Shown: in pieces, positions 1 to 56,190 of the stretch | Numbering within the stretch: the stretch's first letter is position 1 | How the letters are laid out: each line of letters starts with the position of its first letter | Assembly: GCA_017459445.1 (NCBI GenBank) | Contig: JAFUDJ010000021.1 | Span: forward strand, 83,363-139,552 | DNA: 56,190 nucleotides | Direction: 5' to 3' | DNA from: Prevotella sp. | GTDB taxonomy: Bacteria; Bacteroidota; Bacteroidia; Bacteroidales; Bacteroidaceae | Position numbers and translations under genes: made by a program | The notes under the pieces: model-generated | The model's database searches: none | The model's input: the letters and a program-made list of their open reading frames with translations, nothing else | What the model was told of the DNA's origin: nothing

Positions 1-2
1 AA

Positions 3-1013
3 GTTGCTATCGTCATCCTGAACTGGAACGGAGCCAAGATGCTCCGGCAGTATCTGCCCACTGTGCTGAACTACTCGCGCGACGAGGCTGCCGTTTACGT
101 GGCTGACAATGCCTCGACGGACGATTCGCTGCAGTTGCTGCGCAGCGAGTTCCCGGAGTGCCGCCTGATAGTGCTGGAGAAAAACTGGGGATTCGCCGAA
201 GGCTATAACCGGGCCCTGAAACAGATAGCGGCAGAATACTACCTGCTGCTGAACAGCGACATCGAGGTGACGCACCACTGGCTGACGCCGCTCATCGAGT
301 TTATGGACGTTCACCCGGAAGTGGCCGCTTGTCAGCCGAAGCTGCTCTCCATCTATAACAAGGATATGTTCGAGTATGCCGGAGCCAGCGGGGGCTATCT
401 GGACCGCTTGGGCTATCCGTTCTGTCGCGGCCGTGTCTTCGATACCGTGGAGGAGGACAACGGCCAGTATGACTACCAGACCGCCATACTCTGGGCAACG
501 GGGGCAGCCCTGATGATTCGCTCGCAGGACTATTGGGACTGCGGCGGGTTGGACGGCCGCTTCTTTGCCCATAACGAGGAGATTGACCTGTGCTGGCGCC
601 TGCGCATCCGTGGCCGAAAGCTCTTCTGCCTGCCTGAGAGTTATGTCTATCATGTCGGTGGCGGTACGCTGCCCAAGTCGAACCCCATGAAGACATTCCT
701 GAACTTCCGCAACAACCTGACCATGCTTTACAAGTGCTTGCCCGACGAAGAGCTGCACCGTGTCATGCGATGGCGCTGGCTGCTCGACTACGTGGCAGCC
801 TGGGAGACGCTGTTTGTGAACCGTAATCTGGGCGACTTCCTGGCTATCTATCGGGCCCGTCGTGCCTTCAAGCGGTGGCGCAAGGACTTTGAGGCCGACC
901 GACAGGCCATCCAAAGCAGCAGGGTAAACAAAGAAATACCAGAGCAACGAGGCTTTTCCTTGCTCTGGCAATATTATGTGAAAGGGCGTAAGCGCTTCAG
1001 CGAACTTCCCTGA
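3..1013 (+). CDS. Family 2 glycosyltransferase (5' partial)
   Basis: This gene transfers a sugar to an envelope glycan or lipid carrier; the acceptor cannot be read from the sequence. The frame is open from base 3 and begins with VAIVILNWNG, the usual first beta strand of GT2 enzymes, so the true start lies only a few codons left of the window. Visible GT2 marks are the NASTDDS turn, the acidic LLNSDIEV segment that would bind nucleotide-sugar and metal, and a C-terminal block with HNEEIDLCWR, typical of rhamnosyltransferase-like GT2 proteins. About 336 residues are visible. There is no C-terminal membrane anchor. Its 3' end overlaps the convergent DUF4861 gene by 17 bp. Confidence 0.9.
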   Translation, partial: VAIVILNWNGAKMLRQYLPTVLNYSRDEAAVYVADNASTDDSLQLLRSEFPECRLIVLEKNWGFAEGYNRALKQIAAEYYLLLNSDIEVTHHWLTPLIEFMDVHPEVAACQPKLLSIYNKDMFEYAGASGGYLDRLGYPFCRGRVFDTVEEDNGQYDYQTAILWATGAALMIRSQDYWDCGGLDGRFFAHNEEIDLCWRLRIRGRKLFCLPESYVYHVGGGTLPKSNPMKTFLNFRNNLTMLYKCLPDEELHRVMRWRWLLDYVAAWETLFVNRNLGDFLAIYRARRAFKRWRKDFEADRQAIQSSRVNKEIPEQRGFSLLWQYYVKGRKRFSELP

Positions 1014-2241
1014 CGCTTACCTCGACAGGAGCTTCCAGCTCCTTGCGCCATGTCTTTAGGTATTCAAACCACTCCTTGGCTGAGTGGTAGCCGAAGTCTT
1101 CATTGTCGGAACCGAAGGTGATGGCATAGTGCAGCTCATCGGTTGGCGTGCTGATGACGTAGGGATAGTTATCCTTATTGGCCGGCAGCTCGCTGACTAC
1201 GTGCTTGACGGGTATGCAGATGCCCAGGCCCACCGTCTCGCGCTTATGGCCTACGGAGTCTTTGGCCGATACGGGCCAGTCGGTGCCCCAGCAGCCGCGC
1301 AGGCCCTGGCGGTCGCTGAATTCCTCGGAATCCTTGACGTTGATGATGCCCGTGGCAAAGCGGTAGTCGGCGGCGGGCTTGTTGAAGCGTACGTCCACCT
1401 GAATGTCGCGCCGTCCGGCATATAATATATATAAGGTACGCGCGGTGATGGGGGCAGGGTGCCAGGTGTTGGGCGTCGGTGATTTCCATCCCTCGTCGAC
1501 AACCTCCACGACGGTGCGTAGCGGTCCACGGCTTAGGATGCGCAGTGTGCGGTGGTCAACGTCCTGAAGCATCTGCGGCTCCTGTCCGTTCCATCCCCGC
1601 AGGGTGCCTAAGCCAAAGGTGTTGCCTACCCACAGCACGTCGTCGCCGAATCCGGCAGCCTTCTGCTCGTTGTCAGGATAGAACTGTGTCTGTCGCAGCT
1701 CCAGCCCCTTGTGGTACTTGCCGTAGGTGTCCACCGTCTGCCGGTGGTCGAAGTAGATGCGGTAGGCCACCAACTCGTTCTCGAAAGCCGGTCCGTGGTG
1801 GTGCAGCATCCAGTAGGGATTGGTGCCGTTGTCAACAGTCAGGCTGCTGATGTAAAGGTCCTGCTTGTTGGAACTCTTGATTTTCTTGTTCGTCAGCATC
1901 ATGTCTGCATACACCCTTGCCTCATACTGCCGTGGCTCCCCCGTAGGCAGCAGCTCTACGCGGAAGCTCTGCTTGCCTTTCTTCTCCAAGTCAGTCAGGA
2001 AGCACAGCTCGTCCATGCGCCCGTCGCCGTCCAAATCGTCGAGCTGCGAGGCTATCTCCTGGCCGTCCTGCGTGACGATGGCCGACCTGACGTCCATGCC
2101 CATTGCCGCCAACTGTAGCACCACGGGCTGTGCCTTACGTTCTGCTTTCGCCGGATTCGTCACGCTGACCTCAATAGTCTTCTGGGCCATAAGTGCTCCG
2201 CTGACCATGGCCAGCCATAACATTGATAATGCTTTTTTCAT
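997..2241 (-). CDS. Secreted DUF4861 family protein
   Basis: A 414-residue exported protein with an N-terminal signal peptide (MKKALSMLWLAMVSGALMAQ). The rest resembles the DUF4861 family, often found in Bacteroidetes near polysaccharide-degradation genes: an N-terminal beta domain with an acidic DLDGDGRMDEL loop, then a beta-rich domain with HHHGPAFENELVAYRIYFD. The biochemical role is not established; carbohydrate binding or cleavage is inference. It is monocistronic, with a TATTTTTG box about 24 bases before the ATG. It overlaps the end of the glycosyltransferase gene tail to tail. Confidence 0.8.
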   Translation of the reverse strand: MKKALSMLWLAMVSGALMAQKTIEVSVTNPAKAERKAQPVVLQLAAMGMDVRSAIVTQDGQEIASQLDDLDGDGRMDELCFLTDLEKKGKQSFRVELLPTGEPRQYEARVYADMMLTNKKIKSSNKQDLYISSLTVDNGTNPYWMLHHHGPAFENELVAYRIYFDHRQTVDTYGKYHKGLELRQTQFYPDNEQKAAGFGDDVLWVGNTFGLGTLRGWNGQEPQMLQDVDHRTLRILSRGPLRTVVEVVDEGWKSPTPNTWHPAPITARTLYILYAGRRDIQVDVRFNKPAADYRFATGIINVKDSEEFSDRQGLRGCWGTDWPVSAKDSVGHKRETVGLGICIPVKHVVSELPANKDNYPYVISTPTDELHYAITFGSDNEDFGYHSAKEWFEYLKTWRKELEAPVEVSVREVR

Positions 2242-2264
2242 TGTTCATGTGATTAGTTAGGATA

Positions 2265-2272
2265 CAAAAATA
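2265..2272 (-). promoter_or_regulatory. Probable -7 box for the DUF4861 gene
   Basis: The minus strand reads TATTTTTG, a match to the Bacteroidetes -7 element TAnnTTTG, 23 bases before the ATG at 2241. No convincing TTTG -33 box is seen at the expected spacing. Confidence 0.45.
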
Positions 2273-2311
2273 CATGATTTTACGCTTCTTTTTATCTTTT
2301 TTTGGTTAAAA

Positions 2312-2343
2312 TTTGGTTTTTAAAATGTTTTTTAGTAATTTTG
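2312..2343 (+). promoter_or_regulatory. Bacteroidetes-type promoter of the GldB-like gene
   Basis: TTTG at 2312-2315 and TAATTTTG at 2336-2343 are separated by 20 bases, the canonical Bacteroidetes -33/-7 arrangement. Transcription would start near 2350, giving a leader of about 40 bases before the GTG at 2388. Confidence 0.75.
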
Positions 2344-2387
2344 CATCGCTTTTTAACAATAATAAATCATTTTAAACCATCAGGAAC

Positions 2388-3176
2388 GTGCGCAAAGTCT
2401 ACGCTATACTGGTCATCATCATGCTGATATGCATCGGTTGCCAATGGCAGCTGAAGCCTAACAGCGATGCTGCCGGCAAGCGTCAGGTCAGCATTCAGCG
2501 CTACGACCGTATAGAAAGCCTTTACCTGACCACGGGCGACTATTCCGCCCTGCAGCAGATGAACACCAACTATCCCACGCAGACGCGCATGCTGATAGAG
2601 GACATGCTGCAGCTGGGACCCGTCAATGCGCCCGGCATCAATACACGCTTCCTGCACTTCTTTCAGGACTCTACCTTGCAGAACATGCTGTACGACGTGC
2701 AGCAGCAGTATGCCGACCTTGACGACTTGAACGAAGAGTTCACGCAGGCCTTTGAGAAGTTGGCCCTGCTCCTGCCGTCGGTCACCGTTCCCGAGATTTA
2801 TACGCAGATAGGCTCCTTCGACCAGAGCATCATTGTCGGCAACAACATGCTTGGCATCAGCCTCGACAAGTATCTGGGCCGCGACTATCCCTTCTATCAG
2901 TCGCACTATACCGACGAGCAACGCCGCCTGATGGTGCGCTCCATGATAGTGCCCGACGCCATCGCCTTCTATCTGCTCAGCCTCTTCCCCCTGCCGTCAG
3001 CCCGCCAAGTGCCCGCCAACCGTGTGCGCCACATGGGGCGTATCCAGTGGGTGGTACAGCAAGCCGTGGGACGTAACGTGTACGACAATGCCGAAGTGGC
3101 TGCCGTGGAGCAACTGATGAAAGGCAACGACTCCACAGACGTGGAGCAGTTGCTGCGCTGGGGCGATTTGCCCTGA
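2388..3176 (+). CDS. GldB-like lipoprotein
   Basis: A 262-residue lipoprotein: a short hydrophobic leader ends at Cys18 (ICIGC), so it is probably acylated and envelope-anchored. The middle contains IVGNNMLGISLDKYLG, which resembles the conserved segment of the gliding-motility lipoprotein GldB, and the spacing of helices fits that family. Homologues occur widely in non-gliding Bacteroidales, so the name indicates family and not motility. The start is GTG at 2388; no ATG gives a signal sequence. It is convergent with the ABC ATPase gene. Its molecular role is unknown. Confidence 0.75.
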   Translation: MRKVYAILVIIMLICIGCQWQLKPNSDAAGKRQVSIQRYDRIESLYLTTGDYSALQQMNTNYPTQTRMLIEDMLQLGPVNAPGINTRFLHFFQDSTLQNMLYDVQQQYADLDDLNEEFTQAFEKLALLLPSVTVPEIYTQIGSFDQSIIVGNNMLGISLDKYLGRDYPFYQSHYTDEQRRLMVRSMIVPDAIAFYLLSLFPLPSARQVPANRVRHMGRIQWVVQQAVGRNVYDNAEVAAVEQLMKGNDSTDVEQLLRWGDLP

Positions 3177-3218
3177 CCGAAAAGAGGGGAGGGGGAACGT
3201 GCTTGTCCTTATTCCGCC

Positions 3219-3920
3219 TTATTCCGCGCCGAAGTATTCCTGTAGTTCCGCCGCTGCGCTGCCTTCGCTGTTAGGAAGGTCGCGGATGATGCTGCCGTGC
3301 TCCAGCAGGGCAATGCGCGTGGAGATGTCTACCGTGTGCTGCAGGTTATGGCTGGAGATGAGGATGGTAGCCCCCGTCTCGCGGGCATAGTCGGTAAGCA
3401 GATGCTTCAGCACCAGCTGGCTGGTCGGGTCCAGAAAGTTGAAAGGCTCGTCGAGAATAACCGTCCCCGTGCGCCGGAAGAGGGCCGAGATGATGCCCAC
3501 CTTCTGCTTATTGCCTGCGGAGAGGTTGCGGATGAGCTTCTTCTGTCCGAAGATTTCGCCACTGGCAAAGCGCTCGAAGTCCTTTAACCGTTCGTCAACC
3601 TCGCTTTGTTTCATGCCAGATACCTTTCCCAAGAAGGCAAAGTACTCCTCGGGCGTAAGGAAGTCGATGAGGAATCCTTCGTCGATGTATGCGCCGACGT
3701 GTTGCTTCCAGGCTTCGCTTTCTGCCGGATTGACGGAATCAATCCGCACACTGCCCTCGTCGGCCTTCAGCAAGTCCAGCAACAGCCGGAACAGCGTAGT
3801 CTTGCCCGCTCCGTTGTTGCCTACAAGTCCCAGAATATCCCCGTCGTTGATGGTAAATGCGGGAATGTCGCAGGCGCACGTGTCGCCAAACTGTTTCTTC
3901 AAGTCTTTTATCTCAATCAT
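3219..3920 (-). CDS. ABC transporter ATP-binding protein (orphan)
   Basis: A 233-residue ABC ATPase. Visible motifs are Walker A GNNGAGKT (residues 34-41), signature LSAGNKQK (about 135), Walker B TVILDEP (about 155) and the H-loop SSH. The short single-domain form resembles ATPases of ABC-2 exporters. The ATG at 3920 is chosen because an upstream in-frame TTG at 3944 lies inside the apparent -7 promoter box. No permease gene adjoins it, so the partner is encoded elsewhere. The ABC-2 permeases at 41.7-44.2 kb lack an ATPase, but a link between the two is only speculation. Confidence 0.88.
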   Translation of the reverse strand: MIEIKDLKKQFGDTCACDIPAFTINDGDILGLVGNNGAGKTTLFRLLLDLLKADEGSVRIDSVNPAESEAWKQHVGAYIDEGFLIDFLTPEEYFAFLGKVSGMKQSEVDERLKDFERFASGEIFGQKKLIRNLSAGNKQKVGIISALFRRTGTVILDEPFNFLDPTSQLVLKHLLTDYARETGATILISSHNLQHTVDISTRIALLEHGSIIRDLPNSEGSAAAELQEYFGAE

Positions 3921-3941
3921 CTCTTTTTGCTGTTTTGCCTG

Positions 3942-3949
3942 CAAATTTA
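3942..3949 (-). promoter_or_regulatory. -7 box for the ABC ATPase gene
   Basis: The minus strand reads TAAATTTG, matching TAnnTTTG, 21 bases before the ATG at 3920. A TTTG lies 23 bases further upstream (3973-3976 on the plus strand as CAAA), slightly beyond the usual spacing. Confidence 0.5.
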
Positions 3950-4011
3950 CAAAAGTTTTCTCATATATCGTCCAAAGTGGCCGTCTTCTTTTTCATTTTC
4001 TCTCCTTTTTC

Positions 4012-4042
4012 TTTGTCGTTCCCGAAAAAATTGCTACATTTG
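4012..4042 (+). promoter_or_regulatory. Bacteroidetes-type promoter of a leader or ncRNA
   Basis: TTTG at 4012-4015 and TACATTTG at 4035-4042 are separated by 19 bases. The next open frame starts more than 400 bases downstream, so the promoter drives either a non-coding RNA or a very long leader. Confidence 0.7.
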
Positions 4043-4048
4043 CAACCG

Positions 4049-4394
4049 ACTAAACCTGTCTGCAAGGACAGGGCGGGTCGTGACATCGTGGAATCCGGAG
4101 GCTGAGAACACCGTTTGTAAGGACAGCCGAAAGGAAAAGGCGTTTACGGACGTTATCATTCTGTGCCTTCAAATCTCGCAAATTTGAATCCATACACAGG
4201 AGGTAATTGCAACGGTAAGCGCCTGCGTGGGTAGATTATATCCCAACTATTGCTATATATATAATAATGTATGGCGATATGTTGTATTTATAATCACTTG
4301 GCGTGGGCTGGCTGCGTTGCTTATCCTTGTATGGGGGCAATGCGAGAGCCTGAAGGCAGGGATGGGCAGAAGTAGAAACTCCCATGCCTTTTTT
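4049..4394 (+). ncRNA. Candidate structured RNA or long leader, about 345 nt
   Basis: The segment runs from a strong promoter to a hairpin followed by six T residues and holds no convincing ORF. Near the predicted 5' end is a perfect 6-bp hairpin, CCTGTC (4055-4060) with GACAGG (4067-4072). A second stem pairs GGCTG (4100-4104) with CAGCC (4124-4128). It could be an independent RNA; the Bacteroidales-1 and 6S families are worth testing. It could also be an attenuator leader for the barrel gene at 4464, which has no visible promoter of its own. I did not recognise tmRNA, RNase P or SRP signatures. Confidence 0.4.
4355..4394 (+). terminator. Terminator-like hairpin at the end of the candidate RNA
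   Basis: ATGGG at 4362-4366 pairs with CCCAT at 4381-4385, extended by GGC/GCC across a bulge, and is followed by TTTTTT at 4389-4394. The stem is imperfect, so it could be conditional. Confidence 0.45.
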
Positions 4395-4463
4395 ATTTCC
4401 ATGTACTAACTTAATATGAACCGCTGAATTCGGGAGTTCAGGAGGCAACTAAACTGAAGTGAT

Positions 4464-5090
4464 ATGAAAAAAGTCATGTTAGTGGCAGCCATACTGATAG
4501 CATCAGTTGCTGCAAGTGCACAGAATGAGGTTGGAAAGTTTTCCATAGCTCCAACTATCGGTATTAACCTGAGTAACGCATCTTTCTCCGTCAGTGCCAT
4601 TTCAACCAGTACAAAGGCGGGGCTTGTGATAGGTGCGACAGGCGAATATGGAATATTGCCAAAATTCTCGGTCTCAGCGGCATTATTGTATTCTATGGAG
4701 GGCTGTAAGTCTGAGACGGAAGGGGAGCAGAATGGTTACGACTACAAGATTTCTGAGGATGTCAGTCTTAATTATCTGAACATTCCCATTATGGCCAACT
4801 ATTATGTGTGGCAAGGCTTGGCGGTTAAAGCGGGTTTGCAGTTTGGCATTAATCTCTCATCAGACGATGATTATGAAATGACGGTCAATGGCATCGCCGT
4901 CCCCCAAGAGCATATAACGGAGTTTTCTGTAAATAGTCTCAATTTATCCTTCCCTATTGGCGTTTCATACGAATACAAGAACTTTGTAGTTGACGCCCGT
5001 TACAATCTTGGGCTTAGCAAAATCGTTGACGAGTCGGGTATGAAAGGGCGAGTATTCCAAATTACAGCAGGCTATAAGTTTTCTCTCTAA
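4464..5090 (+). CDS. Outer-membrane beta-barrel (porin-family) protein
   Basis: A 208-residue protein with a clear signal peptide (MKKVMLVAAILIASVAASAQ) followed by alternating beta strands. It resembles the small OMP b-brl family common in Bacteroidetes: an early Gly/Ser-rich strand, PIMANYYVWQGLAVKAGLQ in the middle, and a C-terminal strand ending in an aromatic-rich segment (FQITAGYKFSL). No substrate can be inferred. An AGGAGG lies about 20 bases before the ATG, too far for a normal Shine-Dalgarno. A strong intrinsic terminator follows. Confidence 0.8.
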   Translation: MKKVMLVAAILIASVAASAQNEVGKFSIAPTIGINLSNASFSVSAISTSTKAGLVIGATGEYGILPKFSVSAALLYSMEGCKSETEGEQNGYDYKISEDVSLNYLNIPIMANYYVWQGLAVKAGLQFGINLSSDDDYEMTVNGIAVPQEHITEFSVNSLNLSFPIGVSYEYKNFVVDARYNLGLSKIVDESGMKGRVFQITAGYKFSL

Positions 5091-5128
5091 AACAGAGAGG
5101 GAACATCGGCATTCTTCGCAGTGAGGCT

Positions 5129-5179
5129 GAATCGAATGAGGAGCATCTGTTGGACGCTCCTCATTCGATTCCATGTTTT
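5129..5179 (+). terminator. Strong intrinsic terminator after the barrel gene
   Basis: A perfect 16-bp inverted repeat (arms 5129-5144 and 5156-5171) with an 11-base loop is followed by a T-run at 5175-5179. Confidence 0.85.
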
Positions 5180-5394
5180 TGTCTGAAAATGCAATCATAT
5201 GAATTCGTGGCGGTTCTGCTGATTCGCCAACAAACAGAAACCTGTTAGGCCGTGAGGTGACGGACATGGGTAATATCCGTGAAACATTTTAACATCTATA
5301 AAGGAATATACAGTGCGGTTTTTGTCAAAAAGCGCCAATTTTTTAACCTTTGTTGATATTTTGTTTCAAAACAAATTTTGATGAAAAATGGCTC

Positions 5395-5596
5395 AAAACA
5401 GCACTGATGGAAGTGGCATAAAAGTAGGCGGCAAATGACATAAAAGTGGGTGCAAATGACGGTATCAATGGCATGACTCAGCCATCCATAGTGCTGTTTC
5501 AGTGCTGTTTAGTGTCGTTTTAGTGCTGTTTTAAAGAGTAAACGTCACTAATTAAACATTTGGAAATAAGCATGTTAGACGATTTAGTGCTGTTTT
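5395..5596 (+). repeat. Cluster of AGTGCTGTTT repeats
   Basis: AGTGCTGTTT occurs at 5490-5499, 5501-5510, 5522-5531 and 5586-5595, a variant AGTGTCGTTT at 5511-5520, and an inverted copy AAAACAGCACT at 5395-5405. The stretch 5180-5914 has no credible ORF. The copies may be protein-binding sites or decay products of a small palindromic repeat; nothing in the flanks decides between these. Confidence 0.7.
5415..5458 (+). repeat. Degenerate 22-bp tandem duplication
   Basis: Two 22-base units (5415-5436 and 5437-5458) share CATAAAAGT and GCAAAT. The 15-mer AAATGACATAAAAGT (5433-5447) recurs inverted at 18216-18230, next to the second AACGGATTT element. Confidence 0.6.
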
Positions 5597-5682
5597 GTGC
5601 AGTTTTTTATCAAAAAATGTATGGGAAAAGTTGATGTGTGAAAATGTATGAATGAACGGGTTGGGCAATGAACAAAATAGAA

Positions 5683-5856
5683 GGATGTGTATCAAAACAC
5701 AGCTATATCTATAAAAACAACGGATTGCGGATTTAACGGATTAAAGTCATACATCTATATAGACAACGGATTTTACGGATTTAACGGATTAAAGCCATAC
5801 TGAAAATCAGATACTTGGTAAATCCGTTTAATCCGTAAAATCCGTTGTAGTTAATG
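5683..5856 (+). repeat. Palindromic AACGGATTT repeat element, copy A
   Basis: An imperfect inverted-repeat element whose arms are built from 9-bp units AACGGATTT / TACGGATTT / AACGGATTA. A nearly identical, inverted copy lies at 18248-18372. Copy A carries an internal tandem duplication: unit 5707-5752 (46 bp) and unit 5753-5800 (48 bp). It encodes no protein. It resembles a MITE or REP-type dispersed repeat. Confidence 0.8.
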
Positions 5857-5914
5857 ATGACACACCCGGTTCAAAGAAGGGTGTATGGGACGGTGCCCGG
5901 CTATGGGCGTTTTT

Positions 5915-9283
<3,369 letters not shown>

Positions 9284-9325
9284 CTTATTATTTACGATTT
9301 ACTTATTTACGATATTACTATATTC
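9284..9325 (-). repeat. A-rich degenerate repeats in the secA leader
   Basis: Read on the coding strand the stretch repeats ATCGTAAATA-like units up to the ATG, with no Shine-Dalgarno. Similar locus-specific repeats precede cydA, cydB, lutA, lutB and lutC. Confidence 0.55.
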
Positions 9326-9362
9326 TTCTCTGTATTTCCACCTTATTAATATAAAGCGGCTG

Positions 9363-9370
9363 CAAAGGTA
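9363..9370 (-). promoter_or_regulatory. -7 box of the secA promoter
   Basis: The minus strand reads TACCTTTG. Upstream lies a repetitive GTGAAAAGTGA tract with no clear TTTG. The transcript would begin near 9356 and carry a leader of about 70 bases. Confidence 0.6.
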
Positions 9371-9457
9371 CGAAAAAAAGTGAAAAGTGAAGAGTGAAAA
9401 GTGAATAATTTGCTTCCACCCTTGTTTTTTACCTTATTACCTTGTTACTTTTTACCT

Positions 9458-10825
9458 TTAGAACAACGGTTCTGCCGAGCAGGCGTTGGGAGCCCGGATG
9501 CGGATGGCACGGGCAATGGTGGGTGCAATGCGGTCGGCAGTGACAGGCCGGGTGACGCGTTGTGGCTGGATGTCGGCACCATAGAAAATGATGGGGAAGG
9601 GAATGATGTTGGCCCGCGATGTCGATGACTGGTGGGTGTACTCGTTGACCAGTTCCCAGCCTGGTGCCACGTCGATGAGCAGGTCGCCGCATTTCTCGAC
9701 GTTGAAGCCGTTGCGGATGCGTTCCAGACGCTGGTTGTCGCTGGTGAGCAGCTGGTGCGAGGTATAGACATTGCGGATGCCCGACAGTTGCAATAGGAAC
9801 TCCTGCGCCCTGCGCAGCACGTCGCCAAGGTCGATGTTTTTCTGGCTAATGAGCTTGTGGTTAAGGAACAGCTGGTTCTTATAGCACGTCTCAATGTATT
9901 GCGCAGAGCCGAAGACGGCCCCTAAGTACAGGTTCACTAGGTCTGCCGTGCGGTTGATATATAGCTTGCCGGTAGGGATGCGGAATCGTTCTTCGCGCCG
10001 TTCCTCCTCGATAGCTCCGGTACTGGTAAGCACGAACAGCATGCGGTCGAGCGGGACGTGTCGTGTCAGTCCGTTCAGCAGGTCGCCGATAGTACGGTCG
10101 AGCGCGGCATAGCCCGCTGTCGTTGGTGCCACGGCATAGCCTATGCTCAGCATGTCGGGCTTATCGTCCTGTCCCAATCCCATTTGCTCTGTGCATGCCA
10201 GTGCTATCTTGGTCAGGTCTTGATTGTCATCGCCAATGGGCTTGTGGTGCCGCAGGTAGCTTGCGAGCCATTTGTCGGCAGGGGTGTAGTAGCCGGTTGT
10301 CTGCCACTGTCCGTTTTCTATCCATGCCACCCCGTTGGCAGCATGGCCTGCTGACAAAATGGCACGGTCGGCTTCCAGGGCAAAGGCGTAGATATGGCTG
10401 TTGCCGTCGGTAGCAACCTTCATCTCGTCGCCCGTCGTCGATGTTCCTAACTGTTGGGGCGATACGCGGTATTGGTCGTCGTTGACGATGCTGCCGGGCA
10501 GGAGGGTGGCGCGGCTAATCCATTCCCGTCCGGTAACACCGTGATAGAAAGGTGTCGTTCCCGTAGCAAGGGAGGCTACTGCCGATGCCATGTCAACAGG
10601 CAGGAAGGGATAGCTGCCGTTGCTGTACACCATGCCGTCGGTGAGCAGGCGCCGAAGTCCGTCATCGGTATATGTCGGATAGGACCTCTCCAAGTGGTCG
10701 GTACGCAATTGGTCGACAGTGACAAGCACCACCAGCCGTGGAGTCTGTGCCACGGCCTGCGCTGTGGCTTCGGCGTTGAAGCCCAGCAGCGTCAGCAGGG
10801 TGATGTACAGGTACCTGTTTCTCAT
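9458..10825 (-). CDS. Alkaline phosphatase / type I phosphodiesterase-like exported protein
   Basis: A 455-residue protein with a signal peptide and a PglZ/type I phosphodiesterase fold. VLVTVDQLRTDHL carries the first metal-binding Asp, SAVASLATGTTPFYHGV the nucleophile region, and KPDMLSIGYAVAP sits where the second metal site lies. The usual late DHG and His metal ligands are not obvious (SIGYAV where family members often have S-S-D/H), so hydrolase activity should not be assumed. The start overlaps the stop of the upstream DUF4105 gene by 4 bp, so the two are co-translated. Confidence 0.75.
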   Translation of the reverse strand: MRNRYLYITLLTLLGFNAEATAQAVAQTPRLVVLVTVDQLRTDHLERSYPTYTDDGLRRLLTDGMVYSNGSYPFLPVDMASAVASLATGTTPFYHGVTGREWISRATLLPGSIVNDDQYRVSPQQLGTSTTGDEMKVATDGNSHIYAFALEADRAILSAGHAANGVAWIENGQWQTTGYYTPADKWLASYLRHHKPIGDDNQDLTKIALACTEQMGLGQDDKPDMLSIGYAVAPTTAGYAALDRTIGDLLNGLTRHVPLDRMLFVLTSTGAIEEERREERFRIPTGKLYINRTADLVNLYLGAVFGSAQYIETCYKNQLFLNHKLISQKNIDLGDVLRRAQEFLLQLSGIRNVYTSHQLLTSDNQRLERIRNGFNVEKCGDLLIDVAPGWELVNEYTHQSSTSRANIIPFPIIFYGADIQPQRVTRPVTADRIAPTIARAIRIRAPNACSAEPLF

Positions 10826-12012
10826 TGTTTCCTTTGCCTATTGATGTGGAGTATGCTTTGTAACAGCAAACATAGTGCCAAAACGTAAATGCCCTCAGCA
10901 TAGTGCTGGAATAGTCCTCCGATGAGGAACAGTCCCGCCAATATGGGTATGGTGAGCCAGTAGCGTGTCGGCTTGCCTTTCAGCACTGGCCATAGGAATA
11001 GCAGGTGTATGGGGTTGAAGAAGATAATCTGAAGGTTAAGGCTCACCGTCGGATGTTGTGAGAAGAGCATCAGGAACAGAACGGTGCCTATCATTCCGTC
11101 AACAAGCATTATTAGGACATCCCATAGACGGAAGATGCGTTTCTTCTTTTCTTGAATAATTACAAGAATAATGCTGAATACCAATACGATAACGGCACAG
11201 AGCGTTGGAGACAACGGAAAGCCTGTCTGAACCATCTGCACACCAGCCGGAACAGCCACACGGCGCTCCTTGACCAAGGGGCGGTATTGCCCGTCTTTGT
11301 AAATCTGTGCCCGGTCGAAGTCGTACATCAGGTTGTGAGGCAGGAACTCCTGCTGGCGCAACTGCGTGGGCTGGTCGGCCTTCAATCCGAGCAGTAAGTC
11401 GTTGCCGAAACGCGACCAGGGATTGCGTTCCGTCATGTCGTGAATCATGCCGCGAAACGTTGGCGTATAGTCTTCACGCTCAGCATATTCCACTTTTCCG
11501 TCGATGCAACGCTCGATGATGTCGCGGGCTTTGGTGGTACAGTTGTTGTAAAAGTAATTATAGCGGTAGACGCTGTTGGCCGGGCGCAGGTTTTCCACCA
11601 GTGCGCTGTACAGCCGCTGCTTCTCTTCGCTGGTCAGGTTGATGACTTGCTCAGTGACCATGCTGCCAAACTGTCTGTACTCCTTTTGGAACAGCGGATA
11701 GGGATAGGCCCCTAACTCATAGTCGGTGAGGCCGAAGACGAAGCGCAGCACAAAATGTGGTGCATTGAAATTGAACACGCCATAGTTGAAGGCTGCGTCG
11801 ATGCCGCCCCGCCGCAAGTCGTGGAATCTGATGGCTGTATGGCCGTAGAGGCTGTACACTTCGTCGTGCGGCTGACATGTCAGCAGGCTGAACTCCACAG
11901 AGTCCATCGGCGAAGCCCCTGTATCCTGAGCTTTTCCGGTTGTTGTGCCGCATAGTACGGCCAGTAAAAACAGCCCTCTGAGAGCATTAAAAACGGTTTT
12001 TAAATGTTTCAC
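10822..12012 (-). CDS. DUF4105 membrane protein
   Basis: A 396-residue envelope protein: signal sequence, then a DUF4105 (Lnb N-terminal-like) periplasmic domain with YSLYGHTAIRFHD and NYFYNNCTTKARD, motifs that resemble papain-like Cys/His catalytic features, followed by about five transmembrane helices after residue 270. The start is GTG at 12012; no internal Met gives a signal peptide. A TAATTTTG box ends only 4 bases upstream of that GTG, so the message may be leaderless. It forms an ATGA-overlap operon with the phosphodiesterase-like gene. The substrate is unknown. Confidence 0.78.
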   Translation of the reverse strand: MKHLKTVFNALRGLFLLAVLCGTTTGKAQDTGASPMDSVEFSLLTCQPHDEVYSLYGHTAIRFHDLRRGGIDAAFNYGVFNFNAPHFVLRFVFGLTDYELGAYPYPLFQKEYRQFGSMVTEQVINLTSEEKQRLYSALVENLRPANSVYRYNYFYNNCTTKARDIIERCIDGKVEYAEREDYTPTFRGMIHDMTERNPWSRFGNDLLLGLKADQPTQLRQQEFLPHNLMYDFDRAQIYKDGQYRPLVKERRVAVPAGVQMVQTGFPLSPTLCAVIVLVFSIILVIIQEKKKRIFRLWDVLIMLVDGMIGTVLFLMLFSQHPTVSLNLQIIFFNPIHLLFLWPVLKGKPTRYWLTIPILAGLFLIGGLFQHYAEGIYVLALCLLLQSILHINRQRKQ

Positions 12013-12016
12013 GATG

Positions 12017-12024
12017 CAAAATTA
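12017..12024 (-). promoter_or_regulatory. -7 box immediately before the DUF4105 start
   Basis: The minus strand reads TAATTTTG, ending 4 bases before the GTG at 12012. No TTTG -33 box is seen at the normal spacing. Confidence 0.45.
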
Positions 12025-12069
12025 ACCTATATTTTCCACTTATCGTGCGTTTATTTCGTTTTTTTTCAA

Positions 12070-12077
12070 TAATTTTG
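12070..12077 (+). promoter_or_regulatory. -7 box for the barrel-lptC-gldE operon
   Basis: TAATTTTG lies 33 bases before the ATG at 12111. It rules out the longer in-frame GTG start at 12045, which would lie upstream of the promoter. Confidence 0.55.
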
Positions 12078-12110
12078 CAACCCGAAATTGAATTGACTAA
12101 AGAAAACAAG

Positions 12111-13403
12111 ATGAAGAAGAGAATATTGGGATGTCTGTTGACAGCTGTCGTTGCCACGTCATCCATGGCGCAAGTAAGTAGTACGGTGTCGCCCTACAGC
12201 CAGTACGGCCTGGGCGTGCTCGCCGAGCAGTCGCAAGGCTTCAACCGGGCTATGGGTGGTTTGTCGATGGGCTTGCGCGACGGAAAGCTTGTCAATTTCC
12301 AGAATCCAGCATCCTATTCTGCCGTCGACTCGCTGACCATGCTGTTCGACATGGGGCTCTCCGGTCAGATTACCCACTACGAGGAAAAAGGTAAGAAGCT
12401 GAATGCCAACACGGGTAACTTCGACTATGGCGTGGGGCTTTTCCGCCTGTTCCCGAAAATCGGTGTCAGCTTCGGCATTGTGCCTTACTCCAATATCGGC
12501 TATGAATACAGCAGCCAGCAGTCGGTCGGTAACAGTGCTGACGTGGTGACGGAGACGCATCAGGGAAGCGGTGGCTTCAGCCAGGCATTCGTGGGCATTG
12601 GCTGGGAGTTTCTGAAAGGCTTTTCTGTGGGTGCCAACGTGTCCTATTTCTGGGGAAGGTACGACAAGTCCGTCTCGCTGGTCAGTAGCGACGCCTATGT
12701 CAATACGCAGACGAAGACCTATTCCTCCTCGGTCAGCAGCTATAAGATAGACTTAGGACTGCAATGGCAGCAGGCGCTTAACAAGGACAATATGCTGACG
12801 GTTGGTGCTGCCGTGGGCATCGGGCACGACCTGGGGGCCGAGGCCACGCTTGTCACGGCAACGACTAGTACCGACGCTACGCTGACGCCCGACACCATGC
12901 GTGTCGACAAAGCTTTCAGCCTGCCTTTCACCTTTGGCGTCGGTGCTACGTTAGTGCATAAGCAGCGGCTGACAGTCGGCCTCGACTACCAGTTGCAGAA
13001 ATGGGGCTCGCTGAAATATCCCATGCTGAATGAGGCTACCAACCGCTATGAGAATATGAGCGGCCTGATGAACGACCGCCATAAGTTCGTGGCAGGTCTC
13101 GACTGGATTCCCGACCCCAACCCGATGAACCGTAAGTTCTTCCGCCGCATACACTACCGCCTGGGTGCTTCCTACGCTACACCTTATTATAATATTCAAG
13201 GCACTGACGGCCCGAAGGAGTTTTCGCTGTCGGCAGGTTTTGGCATTCCTCTTGTCAATTCATGGGGCAACCGTACGGTGCTGAATATCAGTGCCCAGTG
13301 GGTGCATGCCTCGGCGTCCAGCCTTGTTACGGAGAACTCGTTCCGCATCAACATCGGCCTGACCTTCAATGAGCGCTGGTTTGCCAAGTGGAAAGTAGAC
13401 TGA
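12111..13403 (+). CDS. Outer-membrane beta-barrel protein, FadL-like
   Basis: A 430-residue exported protein. The signal peptide MKKRILGCLLTAVVATSSMAQ is followed by SPYSQYGLGVLAEQSQG and repeated amphipathic strands, ending LTFNERWFAKWKVD. The N-terminal SPYSQYGLG / NPASYSAVDSL arrangement resembles Bacteroidetes proteins related to the FadL/PorV transport barrels. The substrate is not apparent. It is the first gene of an operon with lptC (4-base gap) and a GldE-like gene. Placement with lptC suggests a role in outer-membrane assembly, but this is inference. Confidence 0.75.
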   Translation: MKKRILGCLLTAVVATSSMAQVSSTVSPYSQYGLGVLAEQSQGFNRAMGGLSMGLRDGKLVNFQNPASYSAVDSLTMLFDMGLSGQITHYEEKGKKLNANTGNFDYGVGLFRLFPKIGVSFGIVPYSNIGYEYSSQQSVGNSADVVTETHQGSGGFSQAFVGIGWEFLKGFSVGANVSYFWGRYDKSVSLVSSDAYVNTQTKTYSSSVSSYKIDLGLQWQQALNKDNMLTVGAAVGIGHDLGAEATLVTATTSTDATLTPDTMRVDKAFSLPFTFGVGATLVHKQRLTVGLDYQLQKWGSLKYPMLNEATNRYENMSGLMNDRHKFVAGLDWIPDPNPMNRKFFRRIHYRLGASYATPYYNIQGTDGPKEFSLSAGFGIPLVNSWGNRTVLNISAQWVHASASSLVTENSFRINIGLTFNERWFAKWKVD

Positions 13404-13407
13404 TACG

Positions 13408-14094
13408 ATGATGGGAAAATGCTATTTCCATTTTTGCATTGCCGTCATGCTCATGGCGGCATGCAGTGAGCAACATGAGCATACGGCGCCTGCCGTCCAC
13501 GACCGCGACTCAGCGTCGATGATGACAAGCTATGGCATCAATACGCTCATCAGCGACTCCGGTGTCATCAAATACCGCATTGTTACTGAGCGTTGGGATG
13601 TCAATACCATCCGGCAGCCGTCGCGCTGGACATTTGAAAAAGGCATTTTCCTTGAGCAGTTCGACGAGCAGTTCCATGTCGAGGGCTATATACAGGCTGA
13701 CACGGCCTGGTACTATGACCAGCAAAAGCTCTGGGAGTTGCGGGGGCGGGTGTACATCCGCAACGTCAACGGCCTGAAGTTCCGCAGCGAGGAACTGTGG
13801 TGGGACGGCATACGGCATGAGTTCTATTCCTATAAGTTCTCGCGCGTCGTCACTCCCGAACGCACGCTGGAGGGTACTTATTTCCGCAGTGATGAACGCA
13901 TGGCACACTATGAGGTGACTAATTCCGTCGGCTCGTTCCAGGCTTCCGATATGGAGCCGGAACCGGAGCCGCAGCCCCAGCCGGCAACAGGCGGGAAGCA
14001 GACGGCACCTGATACGGCCCAGACAGTGCAACCGCCTGTGCGAGAGGCTGCTACCCGTCGCGCTGCTACTCAAAAATCCAACTACCGGCCATGA
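13408..14094 (+). CDS. lptC: LPS export periplasmic protein LptC
   Basis: A 228-residue LptC-family protein, which links the inner-membrane LptBFG extractor to the LptA bridge in lipopolysaccharide export. It starts with a short hydrophobic leader ending in AAC (Cys19), suggesting a lipoprotein anchor, followed by a beta-jellyroll segment (YIQADTAWYYDQQKLWELRG, VYIRNVNGLKF, ELWWDG). The C-terminal 40 residues are low complexity (EPEPEPQPQP) and probably disordered. The stop overlaps the next ATG (ATGA), indicating translational coupling. Confidence 0.85.
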   Translation: MMGKCYFHFCIAVMLMAACSEQHEHTAPAVHDRDSASMMTSYGINTLISDSGVIKYRIVTERWDVNTIRQPSRWTFEKGIFLEQFDEQFHVEGYIQADTAWYYDQQKLWELRGRVYIRNVNGLKFRSEELWWDGIRHEFYSYKFSRVVTPERTLEGTYFRSDERMAHYEVTNSVGSFQASDMEPEPEPQPQPATGGKQTAPDTAQTVQPPVREAATRRAATQKSNYRP

Positions 14095-15353
14095 CAAATC
14101 TTATCATAGGACTTCTCGTTACCATGGTCTTCTCCGCCTTTTTCTCAGGCATGGAGATTGCTTTCGTGTCAAGCAATCGTCTGCGGGCTGAGATGGACCG
14201 TGAAAAGAACGGTCTCTCGCAGCGTGCCATCGACACATTCTTCCGCCATCCCAATAATTTTGTGTCGACCATGCTTGTCGGCAATAACATCGCACTGGTT
14301 ATCTACGGCATCCTCTTTGCCCGGATTTTCGATGCCACGCTCTTTGCCTCGTTGGCCGACGGCCCCCGTGTGACGGCCGACACCCTGCTGTCTACCGTTG
14401 TCGTATTGTTTACGGGCGAGTTCCTGCCCAAGACTATCTTCAAGTCTAATCCCAATACGATGCTCTCCGTCTTTGCCGTGCCGGCATACGTCTGCTACGT
14501 GCTGCTCTATCCCATCTCGCGTTTTGCCACCCTGTTGTCGAGGGGACTGCTGCGGATGGTGGGCGTACGCATGCCGAAGGAAGAGGAGGACAAGGAGTTT
14601 ACGAAGGTCGACCTCGACTACTTGGTGCAGTCGAGCATTGACAATGCCGCCAACGATGACGAGATTGACGACGAGGTGAAGATATTCCATAATGCGCTCG
14701 ACTTTGCCGATACCAAGGTGCGCGACTGCATGGTTCCCCGTACGGAAATTGACGCTGTCGATATCGAGGACTGCACGCTGGAGGAGCTGAAGAACAAATT
14801 CATAGAGAGCGGGCATTCCAAAATCGTGGTCTACCGCGAGGACATCGACCATGTCATCGGCTACATCCATTCCTCCGACCTCTTCCGGCCACAGCCTGCA
14901 AAGCTGGCCAGTTTGGTGCGCGACATGCCATACGTACCGGAGACGATGGCGGCACGCAAGCTGATGCAAATTTTCCTGGCTCAGAAAAAGTCGTTGGGAG
15001 TTGTCATCGACGAGTTCGGTGGTACCAGCGGACTTGTGTCGTTGGAGGACATCGTGGAGGAAATCTTCGGCGATATTGAGGACGAGCACGACAATACAAA
15101 GTATGTCGCCAAGCATTTGGACGATGGCGACTACATGCTCTCGGCGCGTCTGGAAATAGAAAAGGTCAACGAACTGTTCGACCTCGACCTGCCGGAAAGC
15201 GACGAATACATGACTGTCGGCGGGCTCATCCTGCACGAGTACCAGTCGTTTCCCAAACTGAACGAGGTGGTGAAAATAGGCCGCTTTGAGTTCAAAATCA
15301 TTAAGAATACGATGACAAAAATAGAATTAGTAAGGCTAAAAGTCACGGAATAA
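14091..15353 (+). CDS. GldE-like CNNM/CBS/CorC-HlyC membrane protein
   Basis: A 420-residue hemolysin-C/CorC-type protein. Order: CNNM transmembrane domain (residues 1-190, with SGMEIAFVSSNRLRAEMDR), a CBS pair (about 200-330, with VRDCMVPRTEIDAVDIED and LGVVIDEFGGTSGLVSLEDIVEE), and a C-terminal CorC_HlyC domain. In Bacteroidetes this architecture is called GldE when linked to gliding genes; relatives elsewhere affect magnesium or cobalt homeostasis. The ion is not known here. It is the third gene of the barrel-lptC operon and overlaps lptC by 4 bp. Confidence 0.88.
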   Translation: MTNLIIGLLVTMVFSAFFSGMEIAFVSSNRLRAEMDREKNGLSQRAIDTFFRHPNNFVSTMLVGNNIALVIYGILFARIFDATLFASLADGPRVTADTLLSTVVVLFTGEFLPKTIFKSNPNTMLSVFAVPAYVCYVLLYPISRFATLLSRGLLRMVGVRMPKEEEDKEFTKVDLDYLVQSSIDNAANDDEIDDEVKIFHNALDFADTKVRDCMVPRTEIDAVDIEDCTLEELKNKFIESGHSKIVVYREDIDHVIGYIHSSDLFRPQPAKLASLVRDMPYVPETMAARKLMQIFLAQKKSLGVVIDEFGGTSGLVSLEDIVEEIFGDIEDEHDNTKYVAKHLDDGDYMLSARLEIEKVNELFDLDLPESDEYMTVGGLILHEYQSFPKLNEVVKIGRFEFKIIKNTMTKIELVRLKVTE

Positions 15354-15397
15354 GACATTTTTTTCAGAAAAGATGCCGTTATTTCGGTGGAATTTAG

Positions 15398-15405
15398 TAA
15401 TTTTG
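15398..15405 (+). promoter_or_regulatory. -7 box for the PpiD-like gene
   Basis: TAATTTTG lies 53 bases before the ATG at 15459. No -33 TTTG is seen at normal spacing. Confidence 0.5.
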
Positions 15406-15458
15406 CAGGCTGAAACTGAAAAAAGAACATAGAAATAAAATAATAATTAAAAACAGAA

Positions 15459-17597
15459 ATGGCAGCAATTGGAAAAATCAGAAGCTGGGGGCCTGTACTC
15501 GCTACGGTGATTGGTCTGGCTCTCTTCGCATTCATTGCCGAGGAAATGTTCCGTTCGTGTCAGGCTACAGGCAACGAGCGTCGTCAACAGGTCGGCGAAG
15601 TGTTAGGTAAGAAAATTTCAGTACAGGAGTTCCAGGGCTTGGTGGACGAGTATCAGGAAGTCATCAAGATGACGCAGGGACGCGACAACCTGTCAGAGGA
15701 AGAGCTCAATCAGGTGAAGGACCAGGTGTGGCAGCAGTTTGTTAACAATACCATCCTTGAGTCGGAAGCCAAGAAACTGGGTCTGACCGTTACTGACGAA
15801 GAGCTTCAGAATGTCCTGAAGGCCGGTACGAATCCCATGCTGATGCAGACTCCCTTTGTCAATCAGCAGACCGGACGCTTCGATGTCACCCAGCTCACCA
15901 AGTTCCTTGCCGACTATAAGAAGCAGCAGGAACAGGGCGGTCAGGCTATGGAGCAGTACACCCGCATTTATAACTACTGGAAGTTCATGGAGAAGAATCT
16001 CCGCCAGCAGCTTCTGGCCGGTAAGTATCAGGGTCTGTTGTCGCAGTGCCTGCTCAGCAATCCCGTGTCGGCCAAGATGGCTTTCGACGCTCGCAATGAG
16101 GAGAGCGACATCCTGCTGGCTGCTGTTCCCTATACCAGCATCAAGGATACCGATGTCGAGGTGAGCGATGCTGACCTCAAGGCCAAATACGAGGAAAAGA
16201 AGGAACAGTTCAAACAGTATGTGGAGAGCCGCGACATCAAGTATGTCGACTTCCAGGTGGTAGCCTCCAAGGCCGACCGCGACGAAATCATGAAGACCAT
16301 GAAGGATGCCCAGCAGCAGCTCGAGAGCGGTGTTGCTCCCGCAGAGGCCGTCCGCAAGGCTCAGTCGCAGATAGCCTATACCGGTGTTCCTGCCACGCGC
16401 AAGGCATTCCCCAACGACATCGCTTCCAAGATTGACTCCATGCAGGTTGGTCAGGTGTCTGCACCTTTCGAGACCAAGTATGACAATACGCTGAATGTCG
16501 TGAAGCTCATCAGCAAGGTTCAGCTGCCCGACTCTGTCGAGTATCGTCAGATTCAGGTCGGAGGCGAGACCGCCGAGGCTGCTCATAAGCGTGCCGACAG
16601 CATCTATACCGCTCTGCAGGGTGGTGCCGACTTCGAGGTGCTTGCCAAGAAGTATGGCCAGACCGGCGAGAAGCAGTGGATGACGTCCGCCATGTATGAG
16701 CGTGCCCAGAACATTGACGCCGATACCAAGGACTATATCCGCACGCTCAACACGCTTGCTGCCGGTGAATCCAAGAACCTCCAGTTCTCTCAGGGCAATA
16801 TCGTGCTGCAAGTCACTGCACGCCGTGCCATGGTCGACAAGTACGATGTCGCTGTCGTCAAGCACACCATCGACTTCTCGAAGGCTACCTATTCTGCCGC
16901 TTACAACAACTTCAGCCAGTATGTCAGCGAGAACAAGACCCTGGAAGGCTTGGAGAAGAATGCCCAGAAGTTCGGCTATCGCGTACAGGAGCGTACCGAC
17001 ATCTACAATTCCGAGCATAACGTGGCTGGTCTTCGCGCTACCCGCGAGACGATGAAGTGGATTTTCGACGCCAAGGCCGGCGACGTATCGCCCCTCTACG
17101 AGTGTGGTAATAACGACCATCTGCTGGTTGTCGCCCTGACCAAGGTTCATCCTGTCGGCATCCGCGATTTCGAAGACATGAAGGAACAGCTCCAGCAGGA
17201 AGTCACCCGCGACAAGAAGTTTGACAAGGCTGCTGCCCAGCTCGCCGGTGTCAAGGACATTGCTGCTGCCAAGCAGAAGGGTGCCGTTGTGGACAGCGTC
17301 CGCCAGATTACCTTCTCCGCCCCCGTCTTCGTGCAGGCTGCCGGTACTTCCGAGCCCGTGCTGAGCGGTGCCGTGGCAGCCGTCAAGCAGGGACAGTTCA
17401 GCCCCGCCGTTGTCAAGGGTAATGGTGCCGCCTACCTCTTCCAGGTGCTTTCCAAGAAGCAGCGCGAGGGTGCCAAGTTCGACGAGAAGGAGCAACAGCA
17501 GCAGTTGCAGCAGCAGGCTCTTCAGGCAGCAGGCCGTTTCATGAACGAGCTGTACCTGAAAGCCAATGTTGTCGACAACCGCTACCTCTTCTTCTAA
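15459..17597 (+). CDS. PpiD-like membrane-anchored periplasmic folding chaperone
   Basis: A 712-residue SurA/PpiD-type protein. One N-terminal membrane helix (PVLATVIGLALFAFIAEEMF) anchors a long periplasmic part with a SurA_N-like region (EVLGKKISVQEFQGLVDEYQ to about residue 200) and parvulin-like PPIase segments around residue 370 (EYRQIQVGGETAEAAHKRAD, FEVLAKKYGQTGEK). PpiD assists newly translocated outer-membrane and periplasmic proteins near SecYEG. The C-terminus is Gln-rich. It is monocistronic and ended by a strong terminator. Confidence 0.9.
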   Translation: MAAIGKIRSWGPVLATVIGLALFAFIAEEMFRSCQATGNERRQQVGEVLGKKISVQEFQGLVDEYQEVIKMTQGRDNLSEEELNQVKDQVWQQFVNNTILESEAKKLGLTVTDEELQNVLKAGTNPMLMQTPFVNQQTGRFDVTQLTKFLADYKKQQEQGGQAMEQYTRIYNYWKFMEKNLRQQLLAGKYQGLLSQCLLSNPVSAKMAFDARNEESDILLAAVPYTSIKDTDVEVSDADLKAKYEEKKEQFKQYVESRDIKYVDFQVVASKADRDEIMKTMKDAQQQLESGVAPAEAVRKAQSQIAYTGVPATRKAFPNDIASKIDSMQVGQVSAPFETKYDNTLNVVKLISKVQLPDSVEYRQIQVGGETAEAAHKRADSIYTALQGGADFEVLAKKYGQTGEKQWMTSAMYERAQNIDADTKDYIRTLNTLAAGESKNLQFSQGNIVLQVTARRAMVDKYDVAVVKHTIDFSKATYSAAYNNFSQYVSENKTLEGLEKNAQKFGYRVQERTDIYNSEHNVAGLRATRETMKWIFDAKAGDVSPLYECGNNDHLLVVALTKVHPVGIRDFEDMKEQLQQEVTRDKKFDKAAAQLAGVKDIAAAKQKGAVVDSVRQITFSAPVFVQAAGTSEPVLSGAVAAVKQGQFSPAVVKGNGAAYLFQVLSKKQREGAKFDEKEQQQQLQQQALQAAGRFMNELYLKANVVDNRYLFF

Positions 17598-17638
17598 GCG
17601 TCCTACAACATCGACGATACCGACGAATCCAATAGTGC

Positions 17639-17671
17639 AAAGAGCCGCAGCCCCCAAGCCTGCGGCTCTTT
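17639..17671 (+). terminator. Intrinsic terminator of the PpiD-like gene
   Basis: AAAGAGCCGCAG (17639-17650) and CTGCGGCTCTTT (17660-17671) form a perfect 12-bp stem with a 9-base loop. Confidence 0.85.
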
Positions 17672-17730
17672 GTTCGTCCAGGCATGTTAAAAATGCCTTA
17701 TTCTTTGCTATTCATCAAATAAATTCGTAC

Positions 17731-18165
17731 CCCGCCAACTACAACCAGAACGGGCTGGTGACGTTCAGCGCCACGAACTGCCTCGTGCCCGCCACGGAGC
17801 AGCAGTCGGTCAACGCCAACGGCCGGGTGCTGGTGGGTGCCCTGCAGCGTGTGGCGCAGTCGCCGGAGGTGTATGCCATCAACCGCAACGAGGCTTACGG
17901 CACTAATGCCGAGGGCAGCATCTTCGTGGCTAACCTGCGCGAGGTGCGCCCCTTCGAGGCTTATACGCTGCATACGAGCGGCAGCCGGCCGTTTATCACT
18001 GTCGAGGAGCTGATGGGCGACAAGACGGGAATCGGCGACGCTGTGCGTATAACGGATGGTGAGAAGACGGAAAACAGCAAAGTATATAACCTTGGTGGTC
18101 AGCGTGTGACGACCCCGCAGAAGGGCGTCTACATCGTCAACGGCAAGAAGAAAATAGTGCGCTAA
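17731..18165 (+). pseudogene. 3' remnant of a secreted surface protein
   Basis: About 144 codons read NQNGLVTFSATNC ... REVRPFEAYTLHT and end with KVYNLGGQRVTTPQKGVYIV, a C-terminal module like that of Prevotella surface proteins and of the BspA-like protein at 44610. No signal peptide or plausible start precedes it; the frame runs back through a terminator into an alternative frame of the PpiD-like gene. I infer the tail of a larger, deleted surface-protein gene. Its own terminator is intact, so loss of the 5' part may be recent. Confidence 0.75.
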
Positions 18166-18182
18166 GGCGGCACTATTTTCTT
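18148..18182 (+). terminator. Terminator overlapping the remnant's stop codon
   Basis: AAGAAAATAGTGC (18148-18160) and GCACTATTTTCTT (18170-18182) form a 13-bp perfect stem whose loop contains the TAA stop. Confidence 0.8.
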
Positions 18183-18247
18183 CCTTGGGCCCGACTGGCC
18201 CGTCATTTCCTTCTGACTTTTATGTCATTTAAATGTCTGCACAAAGT

Positions 18248-18372
18248 TAACTACAACGGATTTTACGGATTAAACGGATTTGCCAAGTATCTGATTATCA
18301 GTATGACTTTAATCCGTTAAATCCGTAAAATCCGTTGTTTTTATAGATATGGCTGTGTTTTGACACACATCC
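18248..18372 (-). repeat. Palindromic AACGGATTT repeat element, copy B
   Basis: The reverse complement matches 5683-5856 almost base for base but lacks the 48-bp internal duplication. The two 28-bp arms differ at one position and enclose a loop of about 25 bases, so the element would fold into a long hairpin. It sits just after the end of fucI. The flank carries ACTTTTATGTCATTT (18216-18230), shared inverted with 5433-5447. Confidence 0.85.
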
Positions 18373-18380
18373 ATGACTAA

Positions 18381-20204
18381 TTACTTGTAGAGCGGGCCGA
18401 AGTTGGCGCAGGCGCGGTAGTCGGCACCCTCCTTGTCCATGCCGAAGGCGTTCCAAGCGGCGGGACGGAAGATGTCGGCGTCCTTGATGTTATGCATGCA
18501 TACGGGTATGCGCAGCATGGCGCAGAGCGTGATAAGGTCGGCGCCGACGTGTCCGTAGCAGATGGCTCCGTGGTTGGCTCCCCAGTTGTTCATGACGGAG
18601 TAGACGTCCTTGAAGGCGTCCTTCGTCGGGTCGAGGCGCGGGGCAAACCAGGTGGTGGGCCATGTGGGGTCGGTGCGGCGGTCGAGGATGTCGTTGACGT
18701 CCTGCGGTAGGTCTACCGTCCATCCCTCTGCCAGCTGCAGCACGGGGCCGAGCCCCTGCACGAGGTTCAGGCGCAACATGGTCATAGGCATGCCGCCACG
18801 GGTGAGGAAGTGCGACGAGTAGCCGCCTCCACGGAAGTAGTCGCGGTCGGCAGGCATCCACGACGTGGCCTTCAGGCAGGCTTCCATGTCGTCGTCCTTC
18901 ATTTCCCAGAAGGGCTTGATGGTAGGATTGCCCGCTGCATCGCTCATGGCGCCGGTGGCGTCGAGCGTGGTGGCGCCGCTGTTGATGAGGTGGATGAAGC
19001 CCTGGGCGGCCAAACCGCTGGGCGCAGTACCGGTGACGCGCTGCACGGCCTCGGGGCTCCAGTAGGTGCGGATGTCGGAGAACATGACGCCCCGGTTGGT
19101 CAGCAGGTGGCCGAAGAGCATCGACATGCCGTTGAGGAAGTCGTTCTCGGTGGCCAGGGTGTAGGCTTCGCGCGGGCCGTTCCAGTCGAATGACGTGCAC
19201 ATCATGGCCTCGGGGAAGTCGAAGTTCGGCTTGTAGTCGGTCCACTGGCGCTGTCCCTGCACGCCGGCAGCGATGGCGTTGTGGCCGATGGCCTCCTCCT
19301 TATAGCCCATCTGCAGGAGCTTTTCCGAGCCTTGCATGAGGTCGCGGATAATCATCATGTTCTTCACGGTGAAGGCCCAGTCGTCGTCCTTCTCCTGCCG
19401 GTTCTTGCCCTTTCCCTTGCCGTTGAAGGTGGTCATGGGCACGCCGGGGAATAGCGGGCGGTCCTCGTTATAGTCGTGGCCCTCCTGGGGCTTGCAGTAT
19501 TTCTCGACCCACTGCATGGCGCGCTCGAACTCGTCCTTGTCGTAGATGCCGAAGTCGACGCGGCGCAGAATCTCTACCAGCGACACATACTCAGTGCGCA
19601 TGCCGAGGTACTGCTGCAGGAAGTCGGCGTTGACGATGGAGCCTGCGATGCCCATGCAGGTGTTGCCGATGCTGAGATACGACTTGCCGCGCATGGTGGC
19701 CACGGCCTGTGCTGCGCGTGCGAAGCGCAAGATTTTCTCTGCTACGTCGGCGGGGATGGTGTTGTCGGGCAGGTCCTGCACGTCGTGGCCGTAGATGCCG
19801 TATGCGGGCAGCCCCTTCTGTGCGTGTGCAGCCAGCACGGCAGCCAGGTAGACGGCTCCCGGTCGCTCCGTACCGTTGAAGCCCCAGACGGCCTTCGGGT
19901 AGGTGGGGTTCATGTCCATCGTCTCCGAGCCGTAGCACCAGCAGGAGGTCACCGTGATGGTGCTGCCGACGCCTTCGCGCTCAAACTGCTCGGCGCAGGC
20001 TGCTGCCTCGCCGACGCGTCCGATGGTCGTGTTGGAAATGACGCACTCCACGGGTGAGCCGTCGCCGTTCTTCAAGTTCTCTTCGATGAGTTGCTTCACG
20101 GCCTTGGCCAGGTTCATCGTCTTCTCCTCCAGGCCCTCGCGGATGCCGCCTTGGCGACCGTCGATGGTGGGGCGGATGCCAATCTTTGGATAGTTTGTCT
20201 TCAT
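18381..20204 (-). CDS. fucI: L-fucose isomerase
   Basis: FucI interconverts L-fucose and L-fuculose (and D-arabinose/D-ribulose), the first step of fucose use. The 607-residue length is near the E. coli enzyme (591). Family motifs include [20 protein letters not shown] at the start, the Glu/Asp metal site in [13 protein letters not shown], and the late His region [19 protein letters not shown]. No fuculokinase, aldolase or fucose permease is nearby, so the pathway must be completed elsewhere. It is the last gene of porQ-cmk-fucI. Confidence 0.95.
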
Positions 20205-20265
20205 GATGTTGTCAGTATTTGTAATGATGTTTTGGTGATTAGTTCGTTGTCGGTGGCGCCGGGTG

Positions 20266-20952
20266 TCATCCTGCCGCCTCGCGGAAGCGCTCCATGAGCC
20301 ACTCCTTCTGCTGGGCTATGGTCATGGCGGAGTTGTCGAGCAGGATGGCGTCGTCGGCCTTGCGCAGCGGCGACACCTCGCGATGCGAGTCGATGTAGTC
20401 GCGCTCCTGCACGTTTTTCAGGATGTCGGCATAGTCGGCCTCCATGCCCTTGCCCTTCAGCTCGTCGTAGCGGCGCTGTGCGCGGACCTCGGCGGAGGCC
20501 GTGACAAAGACCTTCAGCTCGGCGTCGGGGAATACCACGGTGCCGATGTCGCGCCCGTCCATGACGACGCCCTTGTCCTTGCCCATCAGCTGCTGCTGTG
20601 CCACCATGGCCTCGCGCACGAAACCGAGTGTGGCAATGGGGCTGACGTGGCTGCTGACCTCCATGGAGCGGATGTCGCGCTCCACGAGTTCGCCGTTCAG
20701 GTAGGTGTCGGGGCGCCCGGCCTCGGCATTGAATTGGAACGTGATGTGTATCTGCGGCAGCTGGCGGCGCAGCCCGTCCTCGTCGATGCCGGCGTCGGTG
20801 AACAGCCCGTGGCGCAGGGCATAGAGGGTGACGCAGCGGTACATGGCGCCCGTGTCGACATAGATGTAGCCCACTTCGCGGGCCAGGTCCTTGGCCATGG
20901 TGCTCTTGCCGCACGAGGAATGGCCGTCAATGGCAATGGTGATTCTTTTCAT
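20266..20952 (-). CDS. cmk: Cytidylate kinase
   Basis: CMP/dCMP kinase phosphorylates CMP and dCMP with ATP in the cytoplasm. The 228-residue protein has the P-loop GHSSCGKST (residues 10-18), [10 protein letters not shown] for nucleobase binding, [13 protein letters not shown], and [14 protein letters not shown] of the lid. It lies between porQ and fucI on the same strand. The 47-base gap upstream is a degenerate TAGGGT repeat. Confidence 0.96.
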
Positions 20953-20999
20953 GATAGGGTAGGATAGGGTGATATAGGGTAATATGGGTGGGACAGGGG
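20953..20999 (-). repeat. Degenerate ACCCTAT tandem repeat between porQ and cmk
   Basis: On the coding strand the gap reads as repeats of ACCCTATC/ATATTACCC directly up to the cmk ATG, with no Shine-Dalgarno. Unlike other leader repeats here, it is pyrimidine-rich. Confidence 0.6.
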
Positions 21000-21944
21000 C
21001 TACAGGCTGTAGGTGACGCTGACCAGCAGCGACGATGCCGAGACGTGGTACTTGGCGTAGGCCAGCTGCAGCTTGAAGCGCTCCAGCTGCACGCCGGCAC
21101 CGAGGGAGATGCCTGCCCCGTGGTTGCTGTCGCCGTCGTCCTCGGTGATTTTCATCTCGCTGGAGCGGCGGAAGTTATAGCCGGCGGCGATGTAGAAGGT
21201 CTGGCCGATATTGATGTCGGCACCCACGGCGAGGTGTTTGATGAAGTCTTGCTCCCAGTTGTTCAGTCGGCTGAGCGTGGCATGCAGCGTCAGTGGCGAG
21301 CCGATGAGGCGCTTGGTGAGGCCCACCTGCAGGTCGAGGGGTATGCGCTCGAAGTCGTCGTTGTATGCCTTGACCTGTCCGCCGAGGTTCTTGGCGACGG
21401 CCGACACGGACCATCCGTGCTCCGCGTCGTAGTAGTTGGCGCCGAGGTCGACGGCCACGGCTGCCGAGGAATAGCTGCCGATGGTCGACGAGATGAGGCG
21501 GGCGGTGATGCCGCCGCTGATTTTGTTGCTGAGCATGTAGGCAAAGGAGCCGGCCAGCGCGATGTCCTTGGGCGAGAAGGTGCCCGTCTCGACATTGTCG
21601 GCATTGGTCTCCTTGATGGAGCCGTAGGCCATGAACTGCGCGCTGACGCCCCACGTGGCGCGCTCCTTGACGGCCTTGACGAAGGAGGCCGACGCCGTCG
21701 TGCTGCCCTCCATGTAGGTCATGAAGTTCAGGTTGATGCTCTTGTCGCTGACGTTGCTGATAAGGGCGGGATTGTGGAAGATGACGGTGGGGTCGTCGTC
21801 GGACAGCGAGATGTTGTCGCCGCCCAGCGCCGCGACGTGGGCGCTGACGGGCAGGCGCAGGAAGCTGTACACCTCCTTGCTCTCCTGGGCCTGTGCCGCC
21901 ACGGCGGCCACGGCCGTTATGAGGAAGATAAGAATTCTTTTCAT
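21000..21944 (-). CDS. porQ: Type IX secretion system protein PorQ
   Basis: PorQ is an outer-membrane barrel of the type IX secretion system; with PorU, PorV and PorZ it belongs to the attachment complex that anchors cargo. The 314-residue protein has a signal peptide ([20 protein letters not shown]) and the family N-terminus [18 protein letters not shown], then [14 protein letters not shown] and repeated beta strands ending LLVSVTYSL. It heads the porQ-cmk-fucI run. The promoter is unclear: GGTATACTTTTAACG about 30 bases upstream is a poor -7 match. Confidence 0.92.
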
Positions 21945-22018
21945 CGTGTTTCTATACTATTATTATCAACGTTAAAAGTATACCATTTATTGTTGACATG
22001 GCATTAAAATAGGAAAAT

Positions 22019-22222
22019 GCAAAAGAAATTTTGCGTTTTCCCCACTTATTCGTACCTTTGAGCTTCGCTCGAAAGTACTCACGCTCGGAAAAACCCAAAT
22101 TTTATTTGGTTTTTCGCTCGCTTAATCGTACCTTTGCCATTGTGAACAATGGCGAAAGTACTCACGCTCGACAAAAAAAAGAATAAATTCTTTTGTTTTG
22201 TTCTCGCTTAATCGTACCTTTG
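22019..22222 (+). repeat. Triplicated promoter-hairpin array
   Basis: Three tandem modules each carry an inverted repeat whose 3' arm supplies the TTTG -33 box, a 19-20 base spacer ending in TTATTCG or TTAATCG, and TACCTTTG. The -33/-7 pairs are 22030-22033/22053-22060, 22105-22108/22129-22136 and 22192-22195/22215-22222. After the first two -7 boxes comes a small hairpin (GAGC-TTC-GCTC at 22060-22070; GCCATTG-TGAA-CAATGGC at 22136-22153) and then the identical 18-mer CGAAAGTACTCACGCTCG (22070-22087, 22153-22170). Arm sequences differ between modules while complementarity is kept. Confidence 0.85.
22192..22222 (+). promoter_or_regulatory. Proximal promoter of the tonB-like operon
   Basis: TTTG (22192-22195), 19-base spacer, TACCTTTG (22215-22222). 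It ends 7 bases before the first possible ATG at 22230, so its transcript would be nearly leaderless unless ATG 22263 is used. Confidence 0.75.
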
Positions 22223-22229
22223 CAGCGCA

Positions 22230-22940
22230 ATGATAGAAGAGAAGAAGAGCAGGGCTGCCGATATGGAGCAGCGGCGCACCACAGGATTCCTGCTGGGGCT
22301 GCTGCTCGTGCTGTCATTGTTTTACGTGGCGCTGGAGTGGAACTCGGCGGAGGCGACGGACGACATAGACCCGATAGACCTGGACGAGATACGCCACGAG
22401 AGCGAGCTGGTGCCGATGTCGAACGAAGAGACGGTGGCACAGGTGGAAGAACGGCAGCAGTCGGAGAAGGCCGAGCAGCTGAATGTGGTCGACGACGACG
22501 TGGAGCTGGCTGACGCGCAGGAGGAGGCGGAAGGCGAGGGCGACGACGACGAGACGCTGTTGCAGCAGTTGGAGGAGGAGAACGACGACAAGGCGCTGGC
22601 CGCCTTGGAGGTGGACCCGAACAACCCGCTGAACTTCCACATCGCCGAGGAGCTGCCGCAGTATCCGGGCGGTGCCGTGGAGTTCATGAAATGGCTGACC
22701 AAGACGCTGCGCTACCCGGAGGGTGCCCGCAAACGCAAGGTGCAGGGCAAGGTGGTGGCCGTCTTCTATGTGGAGAAGGACGGCTCCGTGACCGGCATCA
22801 GCGTCACGCAGTCGCTGGCTCCTGACTGCGACCGCGAGGCTTTGCGCGTGCTGGGCATGATGCCCAAGTGGAAGCCCGGCGTGCAGCACGACCGTCCCTG
22901 CCGGACGAAGGTTTGTATTCCCATCGTATTTAAATTATAA
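22230..22940 (+). CDS. TonB-family energy transducer
   Basis: A 236-residue TonB-like protein that would carry proton-motive-force energy from ExbBD to outer-membrane receptors. One membrane helix (TTGFLLGLLLVLSLFYVALEW, about residues 17-37) is followed by a very acidic linker (about 40-125, with GEGDDDE) in place of the usual Pro/Lys-rich one, and a C-terminal TonB domain with LRYPEGARKRKVQGKVVAVF. The start may be ATG 22230 or ATG 22263 (Met12). It heads an operon with the prenyl synthase (3-base gap) and the TatD-like gene. No exbBD lies nearby. Confidence 0.88.
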   Translation: MIEEKKSRAADMEQRRTTGFLLGLLLVLSLFYVALEWNSAEATDDIDPIDLDEIRHESELVPMSNEETVAQVEERQQSEKAEQLNVVDDDVELADAQEEAEGEGDDDETLLQQLEEENDDKALAALEVDPNNPLNFHIAEELPQYPGGAVEFMKWLTKTLRYPEGARKRKVQGKVVAVFYVEKDGSVTGISVTQSLAPDCDREALRVLGMMPKWKPGVQHDRPCRTKVCIPIVFKL

Positions 22941-22943
22941 TCT

Positions 22944-23918
22944 ATGAACACATCAAAAGAAATCCTGCAGAAAGTCAACGACTTCCTTGCCCAGCTGCCC
23001 TACGACCGCCGGCCGGCATCGCTCTATGAGCCGGTGGAGTATGTGCTGTCGTTAGGCGGCAAGCGCATCCGCCCGGTGCTGATGCTCATGAGCTATAACT
23101 TCTGGAAAGAACGGGTGGAGGACATCCTGATGCCTGCCGTCGGACTGGAGACTTACCATAACTACACGCTGCTGCACGACGACCTGATGGACAATGCCGA
23201 CGTGCGCCGGGGGCATGCCACCGTGCACCGCCGCTGGAATGCCAACAAGGCCATCCTGTCGGGCGACGCCATGCTGGTGCTGGCCTACCAGCGCATACAG
23301 CAGGTGGCCGACGACAAGCTGCCGGCCGTGATGGACCTCTTTACGGAGACGGCGCTGGAGATTGGCGAGGGCCAGGAGTACGACATGGCTTTCGAGACGC
23401 GCAACGACGTGACGGAGGAGGAATACATCGAGATGATTCGCCTGAAGACATCCGTGCTGTTGGCCTGCGCCATGAAGATGGGGGCCATCCTGGCCGACGC
23501 GCCCAAGGAGGACGCCGACCGGCTGTACCGCTTCGGCGAACAGGTGGGGCTGGCATTCCAGTTGCAGGACGACCTCCTGGACGTCTATGGCGACCCTGCC
23601 GTGTTTGGCAAGGCGATAGGCGGCGACATCACGTCGAACAAGAAGACCTACATGCTGATAAATGCGGTGAACCGTGCCGACAGCCGCCAGCGCGAAGAGC
23701 TGGAGCGGTGGATAGGGCTGCGCGACTTTGACCGCCAGGAGAAGGTGGCTGCCGTGACGCGGCTGTACGACGAGATAGGCATCCGCGAGCTGTGCGAGGC
23801 GAAAATAAACAGCTACTTCGAGCAGGCGCGCCAGACGCTCCGCGAGGTCAACGTGCCGGAGGAGCGGAAGCTGATGCTGCGTCAATACATGGATGAACTG
23901 TTGCACCGCGACAAATAA
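22944..23918 (+). CDS. Polyprenyl (geranylgeranyl/farnesyl-type) diphosphate synthase
   Basis: A 324-residue trans-prenyltransferase that condenses isopentenyl diphosphate onto allylic diphosphates. The first Asp-rich motif is LLHDDLMDNADVRRG and the second is LQDDLLDVYGD; GGKRIRPVL binds the diphosphate. A Tyr sits five residues before the first motif, which in related enzymes limits chain length, so a C15-C20 product is plausible but not proven. It follows the tonB-like gene by 3 bases and is followed by the TatD-like gene. Confidence 0.92.
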   Translation: MNTSKEILQKVNDFLAQLPYDRRPASLYEPVEYVLSLGGKRIRPVLMLMSYNFWKERVEDILMPAVGLETYHNYTLLHDDLMDNADVRRGHATVHRRWNANKAILSGDAMLVLAYQRIQQVADDKLPAVMDLFTETALEIGEGQEYDMAFETRNDVTEEEYIEMIRLKTSVLLACAMKMGAILADAPKEDADRLYRFGEQVGLAFQLQDDLLDVYGDPAVFGKAIGGDITSNKKTYMLINAVNRADSRQREELERWIGLRDFDRQEKVAAVTRLYDEIGIRELCEAKINSYFEQARQTLREVNVPEERKLMLRQYMDELLHRDK

Positions 23919-23932
23919 TCATTGCTGCTGTC

Positions 23933-24763
23933 GTGAATTATATTGATACACATTGCCATTTGGACGGCGAGGAGTTCGGCGAAGACCGCGACGCCGTGGT
24001 GCAGCGAGCCAGGGAAGCAGGGTGCCGGAAGGTGTTCCTGCCGGCCATCGACCTGAAGAGCTGCGCGACGGTGACGGACACATGCCGCCGCTATGCAGGC
24101 TATTGCTACCCCATGCTGGGCCTGCATCCGGAGGAGGTGCGGGCCGACTGGCGCGAGCAGCTGGCACAGATAAAGGCGGCGATAGCGCTGTCGCCGGTGC
24201 CTGTCCTTGCCATCGGCGAGGTAGGGCTTGACTACTATTGGAGCCGTGAGTACGAAAGGGAGCAGCTGGAGGTTTTCGAGGAACAGGTGCGGTGGTCGGT
24301 GGACATGCGGCTGCCGCTGATGATTCACTGCCGGAAGGCGCAAAACGAGCTGGTCGGCATCCTGAAGAAATACAAGGACGAGCTGCCGGGCGGCGTGTTC
24401 CATTGCTTTACGGGTAATGAGACGGAGGCCCGTCAGCTGCTCGACTTCCCGCGCTTCGTGCTGGGCATCGGCGGCGTGCTGACGTTCAAGAAGAGCCATC
24501 TGCCGGAGACGCTGGCAGGCGGCGGAACGGCGGACGACGGGGCAGGGCGGGTGCCGAATGTGCCGCTTTCGCGCATCGTCTTGGAGACTGACGCACCCTA
24601 CATGGCTCCCGTCCCGATGCGCGGGCAGCGCAATGAGCCGGCCTACATCCGCCACGTCATCAGCCGGATGGCGGCGGCTTATCAGGTGAGTGAAGAGGAG
24701 GTGTGCCGGCAGACGACAGCCAATGCGGCACGGGTGTTCCCCCTTGCCTTCGCTGACTCGTAA
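23933..24763 (+). CDS. TatD-family metal-dependent hydrolase
   Basis: A 276-residue TatD-type nuclease/hydrolase. The TIM-barrel metal ligands are visible: DTHCHLDGEEF (His7, His9), GEVGLDYYW, the His in MIHCRKAQNEL, FHCFTGNE, and LETDAPYMAP. Family members are 3'-5' DNases involved in DNA repair or quality control. The start is GTG at 23933, giving MNYIDTHCH. It is the third gene of the tonB-like/prenyl-synthase operon and convergent with the PorE-like gene. Confidence 0.92.
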   Translation: MNYIDTHCHLDGEEFGEDRDAVVQRAREAGCRKVFLPAIDLKSCATVTDTCRRYAGYCYPMLGLHPEEVRADWREQLAQIKAAIALSPVPVLAIGEVGLDYYWSREYEREQLEVFEEQVRWSVDMRLPLMIHCRKAQNELVGILKKYKDELPGGVFHCFTGNETEARQLLDFPRFVLGIGGVLTFKKSHLPETLAGGGTADDGAGRVPNVPLSRIVLETDAPYMAPVPMRGQRNEPAYIRHVISRMAAAYQVSEEEVCRQTTANAARVFPLAFADS

Positions 24764-24779
24764 ACAAGCTTTTTGGTTC

Positions 24780-26861
24780 TTACTCCCCCTTGGGGGCTAC
24801 TTCCTTGGGGGCTTCGGCCTCCGAGGCATCGTCGTCGCTGTCGGCTGCCGGTGCTTTCTTCTTGAACAGGCCGTAGGTGGTGCGCAGCACGATGAACTCC
24901 GTGCGGCGGTTCAGCTGGTTACAGACTTCCTGTTCCTCGGGTTTCAAGGTCTTGATGAAATCCTCCGTCAGCACGTCGTTCTCCTTGAGGAAGGGATATT
25001 TCTCCGTCAGCTTCTTGCGGATTTTCTTGGGTTTCTCCTTGCCGTAGCCGACGGGAGAGAGACGGTCGTTCTCGATGCCGTGCTCAACCAAGTAGTTGAC
25101 GACGCTCTCCGCACGGCGCTGGGCCAGGTTCTTGTTGTATTCCGCAGAGCCTTTGTAGTCGCAGTGGGCGCTGAGCTCGATGGTGACATTGGGGTTCTCG
25201 CGCAACAGGGCGACGAGCTTGTCCAATGCCTCGGTCGACTCGGGGCGCAGCGTGGCCTTGTCGAAGTCGTAGAAGATGTTGTCAATCATGACAGGGGCGG
25301 TGATGCTGGCCAAGGGGAACTGCAGCACATACTCCTCAGACTTGGTGACGGGCTCTACGCGCAATTCCTCCTGATGGTTGAGGAAGCCCTTGCAGGTGCC
25401 GAGGAAGACGTAGTCCACGCCGGGCTTGATTTCCTGCGTGAACGAGCCGTCGCCCTTGACGCTCAGCTTGAGATTGGTGCCGTCGTTGCCGACCATGTAC
25501 ACCTGGGCCTGCGTCAGCTCGTAGCCTTCGGCCTCATAGACCCAGCCCTTGACGGTCTGGATGATTTCCGGGTTGTAGAACGAGTAGATGTGGTCCCAGC
25601 CCTTGCCGTCGCCACGGTTGCTGGAGAAGTAGCCTTGGTTCTTCAGCCCTTCAAACGTCATGCCGAAGTCGTCGCCCTGCGAGTTGAGCGGGTAGCCGGG
25701 ATGTTCTATCTTTACCCTCCCGTCTTCGTCGGTCTTGGCAATGCAGATGTCCAGACCGCCCAGGCCTTCGTGGCCGTTGCTGGAGAAGTAGAAGTCGCCG
25801 TTGGGACGGAAGGTGGGGAACATCTCGTCGCCGGGCGTGTTGATAGGTGCGCCCAGGTTTTCCACGCCGCCCGTGCCGTTCGAGGTGAGACGGGTGCGCC
25901 AGATGTCGTAGCCGCCCAAGCCGCCCGGCATGTCGCTGACGAAGTAGAGCCACTGCCCGTCGGGCGATACGGCGGGATGGGCGTATGCCGACAGCGTGTC
26001 GCGCGTCAGCTTCAGCTCGGTGGCCTTGCCCCAGGCTGCGTCGGAACGGCTGCTGGTGGCGATGGTTGCCAAGCGTGGATAGTCGGGGTCGGCCTTGCAG
26101 AGGGTGAGATACATCATCCGACCGTCAGGCGTGAACGAGCAGGCGCCCTCGTCGTCGTCGCTGTTCAGCTCGGAGTCGATGACCTCCGGGCGCTGCCACT
26201 TGCCTTTGTCGTCCTTCTGTGAAAAGAAGATGTCGGCATTCTTGGTGCCGGTGATGCCGCTCAGCTCGTCGCCCTTGGCCTGGTTGCGCGTGGAAGAGAA
26301 GAAAAGCTGGTCGTTCTCGTCGCCTGCCAGCATGGGCGAATAGTCGGCGCGGCGCGAGTTGAACAGGTTCTCGCGCTTGACGGTATAGTCGGAGCCTGCC
26401 TTCTTCCAGTCGGGGGCCTTACGTGCAGAGCGGAGCCCCGTGCGTGCCAAAGGCTCTACGTAGGCCGGCGCATGCTGCACCTTTGCCGAGTCCAGGGCCA
26501 TCTGGAAATAGGTGGCGGCATCCTTGTAGCGGCCGTCCTTCATCAGCTGCTGGGCCAGATGGAAGAACGTCACCGAGTCGGTCTGCTTGTAGCGCACGGC
26601 ATTGTTATAGGCGGCAATGGCTTTCTGGGTGTAGTTGATGCGGCGGTAGCAGTCGGCCATCTTCAGCGCCCGGCTGCCACGCAGCGCCCGTTCCTTGGGC
26701 GGCGTCTGGGTATAAGCCTTGCGGTATTGGGCGGCAGCGTCGTAGTATTCGCCCAAGGCATAGAACTTGTCGCCCTTCTTCATGGCCTGTTCCGCTCCGC
26801 ATCCTGTCAGGAGCAGCACCGCCACCGCTATATATACAATAAGGTATAGGTTTGTTCGCAT
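24780..26861 (-). CDS. PorE-like OmpA-family lipoprotein (TPR, PD40, CRD, OmpA domains)
   Basis: A 693-residue lipoprotein (LLLTGC, acylated Cys21). Domains in order: TPR repeats (25-150), a PD40/WD40-like beta-propeller (about 180-430, with SPDGQWLYFVSDMPGG and FSSNGHEGLGGLDI), a carboxypeptidase-regulatory-like domain (about 440-515), and an OmpA C-terminal peptidoglycan-binding domain (525-670, with IFYDFDKATLRPES and AHCDYKGSAEYNKNLAQRRA). This order matches PorE of the type IX secretion system, proposed to tether the apparatus to peptidoglycan. Other Bacteroidetes proteins share the layout, so PorE is likely but not certain. Confidence 0.85.
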   Translation of the reverse strand: MRTNLYLIVYIAVAVLLLTGCGAEQAMKKGDKFYALGEYYDAAAQYRKAYTQTPPKERALRGSRALKMADCYRRINYTQKAIAAYNNAVRYKQTDSVTFFHLAQQLMKDGRYKDAATYFQMALDSAKVQHAPAYVEPLARTGLRSARKAPDWKKAGSDYTVKRENLFNSRRADYSPMLAGDENDQLFFSSTRNQAKGDELSGITGTKNADIFFSQKDDKGKWQRPEVIDSELNSDDDEGACSFTPDGRMMYLTLCKADPDYPRLATIATSSRSDAAWGKATELKLTRDTLSAYAHPAVSPDGQWLYFVSDMPGGLGGYDIWRTRLTSNGTGGVENLGAPINTPGDEMFPTFRPNGDFYFSSNGHEGLGGLDICIAKTDEDGRVKIEHPGYPLNSQGDDFGMTFEGLKNQGYFSSNRGDGKGWDHIYSFYNPEIIQTVKGWVYEAEGYELTQAQVYMVGNDGTNLKLSVKGDGSFTQEIKPGVDYVFLGTCKGFLNHQEELRVEPVTKSEEYVLQFPLASITAPVMIDNIFYDFDKATLRPESTEALDKLVALLRENPNVTIELSAHCDYKGSAEYNKNLAQRRAESVVNYLVEHGIENDRLSPVGYGKEKPKKIRKKLTEKYPFLKENDVLTEDFIKTLKPEEQEVCNQLNRRTEFIVLRTTYGLFKKKAPAADSDDDASEAEAPKEVAPKGE

Positions 26862-26910
26862 ACCTAATAATAACGCAGCCCTGTAGGTTTTATTGTCTGC
26901 TTGTCATACA

Positions 26911-26957
26911 AAAAAAGAAAGCACCGCAGCTATTCTTGGTTGTTATAGCTGCGGTGC
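26911..26957 (-). terminator. Terminator of the HU-like gene
   Basis: GCACCGCAGCTAT (26921-26933) pairs with ATAGCTGCGGTGC (26945-26957), a perfect 13-bp stem. On the minus strand it is followed by TTTCTTTTTTT. Confidence 0.85.
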
Positions 26958-27001
26958 CGGACAGGAACGCAGGACTCAAGCCTGCGGAGAATGGTTCAAA
27001 C

Positions 27002-27445
27002 CTAACCTTCGTCGTCGGAGTCGTCCTTGATGCCAGCAATCCTGTCCAGGTCGGCCAGTGAGGCTTTCTGACGTAACGACTTTGAGTCTAACGGGTACGT
27101 GTGTTTCTTGTTGGGTAAGAAACGCAGGTGAATACCCTTCACATTCTCTGCCGTGAACTTGTCCTTTTCGCTCTCGCCTTCCGTTTCGGCGGATGCGTAG
27201 AAGATTCCGAGGTCGCCCAGCCAAATCTTCTTGGAGTCCATTGTCAGCTCTACAAGGCAGTCGCAGGCGGCTGCCATGACCCCTAAAATCGTACCGCGAC
27301 TGTAGGGTGCTGCGTGGGAGCAAATGTGATTGATAAACTCGTCGAACGACATGGTCTCAGTAAACACAATTCGTCCATACCACTTGTGGAAAGCAGGTGA
27401 TTTGGAGTTGTGGTTCTGGTACTTCTTGGTGATGAGCTTTGCCAT
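27002..27445 (-). CDS. HU/IHF-related DNA-binding protein
   Basis: A 147-residue protein of the Bacteroidetes histone-like group, which has an HU-type dimerising DNA-binding core. Consistent features are FDEFINHICSHAAPYSRGTILGVMAAACDCLVELTMDSKKIWLGDLGIFYAS, where the SRGTILGVM...LGDLGIF pattern matches the HU helix-strand core, and LRFLPNKK near the end. The tail is acidic (KDDSDDEG). It probably bends or packages DNA; specificity is unknown. It has its own promoter box about 100 bases upstream and a strong terminator. Confidence 0.8.
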   Translation of the reverse strand: MAKLITKKYQNHNSKSPAFHKWYGRIVFTETMSFDEFINHICSHAAPYSRGTILGVMAAACDCLVELTMDSKKIWLGDLGIFYASAETEGESEKDKFTAENVKGIHLRFLPNKKHTYPLDSKSLRQKASLADLDRIAGIKDDSDDEG

Positions 27446-27543
27446 TCGTCCAAAAGTTTTGGGTAAGTAAATATGTAAAGAACTCGCGGCTGCTCCATGA
27501 AATGGTTTGCAGCAACCATCGGGTTTTATCCCTTTGGCTGCTG

Positions 27544-27551
27544 CAAAGTTA
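27544..27551 (-). promoter_or_regulatory. -7 box for the HU-like gene
   Basis: The minus strand reads TAACTTTG about 100 bases before the ATG. The intervening leader repeats GCAGC / GGTTGCTGC elements that could form hairpins. Confidence 0.45.
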
Positions 27552-27625
27552 GGAAGATTTACTGATTTTTCCCTGTGAGTGGAAAAATAGAAAACCGCAG
27601 TGGAAGAGAAGTTTGTAACTGCTTG

Positions 27626-28483
27626 TTACAGAAGAGGCTCCAACTCTTTGTAATAATCGTCATTGCGGAAATTTCTACGGACTTCAAGGAAGTTCCGCAG
27701 ATAGATGTTGCGATTCCAATAGTCATTGCGGAAATCGCTGTCACGTTCCTCCACGGCCAGTCGCTTACGGAACGTCCCCAGCGTCTTGGTGAGGCGGTTG
27801 TGGAAAGTGCGTGGGGTAGCCTCGATGTCTGGGATGTGCTTCTTAATGTATTCGAAGAACGGCTGTTTGCCTTTGCTGCTGAAACTATCGCTACCCAAGT
27901 GCTCATGCTCAACAAGTGAGAACAAGTAGGCAGCGAAGGTAACCTTGTCCGTGTCGTTGCCCTCCAAATGCGCCGTCGGCTCTATGCCGAAGAACTTGGT
28001 GTAGATTTTCCAAAAGCACTTTCCCAGCTTCTCTTCGTCGACGAAGTCACGAAACAGGCCGTCGGGTTTCTTGTCAGAGCCGCCACTATCCTCGGGGGCC
28101 GTTTCTATCAGGCGCTCCATTCTCCTGGCTATGCTGACCACCGCTATGTACATCTCCTTCATTTCCTGTTTCCTGTCAGCGTGGAAATGTCGCATGGCAT
28201 GGCGCGGGCGTGGCGACCTGATGCCAGAATCTATTTTACGTATTACCCTGACATCATATCCGTTTCTGGCAAGGCGCATGATGTCCGCGCGTGACAACAC
28301 CATAATTTGGTCTTCTTGCGTTGACAGCCTTTGTCGCATCGCATTTATGCGTCTTCTGACAATTAGATGGCGGGGGTTCTGGAAGCCCCATTTCCTTTTC
28401 CTGTTACCGCCAAGCGCATTCCCCGGCAACAGAAGTTGTTTCTCGTCTAATGGTTCAAAAAGGATTTTCTCAATTGTAGGCAT
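27626..28483 (-). CDS. Uncharacterised basic protein
   Basis: A 285-residue protein I do not recognise. It is basic and Arg/Lys-rich, soluble, with no signal peptide or membrane segment. The N-terminal third contains RKRKWGFQNPRHLIVRRRINAMRQRL-type basic stretches; the centre has EKLGKCFWKIYTKFFGIEP, and the C-terminus has helical segments (RTFHNRLTKTLGTFRKRL, RNIYLRNFLEVRRNFRND). Nucleic-acid binding is plausible from charge alone. It lies upstream of the HU-like gene on the same strand with a 180-base gap containing a separate promoter box. The neighbourhood looks accessory. Confidence 0.7.
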   Translation of the reverse strand: MPTIEKILFEPLDEKQLLLPGNALGGNRKRKWGFQNPRHLIVRRRINAMRQRLSTQEDQIMVLSRADIMRLARNGYDVRVIRKIDSGIRSPRPRHAMRHFHADRKQEMKEMYIAVVSIARRMERLIETAPEDSGGSDKKPDGLFRDFVDEEKLGKCFWKIYTKFFGIEPTAHLEGNDTDKVTFAAYLFSLVEHEHLGSDSFSSKGKQPFFEYIKKHIPDIEATPRTFHNRLTKTLGTFRKRLAVEERDSDFRNDYWNRNIYLRNFLEVRRNFRNDDYYKELEPLL

Positions 28484-28829
28484 AGCTTTCTGTTATAATC
28501 AAAGTATATCAACTGCAAAGTAAGCAAATAAAAAGCAATGTTCCAAATCCCCACGCCCACTTTTCTGCTAAAATCACATAAAATTTAGCACTTTTTTATA
28601 TAAATCGGTGGTAATCCTATCGAACTTGCACCTCGACCACGGAGATATTACGAGCAAGAACTATAATCCAAGAGGTATGCGCCCATATAGCGCAGGCTTC
28701 TCCGTTGGATTATAGAGGCAGTGCAAGGCCTGATAGGGAAATGGCGGGTCTGCGCTTTTCTTTCTGCCCGATTGTTAGTGCTACCCTGTGAAGAAGGAAT
28801 ATAGTATTAACAATTAAAGTACAACGCTT
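28484..28829 (+). other. AT-rich intergenic region with a structured segment
   Basis: No credible ORF. CTATAATCCAA (28661-28671) is a perfect inverted repeat of TTGGATTATAG (28705-28715), and an inner GCGC/GCGC pair lies between them. This could be a structured leader of the lipoprotein gene at 28830. No clear TTTG/TAnnTTTG promoter is seen. Confidence 0.45.
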
Positions 28830-29369
28830 ATGGTTAAATTGAAAAGACTTTGGGGCTTGCTTGCCATGATAATGGTTGCAATGCTGAGTATCTCTGTCGT
28901 GTCATGCGGCGATGATGACGGATACGGCAGTGGTAGTCAAATTGAAAACAATGGTAATAGTTCCACTATGGATGCTATTTATGAAAACCAGCTTTCGGGA
29001 ACATCTTGGAAGCAAAGCAGTTGTGCTATTTATTATAGCGACGGAAGTGTCGGTACAGATGTTTCCAATGCTATTGTGACGTTTGCCAACAACCATATAT
29101 GGTATATTATTGGAATTAATGGTAAAAACGGATGGGGAACATGGAAAGTAGAAAACGGGAAAATTAAATGGGAAACAACCGGAAATAATGCAGGGTATAG
29201 TAACGTTTCGTTTAGGGCTATTGTCGTGGCAAATAATTTCGGCCCCAATACGATAGCATCGTTGACTGATTCCAAAATGCGGTTAGTATACCCTGATGAT
29301 GGATGGTGGGTTGAGTACACACGAGTCTCTTATCAGGAACCATCCGACACTGGCGGTGGCGGCAGTTGA
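28830..29369 (+). CDS. Surface lipoprotein, probably truncated by a frameshift
   Basis: A 179-residue lipoprotein with a signal peptide and VVSCGDDDG; Cys26 would be acylated, and the acidic residues right after it resemble the Bacteroidetes lipoprotein export signal, suggesting surface display. The body has a lipocalin-like beta pattern (WKQSSCAIYYSDGS, TFANNHIWYIIG, GTWKVENGKIKWE). The frame ends in a Gly-rich linker (DTGGGGS) followed at once by TGA. The next frame continues with a decayed SUMF1 domain, so the protein was probably once longer. The region is A+T-rich compared with core genes. Confidence 0.75.
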   Translation: MVKLKRLWGLLAMIMVAMLSISVVSCGDDDGYGSGSQIENNGNSSTMDAIYENQLSGTSWKQSSCAIYYSDGSVGTDVSNAIVTFANNHIWYIIGINGKNGWGTWKVENGKIKWETTGNNAGYSNVSFRAIVVANNFGPNTIASLTDSKMRLVYPDDGWWVEYTRVSYQEPSDTGGGGS

Positions 29370-29811
29370 AGTCATCATCTGTGGTAAAGTCACTAATAGC
29401 GGTAGTGAGTTGGGCACTTCAAGCGGAAGGGCCTACGTCTACTCCATCAATGGTGACACTGGCAAAACCGATGCTATAGAATACAGTATAGGCGGCAGAA
29501 CATTCCGAACAGTACTTGTTGAGGGAGGCCCAATGAAACCATTCTATATAATGCAGACAGAATTACCATTAAATATGGATATGATAATACTGAACAGGGT
29601 TCTACCAGGCCTAGATTTGAACGGAGACGGGAAACTTATCAAGACAGAACTCAGAGTGTTTTTAGAAGATTTACGCCAATTGACGGGCTATCGTTTCCGA
29701 CTTGCTACAGAAGAAGAATGGCAGTATGCCGCACGTGGAGGCAACAAGAGTAAGGGCTACACCTATAGCGGCAGCAACAACATAGGGCTCGAATACGAAC
29801 TTCCAAGTTAG
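29347..29811 (+). pseudogene. Frameshifted, truncated SUMF1 (FGE-sulfatase) domain
   Basis: In the +1 frame relative to the lipoprotein, translation gives GGRTFRTVLVEGG, then YIMQTELPLNMDM and LTGYRFRLATEEEWQYAARG, recognisable pieces of the SUMF1 fold (compare the usual FRLPTEAEWEYAARGG). The central part between them is much too short and the C-terminal half of the domain is missing. No start or signal peptide exists in this frame. It is best read as the 3' part of the lipoprotein gene, broken by a frameshift in the Gly-rich linker and by deletions. Confidence 0.75.
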
Positions 29812-29861
29812 CAATCAGGCAGTTCTCTGTTTCCCGCCCTTTGTTCCTCCACATTATGATA

Positions 29862-29927
29862 TTACACCGCCACGCCCGTCCGCATCACTTCGCGGTAGAG
29901 CATGGAGTCTTCCTGGTCTTCCATCAT
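29862..29927 (-). other. Possible 3' remnant of a lost gene
   Basis: A 21-codon frame reads MMEDQEDSMLYREVMRTGV and ends at TAA. The codon use looks coding and the surrounding DNA is otherwise empty, so this may be the end of a deleted gene or a very short peptide. I cannot assign it to a family. Confidence 0.3.
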
Positions 29928-29975
29928 GATGCGTAAAAGAATTTACATTTTCGTGAATTGTTAACGTAATTAAAA

Positions 29976-30042
29976 AGTGTGCCAAGGCCGGATACACGGT
30001 GTGCCAAGCTTAGGCACACCGTGTATCCGGCCTTGGCACACT
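29976..30042. repeat. 30-bp perfect palindrome with internal direct repeats
   Basis: Arms 29976-30005 and 30013-30042 are exact reverse complements around a 7-base loop (AAGCTTA). Within the left arm GTGTGCCAAG is repeated at 29977-29986 and, running into the loop, at 29999-30008. On the minus strand it is followed by TTTTTA, so it could terminate leftward transcription. It stands 20 bases before the -33 box of the DUF6078-like gene, so it may also be an operator or mobile-repeat relic. Confidence 0.9.
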
Positions 30043-30062
30043 AAGAAAATTGGCTGTTTGTT

Positions 30063-30094
30063 TTTGGCGGTTGAGTAAAAAAATCGTATCTTTG
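30063..30094 (+). promoter_or_regulatory. Promoter of the DUF6078-like gene
   Basis: TTTG (30063-30066), 20-base spacer, TATCTTTG (30087-30094). The start codons at 30114 or 30120 follow by 20-26 bases. Confidence 0.75.
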
Positions 30095-30113
30095 TGGCGT
30101 GTAACAAATACTG

Positions 30114-30554
30114 ATGACTATGATAGACCAGAACGTCCTTGAAGAGAAAGCCCGGAAGTATATCGTCTGTTTCGACGGTCAGTGCCCGTTGCACGAGCAC
30201 TGTCTGCGCTGGCAGGCTGGACAGCATGTGCCAGCGACTTATTTTTCCGTCAACAGTGTCAATCCCCGCTATGCCCATGCCGCCGGTAGCGAGTGTATAG
30301 CCTATCGCTCCGACGTGCCACAGCGTGTGGCTGTCGGCATGGTTCATTTCTACGAAGCAATGCCTGGTGCCATGGAGCGTACCATCAAGGGCAGGCTCAT
30401 TGAGCGTTATTCTCGGGTCGTCTACTACCGCTACCGCCGTGGCGACCTTTTCATCACGTCCGATGTGGAGCAGGAGATAGCGCGTATATGCAGGGAGTGT
30501 GGCTGGACGGAACCCTTGCAGTTCGACGGCTATTCTGAAGAGCTGGTATGGTGA
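30114..30554 (+). CDS. DUF6078-like cysteine-containing protein
   Basis: A 146-residue cytoplasmic protein. The conserved-looking parts are CFDGQCPLHEHCLRW (Cys-x4-Cys-x4-Cys) near residue 20, AAGSECIAYRSD, and RVVYYRYRRGDLFITSDVEQEI. These match my recollection of the Bacteroidetes DUF6078 family; the Cys pattern could bind metal. ATG 30114 or 30120 may be the start. It has its own promoter and is convergent with topB (3-base gap). The function is unknown. Confidence 0.6.
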   Translation: MTMIDQNVLEEKARKYIVCFDGQCPLHEHCLRWQAGQHVPATYFSVNSVNPRYAHAAGSECIAYRSDVPQRVAVGMVHFYEAMPGAMERTIKGRLIERYSRVVYYRYRRGDLFITSDVEQEIARICRECGWTEPLQFDGYSEELVW

Positions 30555-30557
30555 GCG

Positions 30558-32543
30558 TCAGCGCCCCTCCGGCGGTGTTAGGGTGATGCGGCGGTTTGTG
30601 GGGTCGCGCATGACGTCGTTGACGATGTCGGTGACCTGCTGCTTCAGTTCCTGGATGAAGCGGGCGGGGTCGTACTGCTGGTGCTCGATGTCGCGGAGCT
30701 TCTTTTCCCAGATGCCGGTTAGCTCGCAGCTCTTGAGCAGCTCCTCGCGGATGAGGTCGATGAGCTCGATGCCCGTCGGCGTGGCGACTAACCGCTTGCG
30801 CTCGCGGCGGATGTAGTGGCGCTTGAAGAGTGTCTCGATGATGCTGGCGCGGCTTGACGGCCGGCCGATGCCGTTCTCCTTCATGGCGGCGCGCAGCGTC
30901 TCGTCTTCGACGAATTTGCCCGCCGTCTCCATGGCGCGCAGCAGTGATGCCTCATTATAATAAGGTGGCGGGGTGGTCATCTTCTCGGTGAGCGTGGGCT
31001 GGTGGTCGCCGCTCTCGCCTTTGACGAAGGTGGGCAGCGTGCGCTCTTCGTCGGCTTTTTCGGAGGATTCGGGGGCGTCGGGATTGTCCGGGCTTTCCGG
31101 GGCCTTGGCCCTTACTACGCGCCAGCCTGGGTCAAGGATTTCCTTGCCCGTAGCCTTGAACTCAATGGCGTCGACCAAATCGACGCCCACACTATTGTTG
31201 GCGGCCGCACTATTGTCGGGGGCTGCACTATTGTTGGGGGCCGCAGCGCCGGGGGCTGCACTATTGTTGGGGGGCGCAGCGCCGGGGGCTGTGTTGTTGG
31301 GGGCCACAACGCCCAGGACGGTCGTGGTGGAGAACTTGCAGTCGGGCAAGAAGACGCCGATGAAGCGGCGCGCCACGAGGTCGAACACCTTTTGCTCGGC
31401 ATCGCTGAGGCCCTGGGGTATGACGCCTGTGGGTATGATGGCATGGTGGTCGGTGACTTTCGAGGTGTCGAAGACGCGCTTGGTCTTCTTCAGCGGCTTG
31501 CCGCCAATGGGCTTGATGAGGGGTGCATAGGGGGCGACACCGCCGAACTTCGTCTGGTACAGGCCGTTGAGGGTCTGCGGGCACTTGGGGTAGATGTCGT
31601 CAGACAGATACTGGGTGTCGACACGCGGGTAGGTGGTGTACTTCTTCTCGTAAAGGCTTTGTATCAGGTTCAGCGTCATCTCGGCGCTGAAGCCGAACTT
31701 GCGGTTGCAGTCGACCTGCAGACTGGTCAGGTCGTAGAGCTGTGGCGGCTGTTCCTTGCCCTCTTTCTTCTCAACCTTAGTGACGGTGAACGGCTTGCCT
31801 TCAATGGTCTTGAAAGCCTCCTCGCCCTCTTCTTTCTTGGTGAACTTGCCTTTCGTTGCCGTAAACGTGGTGTCGCGATAGACCGTTGCCAGCACCCAGT
31901 AGGGCTCGGGCTTGAAGTTGTCGATTTCCTTCTGTCGGTTGACGATGAGGGCGAGGGTAGGGGTCTGCACGCGGCCGATGGAGAGCACCTGGCGGTTCTG
32001 GCCGTACTTGAGCGTGTAGAGGCGTGTGCAGTTCATGCCCAGCAGCCAGTCGCCGATGGCACGGCTCAGTCCGGCCATGTATAGCGGCTGGTAGTCCTGC
32101 TGGTCTTTCAGGTTCTGGAAGCCCTCGCGGATGGCCTCGTCGGTCATGGATGAAATCCACAGCCGGCTGACGGGGCACTTGGCCCCCGCCTTCTGCATGA
32201 CCCAGCGCTGGATGAGCTCACCCTCCTGTCCGGCGTCGCCGCAGTTGACGATGCGCTCGGCCTGCTGCATCAGCCGTTCGATGATGGCAAACTGTTTCTC
32301 GATGTGCTGCTCAGGGATGAGCTTGATGCCGAATCGGTCGGGAATCATCGGCAGTGACGTCAGGCTCCACGACTTCCACATGGGGGTGTAGTCGTGGGGC
32401 TCTTTCAGTGTACAGAGATGGCCGAAGGTCCACGTCACCTGGAAACCGTTGCCTTCCATATATCCCTCGTGCGACGACGTTGCTCCGATAATCCTTGCTA
32501 TGTCGCGCGCCACGCTGGGCTTCTCAGCTATACATACTATCAT
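30558..32543 (-). CDS. topB: DNA topoisomerase III
   Basis: A type IA topoisomerase that decatenates DNA through a transient 5'-phosphotyrosine. The ATG at 32543 gives MIVCIAEKPSVARDIARI, the TOPRIM start; the longer frame upstream overlaps the neighbouring hydrolase gene. Other marks are NCGDAGQEGELIQRW (acidic metal site), SIGRVQTPTLALIV, catalytic YPRVDTQYL (Tyr about 304) and GIGRPSSRASIIETL. At 661 residues it is family length. Residues about 412-450 are an Asn/Ala/Pro-rich tandem insert in the decatenation-domain region. It lies 8 bp after the hydrolase gene and probably shares its promoter. Confidence 0.95.
   Translation of the reverse strand: MIVCIAEKPSVARDIARIIGATSSHEGYMEGNGFQVTWTFGHLCTLKEPHDYTPMWKSWSLTSLPMIPDRFGIKLIPEQHIEKQFAIIERLMQQAERIVNCGDAGQEGELIQRWVMQKAGAKCPVSRLWISSMTDEAIREGFQNLKDQQDYQPLYMAGLSRAIGDWLLGMNCTRLYTLKYGQNRQVLSIGRVQTPTLALIVNRQKEIDNFKPEPYWVLATVYRDTTFTATKGKFTKKEEGEEAFKTIEGKPFTVTKVEKKEGKEQPPQLYDLTSLQVDCNRKFGFSAEMTLNLIQSLYEKKYTTYPRVDTQYLSDDIYPKCPQTLNGLYQTKFGGVAPYAPLIKPIGGKPLKKTKRVFDTSKVTDHHAIIPTGVIPQGLSDAEQKVFDLVARRFIGVFLPDCKFSTTTVLGVVAPNNTAPGAAPPNNSAAPGAAAPNNSAAPDNSAAANNSVGVDLVDAIEFKATGKEILDPGWRVVRAKAPESPDNPDAPESSEKADEERTLPTFVKGESGDHQPTLTEKMTTPPPYYNEASLLRAMETAGKFVEDETLRAAMKENGIGRPSSRASIIETLFKRHYIRRERKRLVATPTGIELIDLIREELLKSCELTGIWEKKLRDIEHQQYDPARFIQELKQQVTDIVNDVMRDPTNRRITLTPPEGR
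31190..31310 (-). repeat. In-frame coding minisatellite inside topB
   Basis: CTATTGTTGG-type units recur at 31192, 31210, 31228 and 31261, spaced 18, 18 and 33 bases. On the coding strand they encode variations of PNNSAAPGAA. Every spacing is a multiple of three, so the frame is kept. Confidence 0.8.
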
Positions 32544-32551
32544 GGTTGTTC

Positions 32552-33730
32552 TTATAAGTGTTTCCGGAAAAACTCCAAGGCGCGGCGTTGTGCCTCCCGT
32601 GGGTAGCTGTGGGGCATGTCCCAGATTTCCGTGACCAGTTTGTCGTCGGCCCCTTGGCTTCGCCACGTGTCGTGCATGATGCGGAAAGCCTTCTCCACGC
32701 CAGCAACGGGGAACAGCTTGTCCTGTGAGCCGTTGATGAACAGCATGGCGTTAGGGCATGCCAGGCTGGCAATGTGCGGATAGTCGAGCCAGCGGCGCAG
32801 CCCCGGGAAGCAGTTGGCGAAGCCGCCGTTCTCGGTGCGCTTGTATTTGAACGACATCTGCTCGTCGGTGGTCGTTAGCCAGCAGACGGGGACGGCGGCC
32901 TTGATATGGGGCGACAATGCCGCCAGCATCCAGGCCCTGTAGGCACCCATCGACCATCCGGTGCACCCGATGCGGTGCCTGTCCACCTCGGGCATGCTGG
33001 CCAGATACTCCGTGGCGGCGATGTCGTCGTAGGTCATATAGGCTGAAAGGTCAATGCCGTACATCATCATGTTGCCGGCTATCATGTCGTAGCGGTCGCG
33101 CTGTGCGCCTTCCTGCTGGCCGCGCTCGCCCCACATGGGTGCATCGGTGGACAGGACGACGAAGCCGTTGCGTGCCAGATAGTCGCCGAGGAACTGCTGC
33201 TCGTAGCCTTTCGACCACTCCTCGGCATCGCGTATGACCACGGAGTCCTCGCAGGCTAACGGGCGAATCATCTTCTCTTTGCCGATGAAGAGGTGGCCGC
33301 CGTGGTCGTGCAGGGCATTGACGGCGGGGAAAGGCCCCTTGCCGTCGGGTATGAGGATATAGGCGGGAACGGTGTAGTAGCGCGACAGGCGGAGCTCTAC
33401 CTTGCGCGCCTTGTAGCCCTCGCGCTGCTCTTCGCAGAGCACACGGGCCGTATAGCCCTCTGCCGGGGCGGGCGGCGGGGGCAGCATGCAGTCGAACACT
33501 TTCTGGCGGGCTGCCTCCTTCCACTTGCCGAAGTCCTTGATAGGACTGTTGCCCCAAGCCATGGGGTAGGTGAGGTCGGCAATGAGGGAGTCGGCATAGA
33601 CGGGCAGGTTGCGGCTGAACTCATACTTGCTGCGCTTCTGGGCATGCGCCGGCACGGCGAGCAACAGGACGGCGGCAAGCGCCAGCGTCCTGAGGGCTGA
33701 TAGCTGTTTCGGGGTCTTTGTTTGCTTCAT
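32552..33730 (-). CDS. Secreted alpha/beta hydrolase (esterase/dienelactone-hydrolase-like)
   Basis: A 392-residue exported hydrolase. The signal peptide follows the ATG at 33730; the longer frame begins upstream of the promoter and is rejected. The nucleophile elbow is GCTGWSMGAYRAW (GxSxG), with FINGSQDKLFP for the acid and PHSYPREAQ for the His. NALHDHGGHLFIGKEK resembles acetyl-xylan esterase or dienelactone-hydrolase-like proteins found in glycan degradation; the substrate is inferred only. A perfect promoter lies 10-41 bases upstream, giving a leader of only about 5 bases. topB follows by 8 bp. Confidence 0.85.
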   Translation of the reverse strand: MKQTKTPKQLSALRTLALAAVLLLAVPAHAQKRSKYEFSRNLPVYADSLIADLTYPMAWGNSPIKDFGKWKEAARQKVFDCMLPPPPAPAEGYTARVLCEEQREGYKARKVELRLSRYYTVPAYILIPDGKGPFPAVNALHDHGGHLFIGKEKMIRPLACEDSVVIRDAEEWSKGYEQQFLGDYLARNGFVVLSTDAPMWGERGQQEGAQRDRYDMIAGNMMMYGIDLSAYMTYDDIAATEYLASMPEVDRHRIGCTGWSMGAYRAWMLAALSPHIKAAVPVCWLTTTDEQMSFKYKRTENGGFANCFPGLRRWLDYPHIASLACPNAMLFINGSQDKLFPVAGVEKAFRIMHDTWRSQGADDKLVTEIWDMPHSYPREAQRRALEFFRKHL

Positions 33731-33739
33731 AATTGCCCG

Positions 33740-33771
33740 CAAAGGTACGAAGAAGTTGGGGAAAAGCCAAA
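33740..33771 (-). promoter_or_regulatory. Promoter of the hydrolase-topB operon
   Basis: The minus strand has TTTG (33768-33771), a 20-base spacer and TACCTTTG (33740-33747), only 9 bases before the ATG. Confidence 0.8.
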
Positions 33772-33807
33772 AGATTTCGGCATTTACCAACAAAAAGGCG
33801 CTAATTG

Positions 33808-33839
33808 TTTGGTAGTTTTTGATATTATTCGTAACTTCG
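33808..33839 (+). promoter_or_regulatory. Promoter of the porin-symporter pair
   Basis: TTTG (33808-33811), 20-base spacer, TAACTTCG (33832-33839), one base off the TAnnTTTG consensus. It rules out the in-frame start at 33722. Confidence 0.6.
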
Positions 33840-33880
33840 CCGACGCAATCACTAAACCATATTTAATTAAAGTATGCCAA

Positions 33881-34981
33881 ATGAAAAGTAGATTGTTGAC
33901 TATCATGGTGCTGGCCTGCGGGTTGGCCATGGGTAGCCTGCACGTTGCCGGTCAGGAGAAGAAACAGCCGAACATGCCTGACTGGATGCAGGAACTCGCG
34001 GAGCGTATCACGCTGAACGGCTATGCGCAGGCCGGCTATTCGTACCAGGACCAGACGGACGCGCCGGACGGGACGCGCCGCTCCTCCAATGATTTTAACC
34101 TGAAGCGCACTTTGCTATGGGCAAAGGCGAGAATCACCGACCGGTGGTCGTTCCTCTTCATGCACGACTTCTCCAGCGTCGTGCAGGAGTTCTATACCGA
34201 CTATCGTGTGACGCGGAACAACGCGCTGACGGTGCGGCTGGGACAGTTCAAGAACTCGCTGACGATGGAGAACCCGCTGTCGCCCGTCGTACTGGAGATG
34301 GTCGACGTCTGTTCGCAGGCCGTCACGGCCTATAGTGGCTGCTACGACCCGCTGTTCGGTCTGCACTACGGCCGCGACATGGGCTTGAAAGTCTTTGGCG
34401 AGCTGTTCAACAGCACGCTGGTCTATGAGCTGGCCGTCATGAACGGGCAGGGCATCAACGTGCGCGACGGCAACCACCAGAAGGACTTCATTGCCAAGAT
34501 TGACGTGCGGCCCGTGGAGGGTCTGCGCTTAGTGGCCTCCGGCCAGCTGGGCACGGGGCATGCCGTCAATGAGCAGACGGTGGCGTGGAACCCCACTATC
34601 CATAAGGGCGACGACTATAAGCGCAACCGCTATTCCGTCGGTGCCGAGTATAAGTTCGGCATGTACGGCGAGTCCAAGTACAAGGAGGCGCGCCCCGTGA
34701 GCATCCGTGGCGAATGGCTGGAGGGCCAGGACGGCGACGTGAAGAGCCGGGGTGCCTATGTCACGGCCTGCATCCCTGTCGTCGATGCCCTTGACGTGGT
34801 GGCTTCTGCCGACTGGTTCGACCGTAACCGGGCCATGGACTACGACCAGACGAACCTGACGGCCGGCGTGCAGTACTGGTTCTACAAGAAGTGTCGTGTG
34901 CAATTGCAGTACACCCGCGTGTTCCGCCAGTTCGACTGCAACTATCATAACATTCAGGCCCAGGTGCAAGTGGCCTTCTAA
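33881..34981 (+). CDS. Phosphate-selective porin O/P-like outer-membrane protein
   Basis: A 366-residue outer-membrane barrel. The signal peptide (MKSRLLTIMVLACGLAMGSL) is followed by ITLNGYAQAGYSYQ, FNLKRTLLWAKARITDRWSF and LRLGQFKNSLTMENPLSP-like strands, and a final strand ending in Phe (IQAQVQVAF). The pattern resembles porin O/P proteins of Bacteroidetes; phosphate selectivity is a family label, not shown here. It precedes the sodium:solute symporter gene by 60 bases, suggesting that both serve uptake of one solute. Confidence 0.82.
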   Translation: MKSRLLTIMVLACGLAMGSLHVAGQEKKQPNMPDWMQELAERITLNGYAQAGYSYQDQTDAPDGTRRSSNDFNLKRTLLWAKARITDRWSFLFMHDFSSVVQEFYTDYRVTRNNALTVRLGQFKNSLTMENPLSPVVLEMVDVCSQAVTAYSGCYDPLFGLHYGRDMGLKVFGELFNSTLVYELAVMNGQGINVRDGNHQKDFIAKIDVRPVEGLRLVASGQLGTGHAVNEQTVAWNPTIHKGDDYKRNRYSVGAEYKFGMYGESKYKEARPVSIRGEWLEGQDGDVKSRGAYVTACIPVVDALDVVASADWFDRNRAMDYDQTNLTAGVQYWFYKKCRVQLQYTRVFRQFDCNYHNIQAQVQVAF

Positions 34982-35041
34982 GCGTGAGAGGATGGATGTC
35001 TCTCCGTTGTGTAACAACGTCTGACGAACAACGATAAACAC

Positions 35042-36574
35042 ATGGTTATTAAGATATTACTCACCATCATCTTCCTCGTCGTGATGGTTGGCGTAGGGGT
35101 GTATTCCCGCAAGCAGGCGAGCAGTGTTGACGGTTTTGTGCTGGGCGGACGCTCCGTCGGTCCGTGGCTGACGGCCTTTGCCTATGGCACCAGTTATTTT
35201 TCGGCAGTGGTCTTTGTGGGCTATGCCGGACAGTTCGGATGGAAATACGGCTTGTCGTCGACGTGGATAGGCGTCGGCAATGCCGTCATCGGCTCCTTGC
35301 TGGCATGGCTGGTGCTGGGGCGCCGTACCAAGCTGATGACGCAACACATAGAGTCGCGCACCATGCCCGACTTCTTCGGCACGCGCTTCGACAGCCAGGG
35401 CCTGCGCGTCGTGGCCTCGGTGATAGCCTTTGTCTTCCTCATTCCCTATACGGCCGGTGTGTACAAGGGTATTTCGACGCTCTTCGAGATGGGCTTCGGC
35501 ATTCCATACGAATACTGTGTGGTCATCATGGCTGTGCTGACGGCGGTGTATGTCATCTTAGGCGGCTACAAGGCAACGGCCATGAACGACTTCGTGCAGG
35601 GCGTCATCATGCTCTTTGGCATAGTGGTGGTCATCGCCGCCGTACTGAATACACAAGGCGGACTGACTGCCGCCGTGGACAAGATGGCAGCGCTGCCTGC
35701 CGACACGCCTGCCGACGGGACGGTCAACGGCGGCTTTGCCGACCTCTTCGGCCCCGACCCGTGGGGGCTGCTGGGTGTCGTCATCCTGACGTCGCTCGGT
35801 ACGTGGGGACTGCCCCAGATGGTCGGCAAGTTCTATAGCATCACCGACGAGGCCGCCATCAGGCGCGGCACCATTATCTCGACGGTGTTCGCCTTCATCG
35901 TAGCCGGCGGCTGTTACTTCCTTGGCGGTTTCGGCCGCCTGTTCGGCACGCCGCCCATGCTGCCCAACGGCAAGCTGGCTTTCGACAGCATCGTGCCGTC
36001 GATGCTCGTCACGCTGCCCGACGTCATCATTGCCTTGGTGGTCTTGCTGGTGCTCTCGGCATCCATGTCGACACTGGCCTCCCTGGTGCTGACATCGTCG
36101 TCGACGATGACTCTCGACCTCATCTACCGCGACAAGAAGTCGCTGCCCGGCGAGGTGGAGGAGGGTACCATCGATGACATGGTGTCGGAGCGGGTGGAGC
36201 ACCGGAAGGTGGTGGTCATGCGCGTGCTGATAGTGTTCTTCATCGTCATCTCGCTGATGATAGCGCTGAACCCGCCCACGTTCATTGCCCAGCTGATGGG
36301 TATTTCATGGGGCGCACTGGCGGGAGCCTTCCTCGCACCGTTCATGCTTGGCCTTTACTGGCGCGGCGTGACGACGGCGGGCGTATGGGCCTGCTTCGCA
36401 TGGGGCGTCGGGCTGACAGTGGTGAACATGCTGCTGGGCAATCCCATCAACCCCATCAACTGCGGTGCCATAGCCATGGTGGGCGGTTTCCCGGTGGTGT
36501 GGCTGGTCAGCCTGCTGACACCCAAGATGAATCGCACGACGGTAGACAAAATCTTTGAGTGCTACAAGAAATAA
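35042..36574 (+). CDS. Sodium:solute symporter family transporter
   Basis: A 510-residue inner-membrane transporter with about 13 helices. The SSS signature parts are visible: GGRSVGPWLTAFAYGTSYFSAVVFVG at the start, LGGYKATAMNDFVQGVIM, TLASLVLTSSSTMTLDLIYR (the sodium-site helix) and ISWGALAGAFLAPFMLGLYWRG. Substrates in the family range from proline and pantothenate to sugars and short acids; the sequence alone does not decide. It pairs with the porin upstream. A bidirectional terminator separates it from cydB. Confidence 0.92.
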   Translation: MVIKILLTIIFLVVMVGVGVYSRKQASSVDGFVLGGRSVGPWLTAFAYGTSYFSAVVFVGYAGQFGWKYGLSSTWIGVGNAVIGSLLAWLVLGRRTKLMTQHIESRTMPDFFGTRFDSQGLRVVASVIAFVFLIPYTAGVYKGISTLFEMGFGIPYEYCVVIMAVLTAVYVILGGYKATAMNDFVQGVIMLFGIVVVIAAVLNTQGGLTAAVDKMAALPADTPADGTVNGGFADLFGPDPWGLLGVVILTSLGTWGLPQMVGKFYSITDEAAIRRGTIISTVFAFIVAGGCYFLGGFGRLFGTPPMLPNGKLAFDSIVPSMLVTLPDVIIALVVLLVLSASMSTLASLVLTSSSTMTLDLIYRDKKSLPGEVEEGTIDDMVSERVEHRKVVVMRVLIVFFIVISLMIALNPPTFIAQLMGISWGALAGAFLAPFMLGLYWRGVTTAGVWACFAWGVGLTVVNMLLGNPINPINCGAIAMVGGFPVVWLVSLLTPKMNRTTVDKIFECYKK

Positions 36575-36575
36575 C

Positions 36576-36607
36576 AACAAGGGAGGCTCCTCGGGGCCTC
36601 CCTTGTT
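36576..36607. terminator. Bidirectional terminator between the symporter and cydB
   Basis: AACAAGGGAGGC (36576-36587) and GCCTCCCTTGTT (36596-36607) form a 12-bp perfect stem with an 8-base loop. It is followed by AGTTTTAAT on the plus strand. Confidence 0.85.
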
Positions 36608-36611
36608 AGTT

Positions 36612-37757
36612 TTAATAGGCGTGGTCGGTCTTGATTTCCTCCTTGTCCAGCTTTTTCTTGTCGATGGCGCGCCAGGCGTAGACGATATAGGCCAGCACGA
36701 AGGGTACGAGCAGCGACACGTAGAACATGGTGCGCAGGGTGAACTCCGAGGAGCATGAGTTCTGCATGGTCAGCGACGACTGCAGGTCAGCGGTCGACGG
36801 ATAGTACGCCGTGTGGTTCCATGCCGAGCAGAGCAGCAGGGCCAGCACGGTGAGCACGGTGCCGATGCCGGCAGGCCAGATGCCGCCGTTGTAGTTCTTC
36901 GACGTGATGGTCTTGCCGATGCCGAAGAGCACCAGCACGACACCTATTAATAATATAATAAGGAGATACCACATGTCGAGCAGATTGTTCAGGTACTTGT
37001 ACGGCTCCATGTAGATGACGCCCTCGTCGGTATAGGCATAGCCGTCCTTCAGCATGAGGTGGATGAGGTAGCCCACGAAGAAGAAAAGGAACGGTATGGC
37101 ATTGCCGAGCAGTCTTACCGAACCCCGCGAGCGGATGTCCTCGTCGTTGACGTTGTTCATGACGTAGAGGATGCCGAGCACACGGGCCAGGAACATGACG
37201 GCCAGTCCGAAGACGAGCACCCACGGGTTGAGCAGGGCATCCAGTCCGTGCGAGGCGTTGGCCCAGCGCGAGATAATCGGTGTGAACGAGTTGGCGTCAA
37301 TCATGTTGTCCTTGGCGATGATGAAGTTGGAACCCTCGAAGAACGTGGCCACGGCGCCGCCCAGGAGCAGCGGGCCAAGCAGTCCGTTGAGCACAAGGAA
37401 GAACTGGAACGTGCGCGGGCCGAGGAAGTTGCCCAGCTTGTTCTGGAACTCATAGCTGACGGCCTGCAGCACGAAGGTGAAAAGGATGAGCATCCACAGC
37501 CAGTAGGCACCGCCGAACGACGTGGAGTAGAACAGGGGATAGGAGGCGAAGAAGGCACCGCCGAAGGTGACCAGTGTAGTGAACGTAAACTCCCACTTGC
37601 GACCTGTCGAGTTGATGACCAGCCGCTTGCCTTCCTCCGTCCAGCCCAGTGAGCGGAGACACGAGTTAGCACCCTGCACGAAGAGCAGGAAGACCAACAA
37701 GGCGCCTAACAGTGCAACCACGAAGCACCAGTAATGTTGTAAGAATTCGTATGTCAT
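36612..37757 (-). CDS. cydB: Cytochrome bd quinol oxidase subunit II
   Basis: CydB is the non-haem membrane subunit of cytochrome bd oxidase, which passes electrons from quinol to oxygen at very low oxygen tension. The 381-residue protein has about nine helices; YWCFVVALLGALLVFLLFVQGA is the first, and LGNAIPFLFFFVGYLIHLML is typical of the family. It follows cydA by 29 bases filled with A-rich GTAAAAAG-type repeats, with no Shine-Dalgarno. Confidence 0.95.
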   Translation of the reverse strand: MTYEFLQHYWCFVVALLGALLVFLLFVQGANSCLRSLGWTEEGKRLVINSTGRKWEFTFTTLVTFGGAFFASYPLFYSTSFGGAYWLWMLILFTFVLQAVSYEFQNKLGNFLGPRTFQFFLVLNGLLGPLLLGGAVATFFEGSNFIIAKDNMIDANSFTPIISRWANASHGLDALLNPWVLVFGLAVMFLARVLGILYVMNNVNDEDIRSRGSVRLLGNAIPFLFFFVGYLIHLMLKDGYAYTDEGVIYMEPYKYLNNLLDMWYLLIILLIGVVLVLFGIGKTITSKNYNGGIWPAGIGTVLTVLALLLCSAWNHTAYYPSTADLQSSLTMQNSCSSEFTLRTMFYVSLLVPFVLAYIVYAWRAIDKKKLDKEEIKTDHAY

Positions 37758-37786
37758 AGCTTTACCTTTTTACTTTTTTTGTCTTT
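37758..37786 (-). repeat. A-rich repeat between cydA and cydB
   Basis: On the coding strand the gap reads as GTAAAAAG-like units up to the cydB start and forms the whole translation-initiation region. Confidence 0.6.
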
Positions 37787-39433
37787 TTACTTTTCCGTAT
37801 ATTCCGGTCCTCGTTTGATTTGCTTCAGCAGAATGCTGATTTCGACGGCCAGCATCAGCGTGAAGAGGAACAGGAAGAGGAAGAAGGTCAGGGCGACGCT
37901 CGCACCATTGATGTCGCTGACGGCAACCCATGTGGGCAGCATGTCCTGAATGGTCCACGGCTGACGGCCGAACTCAGCGACCAGCCACCCGCTCTCCGAG
38001 GCGATGTAGGCCAGCGGCACCAGTGCGATGGCCACCCAGTAGTGCCAGGCGGGCAGTCCCGTCATGCCGTGGCTGTCGGCCATGGTCTCCGGCAGAATGC
38101 CTATGGTGGCTAACAGTCGGCGGACGATGATGGACAGGTAGGGTATGCGGAACGACAGGAAAACCATGACGACGAAGTAGAGGATGAACAGGCAGCCTAA
38201 GCCAACCATGATGCGGAAGGCCCAGAAGTTGACGGGCACGTAGGGCACCACATCCTTCTTGTCCTTCACGTAGCCATAGCCGAAATAGGGCATGTTCTCC
38301 TTGAGGATGGTCAAATGGGTGCTAAGCAGTGGCTTGCCGCCGTTCTCTTGCTTGAGCTTGCGGTATTCGGCGAGGGTGCTGATGGCCAGCCGGCCACGCG
38401 CTATCTTCTCGTCCATCGAAGGCTCGCGGCTCCCGTCGGGACGGGTATATCCGTTCAGGATGTCGTTGATGCCGGGCACGAAGCCGTGCGGGTCGTTAGT
38501 GGCCATGATGCTCAGGGCGTAGGGCATGTCAATCTTCAGCGGCGCCGACTCCATGTGCTCATAGTCGGGCTGGCAGAAGGGGTTCACCCATGCGATGGCC
38601 GTCAGCCCCTGGTCGTAGCCGCCATTGTACAGCGCCTCCATGGCTGCCAGTTTCATGGGCTGCGCCTTGGCCACCTGCTGACCGCTGACATGGCCGGTGA
38701 AGGCTGCCCCCAACGATGCGATGAGGCCCACCACAACGGCTATCTTGATGCTCTCAACAGCCAGCCGCTCCTCGCGCCGCTTCATGAGATACCAGCAGGA
38801 TACGGCCACCACGAAGACGGCACCGATAATCCAAGCCGAGATGACGGTGTGGCAGAACTTGCCGATGGCAAAGGGCGACAGGGCCACGGCGAAGAAGTCG
38901 ACCATCTCGTTGCGCATGGTGTCAGGATTGAACTCGCAGCCTACGGGATTCTGCATCCAGGCGTTGGCCACCAGAATCCACCATGCCGAGATGGTGGCTC
39001 CCAGTCCGGTCAGCCATGTCGAGGCTAAGTGGAAGCCCGGCGACACCTTTTTCCAGCCGAAGTACATGACGGCCACGAAGGTGGACTCCATGAAGAAGGC
39101 CACGATGCCCTCGATGGCCAATGGCGCACCGAAGATGTCGCCCACGAACCATGAGTAGTTCGACCAGTTGGTGCCGAACTCAAACTCCAGGATAATGCCT
39201 GTGGCCACGCCCATGGCGAAGTTGATGCCGAAGAGCCGTTGCCAGAATTGCGCCGTGTCGCGCCAGAAAGTGTTACGGGTGCGGTACCAGCAGGTTTCCG
39301 CAATGCCCATGATGACAGCCAGTCCGAGCGTCAGCGGCACGAACAGCCAGTGGTAGATGGCCGTCAGCGCGAATTGCGCTCTTGCCCAGTTAATGGAGGC
39401 GGCATCAATGTTCAGGAATAAGTCTGTTGTCAT
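37787..39433 (-). CDS. cydA: Cytochrome bd quinol oxidase subunit I
   Basis: CydA carries haems b558, b595 and d and the quinol site. The 548-residue protein shows TAIYHWLFVPLTLGLA (His28, a likely haem ligand equivalent to E. coli His19), GINFAMGVATGIILEFEFGTNW, GKFCHTVISAWIIG (haem ligand His) and VAEFGRQPWTIQ near the C-terminus. In anaerobic Bacteroidales this oxidase consumes trace oxygen and allows nanoaerobic respiration. It lies between a DUF4492 gene and cydB. Degenerate CTTATAAACTCATAA-like repeats fill the leader. Confidence 0.97.
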   Translation of the reverse strand: MTTDLFLNIDAASINWARAQFALTAIYHWLFVPLTLGLAVIMGIAETCWYRTRNTFWRDTAQFWQRLFGINFAMGVATGIILEFEFGTNWSNYSWFVGDIFGAPLAIEGIVAFFMESTFVAVMYFGWKKVSPGFHLASTWLTGLGATISAWWILVANAWMQNPVGCEFNPDTMRNEMVDFFAVALSPFAIGKFCHTVISAWIIGAVFVVAVSCWYLMKRREERLAVESIKIAVVVGLIASLGAAFTGHVSGQQVAKAQPMKLAAMEALYNGGYDQGLTAIAWVNPFCQPDYEHMESAPLKIDMPYALSIMATNDPHGFVPGINDILNGYTRPDGSREPSMDEKIARGRLAISTLAEYRKLKQENGGKPLLSTHLTILKENMPYFGYGYVKDKKDVVPYVPVNFWAFRIMVGLGCLFILYFVVMVFLSFRIPYLSIIVRRLLATIGILPETMADSHGMTGLPAWHYWVAIALVPLAYIASESGWLVAEFGRQPWTIQDMLPTWVAVSDINGASVALTFFLFLFLFTLMLAVEISILLKQIKRGPEYTEK

Positions 39434-39494
39434 ATAGTTTTGAGGTTTTAAGTTTTTAAGCTTATGAGTTTATGAGTTTTTTAGTTTTTGGGGT
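39434..39494 (-). repeat. Degenerate repeat in the cydA leader
   Basis: On the coding strand the gap repeats AAACTCATAA and AAAACTTAAA-like units directly before the cydA ATG. It is A-rich with no Shine-Dalgarno. Confidence 0.6.
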
Positions 39495-39719
39495 TCAGGG
39501 TGATGCGCGGTCGATGAGCTCGGTGGCCACGTAGTCAGATTCGCCGCCTTCGGGGGCATGCTGTTTCAGGAAGTCGGGGAAGAAGAATACCTTCAGGATG
39601 GCAAACATGATGAACAGCTTGATGAGGATGATGGCCCACAGCGTCCGGCCCAGCCGCATGGAGCGGAAACCGTCGTAGTACAGGTCGAAGACTTTGTATA
39701 GGAATCCTTGCTTATTCAT
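39495..39719 (-). CDS. DUF4492 small membrane protein
   Basis: A 74-residue protein with one or two membrane segments (LWAIILIKLFIMFAILKVFFF) after a short YDGFRSMRLGRT motif. This family sits just upstream of cydA in many Bacteroidetes, so it is probably an accessory or assembly subunit of the bd oxidase; that role is inferred from linkage. The ATG at 39719 gives the family-like MNKQGFLYKVF; ATG 39731 is an alternative. It is the first gene of the cyd operon, with a good promoter upstream. Confidence 0.85.
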   Translation of the reverse strand: MNKQGFLYKVFDLYYDGFRSMRLGRTLWAIILIKLFIMFAILKVFFFPDFLKQHAPEGGESDYVATELIDRASP

Positions 39720-39750
39720 CGAGGCAACCATATTACCGTTAATAATGATG

Positions 39751-39781
39751 CAAATATAGTGAAATATTTCAAAACAACAAA
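39751..39781 (-). promoter_or_regulatory. Promoter of the cyd operon
   Basis: The minus strand has TTTG (39778-39781), a 19-base spacer and TATATTTG (39751-39758). Its -33 box lies six bases from the -33 box of the divergent export operon. Confidence 0.75.
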
Positions 39782-39787
39782 TATTTC

Positions 39788-39819
39788 TTTGTTATTTTCG
39801 TGAAAAAAAACTACCTTTG
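39788..39819 (+). promoter_or_regulatory. Promoter of the export operon
   Basis: TTTG (39788-39791), 20-base spacer, TACCTTTG (39812-39819). The ATG at 39849 follows by 29 bases. Confidence 0.8.
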
Positions 39820-39848
39820 CACGTAATTTTTGAAAAAAGGAAGCAAAT

Positions 39849-40715
39849 ATGAATAAGAAAATCTTAGCTGGCGTCATTGTCCTGCTTATACTGGCCGTAG
39901 GCTATCTGGGCTATGGTCTGCACGAGGCTAAGCAGGCGAATGAGGACATGCAGGAGCTCGCTGCCCTGGAGAAGCAGGAGATGGAGAGCGAGTACCAACA
40001 GTTTGCCAAGCAGTATGGCGAGATGAAGAGCCGCATCAACAACGACTCCATCATTGCCCAGCTGACCCGGGAGCAGGAGCGTACGCAGCAGCTGCTGGAG
40101 GAGCTGAAGCGTACGAAAGCCAATGATGCGGCCGAAATAACCCGTCTGAAGAAGGAACTGGCCCAGGTGCGTGCCGTGCTGCGCTCGTATGTGCTGCAAA
40201 TCGACTCGCTGAACCAGTTGAATGCTGCCTTGGCCGAGGAGAACAGCCGGGTGCGTAGCGAGTTGGAGATGAGCAACCAGCAGAACCAGCGCCTGACGTC
40301 AAGCAACATGTCGCTGTCGGAGAAAGTGGCCATTGCTGCCCAGCTGAACGCTACCAACATCGCGCTGACACCCCTCGACAAGAACGGCAAGGACAACAAG
40401 CGGCTGAAGAAAGCCAAGGCGTTGAGCGTGTCGTTTGCCATCGCCCGCAACGTGACGGCCACCAACGGCAACCGCGACCTCTTCGTGCGTATTACCACGC
40501 CGACGGGCGAGGTGCTGCCCGGCGGCGGGTCGTTCCCGTATGAAAACCGCCAGCTGGCCTATACGATGAAGAAGACGATAGAGTACACCGGGCAGGAGAC
40601 GACCGTCAGCATGGTGCGTCAGGAGAATGGCACACTGATGGCAGGTACATACAACGTCAGCATTTTTGCCGACGGTAATATGATAGGTTCAAAGAATATA
40701 ACGTTTGAGAAATGA
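39849..40715 (+). CDS. Membrane-anchored coiled-coil protein of the export operon
   Basis: A 288-residue protein I cannot assign to a named family. One N-terminal helix (ILAGVIVLLILAVGYLGYGL) is followed by a long coiled coil (about residues 25-160, heptads rich in Glu, Gln and Leu) and a C-terminal beta-rich, Ig-like part (about 185-288, with LFVRITTPTGEVLPGGG and AGTYNVSIFADG). It is first in an operon with an HlyD-type protein (4-bp ATGA overlap) and two ABC-2 permeases, in the place where a TolC gene might be expected. A structural role in the exporter is plausible from context. Confidence 0.8.
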   Translation: MNKKILAGVIVLLILAVGYLGYGLHEAKQANEDMQELAALEKQEMESEYQQFAKQYGEMKSRINNDSIIAQLTREQERTQQLLEELKRTKANDAAEITRLKKELAQVRAVLRSYVLQIDSLNQLNAALAEENSRVRSELEMSNQQNQRLTSSNMSLSEKVAIAAQLNATNIALTPLDKNGKDNKRLKKAKALSVSFAIARNVTATNGNRDLFVRITTPTGEVLPGGGSFPYENRQLAYTMKKTIEYTGQETTVSMVRQENGTLMAGTYNVSIFADGNMIGSKNITFEK

Positions 40716-41698
40716 GTGCAAAATCGCAACATAACAACATTCTGCTGGCCATCATCGGCTTTGCAGCAGTAGTGGCCATTGTGGCCGTCATCGGGTTCTT
40801 TGCCTTTGGACGTGACCCGGAGGTGATACAGGGACAGGTGGAAGTGAGCGAGTACCGCGTGTCGAGCAAGGTGCCCGGCCGTATTCTGGAGATACGAGTC
40901 AAGGAGGGCGACTACGTGAAGGTCGGCGACACGCTGGCCATTATCGACGCTCCGGAGGTACGGGCCAAGATGGAACAGGCGCAGAGCGCCGAAAGCGCTG
41001 CCTCCGCCCAGGAGCAGATGGCGCGCAATGGAGCCCGTCAGGAGCAGATACAGGGTGCCTACCAGCTGATGCAGCAGGCCAAGGCAGGGCTGGAGATAGC
41101 CGAGAAGTCGTACCAGCGCGTACAGCGTCTGTTTGACGAGGGGGTGATGAGTGCCCAGAAGCGCGACGAAGCCTACGCCAACTACAAGGCCATGGAGGCT
41201 CAGGCCAAGGCTGCGGAGAGCCAGTACGAGATGGCGCGCAACGGTGCCCGCCGTGAGGAAAAGATGGCGGCTGCCGCCATGGTGGGGCGTGCGCAAGGTG
41301 CCGTCAACGAGGTACGTTCCTATATTCACGAGACCGTGCAGATAGCCCAGATGGAGGGCGAGGTGACGGACATCTATCCCAAGACGGGCGAACTGGTGGG
41401 CACGGGCTCGCCTATCATGTCGATTGCCGTGATGAGCGACCTGTGGGGAACGTTCAACGTTCGTGAAGACCAGCTCGGCAATCTGGCGGTCGGTACGGAG
41501 TTCACTGCTTTCGTGCCTGCCTTCAACAAGGACATCCGGATGAAGGTGTACTATATGAAGGACGAAGGCTCGTATGCCGTGTGGAAAGCTACAAAGGCTA
41601 ACGGGCAGTATGACCTGAAGACCTTCGAGGTGAAGGCCCGCCCAGTGGAGAAGATGGAAGGGCTTCGGCCAGGCATGAGTCTGGTGATTAAGAAATGA
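40712..41698 (+). CDS. HlyD-type periplasmic adaptor protein
   Basis: A 328-residue membrane-fusion protein linking an inner-membrane exporter to the outer membrane. Features: an N-terminal helix (ILLAIIGFAAVVAIVAVIGFF), the biotinyl-lipoyl half motif VPGRILEIRVKEGDYVKVGD, a long helical hairpin (about 85-200), the returning half (EVTDIYPKTGELVGTGSP), and a beta-barrel domain ending RPGMSLVIKK. It overlaps both neighbours by 4 bp, so all three are translationally coupled. Confidence 0.92.
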   Translation: MSAKSQHNNILLAIIGFAAVVAIVAVIGFFAFGRDPEVIQGQVEVSEYRVSSKVPGRILEIRVKEGDYVKVGDTLAIIDAPEVRAKMEQAQSAESAASAQEQMARNGARQEQIQGAYQLMQQAKAGLEIAEKSYQRVQRLFDEGVMSAQKRDEAYANYKAMEAQAKAAESQYEMARNGARREEKMAAAAMVGRAQGAVNEVRSYIHETVQIAQMEGEVTDIYPKTGELVGTGSPIMSIAVMSDLWGTFNVREDQLGNLAVGTEFTAFVPAFNKDIRMKVYYMKDEGSYAVWKATKANGQYDLKTFEVKARPVEKMEGLRPGMSLVIKK

Positions 41699-42864
41699 AA
41701 GCACTGAGACAGATATACGAGATAGCGTTGCGGGAGTGTAAGATATTCCGCAGCAATCTTATCTTTGGCTTCTGTATGCTGGTATTCCCCGTCATGGCCA
41801 TGCTGTTCTTTACCTCGCTGATGCGCGAAGGGCAGCCCTTGGAGATGCCGATAGGTATTGTTGACTTGGACAATACCTCGACGTCGCGTCGCATCATCCG
41901 GAATCTGGACGCCTTCCAAACCAGCCGTGTCGTGGCGCATTATCCGTCGGTCAGCGAGGCGCGCGCCGCCATTCAGCGGAACGACATCTATGCTTTCCTT
42001 TATATTCCCAAGGGGACGACCGACGACCTGCTGGCCAGCCGGCAGCCGAAGATTTCCTATTACTATTCGATGACGACGATGGTGGCCGGTGCCTTGCTGT
42101 ATCGTGACTTGAAGACTATCGCCACGCTGGGCTCTGCCAGCGTGGGGCAGGCTACCATGCGCGCCAAGGGCTATACGGACAGGCAAATCAAGACATTCCT
42201 GCAACCCATCGCCATCGACCTGCACCAGATTAGCAACAGCACTACCGACTATAACGCCTACCTCTCCACAGTGCTGGTGCCGGGCGTTATCATGCTGTTC
42301 ATCTTTCTTATCACGGCGTATTCCGTGGGTACGGAACTCAAGTTCAACCATTCAAAGGAGTGGATGGCCATGGCAGACGACAGAATCGGCGTAGCCCTGG
42401 CGGGCAAGCTGCTTCCTCATACGCTGATATGGCTGACGCTGGCTTTTGTCTATTCCTGGTATGTCTATGGCGTGATGCAGTTTCCCCATCCGGGCGGCGT
42501 GGGCATGATAGTGCTGACGGCCTTGCTGATGGTGTTTGCCGCCCAGGGCTTCGGCCTCTTTGCCTTCGGCCTGTTTCCCTCGTTGCGCATGTCAATGAGC
42601 ATCTGTTCGCTGTGGGCCGTGCTTAGCTTCTCCATGGCGGGCTCTGCCTTTCCGGTTATGGGTATGGATGCCCCGTTGCAGTCGCTGGCGTGGCTGTTTC
42701 CCCTGCGCCACTATTACATGGTCTACCAGACCTGCGTGCTGAACGATTTTCCACTGGCCGATGCGTGGTGGCATGTGGCAGCCCTCTGCGGCTTCATGCT
42801 GCTTCCCATGCTGGTGGTTTCCAAGATAAGGAATGCCATGCTGACCTACGTGTACATTCCGTGA
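41695..42864 (+). CDS. ABC-2 type permease 1
   Basis: A 389-residue permease of the YhhJ/YbhS-R type: one N-terminal helix, a large extracytoplasmic domain (about 45-180, with IGIVDLDNTSTSRRIIRNLD), then five helices (from VLVPGVIMLFIFLITAYSVG). Such proteins usually work as a pair with an ABC ATPase to export drugs, lipids or other hydrophobic compounds. The start overlaps the HlyD stop by 4 bp. No ATPase gene follows. Confidence 0.9.
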   Translation: MKALRQIYEIALRECKIFRSNLIFGFCMLVFPVMAMLFFTSLMREGQPLEMPIGIVDLDNTSTSRRIIRNLDAFQTSRVVAHYPSVSEARAAIQRNDIYAFLYIPKGTTDDLLASRQPKISYYYSMTTMVAGALLYRDLKTIATLGSASVGQATMRAKGYTDRQIKTFLQPIAIDLHQISNSTTDYNAYLSTVLVPGVIMLFIFLITAYSVGTELKFNHSKEWMAMADDRIGVALAGKLLPHTLIWLTLAFVYSWYVYGVMQFPHPGGVGMIVLTALLMVFAAQGFGLFAFGLFPSLRMSMSICSLWAVLSFSMAGSAFPVMGMDAPLQSLAWLFPLRHYYMVYQTCVLNDFPLADAWWHVAALCGFMLLPMLVVSKIRNAMLTYVYIP

Positions 42865-42865
42865 A

Positions 42866-42914
42866 ATTGAAGAATTAAAAAAGAGAGAATTAAAGAATTA
42901 AAAAGAGAGACGGG
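42866..42914 (+). repeat. Duplicated AGAATTAAA repeat between the two permease genes
   Basis: AGAATTAAAAAAGAGAG is followed by AATTAAAGAATTAAAAAGAGAG, an imperfect tandem duplication ending at the second permease ATG. It is purine-rich. Confidence 0.6.
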
Positions 42915-44171
42915 ATGAGAAAGGACGGGTTGTTACAAACCATGATGGACGGCATGCGTGATGCCTGTCTCATCTGGCGCGAGGAGATGCGGCAGGTCTT
43001 CAAGGACGAAGGGGTGCTTATCTTCTTCATCCTCGTGCCGCTGGCCTACCCGTTGCTTTACTCGTGGATATATAACAATGAAGTGGTGCACGAGGTGCCC
43101 GTGGTGGTGGTCGACGAGAGCCACTCCCATTTCTCGCGCCAGTTTATCCGCCAGTGCGATGCCTCGCCTGATGTGCGTATAGCGTACTATGCTGCCGACA
43201 TGGACGAGGCCCGTATGCTGGTGGGCCGGCAGCAGGCGCGTGCCGTGTATTATATTCCCGCTGACTTCCAGAGTCGGCTGAACCGCATGGAACAGACAGC
43301 CGTCGGCGTGTATTGCGACATGGGGCTCATGCTGACCTACAAGGCGGCCTACCAGACGGCGGTGCTTGTGTCGCAGGAGATGAACAGCAAAATACAAATC
43401 GCGCTGTCCGGCCACTATACAGCACGCGAGGAGGCCATCCAGACGCGCCCACTCGACTACGACGGACAGCCCATCTTCAGCCCTGCCGGAGGTTACGGCT
43501 CGTTCATATTGCCCGGCGTGCTGATGCTCATCCTGCAGCAGACGCTGGTGCTGGGCATTGGCCTCTCGGCCGGTACGGCGCGCGAGTCGAACCGCTATCA
43601 CGACCTGGTGCCCATCCAGAAGCACTACCACGGCACGTTCCGCATCGTGCTGGGCAAGTCGCTGTGCTACCTTATGATATATGCCGTCATGGGCGCGTGG
43701 CTCACCGTCGTCGTGCCGCGCCTGTTCCATTTCCCGTGTCTGGCCCACTGGCAGGACTTGCTGGCACTGATGCTGCCCTACACGCTGGCCTGCATCTTCT
43801 TCGGCATCACCGTGTCGTGTCTGGTGCGCTACCGCGAGAATGTCATGCTGCTCATGGTCTTCGTCTCCGTGCCGCTGTTGTTCCTGAGCGGCGTCAGCTG
43901 GCCGCAGAGCAACATTCCCGGCTTCTGGCAGGGCGTCAGCTGGCTCTTCCCCTCCACCTTTGGCGTGAGGGCCTACGTCCGCATGAACTCTATGGGAGCC
44001 ACACTGGGCGACGTGCTGACGGAGTATCGCCTGCTTTGGGTGCAGACGCTCGTCTACTTCTTCATAGCCTGCATGGTCTATCGCTACCAGATAGCCCTGT
44101 CCCGCTTGCACGCCATTGAGCGCCTGGAGTTCCTGAAGCACAAACGGGCGGCCAAGCGGGCAGAAAAATAG
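42915..44171 (+). CDS. ABC-2 type permease 2
   Basis: A 418-residue homologue of the upstream permease: N-terminal helix (GVLIFFILVPLAYPLLYSWI), extracytoplasmic domain with VVVVDESHSHFSRQFIRQCD, and five C-terminal helices (from GSFILPGVLMLILQQTLVLG). The C-terminus is basic (KHKRAAKRAEK). Together with permease 1 it would form the heterodimeric membrane core. It ends the operon; no hairpin terminator is evident within 40 bases. Confidence 0.9.
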   Translation: MRKDGLLQTMMDGMRDACLIWREEMRQVFKDEGVLIFFILVPLAYPLLYSWIYNNEVVHEVPVVVVDESHSHFSRQFIRQCDASPDVRIAYYAADMDEARMLVGRQQARAVYYIPADFQSRLNRMEQTAVGVYCDMGLMLTYKAAYQTAVLVSQEMNSKIQIALSGHYTAREEAIQTRPLDYDGQPIFSPAGGYGSFILPGVLMLILQQTLVLGIGLSAGTARESNRYHDLVPIQKHYHGTFRIVLGKSLCYLMIYAVMGAWLTVVVPRLFHFPCLAHWQDLLALMLPYTLACIFFGITVSCLVRYRENVMLLMVFVSVPLLFLSGVSWPQSNIPGFWQGVSWLFPSTFGVRAYVRMNSMGATLGDVLTEYRLLWVQTLVYFFIACMVYRYQIALSRLHAIERLEFLKHKRAAKRAEK

Positions 44172-44264
44172 TATTAAAAACATCACATTTTTTTATTGGA
44201 CCCGTATAGGACTTGTGTGTACTTGTGTGTAAAAGGTTAAAGCAAATTATTTTCTCCCATTTTC

Positions 44265-44295
44265 TTTGTTGAATCAAATTTATTTTCTATCTTTC
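44265..44295 (+). promoter_or_regulatory. Promoter of the second candidate RNA
   Basis: TTTG (44265-44268), 19-base spacer, TATCTTTC (44288-44295), one base off consensus; the shifted TTTCTTTG at 44292-44299 is an alternative. Confidence 0.5.
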
Positions 44296-44301
44296 TTTGC
44301 A

Positions 44302-44512
44302 ACGTCACTCTGAGGGCTGCGGCGAGTCGTGGTCTGTTGAAAGGGTGGCAGACATAGAGGAGAGCTAAAAGCTTAGTTCCGCTTGTGAACCTGGAAAATT
44401 CATCGTAGTAAGGGGCAAGTTTGAAAGCTGTTCTCCCTGTTGTGTATATATACGTGTACCTTAATTATTTAAGGTCAGCTCACATATATACCTGCAGGTG
44501 TGAGCTGTTTTT
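44302..44512 (+). ncRNA. Candidate structured RNA or attenuator leader, about 210 nt
   Basis: The segment runs from the promoter to a perfect terminator and holds no credible ORF. Its flanks appear partly complementary (AGGAGA near 44357 with TCTCCCT near 44431, plus AGCT-AAA-AGCT), suggesting a rod-like fold as in 6S RNA, but pairing was judged by eye. The BspA-like gene begins 98 bases after the terminator and has no visible promoter, so read-through control of that gene is the alternative. Confidence 0.35.
44476..44512 (+). terminator. Intrinsic terminator of the second candidate RNA
   Basis: CAGCTCACA (44476-44484) pairs with TGTGAGCTG (44499-44507) and is followed by TTTTT (44508-44512). 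Confidence 0.8.
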
Positions 44513-44609
44513 CATTCTTATTGTCACGGGTATTCCAGAACCTTCATGTTAGGAATGGCATGGTGGCTCACACTCTTTGTGCGTACTGGAATAACTATAT
44601 TATTGCAAT

Positions 44610-46535
44610 ATGATGAAACAAAACAAAAGAATTATTGCGTTCGCCGTAATGTTGCTGATGGCCAGCACAGCATCAGCTTGGGACTTTATCTGGGACAACC
44701 TCTGCTACAACTACAAAGGAATGTCTACTGCAGAAGTTGTCGTTGTAGGTTGTATGAAAACAGGCAATGTCATTATCCCTTCCTCCGCTACTAATCCAAG
44801 CAACGGTCAGAAAGCTAGGGTAGTTGAAATATCCAATAGTGCTTTTGCTAATAAGACTGGCATAGAGATGCCTCCCTCTTCTCCTGCTATCGAATTCGCC
44901 GATGCCAATGTCAAGGCTATCTGCGTGGCTAACTGGGACACCAACAGCGACGGCGAACTGAGCGAGGCCGAGGCTGCGGCGGTGACGGACTTAAACCATG
45001 TGTTTGGCGAAAAGGCTATCACCTCATTTAACGAGTTACAATACTTTACAGGTTTGTCCATGATTGGTGATGAAGAGTTCTCTTTATGCGGTGACTTAAT
45101 GGAAATCAAACTCCCTGCTTCTCTTAGCACAATTGGTGAACGAGCCTTCTCTGGTTGTTGTAACTTGCAAAGCATTGAAATACCCGAAGCGGTTAGCGTA
45201 ATCGAGAATCAGACATTTGAGGGCTGCTCAAGGCTTACCAGCGTAACTCTTCCTGAAACGTTAACGAGAATAGGAGGTGGGGCATTTATGGGTTGCAGAA
45301 GTCTTGAGGACATTCATCTTCCTTCTTCGCTTATTACCATGTCGGATGCTTTCGATTTTTGTACAAGTCTAAGGTTTATATACATTCCCAAAGCGGTGAG
45401 ATATGTCAGTGCATTTAGAGAATGTACATCGCTGGAGTCTATTGTCGTGGATGCAGACAATCCTTATTTGGATTCTCGCAACGACTGTAATGCCATTATT
45501 GAGACTTCTACAAACAAGCTGATAGCAGGGTGTGGTAACACGGTAATCCCTGAGGATGTTGTAGCGATTGGTCAGATGGCTTTTGCGGGTATGACAGGAT
45601 TAAGTGAGGTTACTATACCGGATGGCGTCTATGACATAGGTTTTGATGCTTTCCAAGGTACAACATGGTACAATAGCCAACCTGACGGATTGGTCTATGC
45701 AGGAAAGGTGGCCTATCGTGTAAAGGGACAAGTGACGAACGGAACCGACATAGTACTACGTGAAGGGACAAAGGGTATAGCCGAATATGCCTTTGAAGAT
45801 GATTATTGCGTCGGGCCGGCATCAATTACCATCCCAGAGAGAACTATTCTTCATGTTCCCTATGGCAGCAAAGAATCTTATGCGGAGCATAAAGCATGGG
45901 GGCGGTTCAAGGAAATTGTAGAGATGGAGCCAGAAGGCATTGATGTGACCGACATCACTGCACTCGACAACGTGATTTACATCGAGCCAATGGAAGCAAG
46001 GACAGGTGCAGAGGCCACCATCTCGCTGAAGATGAAGAACACGGCAGCTATTCGTGGCTTCCAGTTCGACCTGTGTCTGCCGGAAGGCGTGACGGTGGTC
46101 AAGAGCAGCAAGGGCAAGATACAGGGGGCGCTGAGTGCTGGTCGCCTGCCTGACGAGGATGAGCATACGCTGACATTCAGCGAGCAGCCGGACGGGGCCA
46201 TCCGTTTTCTGTGCAGCTCGCAGTATGACGAGACGTTCACGGGCCATGACGGAGAGATAGCTACGTTGCAGGTGAATATCGCTGAGGATATGGAGGACGG
46301 CGACTATCCTATCCTGTTGAAAACTATGAAGCTGACGGAGACGGACATCAGCAAGTTCTATGAGTACGAGCTGGTGGAAACGACAATGACAATCAGCGAG
46401 AATACCGGGATAGCTGGAATTGAGGAAAAGAGGAGTGTGGGAAAAGAGACATTCTTCAACCTCGCTGGTCAGCAGACGGTGACTCCAGGCAAGGGTGTGT
46501 ATGTCGTAGGTGGCAGGAAAGTTCTTGTCAAATGA
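44610..46535 (+). CDS. BspA-like leucine-rich-repeat surface protein
   Basis: A 641-residue exported protein. Order: signal peptide (to about residue 23), an EF-hand/dockerin-like calcium loop DTNSDGELSEAEAAAV (about 110), LRR_5 repeats (about 140-400, e.g. LPASLSTIGERAFSGCCNLQ and IPEAVSVIENQTFEGCSRL), a cohesin-like beta domain (about 455-600, ATISLKMKNTAAIRGFQFDL), and a C-terminal module FFNLAGQQTVTPGKGVYVVG. BspA proteins bind host matrix and other bacteria. The C-terminal module resembles type IX secretion signals, which would fit porQ and the PorE-like gene here; this is inference. The 5' half is A+T-rich, the 3' half closer to core genes. Confidence 0.88.
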   Translation: MMKQNKRIIAFAVMLLMASTASAWDFIWDNLCYNYKGMSTAEVVVVGCMKTGNVIIPSSATNPSNGQKARVVEISNSAFANKTGIEMPPSSPAIEFADANVKAICVANWDTNSDGELSEAEAAAVTDLNHVFGEKAITSFNELQYFTGLSMIGDEEFSLCGDLMEIKLPASLSTIGERAFSGCCNLQSIEIPEAVSVIENQTFEGCSRLTSVTLPETLTRIGGGAFMGCRSLEDIHLPSSLITMSDAFDFCTSLRFIYIPKAVRYVSAFRECTSLESIVVDADNPYLDSRNDCNAIIETSTNKLIAGCGNTVIPEDVVAIGQMAFAGMTGLSEVTIPDGVYDIGFDAFQGTTWYNSQPDGLVYAGKVAYRVKGQVTNGTDIVLREGTKGIAEYAFEDDYCVGPASITIPERTILHVPYGSKESYAEHKAWGRFKEIVEMEPEGIDVTDITALDNVIYIEPMEARTGAEATISLKMKNTAAIRGFQFDLCLPEGVTVVKSSKGKIQGALSAGRLPDEDEHTLTFSEQPDGAIRFLCSSQYDETFTGHDGEIATLQVNIAEDMEDGDYPILLKTMKLTETDISKFYEYELVETTMTISENTGIAGIEEKRSVGKETFFNLAGQQTVTPGKGVYVVGGRKVLVK

Positions 46536-46550
46536 CAAGTGGTTGACTAA

Positions 46551-46587
46551 TTTGGAGGCTTCAAATGATTCTATTGAAGCCTCCAAA
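46551..46587. terminator. Hairpin after the BspA-like gene
   Basis: TTTGGAGGCTTCAA (46551-46564) pairs with TTGAAGCCTCCAAA (46574-46587), 14 bp perfect. No T-run follows, but the position between convergent genes supports termination. Confidence 0.65.
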
Positions 46588-46615
46588 CGTCATAAGATGA
46601 TTCTAAAGCCACTGC

Positions 46616-47233
46616 CTATTCGTCCAACAACAGCACGGTAGCGCTGCGGGCAGCCTGGGCACCCATGACCAGAACCTGTGCAATGTCGGCGGTCTTTGAG
46701 GGACCACTGATAAACGTTCCGTAGCCGTATTCGTCGAACAGGTCGACGCCGCTCTTGGCATCGTGCTGGGCAATACGGCGGTAGGCTTCGTGCATGTTAT
46801 TGACTATCTGCGACTTCGGCAGCAGGATAATCAGATTCTCGGAGATGAAGCAGACGGCTTTCTCCTTCATCTGCTGCGGAATCCAGATGCAGGCGTTCTC
46901 TGCAACACCGAACATGCCTCGGATGACCCCCACGTCAGTACCATTCAGGTCGCGGGCTCGCCCAACCTCGTCAGGATTACGTGTGGCAATGGTAATCTCG
47001 GGCAGGTTCGAGGCTATCTCCTTGGCATCGGGGTACAACTCGCGGATGAGCTCGTTGATGTCGCGGCCTTTTTCCACCTCGATGGCATTGCCGCCCACGC
47101 TCTTCACCATATTCATAAACTGCAACAACGGGTCAGGGTAGGTGATGGCCTTGATGTCGCTCAGGTCGGGCATGTCGAATTGCTCGCGGATGTTCGCCCG
47201 ATATTTTTTCAGTATGTCTTCTTTGCTGCTCAT
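46616..47233 (-). CDS. lutC: Lactate utilization protein LutC
   Basis: A 205-residue LUD-domain protein, subunit C of the LutABC L-lactate oxidation complex. It has YPDAKEIASNLPEI, RDLNGTDVGVIRGMFGVAEN and FISENLIILLPKSQIV, and the C-terminal FISGPSKTADIAQVLVMGAQ, where GPSKTADI is the family fingerprint. The gene order lldP-lutA-lutB-lutC on one strand indicates an operon. The 76-base gap before it is filled by ATCGAAATATCG repeats. Confidence 0.93.
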   Translation of the reverse strand: MSSKEDILKKYRANIREQFDMPDLSDIKAITYPDPLLQFMNMVKSVGGNAIEVEKGRDINELIRELYPDAKEIASNLPEITIATRNPDEVGRARDLNGTDVGVIRGMFGVAENACIWIPQQMKEKAVCFISENLIILLPKSQIVNNMHEAYRRIAQHDAKSGVDLFDEYGYGTFISGPSKTADIAQVLVMGAQAARSATVLLLDE

Positions 47234-47309
47234 AATCTTTTCGATTTACGATGTTTCGATATTTCGAAGTTTCGATGTTACGAAGTTTCGATATTACGAT
47301 ATTTCGACA
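47234..47309 (-). repeat. Degenerate tandem repeat in the lutC leader
   Basis: At least six units of the type ATCGAAATATCG / TTCGAAAC fill the gap from lutB stop to lutC ATG on the coding strand. A shorter version of the same family precedes lutB (48675-48718). Confidence 0.75.
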
Positions 47310-48674
47310 CTATAGTTCCTTGACGATTTCGTGGAACGGTTTCTTGGGGAACTTCATCATGTCGTGGCCGTCAGCCCAGGGATTCAGACCGCAGTTGATG
47401 ATAGGCGAGGGGATGATGTTGGCCCAGTGGGCAAGTCCCGTTCCGAAGTTATAGAGCCCTGGCGAACCGTAGAGTATGCTCATGCCTTTACACATCAGCT
47501 TCTTCTCAGGATTGGCTGTGCCAAACTCGTCGAGTTGCTGGCGCCACTGGTAAATCTGGTCGCCGAGGTTCACCTTCACGGGGCAGACGCTCTGACAACT
47601 TAGGCACAATGTACAGGCAGAGACGTTTCCGCTGTGAGCCTGCTTGTCGCGCAACATGCCGAGGTTGATGCCGATGGGGCCGGGGATGAAGTAGCTGTAC
47701 GAGTAACCACCGCTGCGGCGATAGACCGGACAGGTGTTCATGCACGAGCCGCAACGGATGCACTTCAGCGACTCCCAGTGTTCGGGGTTGGCTATCCACT
47801 CAGAACGGCCGTTGTCAACAAGGACGATGTGCATGTGGTGAGCCGTAGGACGTGCTTTGCGGAAGTGACTCGTAAAGGTCGTCGTAGGCTGGCCGGTGCC
47901 TGCACGGCAGAGCATGCGCTGGAAGACGGCCAGACATTCGTAGTTGGGGATGACCTTCTCCAGTCCGATGGCCACGATGTGTAGTTTCGGACAAGAGGTC
48001 GACATGTCGGCATTGCCTTCGTTGGTGCAAACCACGATGTCGCCCGTCTCGGCGATACCGAAGTTGGCACCCGTCATGCCGGCATCGGCGGTCAGAAACT
48101 CGTTGCGCAACGACAGGCGTGCACGGTAGGTGAGGTACGTGGGGTCGTGGTTGCCCTTCTCCTTCGAGATGCCTTTCTCCTCGAAGAGCTCGCCCACGTC
48201 ATCATGGTTCAGGTGGATGGCGGGCATCACGATATGGCTTGGCTTCTGTCCCTTCAGCTGGATGATGCGTTCGCCAAGGTCGGTCTCGACCACCTCAATG
48301 CCTTTCGACTCCAGATAGGGGTTCATCTCGCACTCTTCGGTGAGCATCGACTTCGACTTCACCATCTTCTTCACGTCGTGATTCTTCAGAATGCCGTAGA
48401 CGATTTCGTTGAACTCTTCGGCGTCCTTTGCCCAGTGAACCTCTACGCCGTTCTTCTCGGCATTGGTGGCAAACTGGTCGAGATACTCGTCCAGATGGGT
48501 GATGGTGTGACGCTTGATTTGTGACGCCTTCTCGCGCAACTGCTCCCACTCATCAAGACCGTAGGCCATGTTGTCGCGCTTCGTGCGAACGGCCCAGAAC
48601 GTGGCATCGTGCCAGTGGGCATATTGTTGGTTCTTTAAGAACTGCTTGGCTGCTTTGCTATGTGCTGTACTCAT
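47310..48674 (-). CDS. lutB: Lactate utilization iron-sulfur protein LutB
   Basis: A 454-residue LUD and ferredoxin-type protein, the electron-transfer subunit of LutABC. The N-terminal LUD part includes GITIxLHLNHDDVGELFE-like segments and LNHDDVGELFEEKGIS; two 4Fe-4S motifs follow at CIRCGSCMNTCPVYR (about 300) and CTLCLSCQSVCPVKV (about 355). Electrons probably pass to the quinone pool. It lies between lutA and lutC. Confidence 0.94.
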   Translation of the reverse strand: MSTAHSKAAKQFLKNQQYAHWHDATFWAVRTKRDNMAYGLDEWEQLREKASQIKRHTITHLDEYLDQFATNAEKNGVEVHWAKDAEEFNEIVYGILKNHDVKKMVKSKSMLTEECEMNPYLESKGIEVVETDLGERIIQLKGQKPSHIVMPAIHLNHDDVGELFEEKGISKEKGNHDPTYLTYRARLSLRNEFLTADAGMTGANFGIAETGDIVVCTNEGNADMSTSCPKLHIVAIGLEKVIPNYECLAVFQRMLCRAGTGQPTTTFTSHFRKARPTAHHMHIVLVDNGRSEWIANPEHWESLKCIRCGSCMNTCPVYRRSGGYSYSYFIPGPIGINLGMLRDKQAHSGNVSACTLCLSCQSVCPVKVNLGDQIYQWRQQLDEFGTANPEKKLMCKGMSILYGSPGLYNFGTGLAHWANIIPSPIINCGLNPWADGHDMMKFPKKPFHEIVKEL

Positions 48675-48718
48675 AATGATTCGTTATTTCGTTATTACGA
48701 TGCTTCGATATTTCTATA
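48675..48718 (-). repeat. Degenerate repeat in the lutB leader
   Basis: On the coding strand ATCGAAGCATCGTAATAACG-type units lead directly into the lutB ATG, A-rich with no Shine-Dalgarno, like those before lutC. Confidence 0.65.
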
Positions 48719-49480
48719 TCACAGCCCTGCGGCCAGAATCTCTACCACGTGCTTGAACTTGATGTTGAGGCCTTGCTTCTTGGCCACACCAGCCATGTGC
48801 ATCAGACAAGAACAGTCGGGGCCGGTGATGTATTCCGCACCCGTCTGCATGTGGCGCTCCACCTTATCCCTGCCCATCTGGGCACAGACGGCGGTCTCCT
48901 CGATAGAGAACATACCACCGAATCCACAGCATTCGTCGTGGCGCTTGGGTTCTACGACGTCGATGCCGTCGACCAACTGCAGCAAGTCCTTGATTTTGTT
49001 GAACGGAGCAACATGTTCCTCGCTGGGCGACGACAGTCCCAGTTCGCGCACTCCGTGACAGGAGTTGTGCAGGCTCACCTTGTGAGGGAACGTGCCTAAG
49101 CGGCGGTCTACCTTCACCACGTCGTGCAGGAACTCTACGACGTCCATACACTTCTTGGCCGTCTCGCATTCGTGTGTCCCGCTTGTTTCCTGGGTGATTT
49201 TATCGCCCAGCAGTCGCGGGTAATTAATTCTTACAAACGCCGTACAACTTACGCTTGGCGCTACCACATAGTCGAAGTCCTTGAACATCTCTTCAAACTT
49301 CTCGGCCAAAGGAATGGCCTGCTTCTCGAAGCCTGCATTGGCCATAGGCTGTCCGCAGCAGGTCTGTCGCTGCGGATACGTCACGTCGAGTCCCAGATGC
49401 TTCAGCAACTTGTACGTTGCCACGCCTACCTCAGGGTACACTGCGTCTACGTAACAGGGGATAAATAGTCCGATTTTCAT
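48719..49480 (-). CDS. lutA: Lactate utilization (Fe-S)-binding protein LutA
   Basis: A 253-residue protein with two cysteine-rich CCG domains, the LutA/GlpC/HdrB type that binds a non-cubane iron-sulfur cluster. Motifs: LFIPCYVDAVYPEVG at the start, QTCCGQPMANAG, SLHNSCHGVRELG, and HDECCGFGGMFSIEE, followed by DCSCLMHMAG. It acts with LutB and LutC in oxidising L-lactate to pyruvate. It follows lldP with 48 bases of TTAAAGGTAAAAAAG-type repeats in the gap. Confidence 0.93.
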   Translation of the reverse strand: MKIGLFIPCYVDAVYPEVGVATYKLLKHLGLDVTYPQRQTCCGQPMANAGFEKQAIPLAEKFEEMFKDFDYVVAPSVSCTAFVRINYPRLLGDKITQETSGTHECETAKKCMDVVEFLHDVVKVDRRLGTFPHKVSLHNSCHGVRELGLSSPSEEHVAPFNKIKDLLQLVDGIDVVEPKRHDECCGFGGMFSIEETAVCAQMGRDKVERHMQTGAEYITGPDCSCLMHMAGVAKKQGLNIKFKHVVEILAAGL

Positions 49481-49528
49481 ACCAGTATTTGTTAGTTTTT
49501 ACTTTTTTACCTTTTAACTTTTTTACCT
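49481..49528 (-). repeat. A-rich repeat in the lldP-lutA gap
   Basis: On the coding strand GTAAAAAAGTTAAAAGGTAAA-like units, related to those before cydB, fill the gap between the lldP stop and the lutA ATG. Confidence 0.6.
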
Positions 49529-51130
49529 TTAAATAACGTGCAGTCCGAGGAATACCATCAGGCCGTTCATCAGTATCCAGAAGATGGCAAACGGGAGCGT
49601 CTTGCGCATGATGTCACCGTCCTGACCTTCCATGTCGCAGGCTGCAGTGGCAATGGCAATACTCTGCGGCGACAGCAGCTTGCCACCCTCCGAACCGGCA
49701 CAGTTGGCTGCGGCCAGCCAGCTTGTCTCGTTGCCTGGAACACCGAAGAACTGAGCGTCGTTGACCAAGCCGAGCTGTCCTGCAGCGGCGGCTTGCAGTT
49801 TGCCGAACAGGATGTTGGCCGAGGTGGCAGAACCCGTCACAAACGTACCGATGCTACCGATAAGCGGTGCGAAGAAGGGATAGGCCGACCCCGTCATGGC
49901 AACCAATCCGGTGGCGATGGCAAGCGTCATGCCGGTATTGTTCATCAGCATGGCCAAGGCTACGAGGCAGCAGATGGTGATGGCCGTCTTCTGCAGGCCG
50001 TAGGCAGTTTTACCCAGCATCTTCATGAGTTTGCCAAACGACAACCCTTGAATCATGCCGCCAATGACGGCACCGAGGAATATCATAAGACCGGCATTGC
50101 TGAGCCAGCCGAACGAGAACGTGTTGCCGATGACCGGCATGTCGAACTTGGTGACCAGTGTTGACTTCAGCAGGTCGTTCATGGGCGGCACAATCTTGCT
50201 GCTAATGAGGATAAAGAAGATGATGAGACCGTAGACACTCCACGCCTTCAAGGTCTTCGCCATGCCGAAACGCTTCTTCTCGACAATCACTTCGTCGGCA
50301 GGATTCTCGTCGTGGATGAACAGCTTGTTATAGATAAGCATGGCGCAGATAGCGGCAACGGAGCCAAGGATGGCGGGTGTCTCCGGACCGAGGAAGTAGG
50401 CGCAGCAGAACTGCACGATGATGGAGAATGTTCCTACAAACAATGCCAGCGTCAGGTTCTTCACCACTTTCTTGCGGTCGGTCATCATCAGAATGAGGAA
50501 CGGTGTGATGTAGAACATGAGCGACAGCTGTAATATAATAAAGGTGGCTACCTCGCAAAGCATCTCGGGCGACGCCGTGCCGTCGGCTACTTGATTGGCC
50601 AGCGTCGTGGCAGGAAGACCAACGGCTCCAAAGCCTACTGCTACGGTGTTGGCTACCAGACAGATGACAGCCGAGAACATCGGTTTAAAGCCCAGTCCGA
50701 TGAGGATGGCAGCGGGAATGGCTACGGCCGTTCCGAAGCCGGCCATGCCTTCGAGCACACCGCCGAAGCCCCACGTCAACAGCAGTACCAGCAGGCCCTT
50801 GTCGGCTGTCAGTTGGATGAACTGAGTCTTGATGGTTTCAATCTCCTTGGTCTCTACCAGAATGTTGTAGCTAAAGATGGCACAGATGATAATGAGGATA
50901 ATCGGGAAACAGGCCTTGAGGAATCCCTCGACGACTGACCATAGCGTGATGCCATAGATACTGGTCTCCGCATACTTCTCGGGCACAATGCCCAAGGCCG
51001 GTGCAGCAAACAAGGCCAACAGGATGGTGACAACGAGAGTGATTAACGCGCTCTTCCAGCCTGACATCTTCAGGCCCATCATGAGAACAAAGAGCAGTAC
51101 AATAGGAATAACAGAAACAAGTGCTGCCAT
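49529..51130 (-). CDS. lldP: L-lactate permease
   Basis: A 533-residue inner-membrane lactate:proton symporter with about 13 helices. Family segments include LLLTWGFGGVLEGMAGFGTAVAIPAAIL, GFGAVGLPATTLANQVADG and GTFVTGSATSANILFGKLQ. It supplies lactate to LutABC and probably to the divergent FAD/Fe-S dehydrogenase. A promoter box lies about 45 bases upstream, and it is the first gene of lldP-lutA-lutB-lutC. Confidence 0.94.
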   Translation of the reverse strand: MAALVSVIPIVLLFVLMMGLKMSGWKSALITLVVTILLALFAAPALGIVPEKYAETSIYGITLWSVVEGFLKACFPIILIIICAIFSYNILVETKEIETIKTQFIQLTADKGLLVLLLTWGFGGVLEGMAGFGTAVAIPAAILIGLGFKPMFSAVICLVANTVAVGFGAVGLPATTLANQVADGTASPEMLCEVATFIILQLSLMFYITPFLILMMTDRKKVVKNLTLALFVGTFSIIVQFCCAYFLGPETPAILGSVAAICAMLIYNKLFIHDENPADEVIVEKKRFGMAKTLKAWSVYGLIIFFILISSKIVPPMNDLLKSTLVTKFDMPVIGNTFSFGWLSNAGLMIFLGAVIGGMIQGLSFGKLMKMLGKTAYGLQKTAITICCLVALAMLMNNTGMTLAIATGLVAMTGSAYPFFAPLIGSIGTFVTGSATSANILFGKLQAAAAGQLGLVNDAQFFGVPGNETSWLAAANCAGSEGGKLLSPQSIAIATAACDMEGQDGDIMRKTLPFAIFWILMNGLMVFLGLHVI

Positions 51131-51174
51131 AGGTTTTTAGTTATTGGGTAATAAATATTATTATATAAGTTTTG

Positions 51175-51205
51175 CAAATATACGAATAATCTTTGAATAA
51201 CCAAT
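51175..51205 (-). promoter_or_regulatory. Promoter of the lldP-lutABC operon
   Basis: The minus strand has ATTG (51202-51205), a 19-base spacer and TATATTTG (51175-51182). The -33 box keeps the core TTG. Confidence 0.6.
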
Positions 51206-51246
51206 CATTTTTTCAGAAAAAATGTGATGGATTGAGAATTTTGTCG

Positions 51247-51254
51247 TATCTTTG
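51247..51254 (+). promoter_or_regulatory. -7 box of the FAD/Fe-S dehydrogenase gene
   Basis: TATCTTTG lies 17 bases before the ATG at 51272. The -33 region is weak. Confidence 0.55.
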
Positions 51255-51271
51255 CGAAAAATCTGAAGACT

Positions 51272-54200
51272 ATGACTAATACTAAGAATCTTACAGCGCA
51301 GGCATATGCCGACTTGCTGAGTGACATCAGGCAGATTGTTCCGTCCGACCGCATCTATACCGATGAATTACGTACCCTTGGTTGGGGAACGGACGCCAGT
51401 TTCTATCGACAAATACCCCAACTGGTTATCCGAAGTGACAACGAGCAGGAAATTTCCCGCATCTTACAGGCTTGCAGGAAACATAAGCTGCCTTTTACCT
51501 TCCGTGCGGCAGGGACATCGCTTTCGGGACAGAGCTGTACGGACGCAGTGCTGATTGTAGCTGGCAAACACTGGGAGAAGTATGAGTTGGGGGAGAATCA
51601 GGACACGATACGTTTGCAGCCCGGTATCGTGGGCGCCAAGGTGAATGAAATCCTGAAACCCTATGGACGGGTGTTCCCGCCTGACCCGGCCAGCATTGGC
51701 TCGGCCATGGTGGGCGGCATCGTTGTCAATAATGCCTCGGGCATGAATTGTGGCGTGCATGCCAACAGTGACCGCATGATGGTGTCAGCCCGTATCATTC
51801 TGACTGATGGAACCATCCTTGACACGGGCGACGAGCAGAGTAGGGAGGCTTTCCGCAAGAGTCACCCGGAGTTTCTGGGAAAAATAGAGGATTTGCGCGA
51901 CAGGGTACGGGCCGACGAGGAATTAGCCTCGCGTATACGTACCAAATATTCTATTAAGAACGTGACGGGCCTGAATCTCCGCCCGCTGATAGCCTATGAT
52001 GACCCGTTCGACATCATTGCCCATTCGATGGTAGGGTCGGAGGGTACACTCGCATTTTTGGCAGAGGTGACCATGAAGACCCTCTTCGACTATAAGTATA
52101 AAGCATCGGCCATGGTGTATTTCCTTACGATGAAAGAGAGTTGTGAGGCCGTGGTGGCTATGAAGAAACTGAAGGCGGGCGACGAGGATTTGAAGATGAG
52201 TGCCGAGCAGTTGATGGTGAAAAGTGCTGAAATGCTCGATTACATGTCGCTCAGTTCTGTCGATGACCCTGTGTTCCTGCAATATAAGAAAGATGTGGAC
52301 GCTGGCAAAATCGAGGGAGTGAAACCTGGCGACTATCATCATTTGACGGCCATTCTGACAGAGACGAAGGGCGTGACCCATGAACAACTGTTGGAAAAGA
52401 TAGAGAAAATCAAGGAGTGCCTGGGACATTTCCGCCTGTATGTCCCAGCAGAGTTCACGGAAGACCCTGCCGTCTACGGTAAATACTGGGCCATCCGTTC
52501 GGGTATCTTCCCGTCGGTGGGTGGCACAAGGCCCATCGGCACGTCGTGTCTCATCGAAGACGTGGCATTCCCCATCGAGTGTTTGCCGGAGGCTACGGTG
52601 AAGCTACAGAAACTTATCGCCGACCATGGCTATAGCGATGCCTGTATCTATGGTCATGCCTTTGAGGGTAATTATCACTTTATCCTGAACCAGAGTTTCA
52701 AGAGCAAGAGCGAGGTTGACCGCTATGCCGAGATGATGCGTGATGTGGCTAAACTGGTGGTGGAAGAGTATGACGGCTCGTTGAAGGCTGAACACGGAAC
52801 AGGTCGTAACATGGCGCCGTTTGTGAAATACGAGTGGCGTGATAAGGCTTATGAGGCGATGAAGGAGCTGAAGGCTATTTTTGACCCTGACGGATTATTG
52901 AATCAAGGCGTCATCTTCAATGATGACCCGGAATGCTTCATCAAGTGTCTGAAGCCGCTGCCTGTGCTTGAGTTTGATTTCGACAAAGTGCCTGATGGCG
53001 GTAAGTACTTGATGGACCCCTCGCTCTCGACGGCCAAGGAAACTATTGAGCAGGTGAAGCGTGCCAATAAGTGTATTGAGTGCGGCTTCTGTGAGGTGAA
53101 TTGTATGTCGTGTGGGCTGACGCTGTCTTCCCGAATGCGCATTGCTGTACAACGGGAGATTCGGGAGTTGGAGGCTACGGGAGCTGACCCGGAGCGTGCC
53201 GCAATCCTTCGCAGACAGTATAAATATTATGGTGACCAGACCTGTGCTACGGATGGTCTCTGCTCGACCTCTTGTCCGATGAAAATCAATACAGGCGAGC
53301 TGACGCATCTCATTCGTCAGATGGATATGAATAATAATAAGGTGGGCTATCGTGTCGGTGAGTTTGCAGCCAATCACATGGCGGGCATCAAACAAGGACT
53401 GCGTGTGGTGCTCGACGTGGCACATTTAGGCCATGTTACCCTTGGCCCCACGCTGATGACCAGCGTCTGTAGGGGTATGAACAAGATGGGGCTTCCCCTT
53501 TGGACCACGGCGATGCCGAAGAAGAAACGGCAGCCTAATCCCTCGGACCTTACCCAGTTCATTATAGAGAAATCCATACCTCATAAAGAGGAGGAGCATT
53601 TACCACGGAGGGTCGTCTATTTCCCCAGTTGTATCAACCAGACGATGGGACAGTCCAGACAAGGCGGCAAGAGGCATGACTTGGTGGATGAGGTCATCCA
53701 GCTGATGGCGAAGGCAGGGTACGAGGTCATCTTCCCTGAAGGCATGGAGAAAATGTGTTGTGGACAGATATGGGAATCGAAGGGTATGCTCGATATTGCC
53801 GACCGCAAGAGTGCTGAACTGGAGGAGGCGCTGTGGAAAGCATCGGAAGAGGGACGCTATCCTGTACTGTGTGCACAGAGCCCCTGTCTCCACCGCATGA
53901 AGAAGGTGATGCACAAGATGAAACTCTACGAACCTGCAGAGTTCATCATGAAGTATCTCGTAGACCGTCTCGACTTCCATCCCATTGACCGTCCTGTCGC
54001 CTTGCATCTGACGTGTTCAACGCGAGAGATGGGGGTGGCGGATGACCTTATCGCGCTGGCTAAGATGTGCTCTCGCCGTGTCTATCTGCCTGAGGGCGTG
54101 GGGTGCTGTGGATTTGCGGGAGACCGTGGCTTCACCTTCCCTGAGATGAACAAATATGCACTTAGAAAACTGCGCCCGCAGATTGAGAAGAACCATATCG

Positions 54201-54331
54201 AAGTAGGCTATAGTAACAGCCGTACCTGTGAAATCGGTTTAGAGACCAATACAGGTATTCCTTATATGAGTATAGTCTATCTGGTTAACGAGTGTACTAC
54301 GGCCAAGAAGTCGTCAGAAGCCGCAGGGTAG
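51272..54331 (+). CDS. FAD-binding and (Fe-S)-binding 2-hydroxyacid dehydrogenase (YdiJ-like)
   Basis: A 1019-residue fusion. The N-terminal half is an FAD-linked oxidase (PFTFRAAGTSLSGQ, ASIGSAMVGGIVVNNASGM, HSMVGSEGTLAFLAEV, LKAEHGTGRNMAPFVKYEW). Then come 4Fe-4S segments CIECGFCEVNC (about 600) and CATDGLCSTSCPMKINTG (about 655), and a C-terminal CCG-type region with KMCCGQIWESKGM and GVGCCGFAGDRGF. Length and order match E. coli YdiJ (about 1018). Divergence from lldP-lutABC suggests D-lactate as substrate; D-2-hydroxyglutarate is an alternative. Its 3' end overlaps the convergent esterase gene by 18 bp. Confidence 0.9.
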   Translation: MTNTKNLTAQAYADLLSDIRQIVPSDRIYTDELRTLGWGTDASFYRQIPQLVIRSDNEQEISRILQACRKHKLPFTFRAAGTSLSGQSCTDAVLIVAGKHWEKYELGENQDTIRLQPGIVGAKVNEILKPYGRVFPPDPASIGSAMVGGIVVNNASGMNCGVHANSDRMMVSARIILTDGTILDTGDEQSREAFRKSHPEFLGKIEDLRDRVRADEELASRIRTKYSIKNVTGLNLRPLIAYDDPFDIIAHSMVGSEGTLAFLAEVTMKTLFDYKYKASAMVYFLTMKESCEAVVAMKKLKAGDEDLKMSAEQLMVKSAEMLDYMSLSSVDDPVFLQYKKDVDAGKIEGVKPGDYHHLTAILTETKGVTHEQLLEKIEKIKECLGHFRLYVPAEFTEDPAVYGKYWAIRSGIFPSVGGTRPIGTSCLIEDVAFPIECLPEATVKLQKLIADHGYSDACIYGHAFEGNYHFILNQSFKSKSEVDRYAEMMRDVAKLVVEEYDGSLKAEHGTGRNMAPFVKYEWRDKAYEAMKELKAIFDPDGLLNQGVIFNDDPECFIKCLKPLPVLEFDFDKVPDGGKYLMDPSLSTAKETIEQVKRANKCIECGFCEVNCMSCGLTLSSRMRIAVQREIRELEATGADPERAAILRRQYKYYGDQTCATDGLCSTSCPMKINTGELTHLIRQMDMNNNKVGYRVGEFAANHMAGIKQGLRVVLDVAHLGHVTLGPTLMTSVCRGMNKMGLPLWTTAMPKKKRQPNPSDLTQFIIEKSIPHKEEEHLPRRVVYFPSCINQTMGQSRQGGKRHDLVDEVIQLMAKAGYEVIFPEGMEKMCCGQIWESKGMLDIADRKSAELEEALWKASEEGRYPVLCAQSPCLHRMKKVMHKMKLYEPAEFIMKYLVDRLDFHPIDRPVALHLTCSTREMGVADDLIALAKMCSRRVYLPEGVGCCGFAGDRGFTFPEMNKYALRKLRPQIEKNHIEVGYSNSRTCEIGLETNTGIPYMSIVYLVNECTTAKKSSEAAG

Positions 54332-55123
54332 ACTGCTCAATTGGTACATCAGGGTGCGGGCTATGCGCTCGTGTCCTTTGTCGTTGGGGTGCAGACGGTC
54401 GGTGTCACCACTCTTAAAGTATTGTGCGTGCTCGTCAATCATAGGGTAGAGGCCGCTGACTGCGTTGAGGTCGATGACGGGGACTGCCCAGACGTTGCCC
54501 GCTTCTTTTACGGCATTGATGTATTCCTCCAGGTAGATGCCGCACTGGTTGGTGTAGTCTTCCGTTATCTGCCAGTTCTTCTCGTTGCGGTAGAACTGAG
54601 CGCGGTGAATGGGCGTCAGCAGTACAATCTGTTTGTCGGGATACATGCGCTTAACCTTGTCTAATGCAATGTTAATGCGGCCCCGATAAGTGTCTTGGTC
54701 TGTCCGCATGTATCGGCGTTTCCGGGTGACCAACTGCTTCGGTTGCCCGTGGCCATACATCACCTGTTCCTGTTTGACATCGTACCATTCGCCGATGGGT
54801 ATGCCGTTGTTGTAGTCATTGGTGCCGATGAAGATGAGAATGGCGTCCACCGAGTCGCCGTGCTCAGCCTTCAGCTTATCTGCCTGACGTGGAATGTCGT
54901 TCCACTGCCGGCCACTGACAGCATAGACATAGGGCGTGATGCCCAGCCAGTCCTGTAGATAGTGCCAGTACTTTTTCTTTGAACCGTCGTTGCGCGGGTC
55001 TGTGATGGAGTCGCCAAAATAGGCCACACGCTTCTGCATCCACGGGTGGGTGAAGGTGGCTTGTGCATGGACACTGCCAGCCAGTAATAAAGCCGCCAGC
55101 ATCAGAATCATTCGGTGTTTCAT
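54314..55123 (-). CDS. Secreted GDSL/SGNH-type esterase
   Basis: A 269-residue exported hydrolase starting at ATG 55123; the longer frame begins upstream of the -7 box. After a signal peptide (MILMLAALLLAGSVHAQ) the SGNH blocks are VAYFGDSITDP (nucleophile Ser), FIGTNDYNNG (block III Asn) and DTDRLHPNDKGHERIA (Asp-x-x-His). These enzymes deacylate carbohydrates or lipids; the substrate is not evident. It is monocistronic and overlaps the dehydrogenase gene tail to tail. Confidence 0.9.
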   Translation of the reverse strand: MKHRMILMLAALLLAGSVHAQATFTHPWMQKRVAYFGDSITDPRNDGSKKKYWHYLQDWLGITPYVYAVSGRQWNDIPRQADKLKAEHGDSVDAILIFIGTNDYNNGIPIGEWYDVKQEQVMYGHGQPKQLVTRKRRYMRTDQDTYRGRINIALDKVKRMYPDKQIVLLTPIHRAQFYRNEKNWQITEDYTNQCGIYLEEYINAVKEAGNVWAVPVIDLNAVSGLYPMIDEHAQYFKSGDTDRLHPNDKGHERIARTLMYQLSSLPCGF

Positions 55124-55150
55124 TGTGTAGTTCTTGATAGTTTTGGAAGA

Positions 55151-55158
55151 CAAAAGTA
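55151..55158 (-). promoter_or_regulatory. -7 box of the GDSL esterase gene
   Basis: The minus strand reads TACTTTTG, 27 bases before the ATG at 55123. No well-spaced -33 TTTG. Confidence 0.5.
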
Positions 55159-55221
55159 CAAAAAAATACTGAAACAATGCTTTTTTTCTTGAAAAAGATG
55201 GTGTAATAACGAATAAATGTG

Positions 55222-55229
55222 TAACTTTG
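55222..55229 (+). promoter_or_regulatory. -7 box of the Bax-inhibitor-1 gene
   Basis: TAACTTTG lies 34 bases before the ATG at 55264. The -33 region is not recognisable. AAGGAG at 55251-55256 is a rare Shine-Dalgarno-like match in this window. Confidence 0.5.
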
Positions 55230-55263
55230 CGCTATTGATAATAATCAAATAAGGAGAATTTTT

Positions 55264-55983
55264 ATGAATTATAACAATTTGAATTTTCAGGGTATGACTG
55301 CTGACCAGCAGCTGCAGGCTGCTGAAGCATTTCCTGTGTTGATGCGAAAAGTGTATGTTTGGATGGCGTTGGCTCTGGCCATAACAGGTTTTACGGCCTA
55401 TGCGGTGGCTACCAGTCCGGGAATACTCCAGCTGATATACGGAAATTCGGCTGTGCTATGGGGACTGGTTATTGCTGAGTTTGCATTGGTTATCGGGCTC
55501 TCTGCCGCAATTTCACGTCTGTTGCTGACCACGGCAACGCTGATGTTTGTCTTATATTCCGTCATTAACGGGGCTATGCTCTCTTCTTTATTCATGGTTT
55601 ATACCGCTTCGTCCATCTCTACGGTGTTCTTTATTACGGCAGGAACTTTTGGCGTAATGGCTTTTGTCGGGTATACAACAAAAACAGACCTGTCGTCTAT
55701 GGGGAAAATCCTGTTTATGGCACTCATAGGTTTGGTAATAGCAACCATTGTCAATGTCTTCGTTAAAAGTTCTGCTTTTGACTTGATTCTATGTTATGTG
55801 GGCGTGCTGGTCTTTGTCGGACTGACGGCTTGGGATTCACAGAAGATTAAGCAAATGCTCCTTCAGGCACCTGATGCAGGCGAGACTTCACAGAAGTTGG
55901 CCCTTCTTGGTGCATTGACTCTCTATCTTGATTTCATCAACCTCTTTATCTATTTGCTGCGCATTTTTGGTAAGCGAGAGTAA
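55264..55983 (+). CDS. Bax inhibitor-1/YccA family membrane protein
   Basis: A 239-residue protein with seven helices of the BI-1/TMBIM fold. Typical parts are LMRKVYVWMALALAITGFTAY, FFITAGTFGVMAFVGYTTKTDLSSMG, and VGLTAWDSQKIKQML, followed by LALLGALTLYLDFINLFIYLLRI, which holds the conserved Asp region. Bacterial members act as pH-sensitive calcium leak channels or modulate membrane proteases; the role here is unknown. It has its own promoter box and terminator. Confidence 0.93.
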   Translation: MNYNNLNFQGMTADQQLQAAEAFPVLMRKVYVWMALALAITGFTAYAVATSPGILQLIYGNSAVLWGLVIAEFALVIGLSAAISRLLLTTATLMFVLYSVINGAMLSSLFMVYTASSISTVFFITAGTFGVMAFVGYTTKTDLSSMGKILFMALIGLVIATIVNVFVKSSAFDLILCYVGVLVFVGLTAWDSQKIKQMLLQAPDAGETSQKLALLGALTLYLDFINLFIYLLRIFGKRE

Positions 55984-56012
55984 TTCTATATATTATATAA
56001 TTAAGGTGTAAG

Positions 56013-56045
56013 GTTTTCGCATTGTCAAAGAATGCGAAAACTTTT
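56013..56045 (+). terminator. Terminator of the Bax-inhibitor-1 gene
   Basis: GTTTTCGCATT (56013-56023) pairs with AATGCGAAAAC (56031-56041), 11 bp perfect, followed by TTTT. Confidence 0.85.
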
Positions 56046-56075
56046 ATGCTTTAATGAAAAATTTCCTTGAAAAAG

Positions 56076-56106
56076 TTTGGTGTTTCGGAAAATAGTCGTA
56101 CCTTTG
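56076..56106 (+). promoter_or_regulatory. Probable rRNA operon promoter
   Basis: TTTG (56076-56079), 19-base spacer, TACCTTTG (56099-56106). It lies just before an rRNA-type leader and conforms fully to the consensus. Confidence 0.7.
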
Positions 56107-56190
56107 CATCCGCTTTCGCCTCAATCCGGGGCGTCAGCAAGCGAAGAAGAGCGTTCTTTGAGAGACTTACATAGACAGAGAAGACAAGTA
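56107..56190 (+). other. Probable 16S rRNA leader (3' partial)
   Basis: The segment has GCGTTCTTTGAGAGACTTAC, which resembles the boxA-like leader of Bacteroidales rRNA operons, and a CGCTT/AAGCG stem. No protein start is visible, and the 16S gene itself would lie beyond the window. The assignment rests on resemblance to remembered Prevotella leaders. Confidence 0.55.

Follow-up and report, generated by a model that had tools for sequence, protein, structure and literature searches.

The window, a stretch of 56,190 nucleotides from the genome of a Prevotella sp., raises the question of why three promoters, each interlaced with a hairpin, should stand in tandem in front of one gene. Between 22013 and 22225 we found three Bacteroidetes-type promoters (TTTG-N19-TACCTTTG, TTTG-N20-TACCTTTG and TTTG-N19-TACCTTTG), all of which conform to the sigma-ABfr consensus described for Bacteroidetes in the cited part of PMC7366714 (TTTG near -33 and TAnnTTTG at -7), with spacings of 19, 20 and 19. 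The gene that they would serve (22230-22940, plus strand) carries a TonB_C domain according to a profile match (PF03544, E 7.5e-16); a polyprenyl synthetase gene starts behind it at 22944, and the divergent gene (21000-21944, minus strand) shows a weak resemblance to PorV, under the family cut-off. The answer that we regard as reasonably probable is that each module is a copy of a non-autonomous mobile repeat of gut Bacteroidales, conserved in structure, one end of which has been recruited as a promoter.

A preliminary description of this DNA had announced three complete promoters, with each -33 TTTG placed in the 3' arm of a separate hairpin and with an identical 18-mer after the first two -7 boxes. 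The promoters are indeed complete (22030-22222, all three -7 boxes being TACCTTTG), the position of the -33 elements agrees with the sequence and with an inverted-repeat reading, and exact copies of the 18-mer stand at 22070-22087 and 22153-22170. However, the 18-mer does not follow the -7 boxes directly, since palindromic spacers of 9 nt (AGCTTCGCT) and 16 nt (CCATTGTGAACAATGG) intervene. These two 18-mers are the sole matches in the window with up to three mismatches (0.09 expected from shuffles), hence the first module lacks this half; GCTCGCTTAATCGTACCTTTG likewise has two matches (0.00 expected from shuffles), and chance would hardly yield the two copies of CTCGCTTAATCGTACCTTTG. The description had overlooked a complementarity between the first half of the 18-mer (CGAAAGTAC) and GTACCTTTG further downstream, from which only two positions deviate.

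On the plus strand, the first (half) module consists of an AT-rich hairpin (inverted repeat, 22013-22040, with the -33 TTTG at 22030-22033) and of the distal -7 box of promoter 1 (TACCTTTG, 22053-22060). Module 2 starts with the palindrome AGC-TTC-GCT (22061-22069), which together with the flanking TTTG and CGAA forms a left mini-hairpin; then come the 18-mer (22070-22087), composed of an element A (CGAAAGTAC, 22070-22078) and an element B (TCACGCTCG, 22079-22087), an AT-rich hairpin (22088-22115, -33 TTTG at 22105-22108) and the elements C (CTCGCTTAATC) and D (GTACCTTTG) at 22117-22136, where D contains the -7 box of promoter 2 (22129-22136) and pairs with A. Module 3 repeats this order, with the inverted-repeat spacer CCATTGT-GA-ACAATGG (22137-22152) as left mini-hairpin, the second 18-mer as A and B (22153-22170), an AT-rich hairpin (22171-22202, -33 TTTG at 22192-22195) and C and D (22203-22222), whose gene-proximal -7 box (22215-22222) is separated by 7 bases from the ATG. 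A 100-base stretch covering this last part (22126-22225) is 98% identical over 101 columns to L004:273-373, situated elsewhere in the same genome in front of another gene, which looks queA-like by eye. A search of 21900-22300 against Rfam gave three weak matches, all below the gathering score, and the same search of 17 module loci gave only two tRNAs, both adjoining modules in L110.

The general unit was deduced from 119 aligned cores, from which one false core (L065:2172) was removed before counting A against D. It reads, from left to right, a mini-palindrome, A (CGAAnnTAC), B (TCACGCTCG), an AT-rich hairpin H, C (CTCRCTTAWTC) and D (GTAnnTTTG), with the -33 box within H, the -7 box within D, and A complementary to D. 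B and C are conserved and largely non-complementary, and an identical bulge recurs in the inner hairpins of many copies. Among 182 modules (224 minus 42 removed by filtering on B and C alone), a palindrome with arms of at least 2 adjoins A in 157; 108 of these palindromes have triloops, of the type TNC in 89 cases, and triloop hairpins fall to 42, 8 and 20 when the anchor is shifted by one, two and three bases. Extra A/D types (ATAAAATCT...AGATTTTTC, CGAAAATTC...GAATTTTTC), paired and devoid of promoter consensus, were observed in L098, L099, L126, L129 and L210, some of them inside promoter-type arrays.

The module is not specific to this locus. The preliminary description had suggested a dispersed, promoter-carrying repeat occurring in tandem and a search for the 18-mer and the module in other genomes of the genus, and such copies do occur outside the window locus, in its own genome, in the genus, in the family and in the order. 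In its own genome, we counted 12 18-mers with 0-1 mismatch (reversed control 0), 26 promoter halves (control 0) and at least 23 covariance-model matches; another copy is 90% identical to the window stretch over 100 columns. In the genus, 69 of 120 genomes contain the 18-mer with up to 2 mismatches, with 0 to 40 copies each; single matches are doubtful because the reversed control itself gives 0 to 3, and the safe number is that of the 32 of 120 genomes with at least 4 copies, above every reversed control. The covariance model, whose E-values are rough, matched 121 of 201 genomes and 22 of 30 genera of the family (E <=1e-3) and 18 of 198 genomes drawn from the order (E <=1e-4), with the candidates scored per genome capped at 25 and 26, respectively; the own genome is included in these two counts and in that of the genus. 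Copy number differs between species. The genomes are drafts and often incomplete (55% for that of the window). Among named public genomes, 23 stretches carry the exact 18-mer; 21 belong to Prevotella, Prevotellaceae or Bacteroidales, and the remaining 2, from unrelated bacteria, have no surrounding module. The cultured P. communis E15-14 is among the module carriers (L040). In the open-access literature searched, the only repeat piece with a matching string was the 12-mer GCTCACGCTCGG, with no related title, and the -7 box strings gave many matches, with no related title among the matches listed; as far as this open-access collection and these terms go, the repeat is not in print.

What is conserved between copies is the fold. 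The earlier suggestion of selection on structure is borne out by strong covariation of the A:D stem and of the AT hairpin, and by pairing that is also found outside the family. In a first alignment of 27 copies, 91.1% of the cells are paired (78.7% in shuffles, 40-53% when the partner is slid), both sides have changed in 14 of 21 pairs, and 61 cells are double changes against 14.7 in shuffles, these controls being biased in favour of pairing by rows picked from a list with good A-D pairing and by a structure drawn from the same sequences. The second comparison, anchored on B and C alone and without pairing filter, is free of this selection bias: excluding position 2, the 75 distinct A/D pairs have 461 Watson-Crick cells out of 600, against 361.7 +/- 8.6 when shuffled, and the 17 pairs from outside the family have 110 out of 136, against 82.9 +/- 4.2, a value reached by none of 10,000 shuffles. 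Pairing is kept in copies whose D is not a promoter element, including copies outside the family. Where the upstream -7 box differs (42 modules), A fits its own D better in 37 cases, the upstream box fits better in 2, and 3 are ties. Position 6 of B and position 4 of C also covary (C-G 72, T-A 22, C.A 20, T.G 1, C.T 1).

One position of the stem behaves in the opposite way, A position 2 and D position 8 being kept unpaired: only 4 of the 75 distinct pairs are Watson-Crick there and most are G.T (47) or T.T (14). This mismatch bears on two other readings. Templated mutation, by quasi-palindrome correction acting on ordinary tandem promoters and without selection on a fold, would account for the joint change of the two arms within a copy, an expected outcome of template switching; we consider it very unlikely, because such correction would erase the mismatch that is fixed at position 2, the bulge recurring in the inner hairpins and the conserved, largely non-complementary character of B and C. 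The second reading, a bidirectional promoter or a symmetric operator for a dimeric regulator, draws on the presence of TTTG in either arm of hairpins of the short type. However, the leftward box reads TTCG, and the A at position 2 that would restore TTTG occurs in only 1 of the 182 modules, so that leftward firing, proposed earlier as a possibility for one module, is rejected as a function of the module. Moreover, the arms vary without loss of pairing, a constraint that a protein recognising double-stranded sequence would not impose, and we find this reading most improbable. A related hairpin that does agree with it was seen in the same genome (L010:1391-1485, contig C27), between genes that look miaB-like and murF-like by eye: its consensus TACCTTTG -7 boxes face both ways (GCAAAGGTAC...GTACCTTTGC), position 2 being A, and the leftward box is thus restored where a leftward gene exists.

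The fold could also act in RNA. Transcripts from a distal promoter would carry the A:D fold before the start codon, as a structured 5' leader tuning translation or stability, the promoter being secondary. The RNA fold of the two full modules (22070-22222) is consistent with this, with -41.1 kcal/mol against -24.2 +/- 3.4 kcal/mol in shuffles (z -5.0), as is the pairing retained by copies whose D does not form a -7 box (L086, L079 and L132, for example). Nevertheless, the mismatches of the A:D stem outside position 2 (A.C 67, G.T 10, other 52) are the wrong way round for a sense RNA, a transcript from the adjacent box would, judging from the -7 position, miss the left arm of the mini-hairpin, the genes served by modules in the own genome look unrelated by eye, and copies that are not of promoter type show no preference for gene starts (see below). 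A leader RNA is therefore an unlikely explanation. The excess of A.C over G.T rather hints at folding of the bottom DNA strand, as do the excess of C.A over T.G at the B/C pair (20 against 1) and the TNC triloops, which are of the C(GNA)G type (89 of 108) on that strand. Triloops of this type have a special stability in DNA. Against the bottom strand stand the inner hairpins, with 10 G.T and 5 A.C mismatches, and position 2, which is G.T on the top strand; computed DNA folding energies of the top and bottom strands did not discriminate between them.

Copies differ in their relation to genes according to their D element. After exclusion of copies internal to arrays and of those in which fewer than 5 of the 8 pairs form, an open frame starts with ATG no more than 100 nt away from 105 of the 114 copies in which D is TAnnTTTG (16 of 114 in the leftward control), whereas such a start is present for 11 of 34 copies with another D (control 10 of 34), which amounts to no gene-start bias. 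The latter copies nevertheless keep the fold. In genus g49 (G168, G216), 17 of 19 copies are CTAAAATGC...GCATTTTTG, mostly in tandem and amid TTGACCA/TTGAACA heptamers, and in the family f29 genome G459 A most often reads TGAATCTGC (6 of 15), with TTGTTAG repeats alongside. Because these non-promoter copies retain it, the fold is probably the wider and older trait and the promoter use a local recruitment; the direction from non-promoter to promoter is our inference. In L212-L220 (g49) and L307-L319 (f29), we also observed copies amid heptamers beginning with TTG, as if TTG were a landing site. Among the 105 genes that modules would drive, 33 have their ATG 4-9 nt past the -7 box, and so does the window gene (22215-22230). 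Such short distances suggest near-leaderless mRNAs; 5' UTRs shorter than 10 nt make up only about 3.7% of the total in Bacteroides thetaiotaomicron, according to the cited part of PMC7366714.

The modules might also have been selected as an amplifying or competing array, each of them an active promoter raising or tuning transcription. In favour of this stand the window, where several start sites are possible since all three boxes are intact, and the C26 array, with five consensus boxes. As to this proposal of the preliminary description, the tandem occurrence holds and the general rule does not, for the consensus -7 box is found in 108 of 116 final positions and in only 22 of 42 internal ones (Fisher p 3.8e-8). 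D elements starting with GC were left out of this promoter comparison, and 5 of the 20 internal non-consensus boxes lack TA at positions 2-3. When only D elements with TA at positions 2-3 are kept, the consensus is present in 108 of 110 final boxes and in 22 of 37 internal ones (29 loci; p 7.7e-9), 15 internal boxes being non-consensus against 2 final ones; both p-values are optimistic because copies are related by descent or array duplication and the counts are not independent. In three arrays of genus g46, the internal boxes are TACCGTTG or TACCGCTG and the last box is TACCTTTG. Selection for such an array is thus quite unlikely as a general explanation.

The modules are also present or absent at orthologous positions. 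The nearest relative of the TonB gene (L132, 75% protein identity) has one module directly after TGTACCTTTG, in which D is the non-promoter GCAGCCTTG and A (CGAGACTGC) still pairs with it, and the following relatives (L133-L136, 71 to 63%) have one -7 box and no module. By eye, a leader resembling AACG...TTTATT precedes the ATG of the TonB-domain gene in L132, L133, L135-L150 and others; the window lacks it and has the modules in that place. For three genes of genus g46, selected because one genome carries an array there, a module (A-B with up to 4 mismatches, within 600 bp) was found in none of 29 orthologs from sister species (9, 10 and 10 other genomes); a TAnnTTTG lies no further than 75 nt from the start in 22 of these, TACCTTCG alone occurs in 4, and 3 have neither. 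Loss is possible as well as gain, since the module-free argS orthologs of G249 and G278 show by eye apparent remnants of the hairpin and C half. At the queA-like locus, no empty site was found, the upstream context being too different.

We propose that these features belong to a mobile repeat of about 70-100 bp which would be conserved as a fold, made of the left mini-hairpin (TTTG-arm-TNC-arm-CGAA) and of a main imperfect hairpin with an outer A:D stem, a conserved internal loop B/C containing one covarying pair, and an inner AT hairpin. A putative enzyme would recognise the folded single strand, and the repeat would insert at TTTG or TTG, in Prevotella typically at a gene's -7 box and oriented with D toward that gene. 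In the Prevotella branch, D at the right end would have turned into a -7 box of the form TAnnTTTG, the -33 TTTG lying within the inner hairpin. The gene-adjacent copy would then take over transcription, for which reason the upstream boxes would be redundant and tend to decay, and arrays could grow in tandem because each copy ends in TTTG, like the target. More tentatively, and with only a modest chance of being right in full, the modules may represent an order-wide class of mobile elements read as a folded single strand, in which the CGAA/TGAA of A (with its fixed G.T) pairs either with sequence flanking the element on the left or with the end of the element itself and could guide it to TTTG targets, homing to -7 boxes and rewiring Prevotella promoters.

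The closest parallels are the REP/REPIN elements, which according to the cited parts of PMC8266576 and PMC3733652 are mobilised by TnpA-REP (RAYT), relatives of IS200/IS605 transposases, and of which the E. coli enzyme needs a conserved mismatch (PMC8266576). As these sources describe them, they are small, dispersed, imperfect palindromes found in intergenic arrays, with arms that vary while pairing is kept; the conserved stem mismatch of one REP group recalls A2:D8, and the motif beside the module hairpin, complementary to the flank, resembles a guide sequence. Unlike them, the region 22013-22225 contains GTAG, CTAC, CGTC and GACG zero times each, and the module consists of two hairpins sharing one strand and has an end that is a -7 box, such copies standing at gene starts. 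Neither is a Y1 transposase linked to the modules: Y1_Tnp (PF01797) is absent from 7 module-rich genomes of the genus (G000, G027, G032, G056, G063, G094, G105), it is present in 13 of 25 genomes tested (G049 and G059, for example) and in 10 of 20 further module-bearing genomes, and none of 36 Y1 loci (36 of 45 matches listed) has a module in its 1.5 kb flanks. Mobilisation by Y1/RAYT was thus rejected, and the likeness to REP lies in a possible way of working, membership failing on the GTAG tag and the transposase.

The BrickBuilt MITE of P. gingivalis and P. gulae (PMC4596501) is likewise intergenic, from Bacteroidales, with tandem repeats and promoters, and its authors discuss a possible putative mobile promoter; it differs in its 23 nt repeats and IS5-type terminal inverted repeats (GAGACCTTTGCA), and no covarying fold is noted in the cited part of that report. 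As MITEs are, the module is short, non-coding, dispersed and multi-copy. Its A and D are inverted repeats, but the mini-hairpin stands further out than A and no exact ends could be assigned, and TAnn and/or TTTG occur on both sides, which leaves the junction of a target-site duplication ambiguous, different lineages suggesting different junctions. The attC sites of integrons are tandem, imperfect hairpins, variable in sequence and conserved in structure, with fixed unpaired bases and a folded bottom strand that is read. The module shares with them the tandem arrangement, the variable sequence, the kept structure and the fixed unpaired bases; it has no cassettes and the attC boxes do not match. 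In the invertible promoters of Bacteroidales, the promoter lies between flanking inverted repeats, whereas the repeats of the module are folds within one module, and a pattern with the middle inverted behind A gave no match in the loci examined.

Prevotella and related bacteria are prominent inhabitants of the gut and the rumen, and little of their gene regulation has been mapped; the spread of the repeat appears to have rebuilt the front ends of many Prevotella genes. If this is true, a repeat rebuilding the promoters of household genes insertion by insertion would be a direct source of regulatory change between species, and the conserved fold with its fixed mismatch predicts an undiscovered recognising enzyme. 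For annotation, tandem TACCTTTG boxes in these genomes are likely to be repeat copies and not independent regulatory sites. A scan of viral sequences returned two stretches with the 18-mer: the one in L231 has no module around it, and the other (L232:5650-5980, contig IMGVR_UViG_3300028805_000072, 126 kb, classed as viral) contains one complete module before an ATG, reflecting either carriage by a phage or a mis-sorted host contig.
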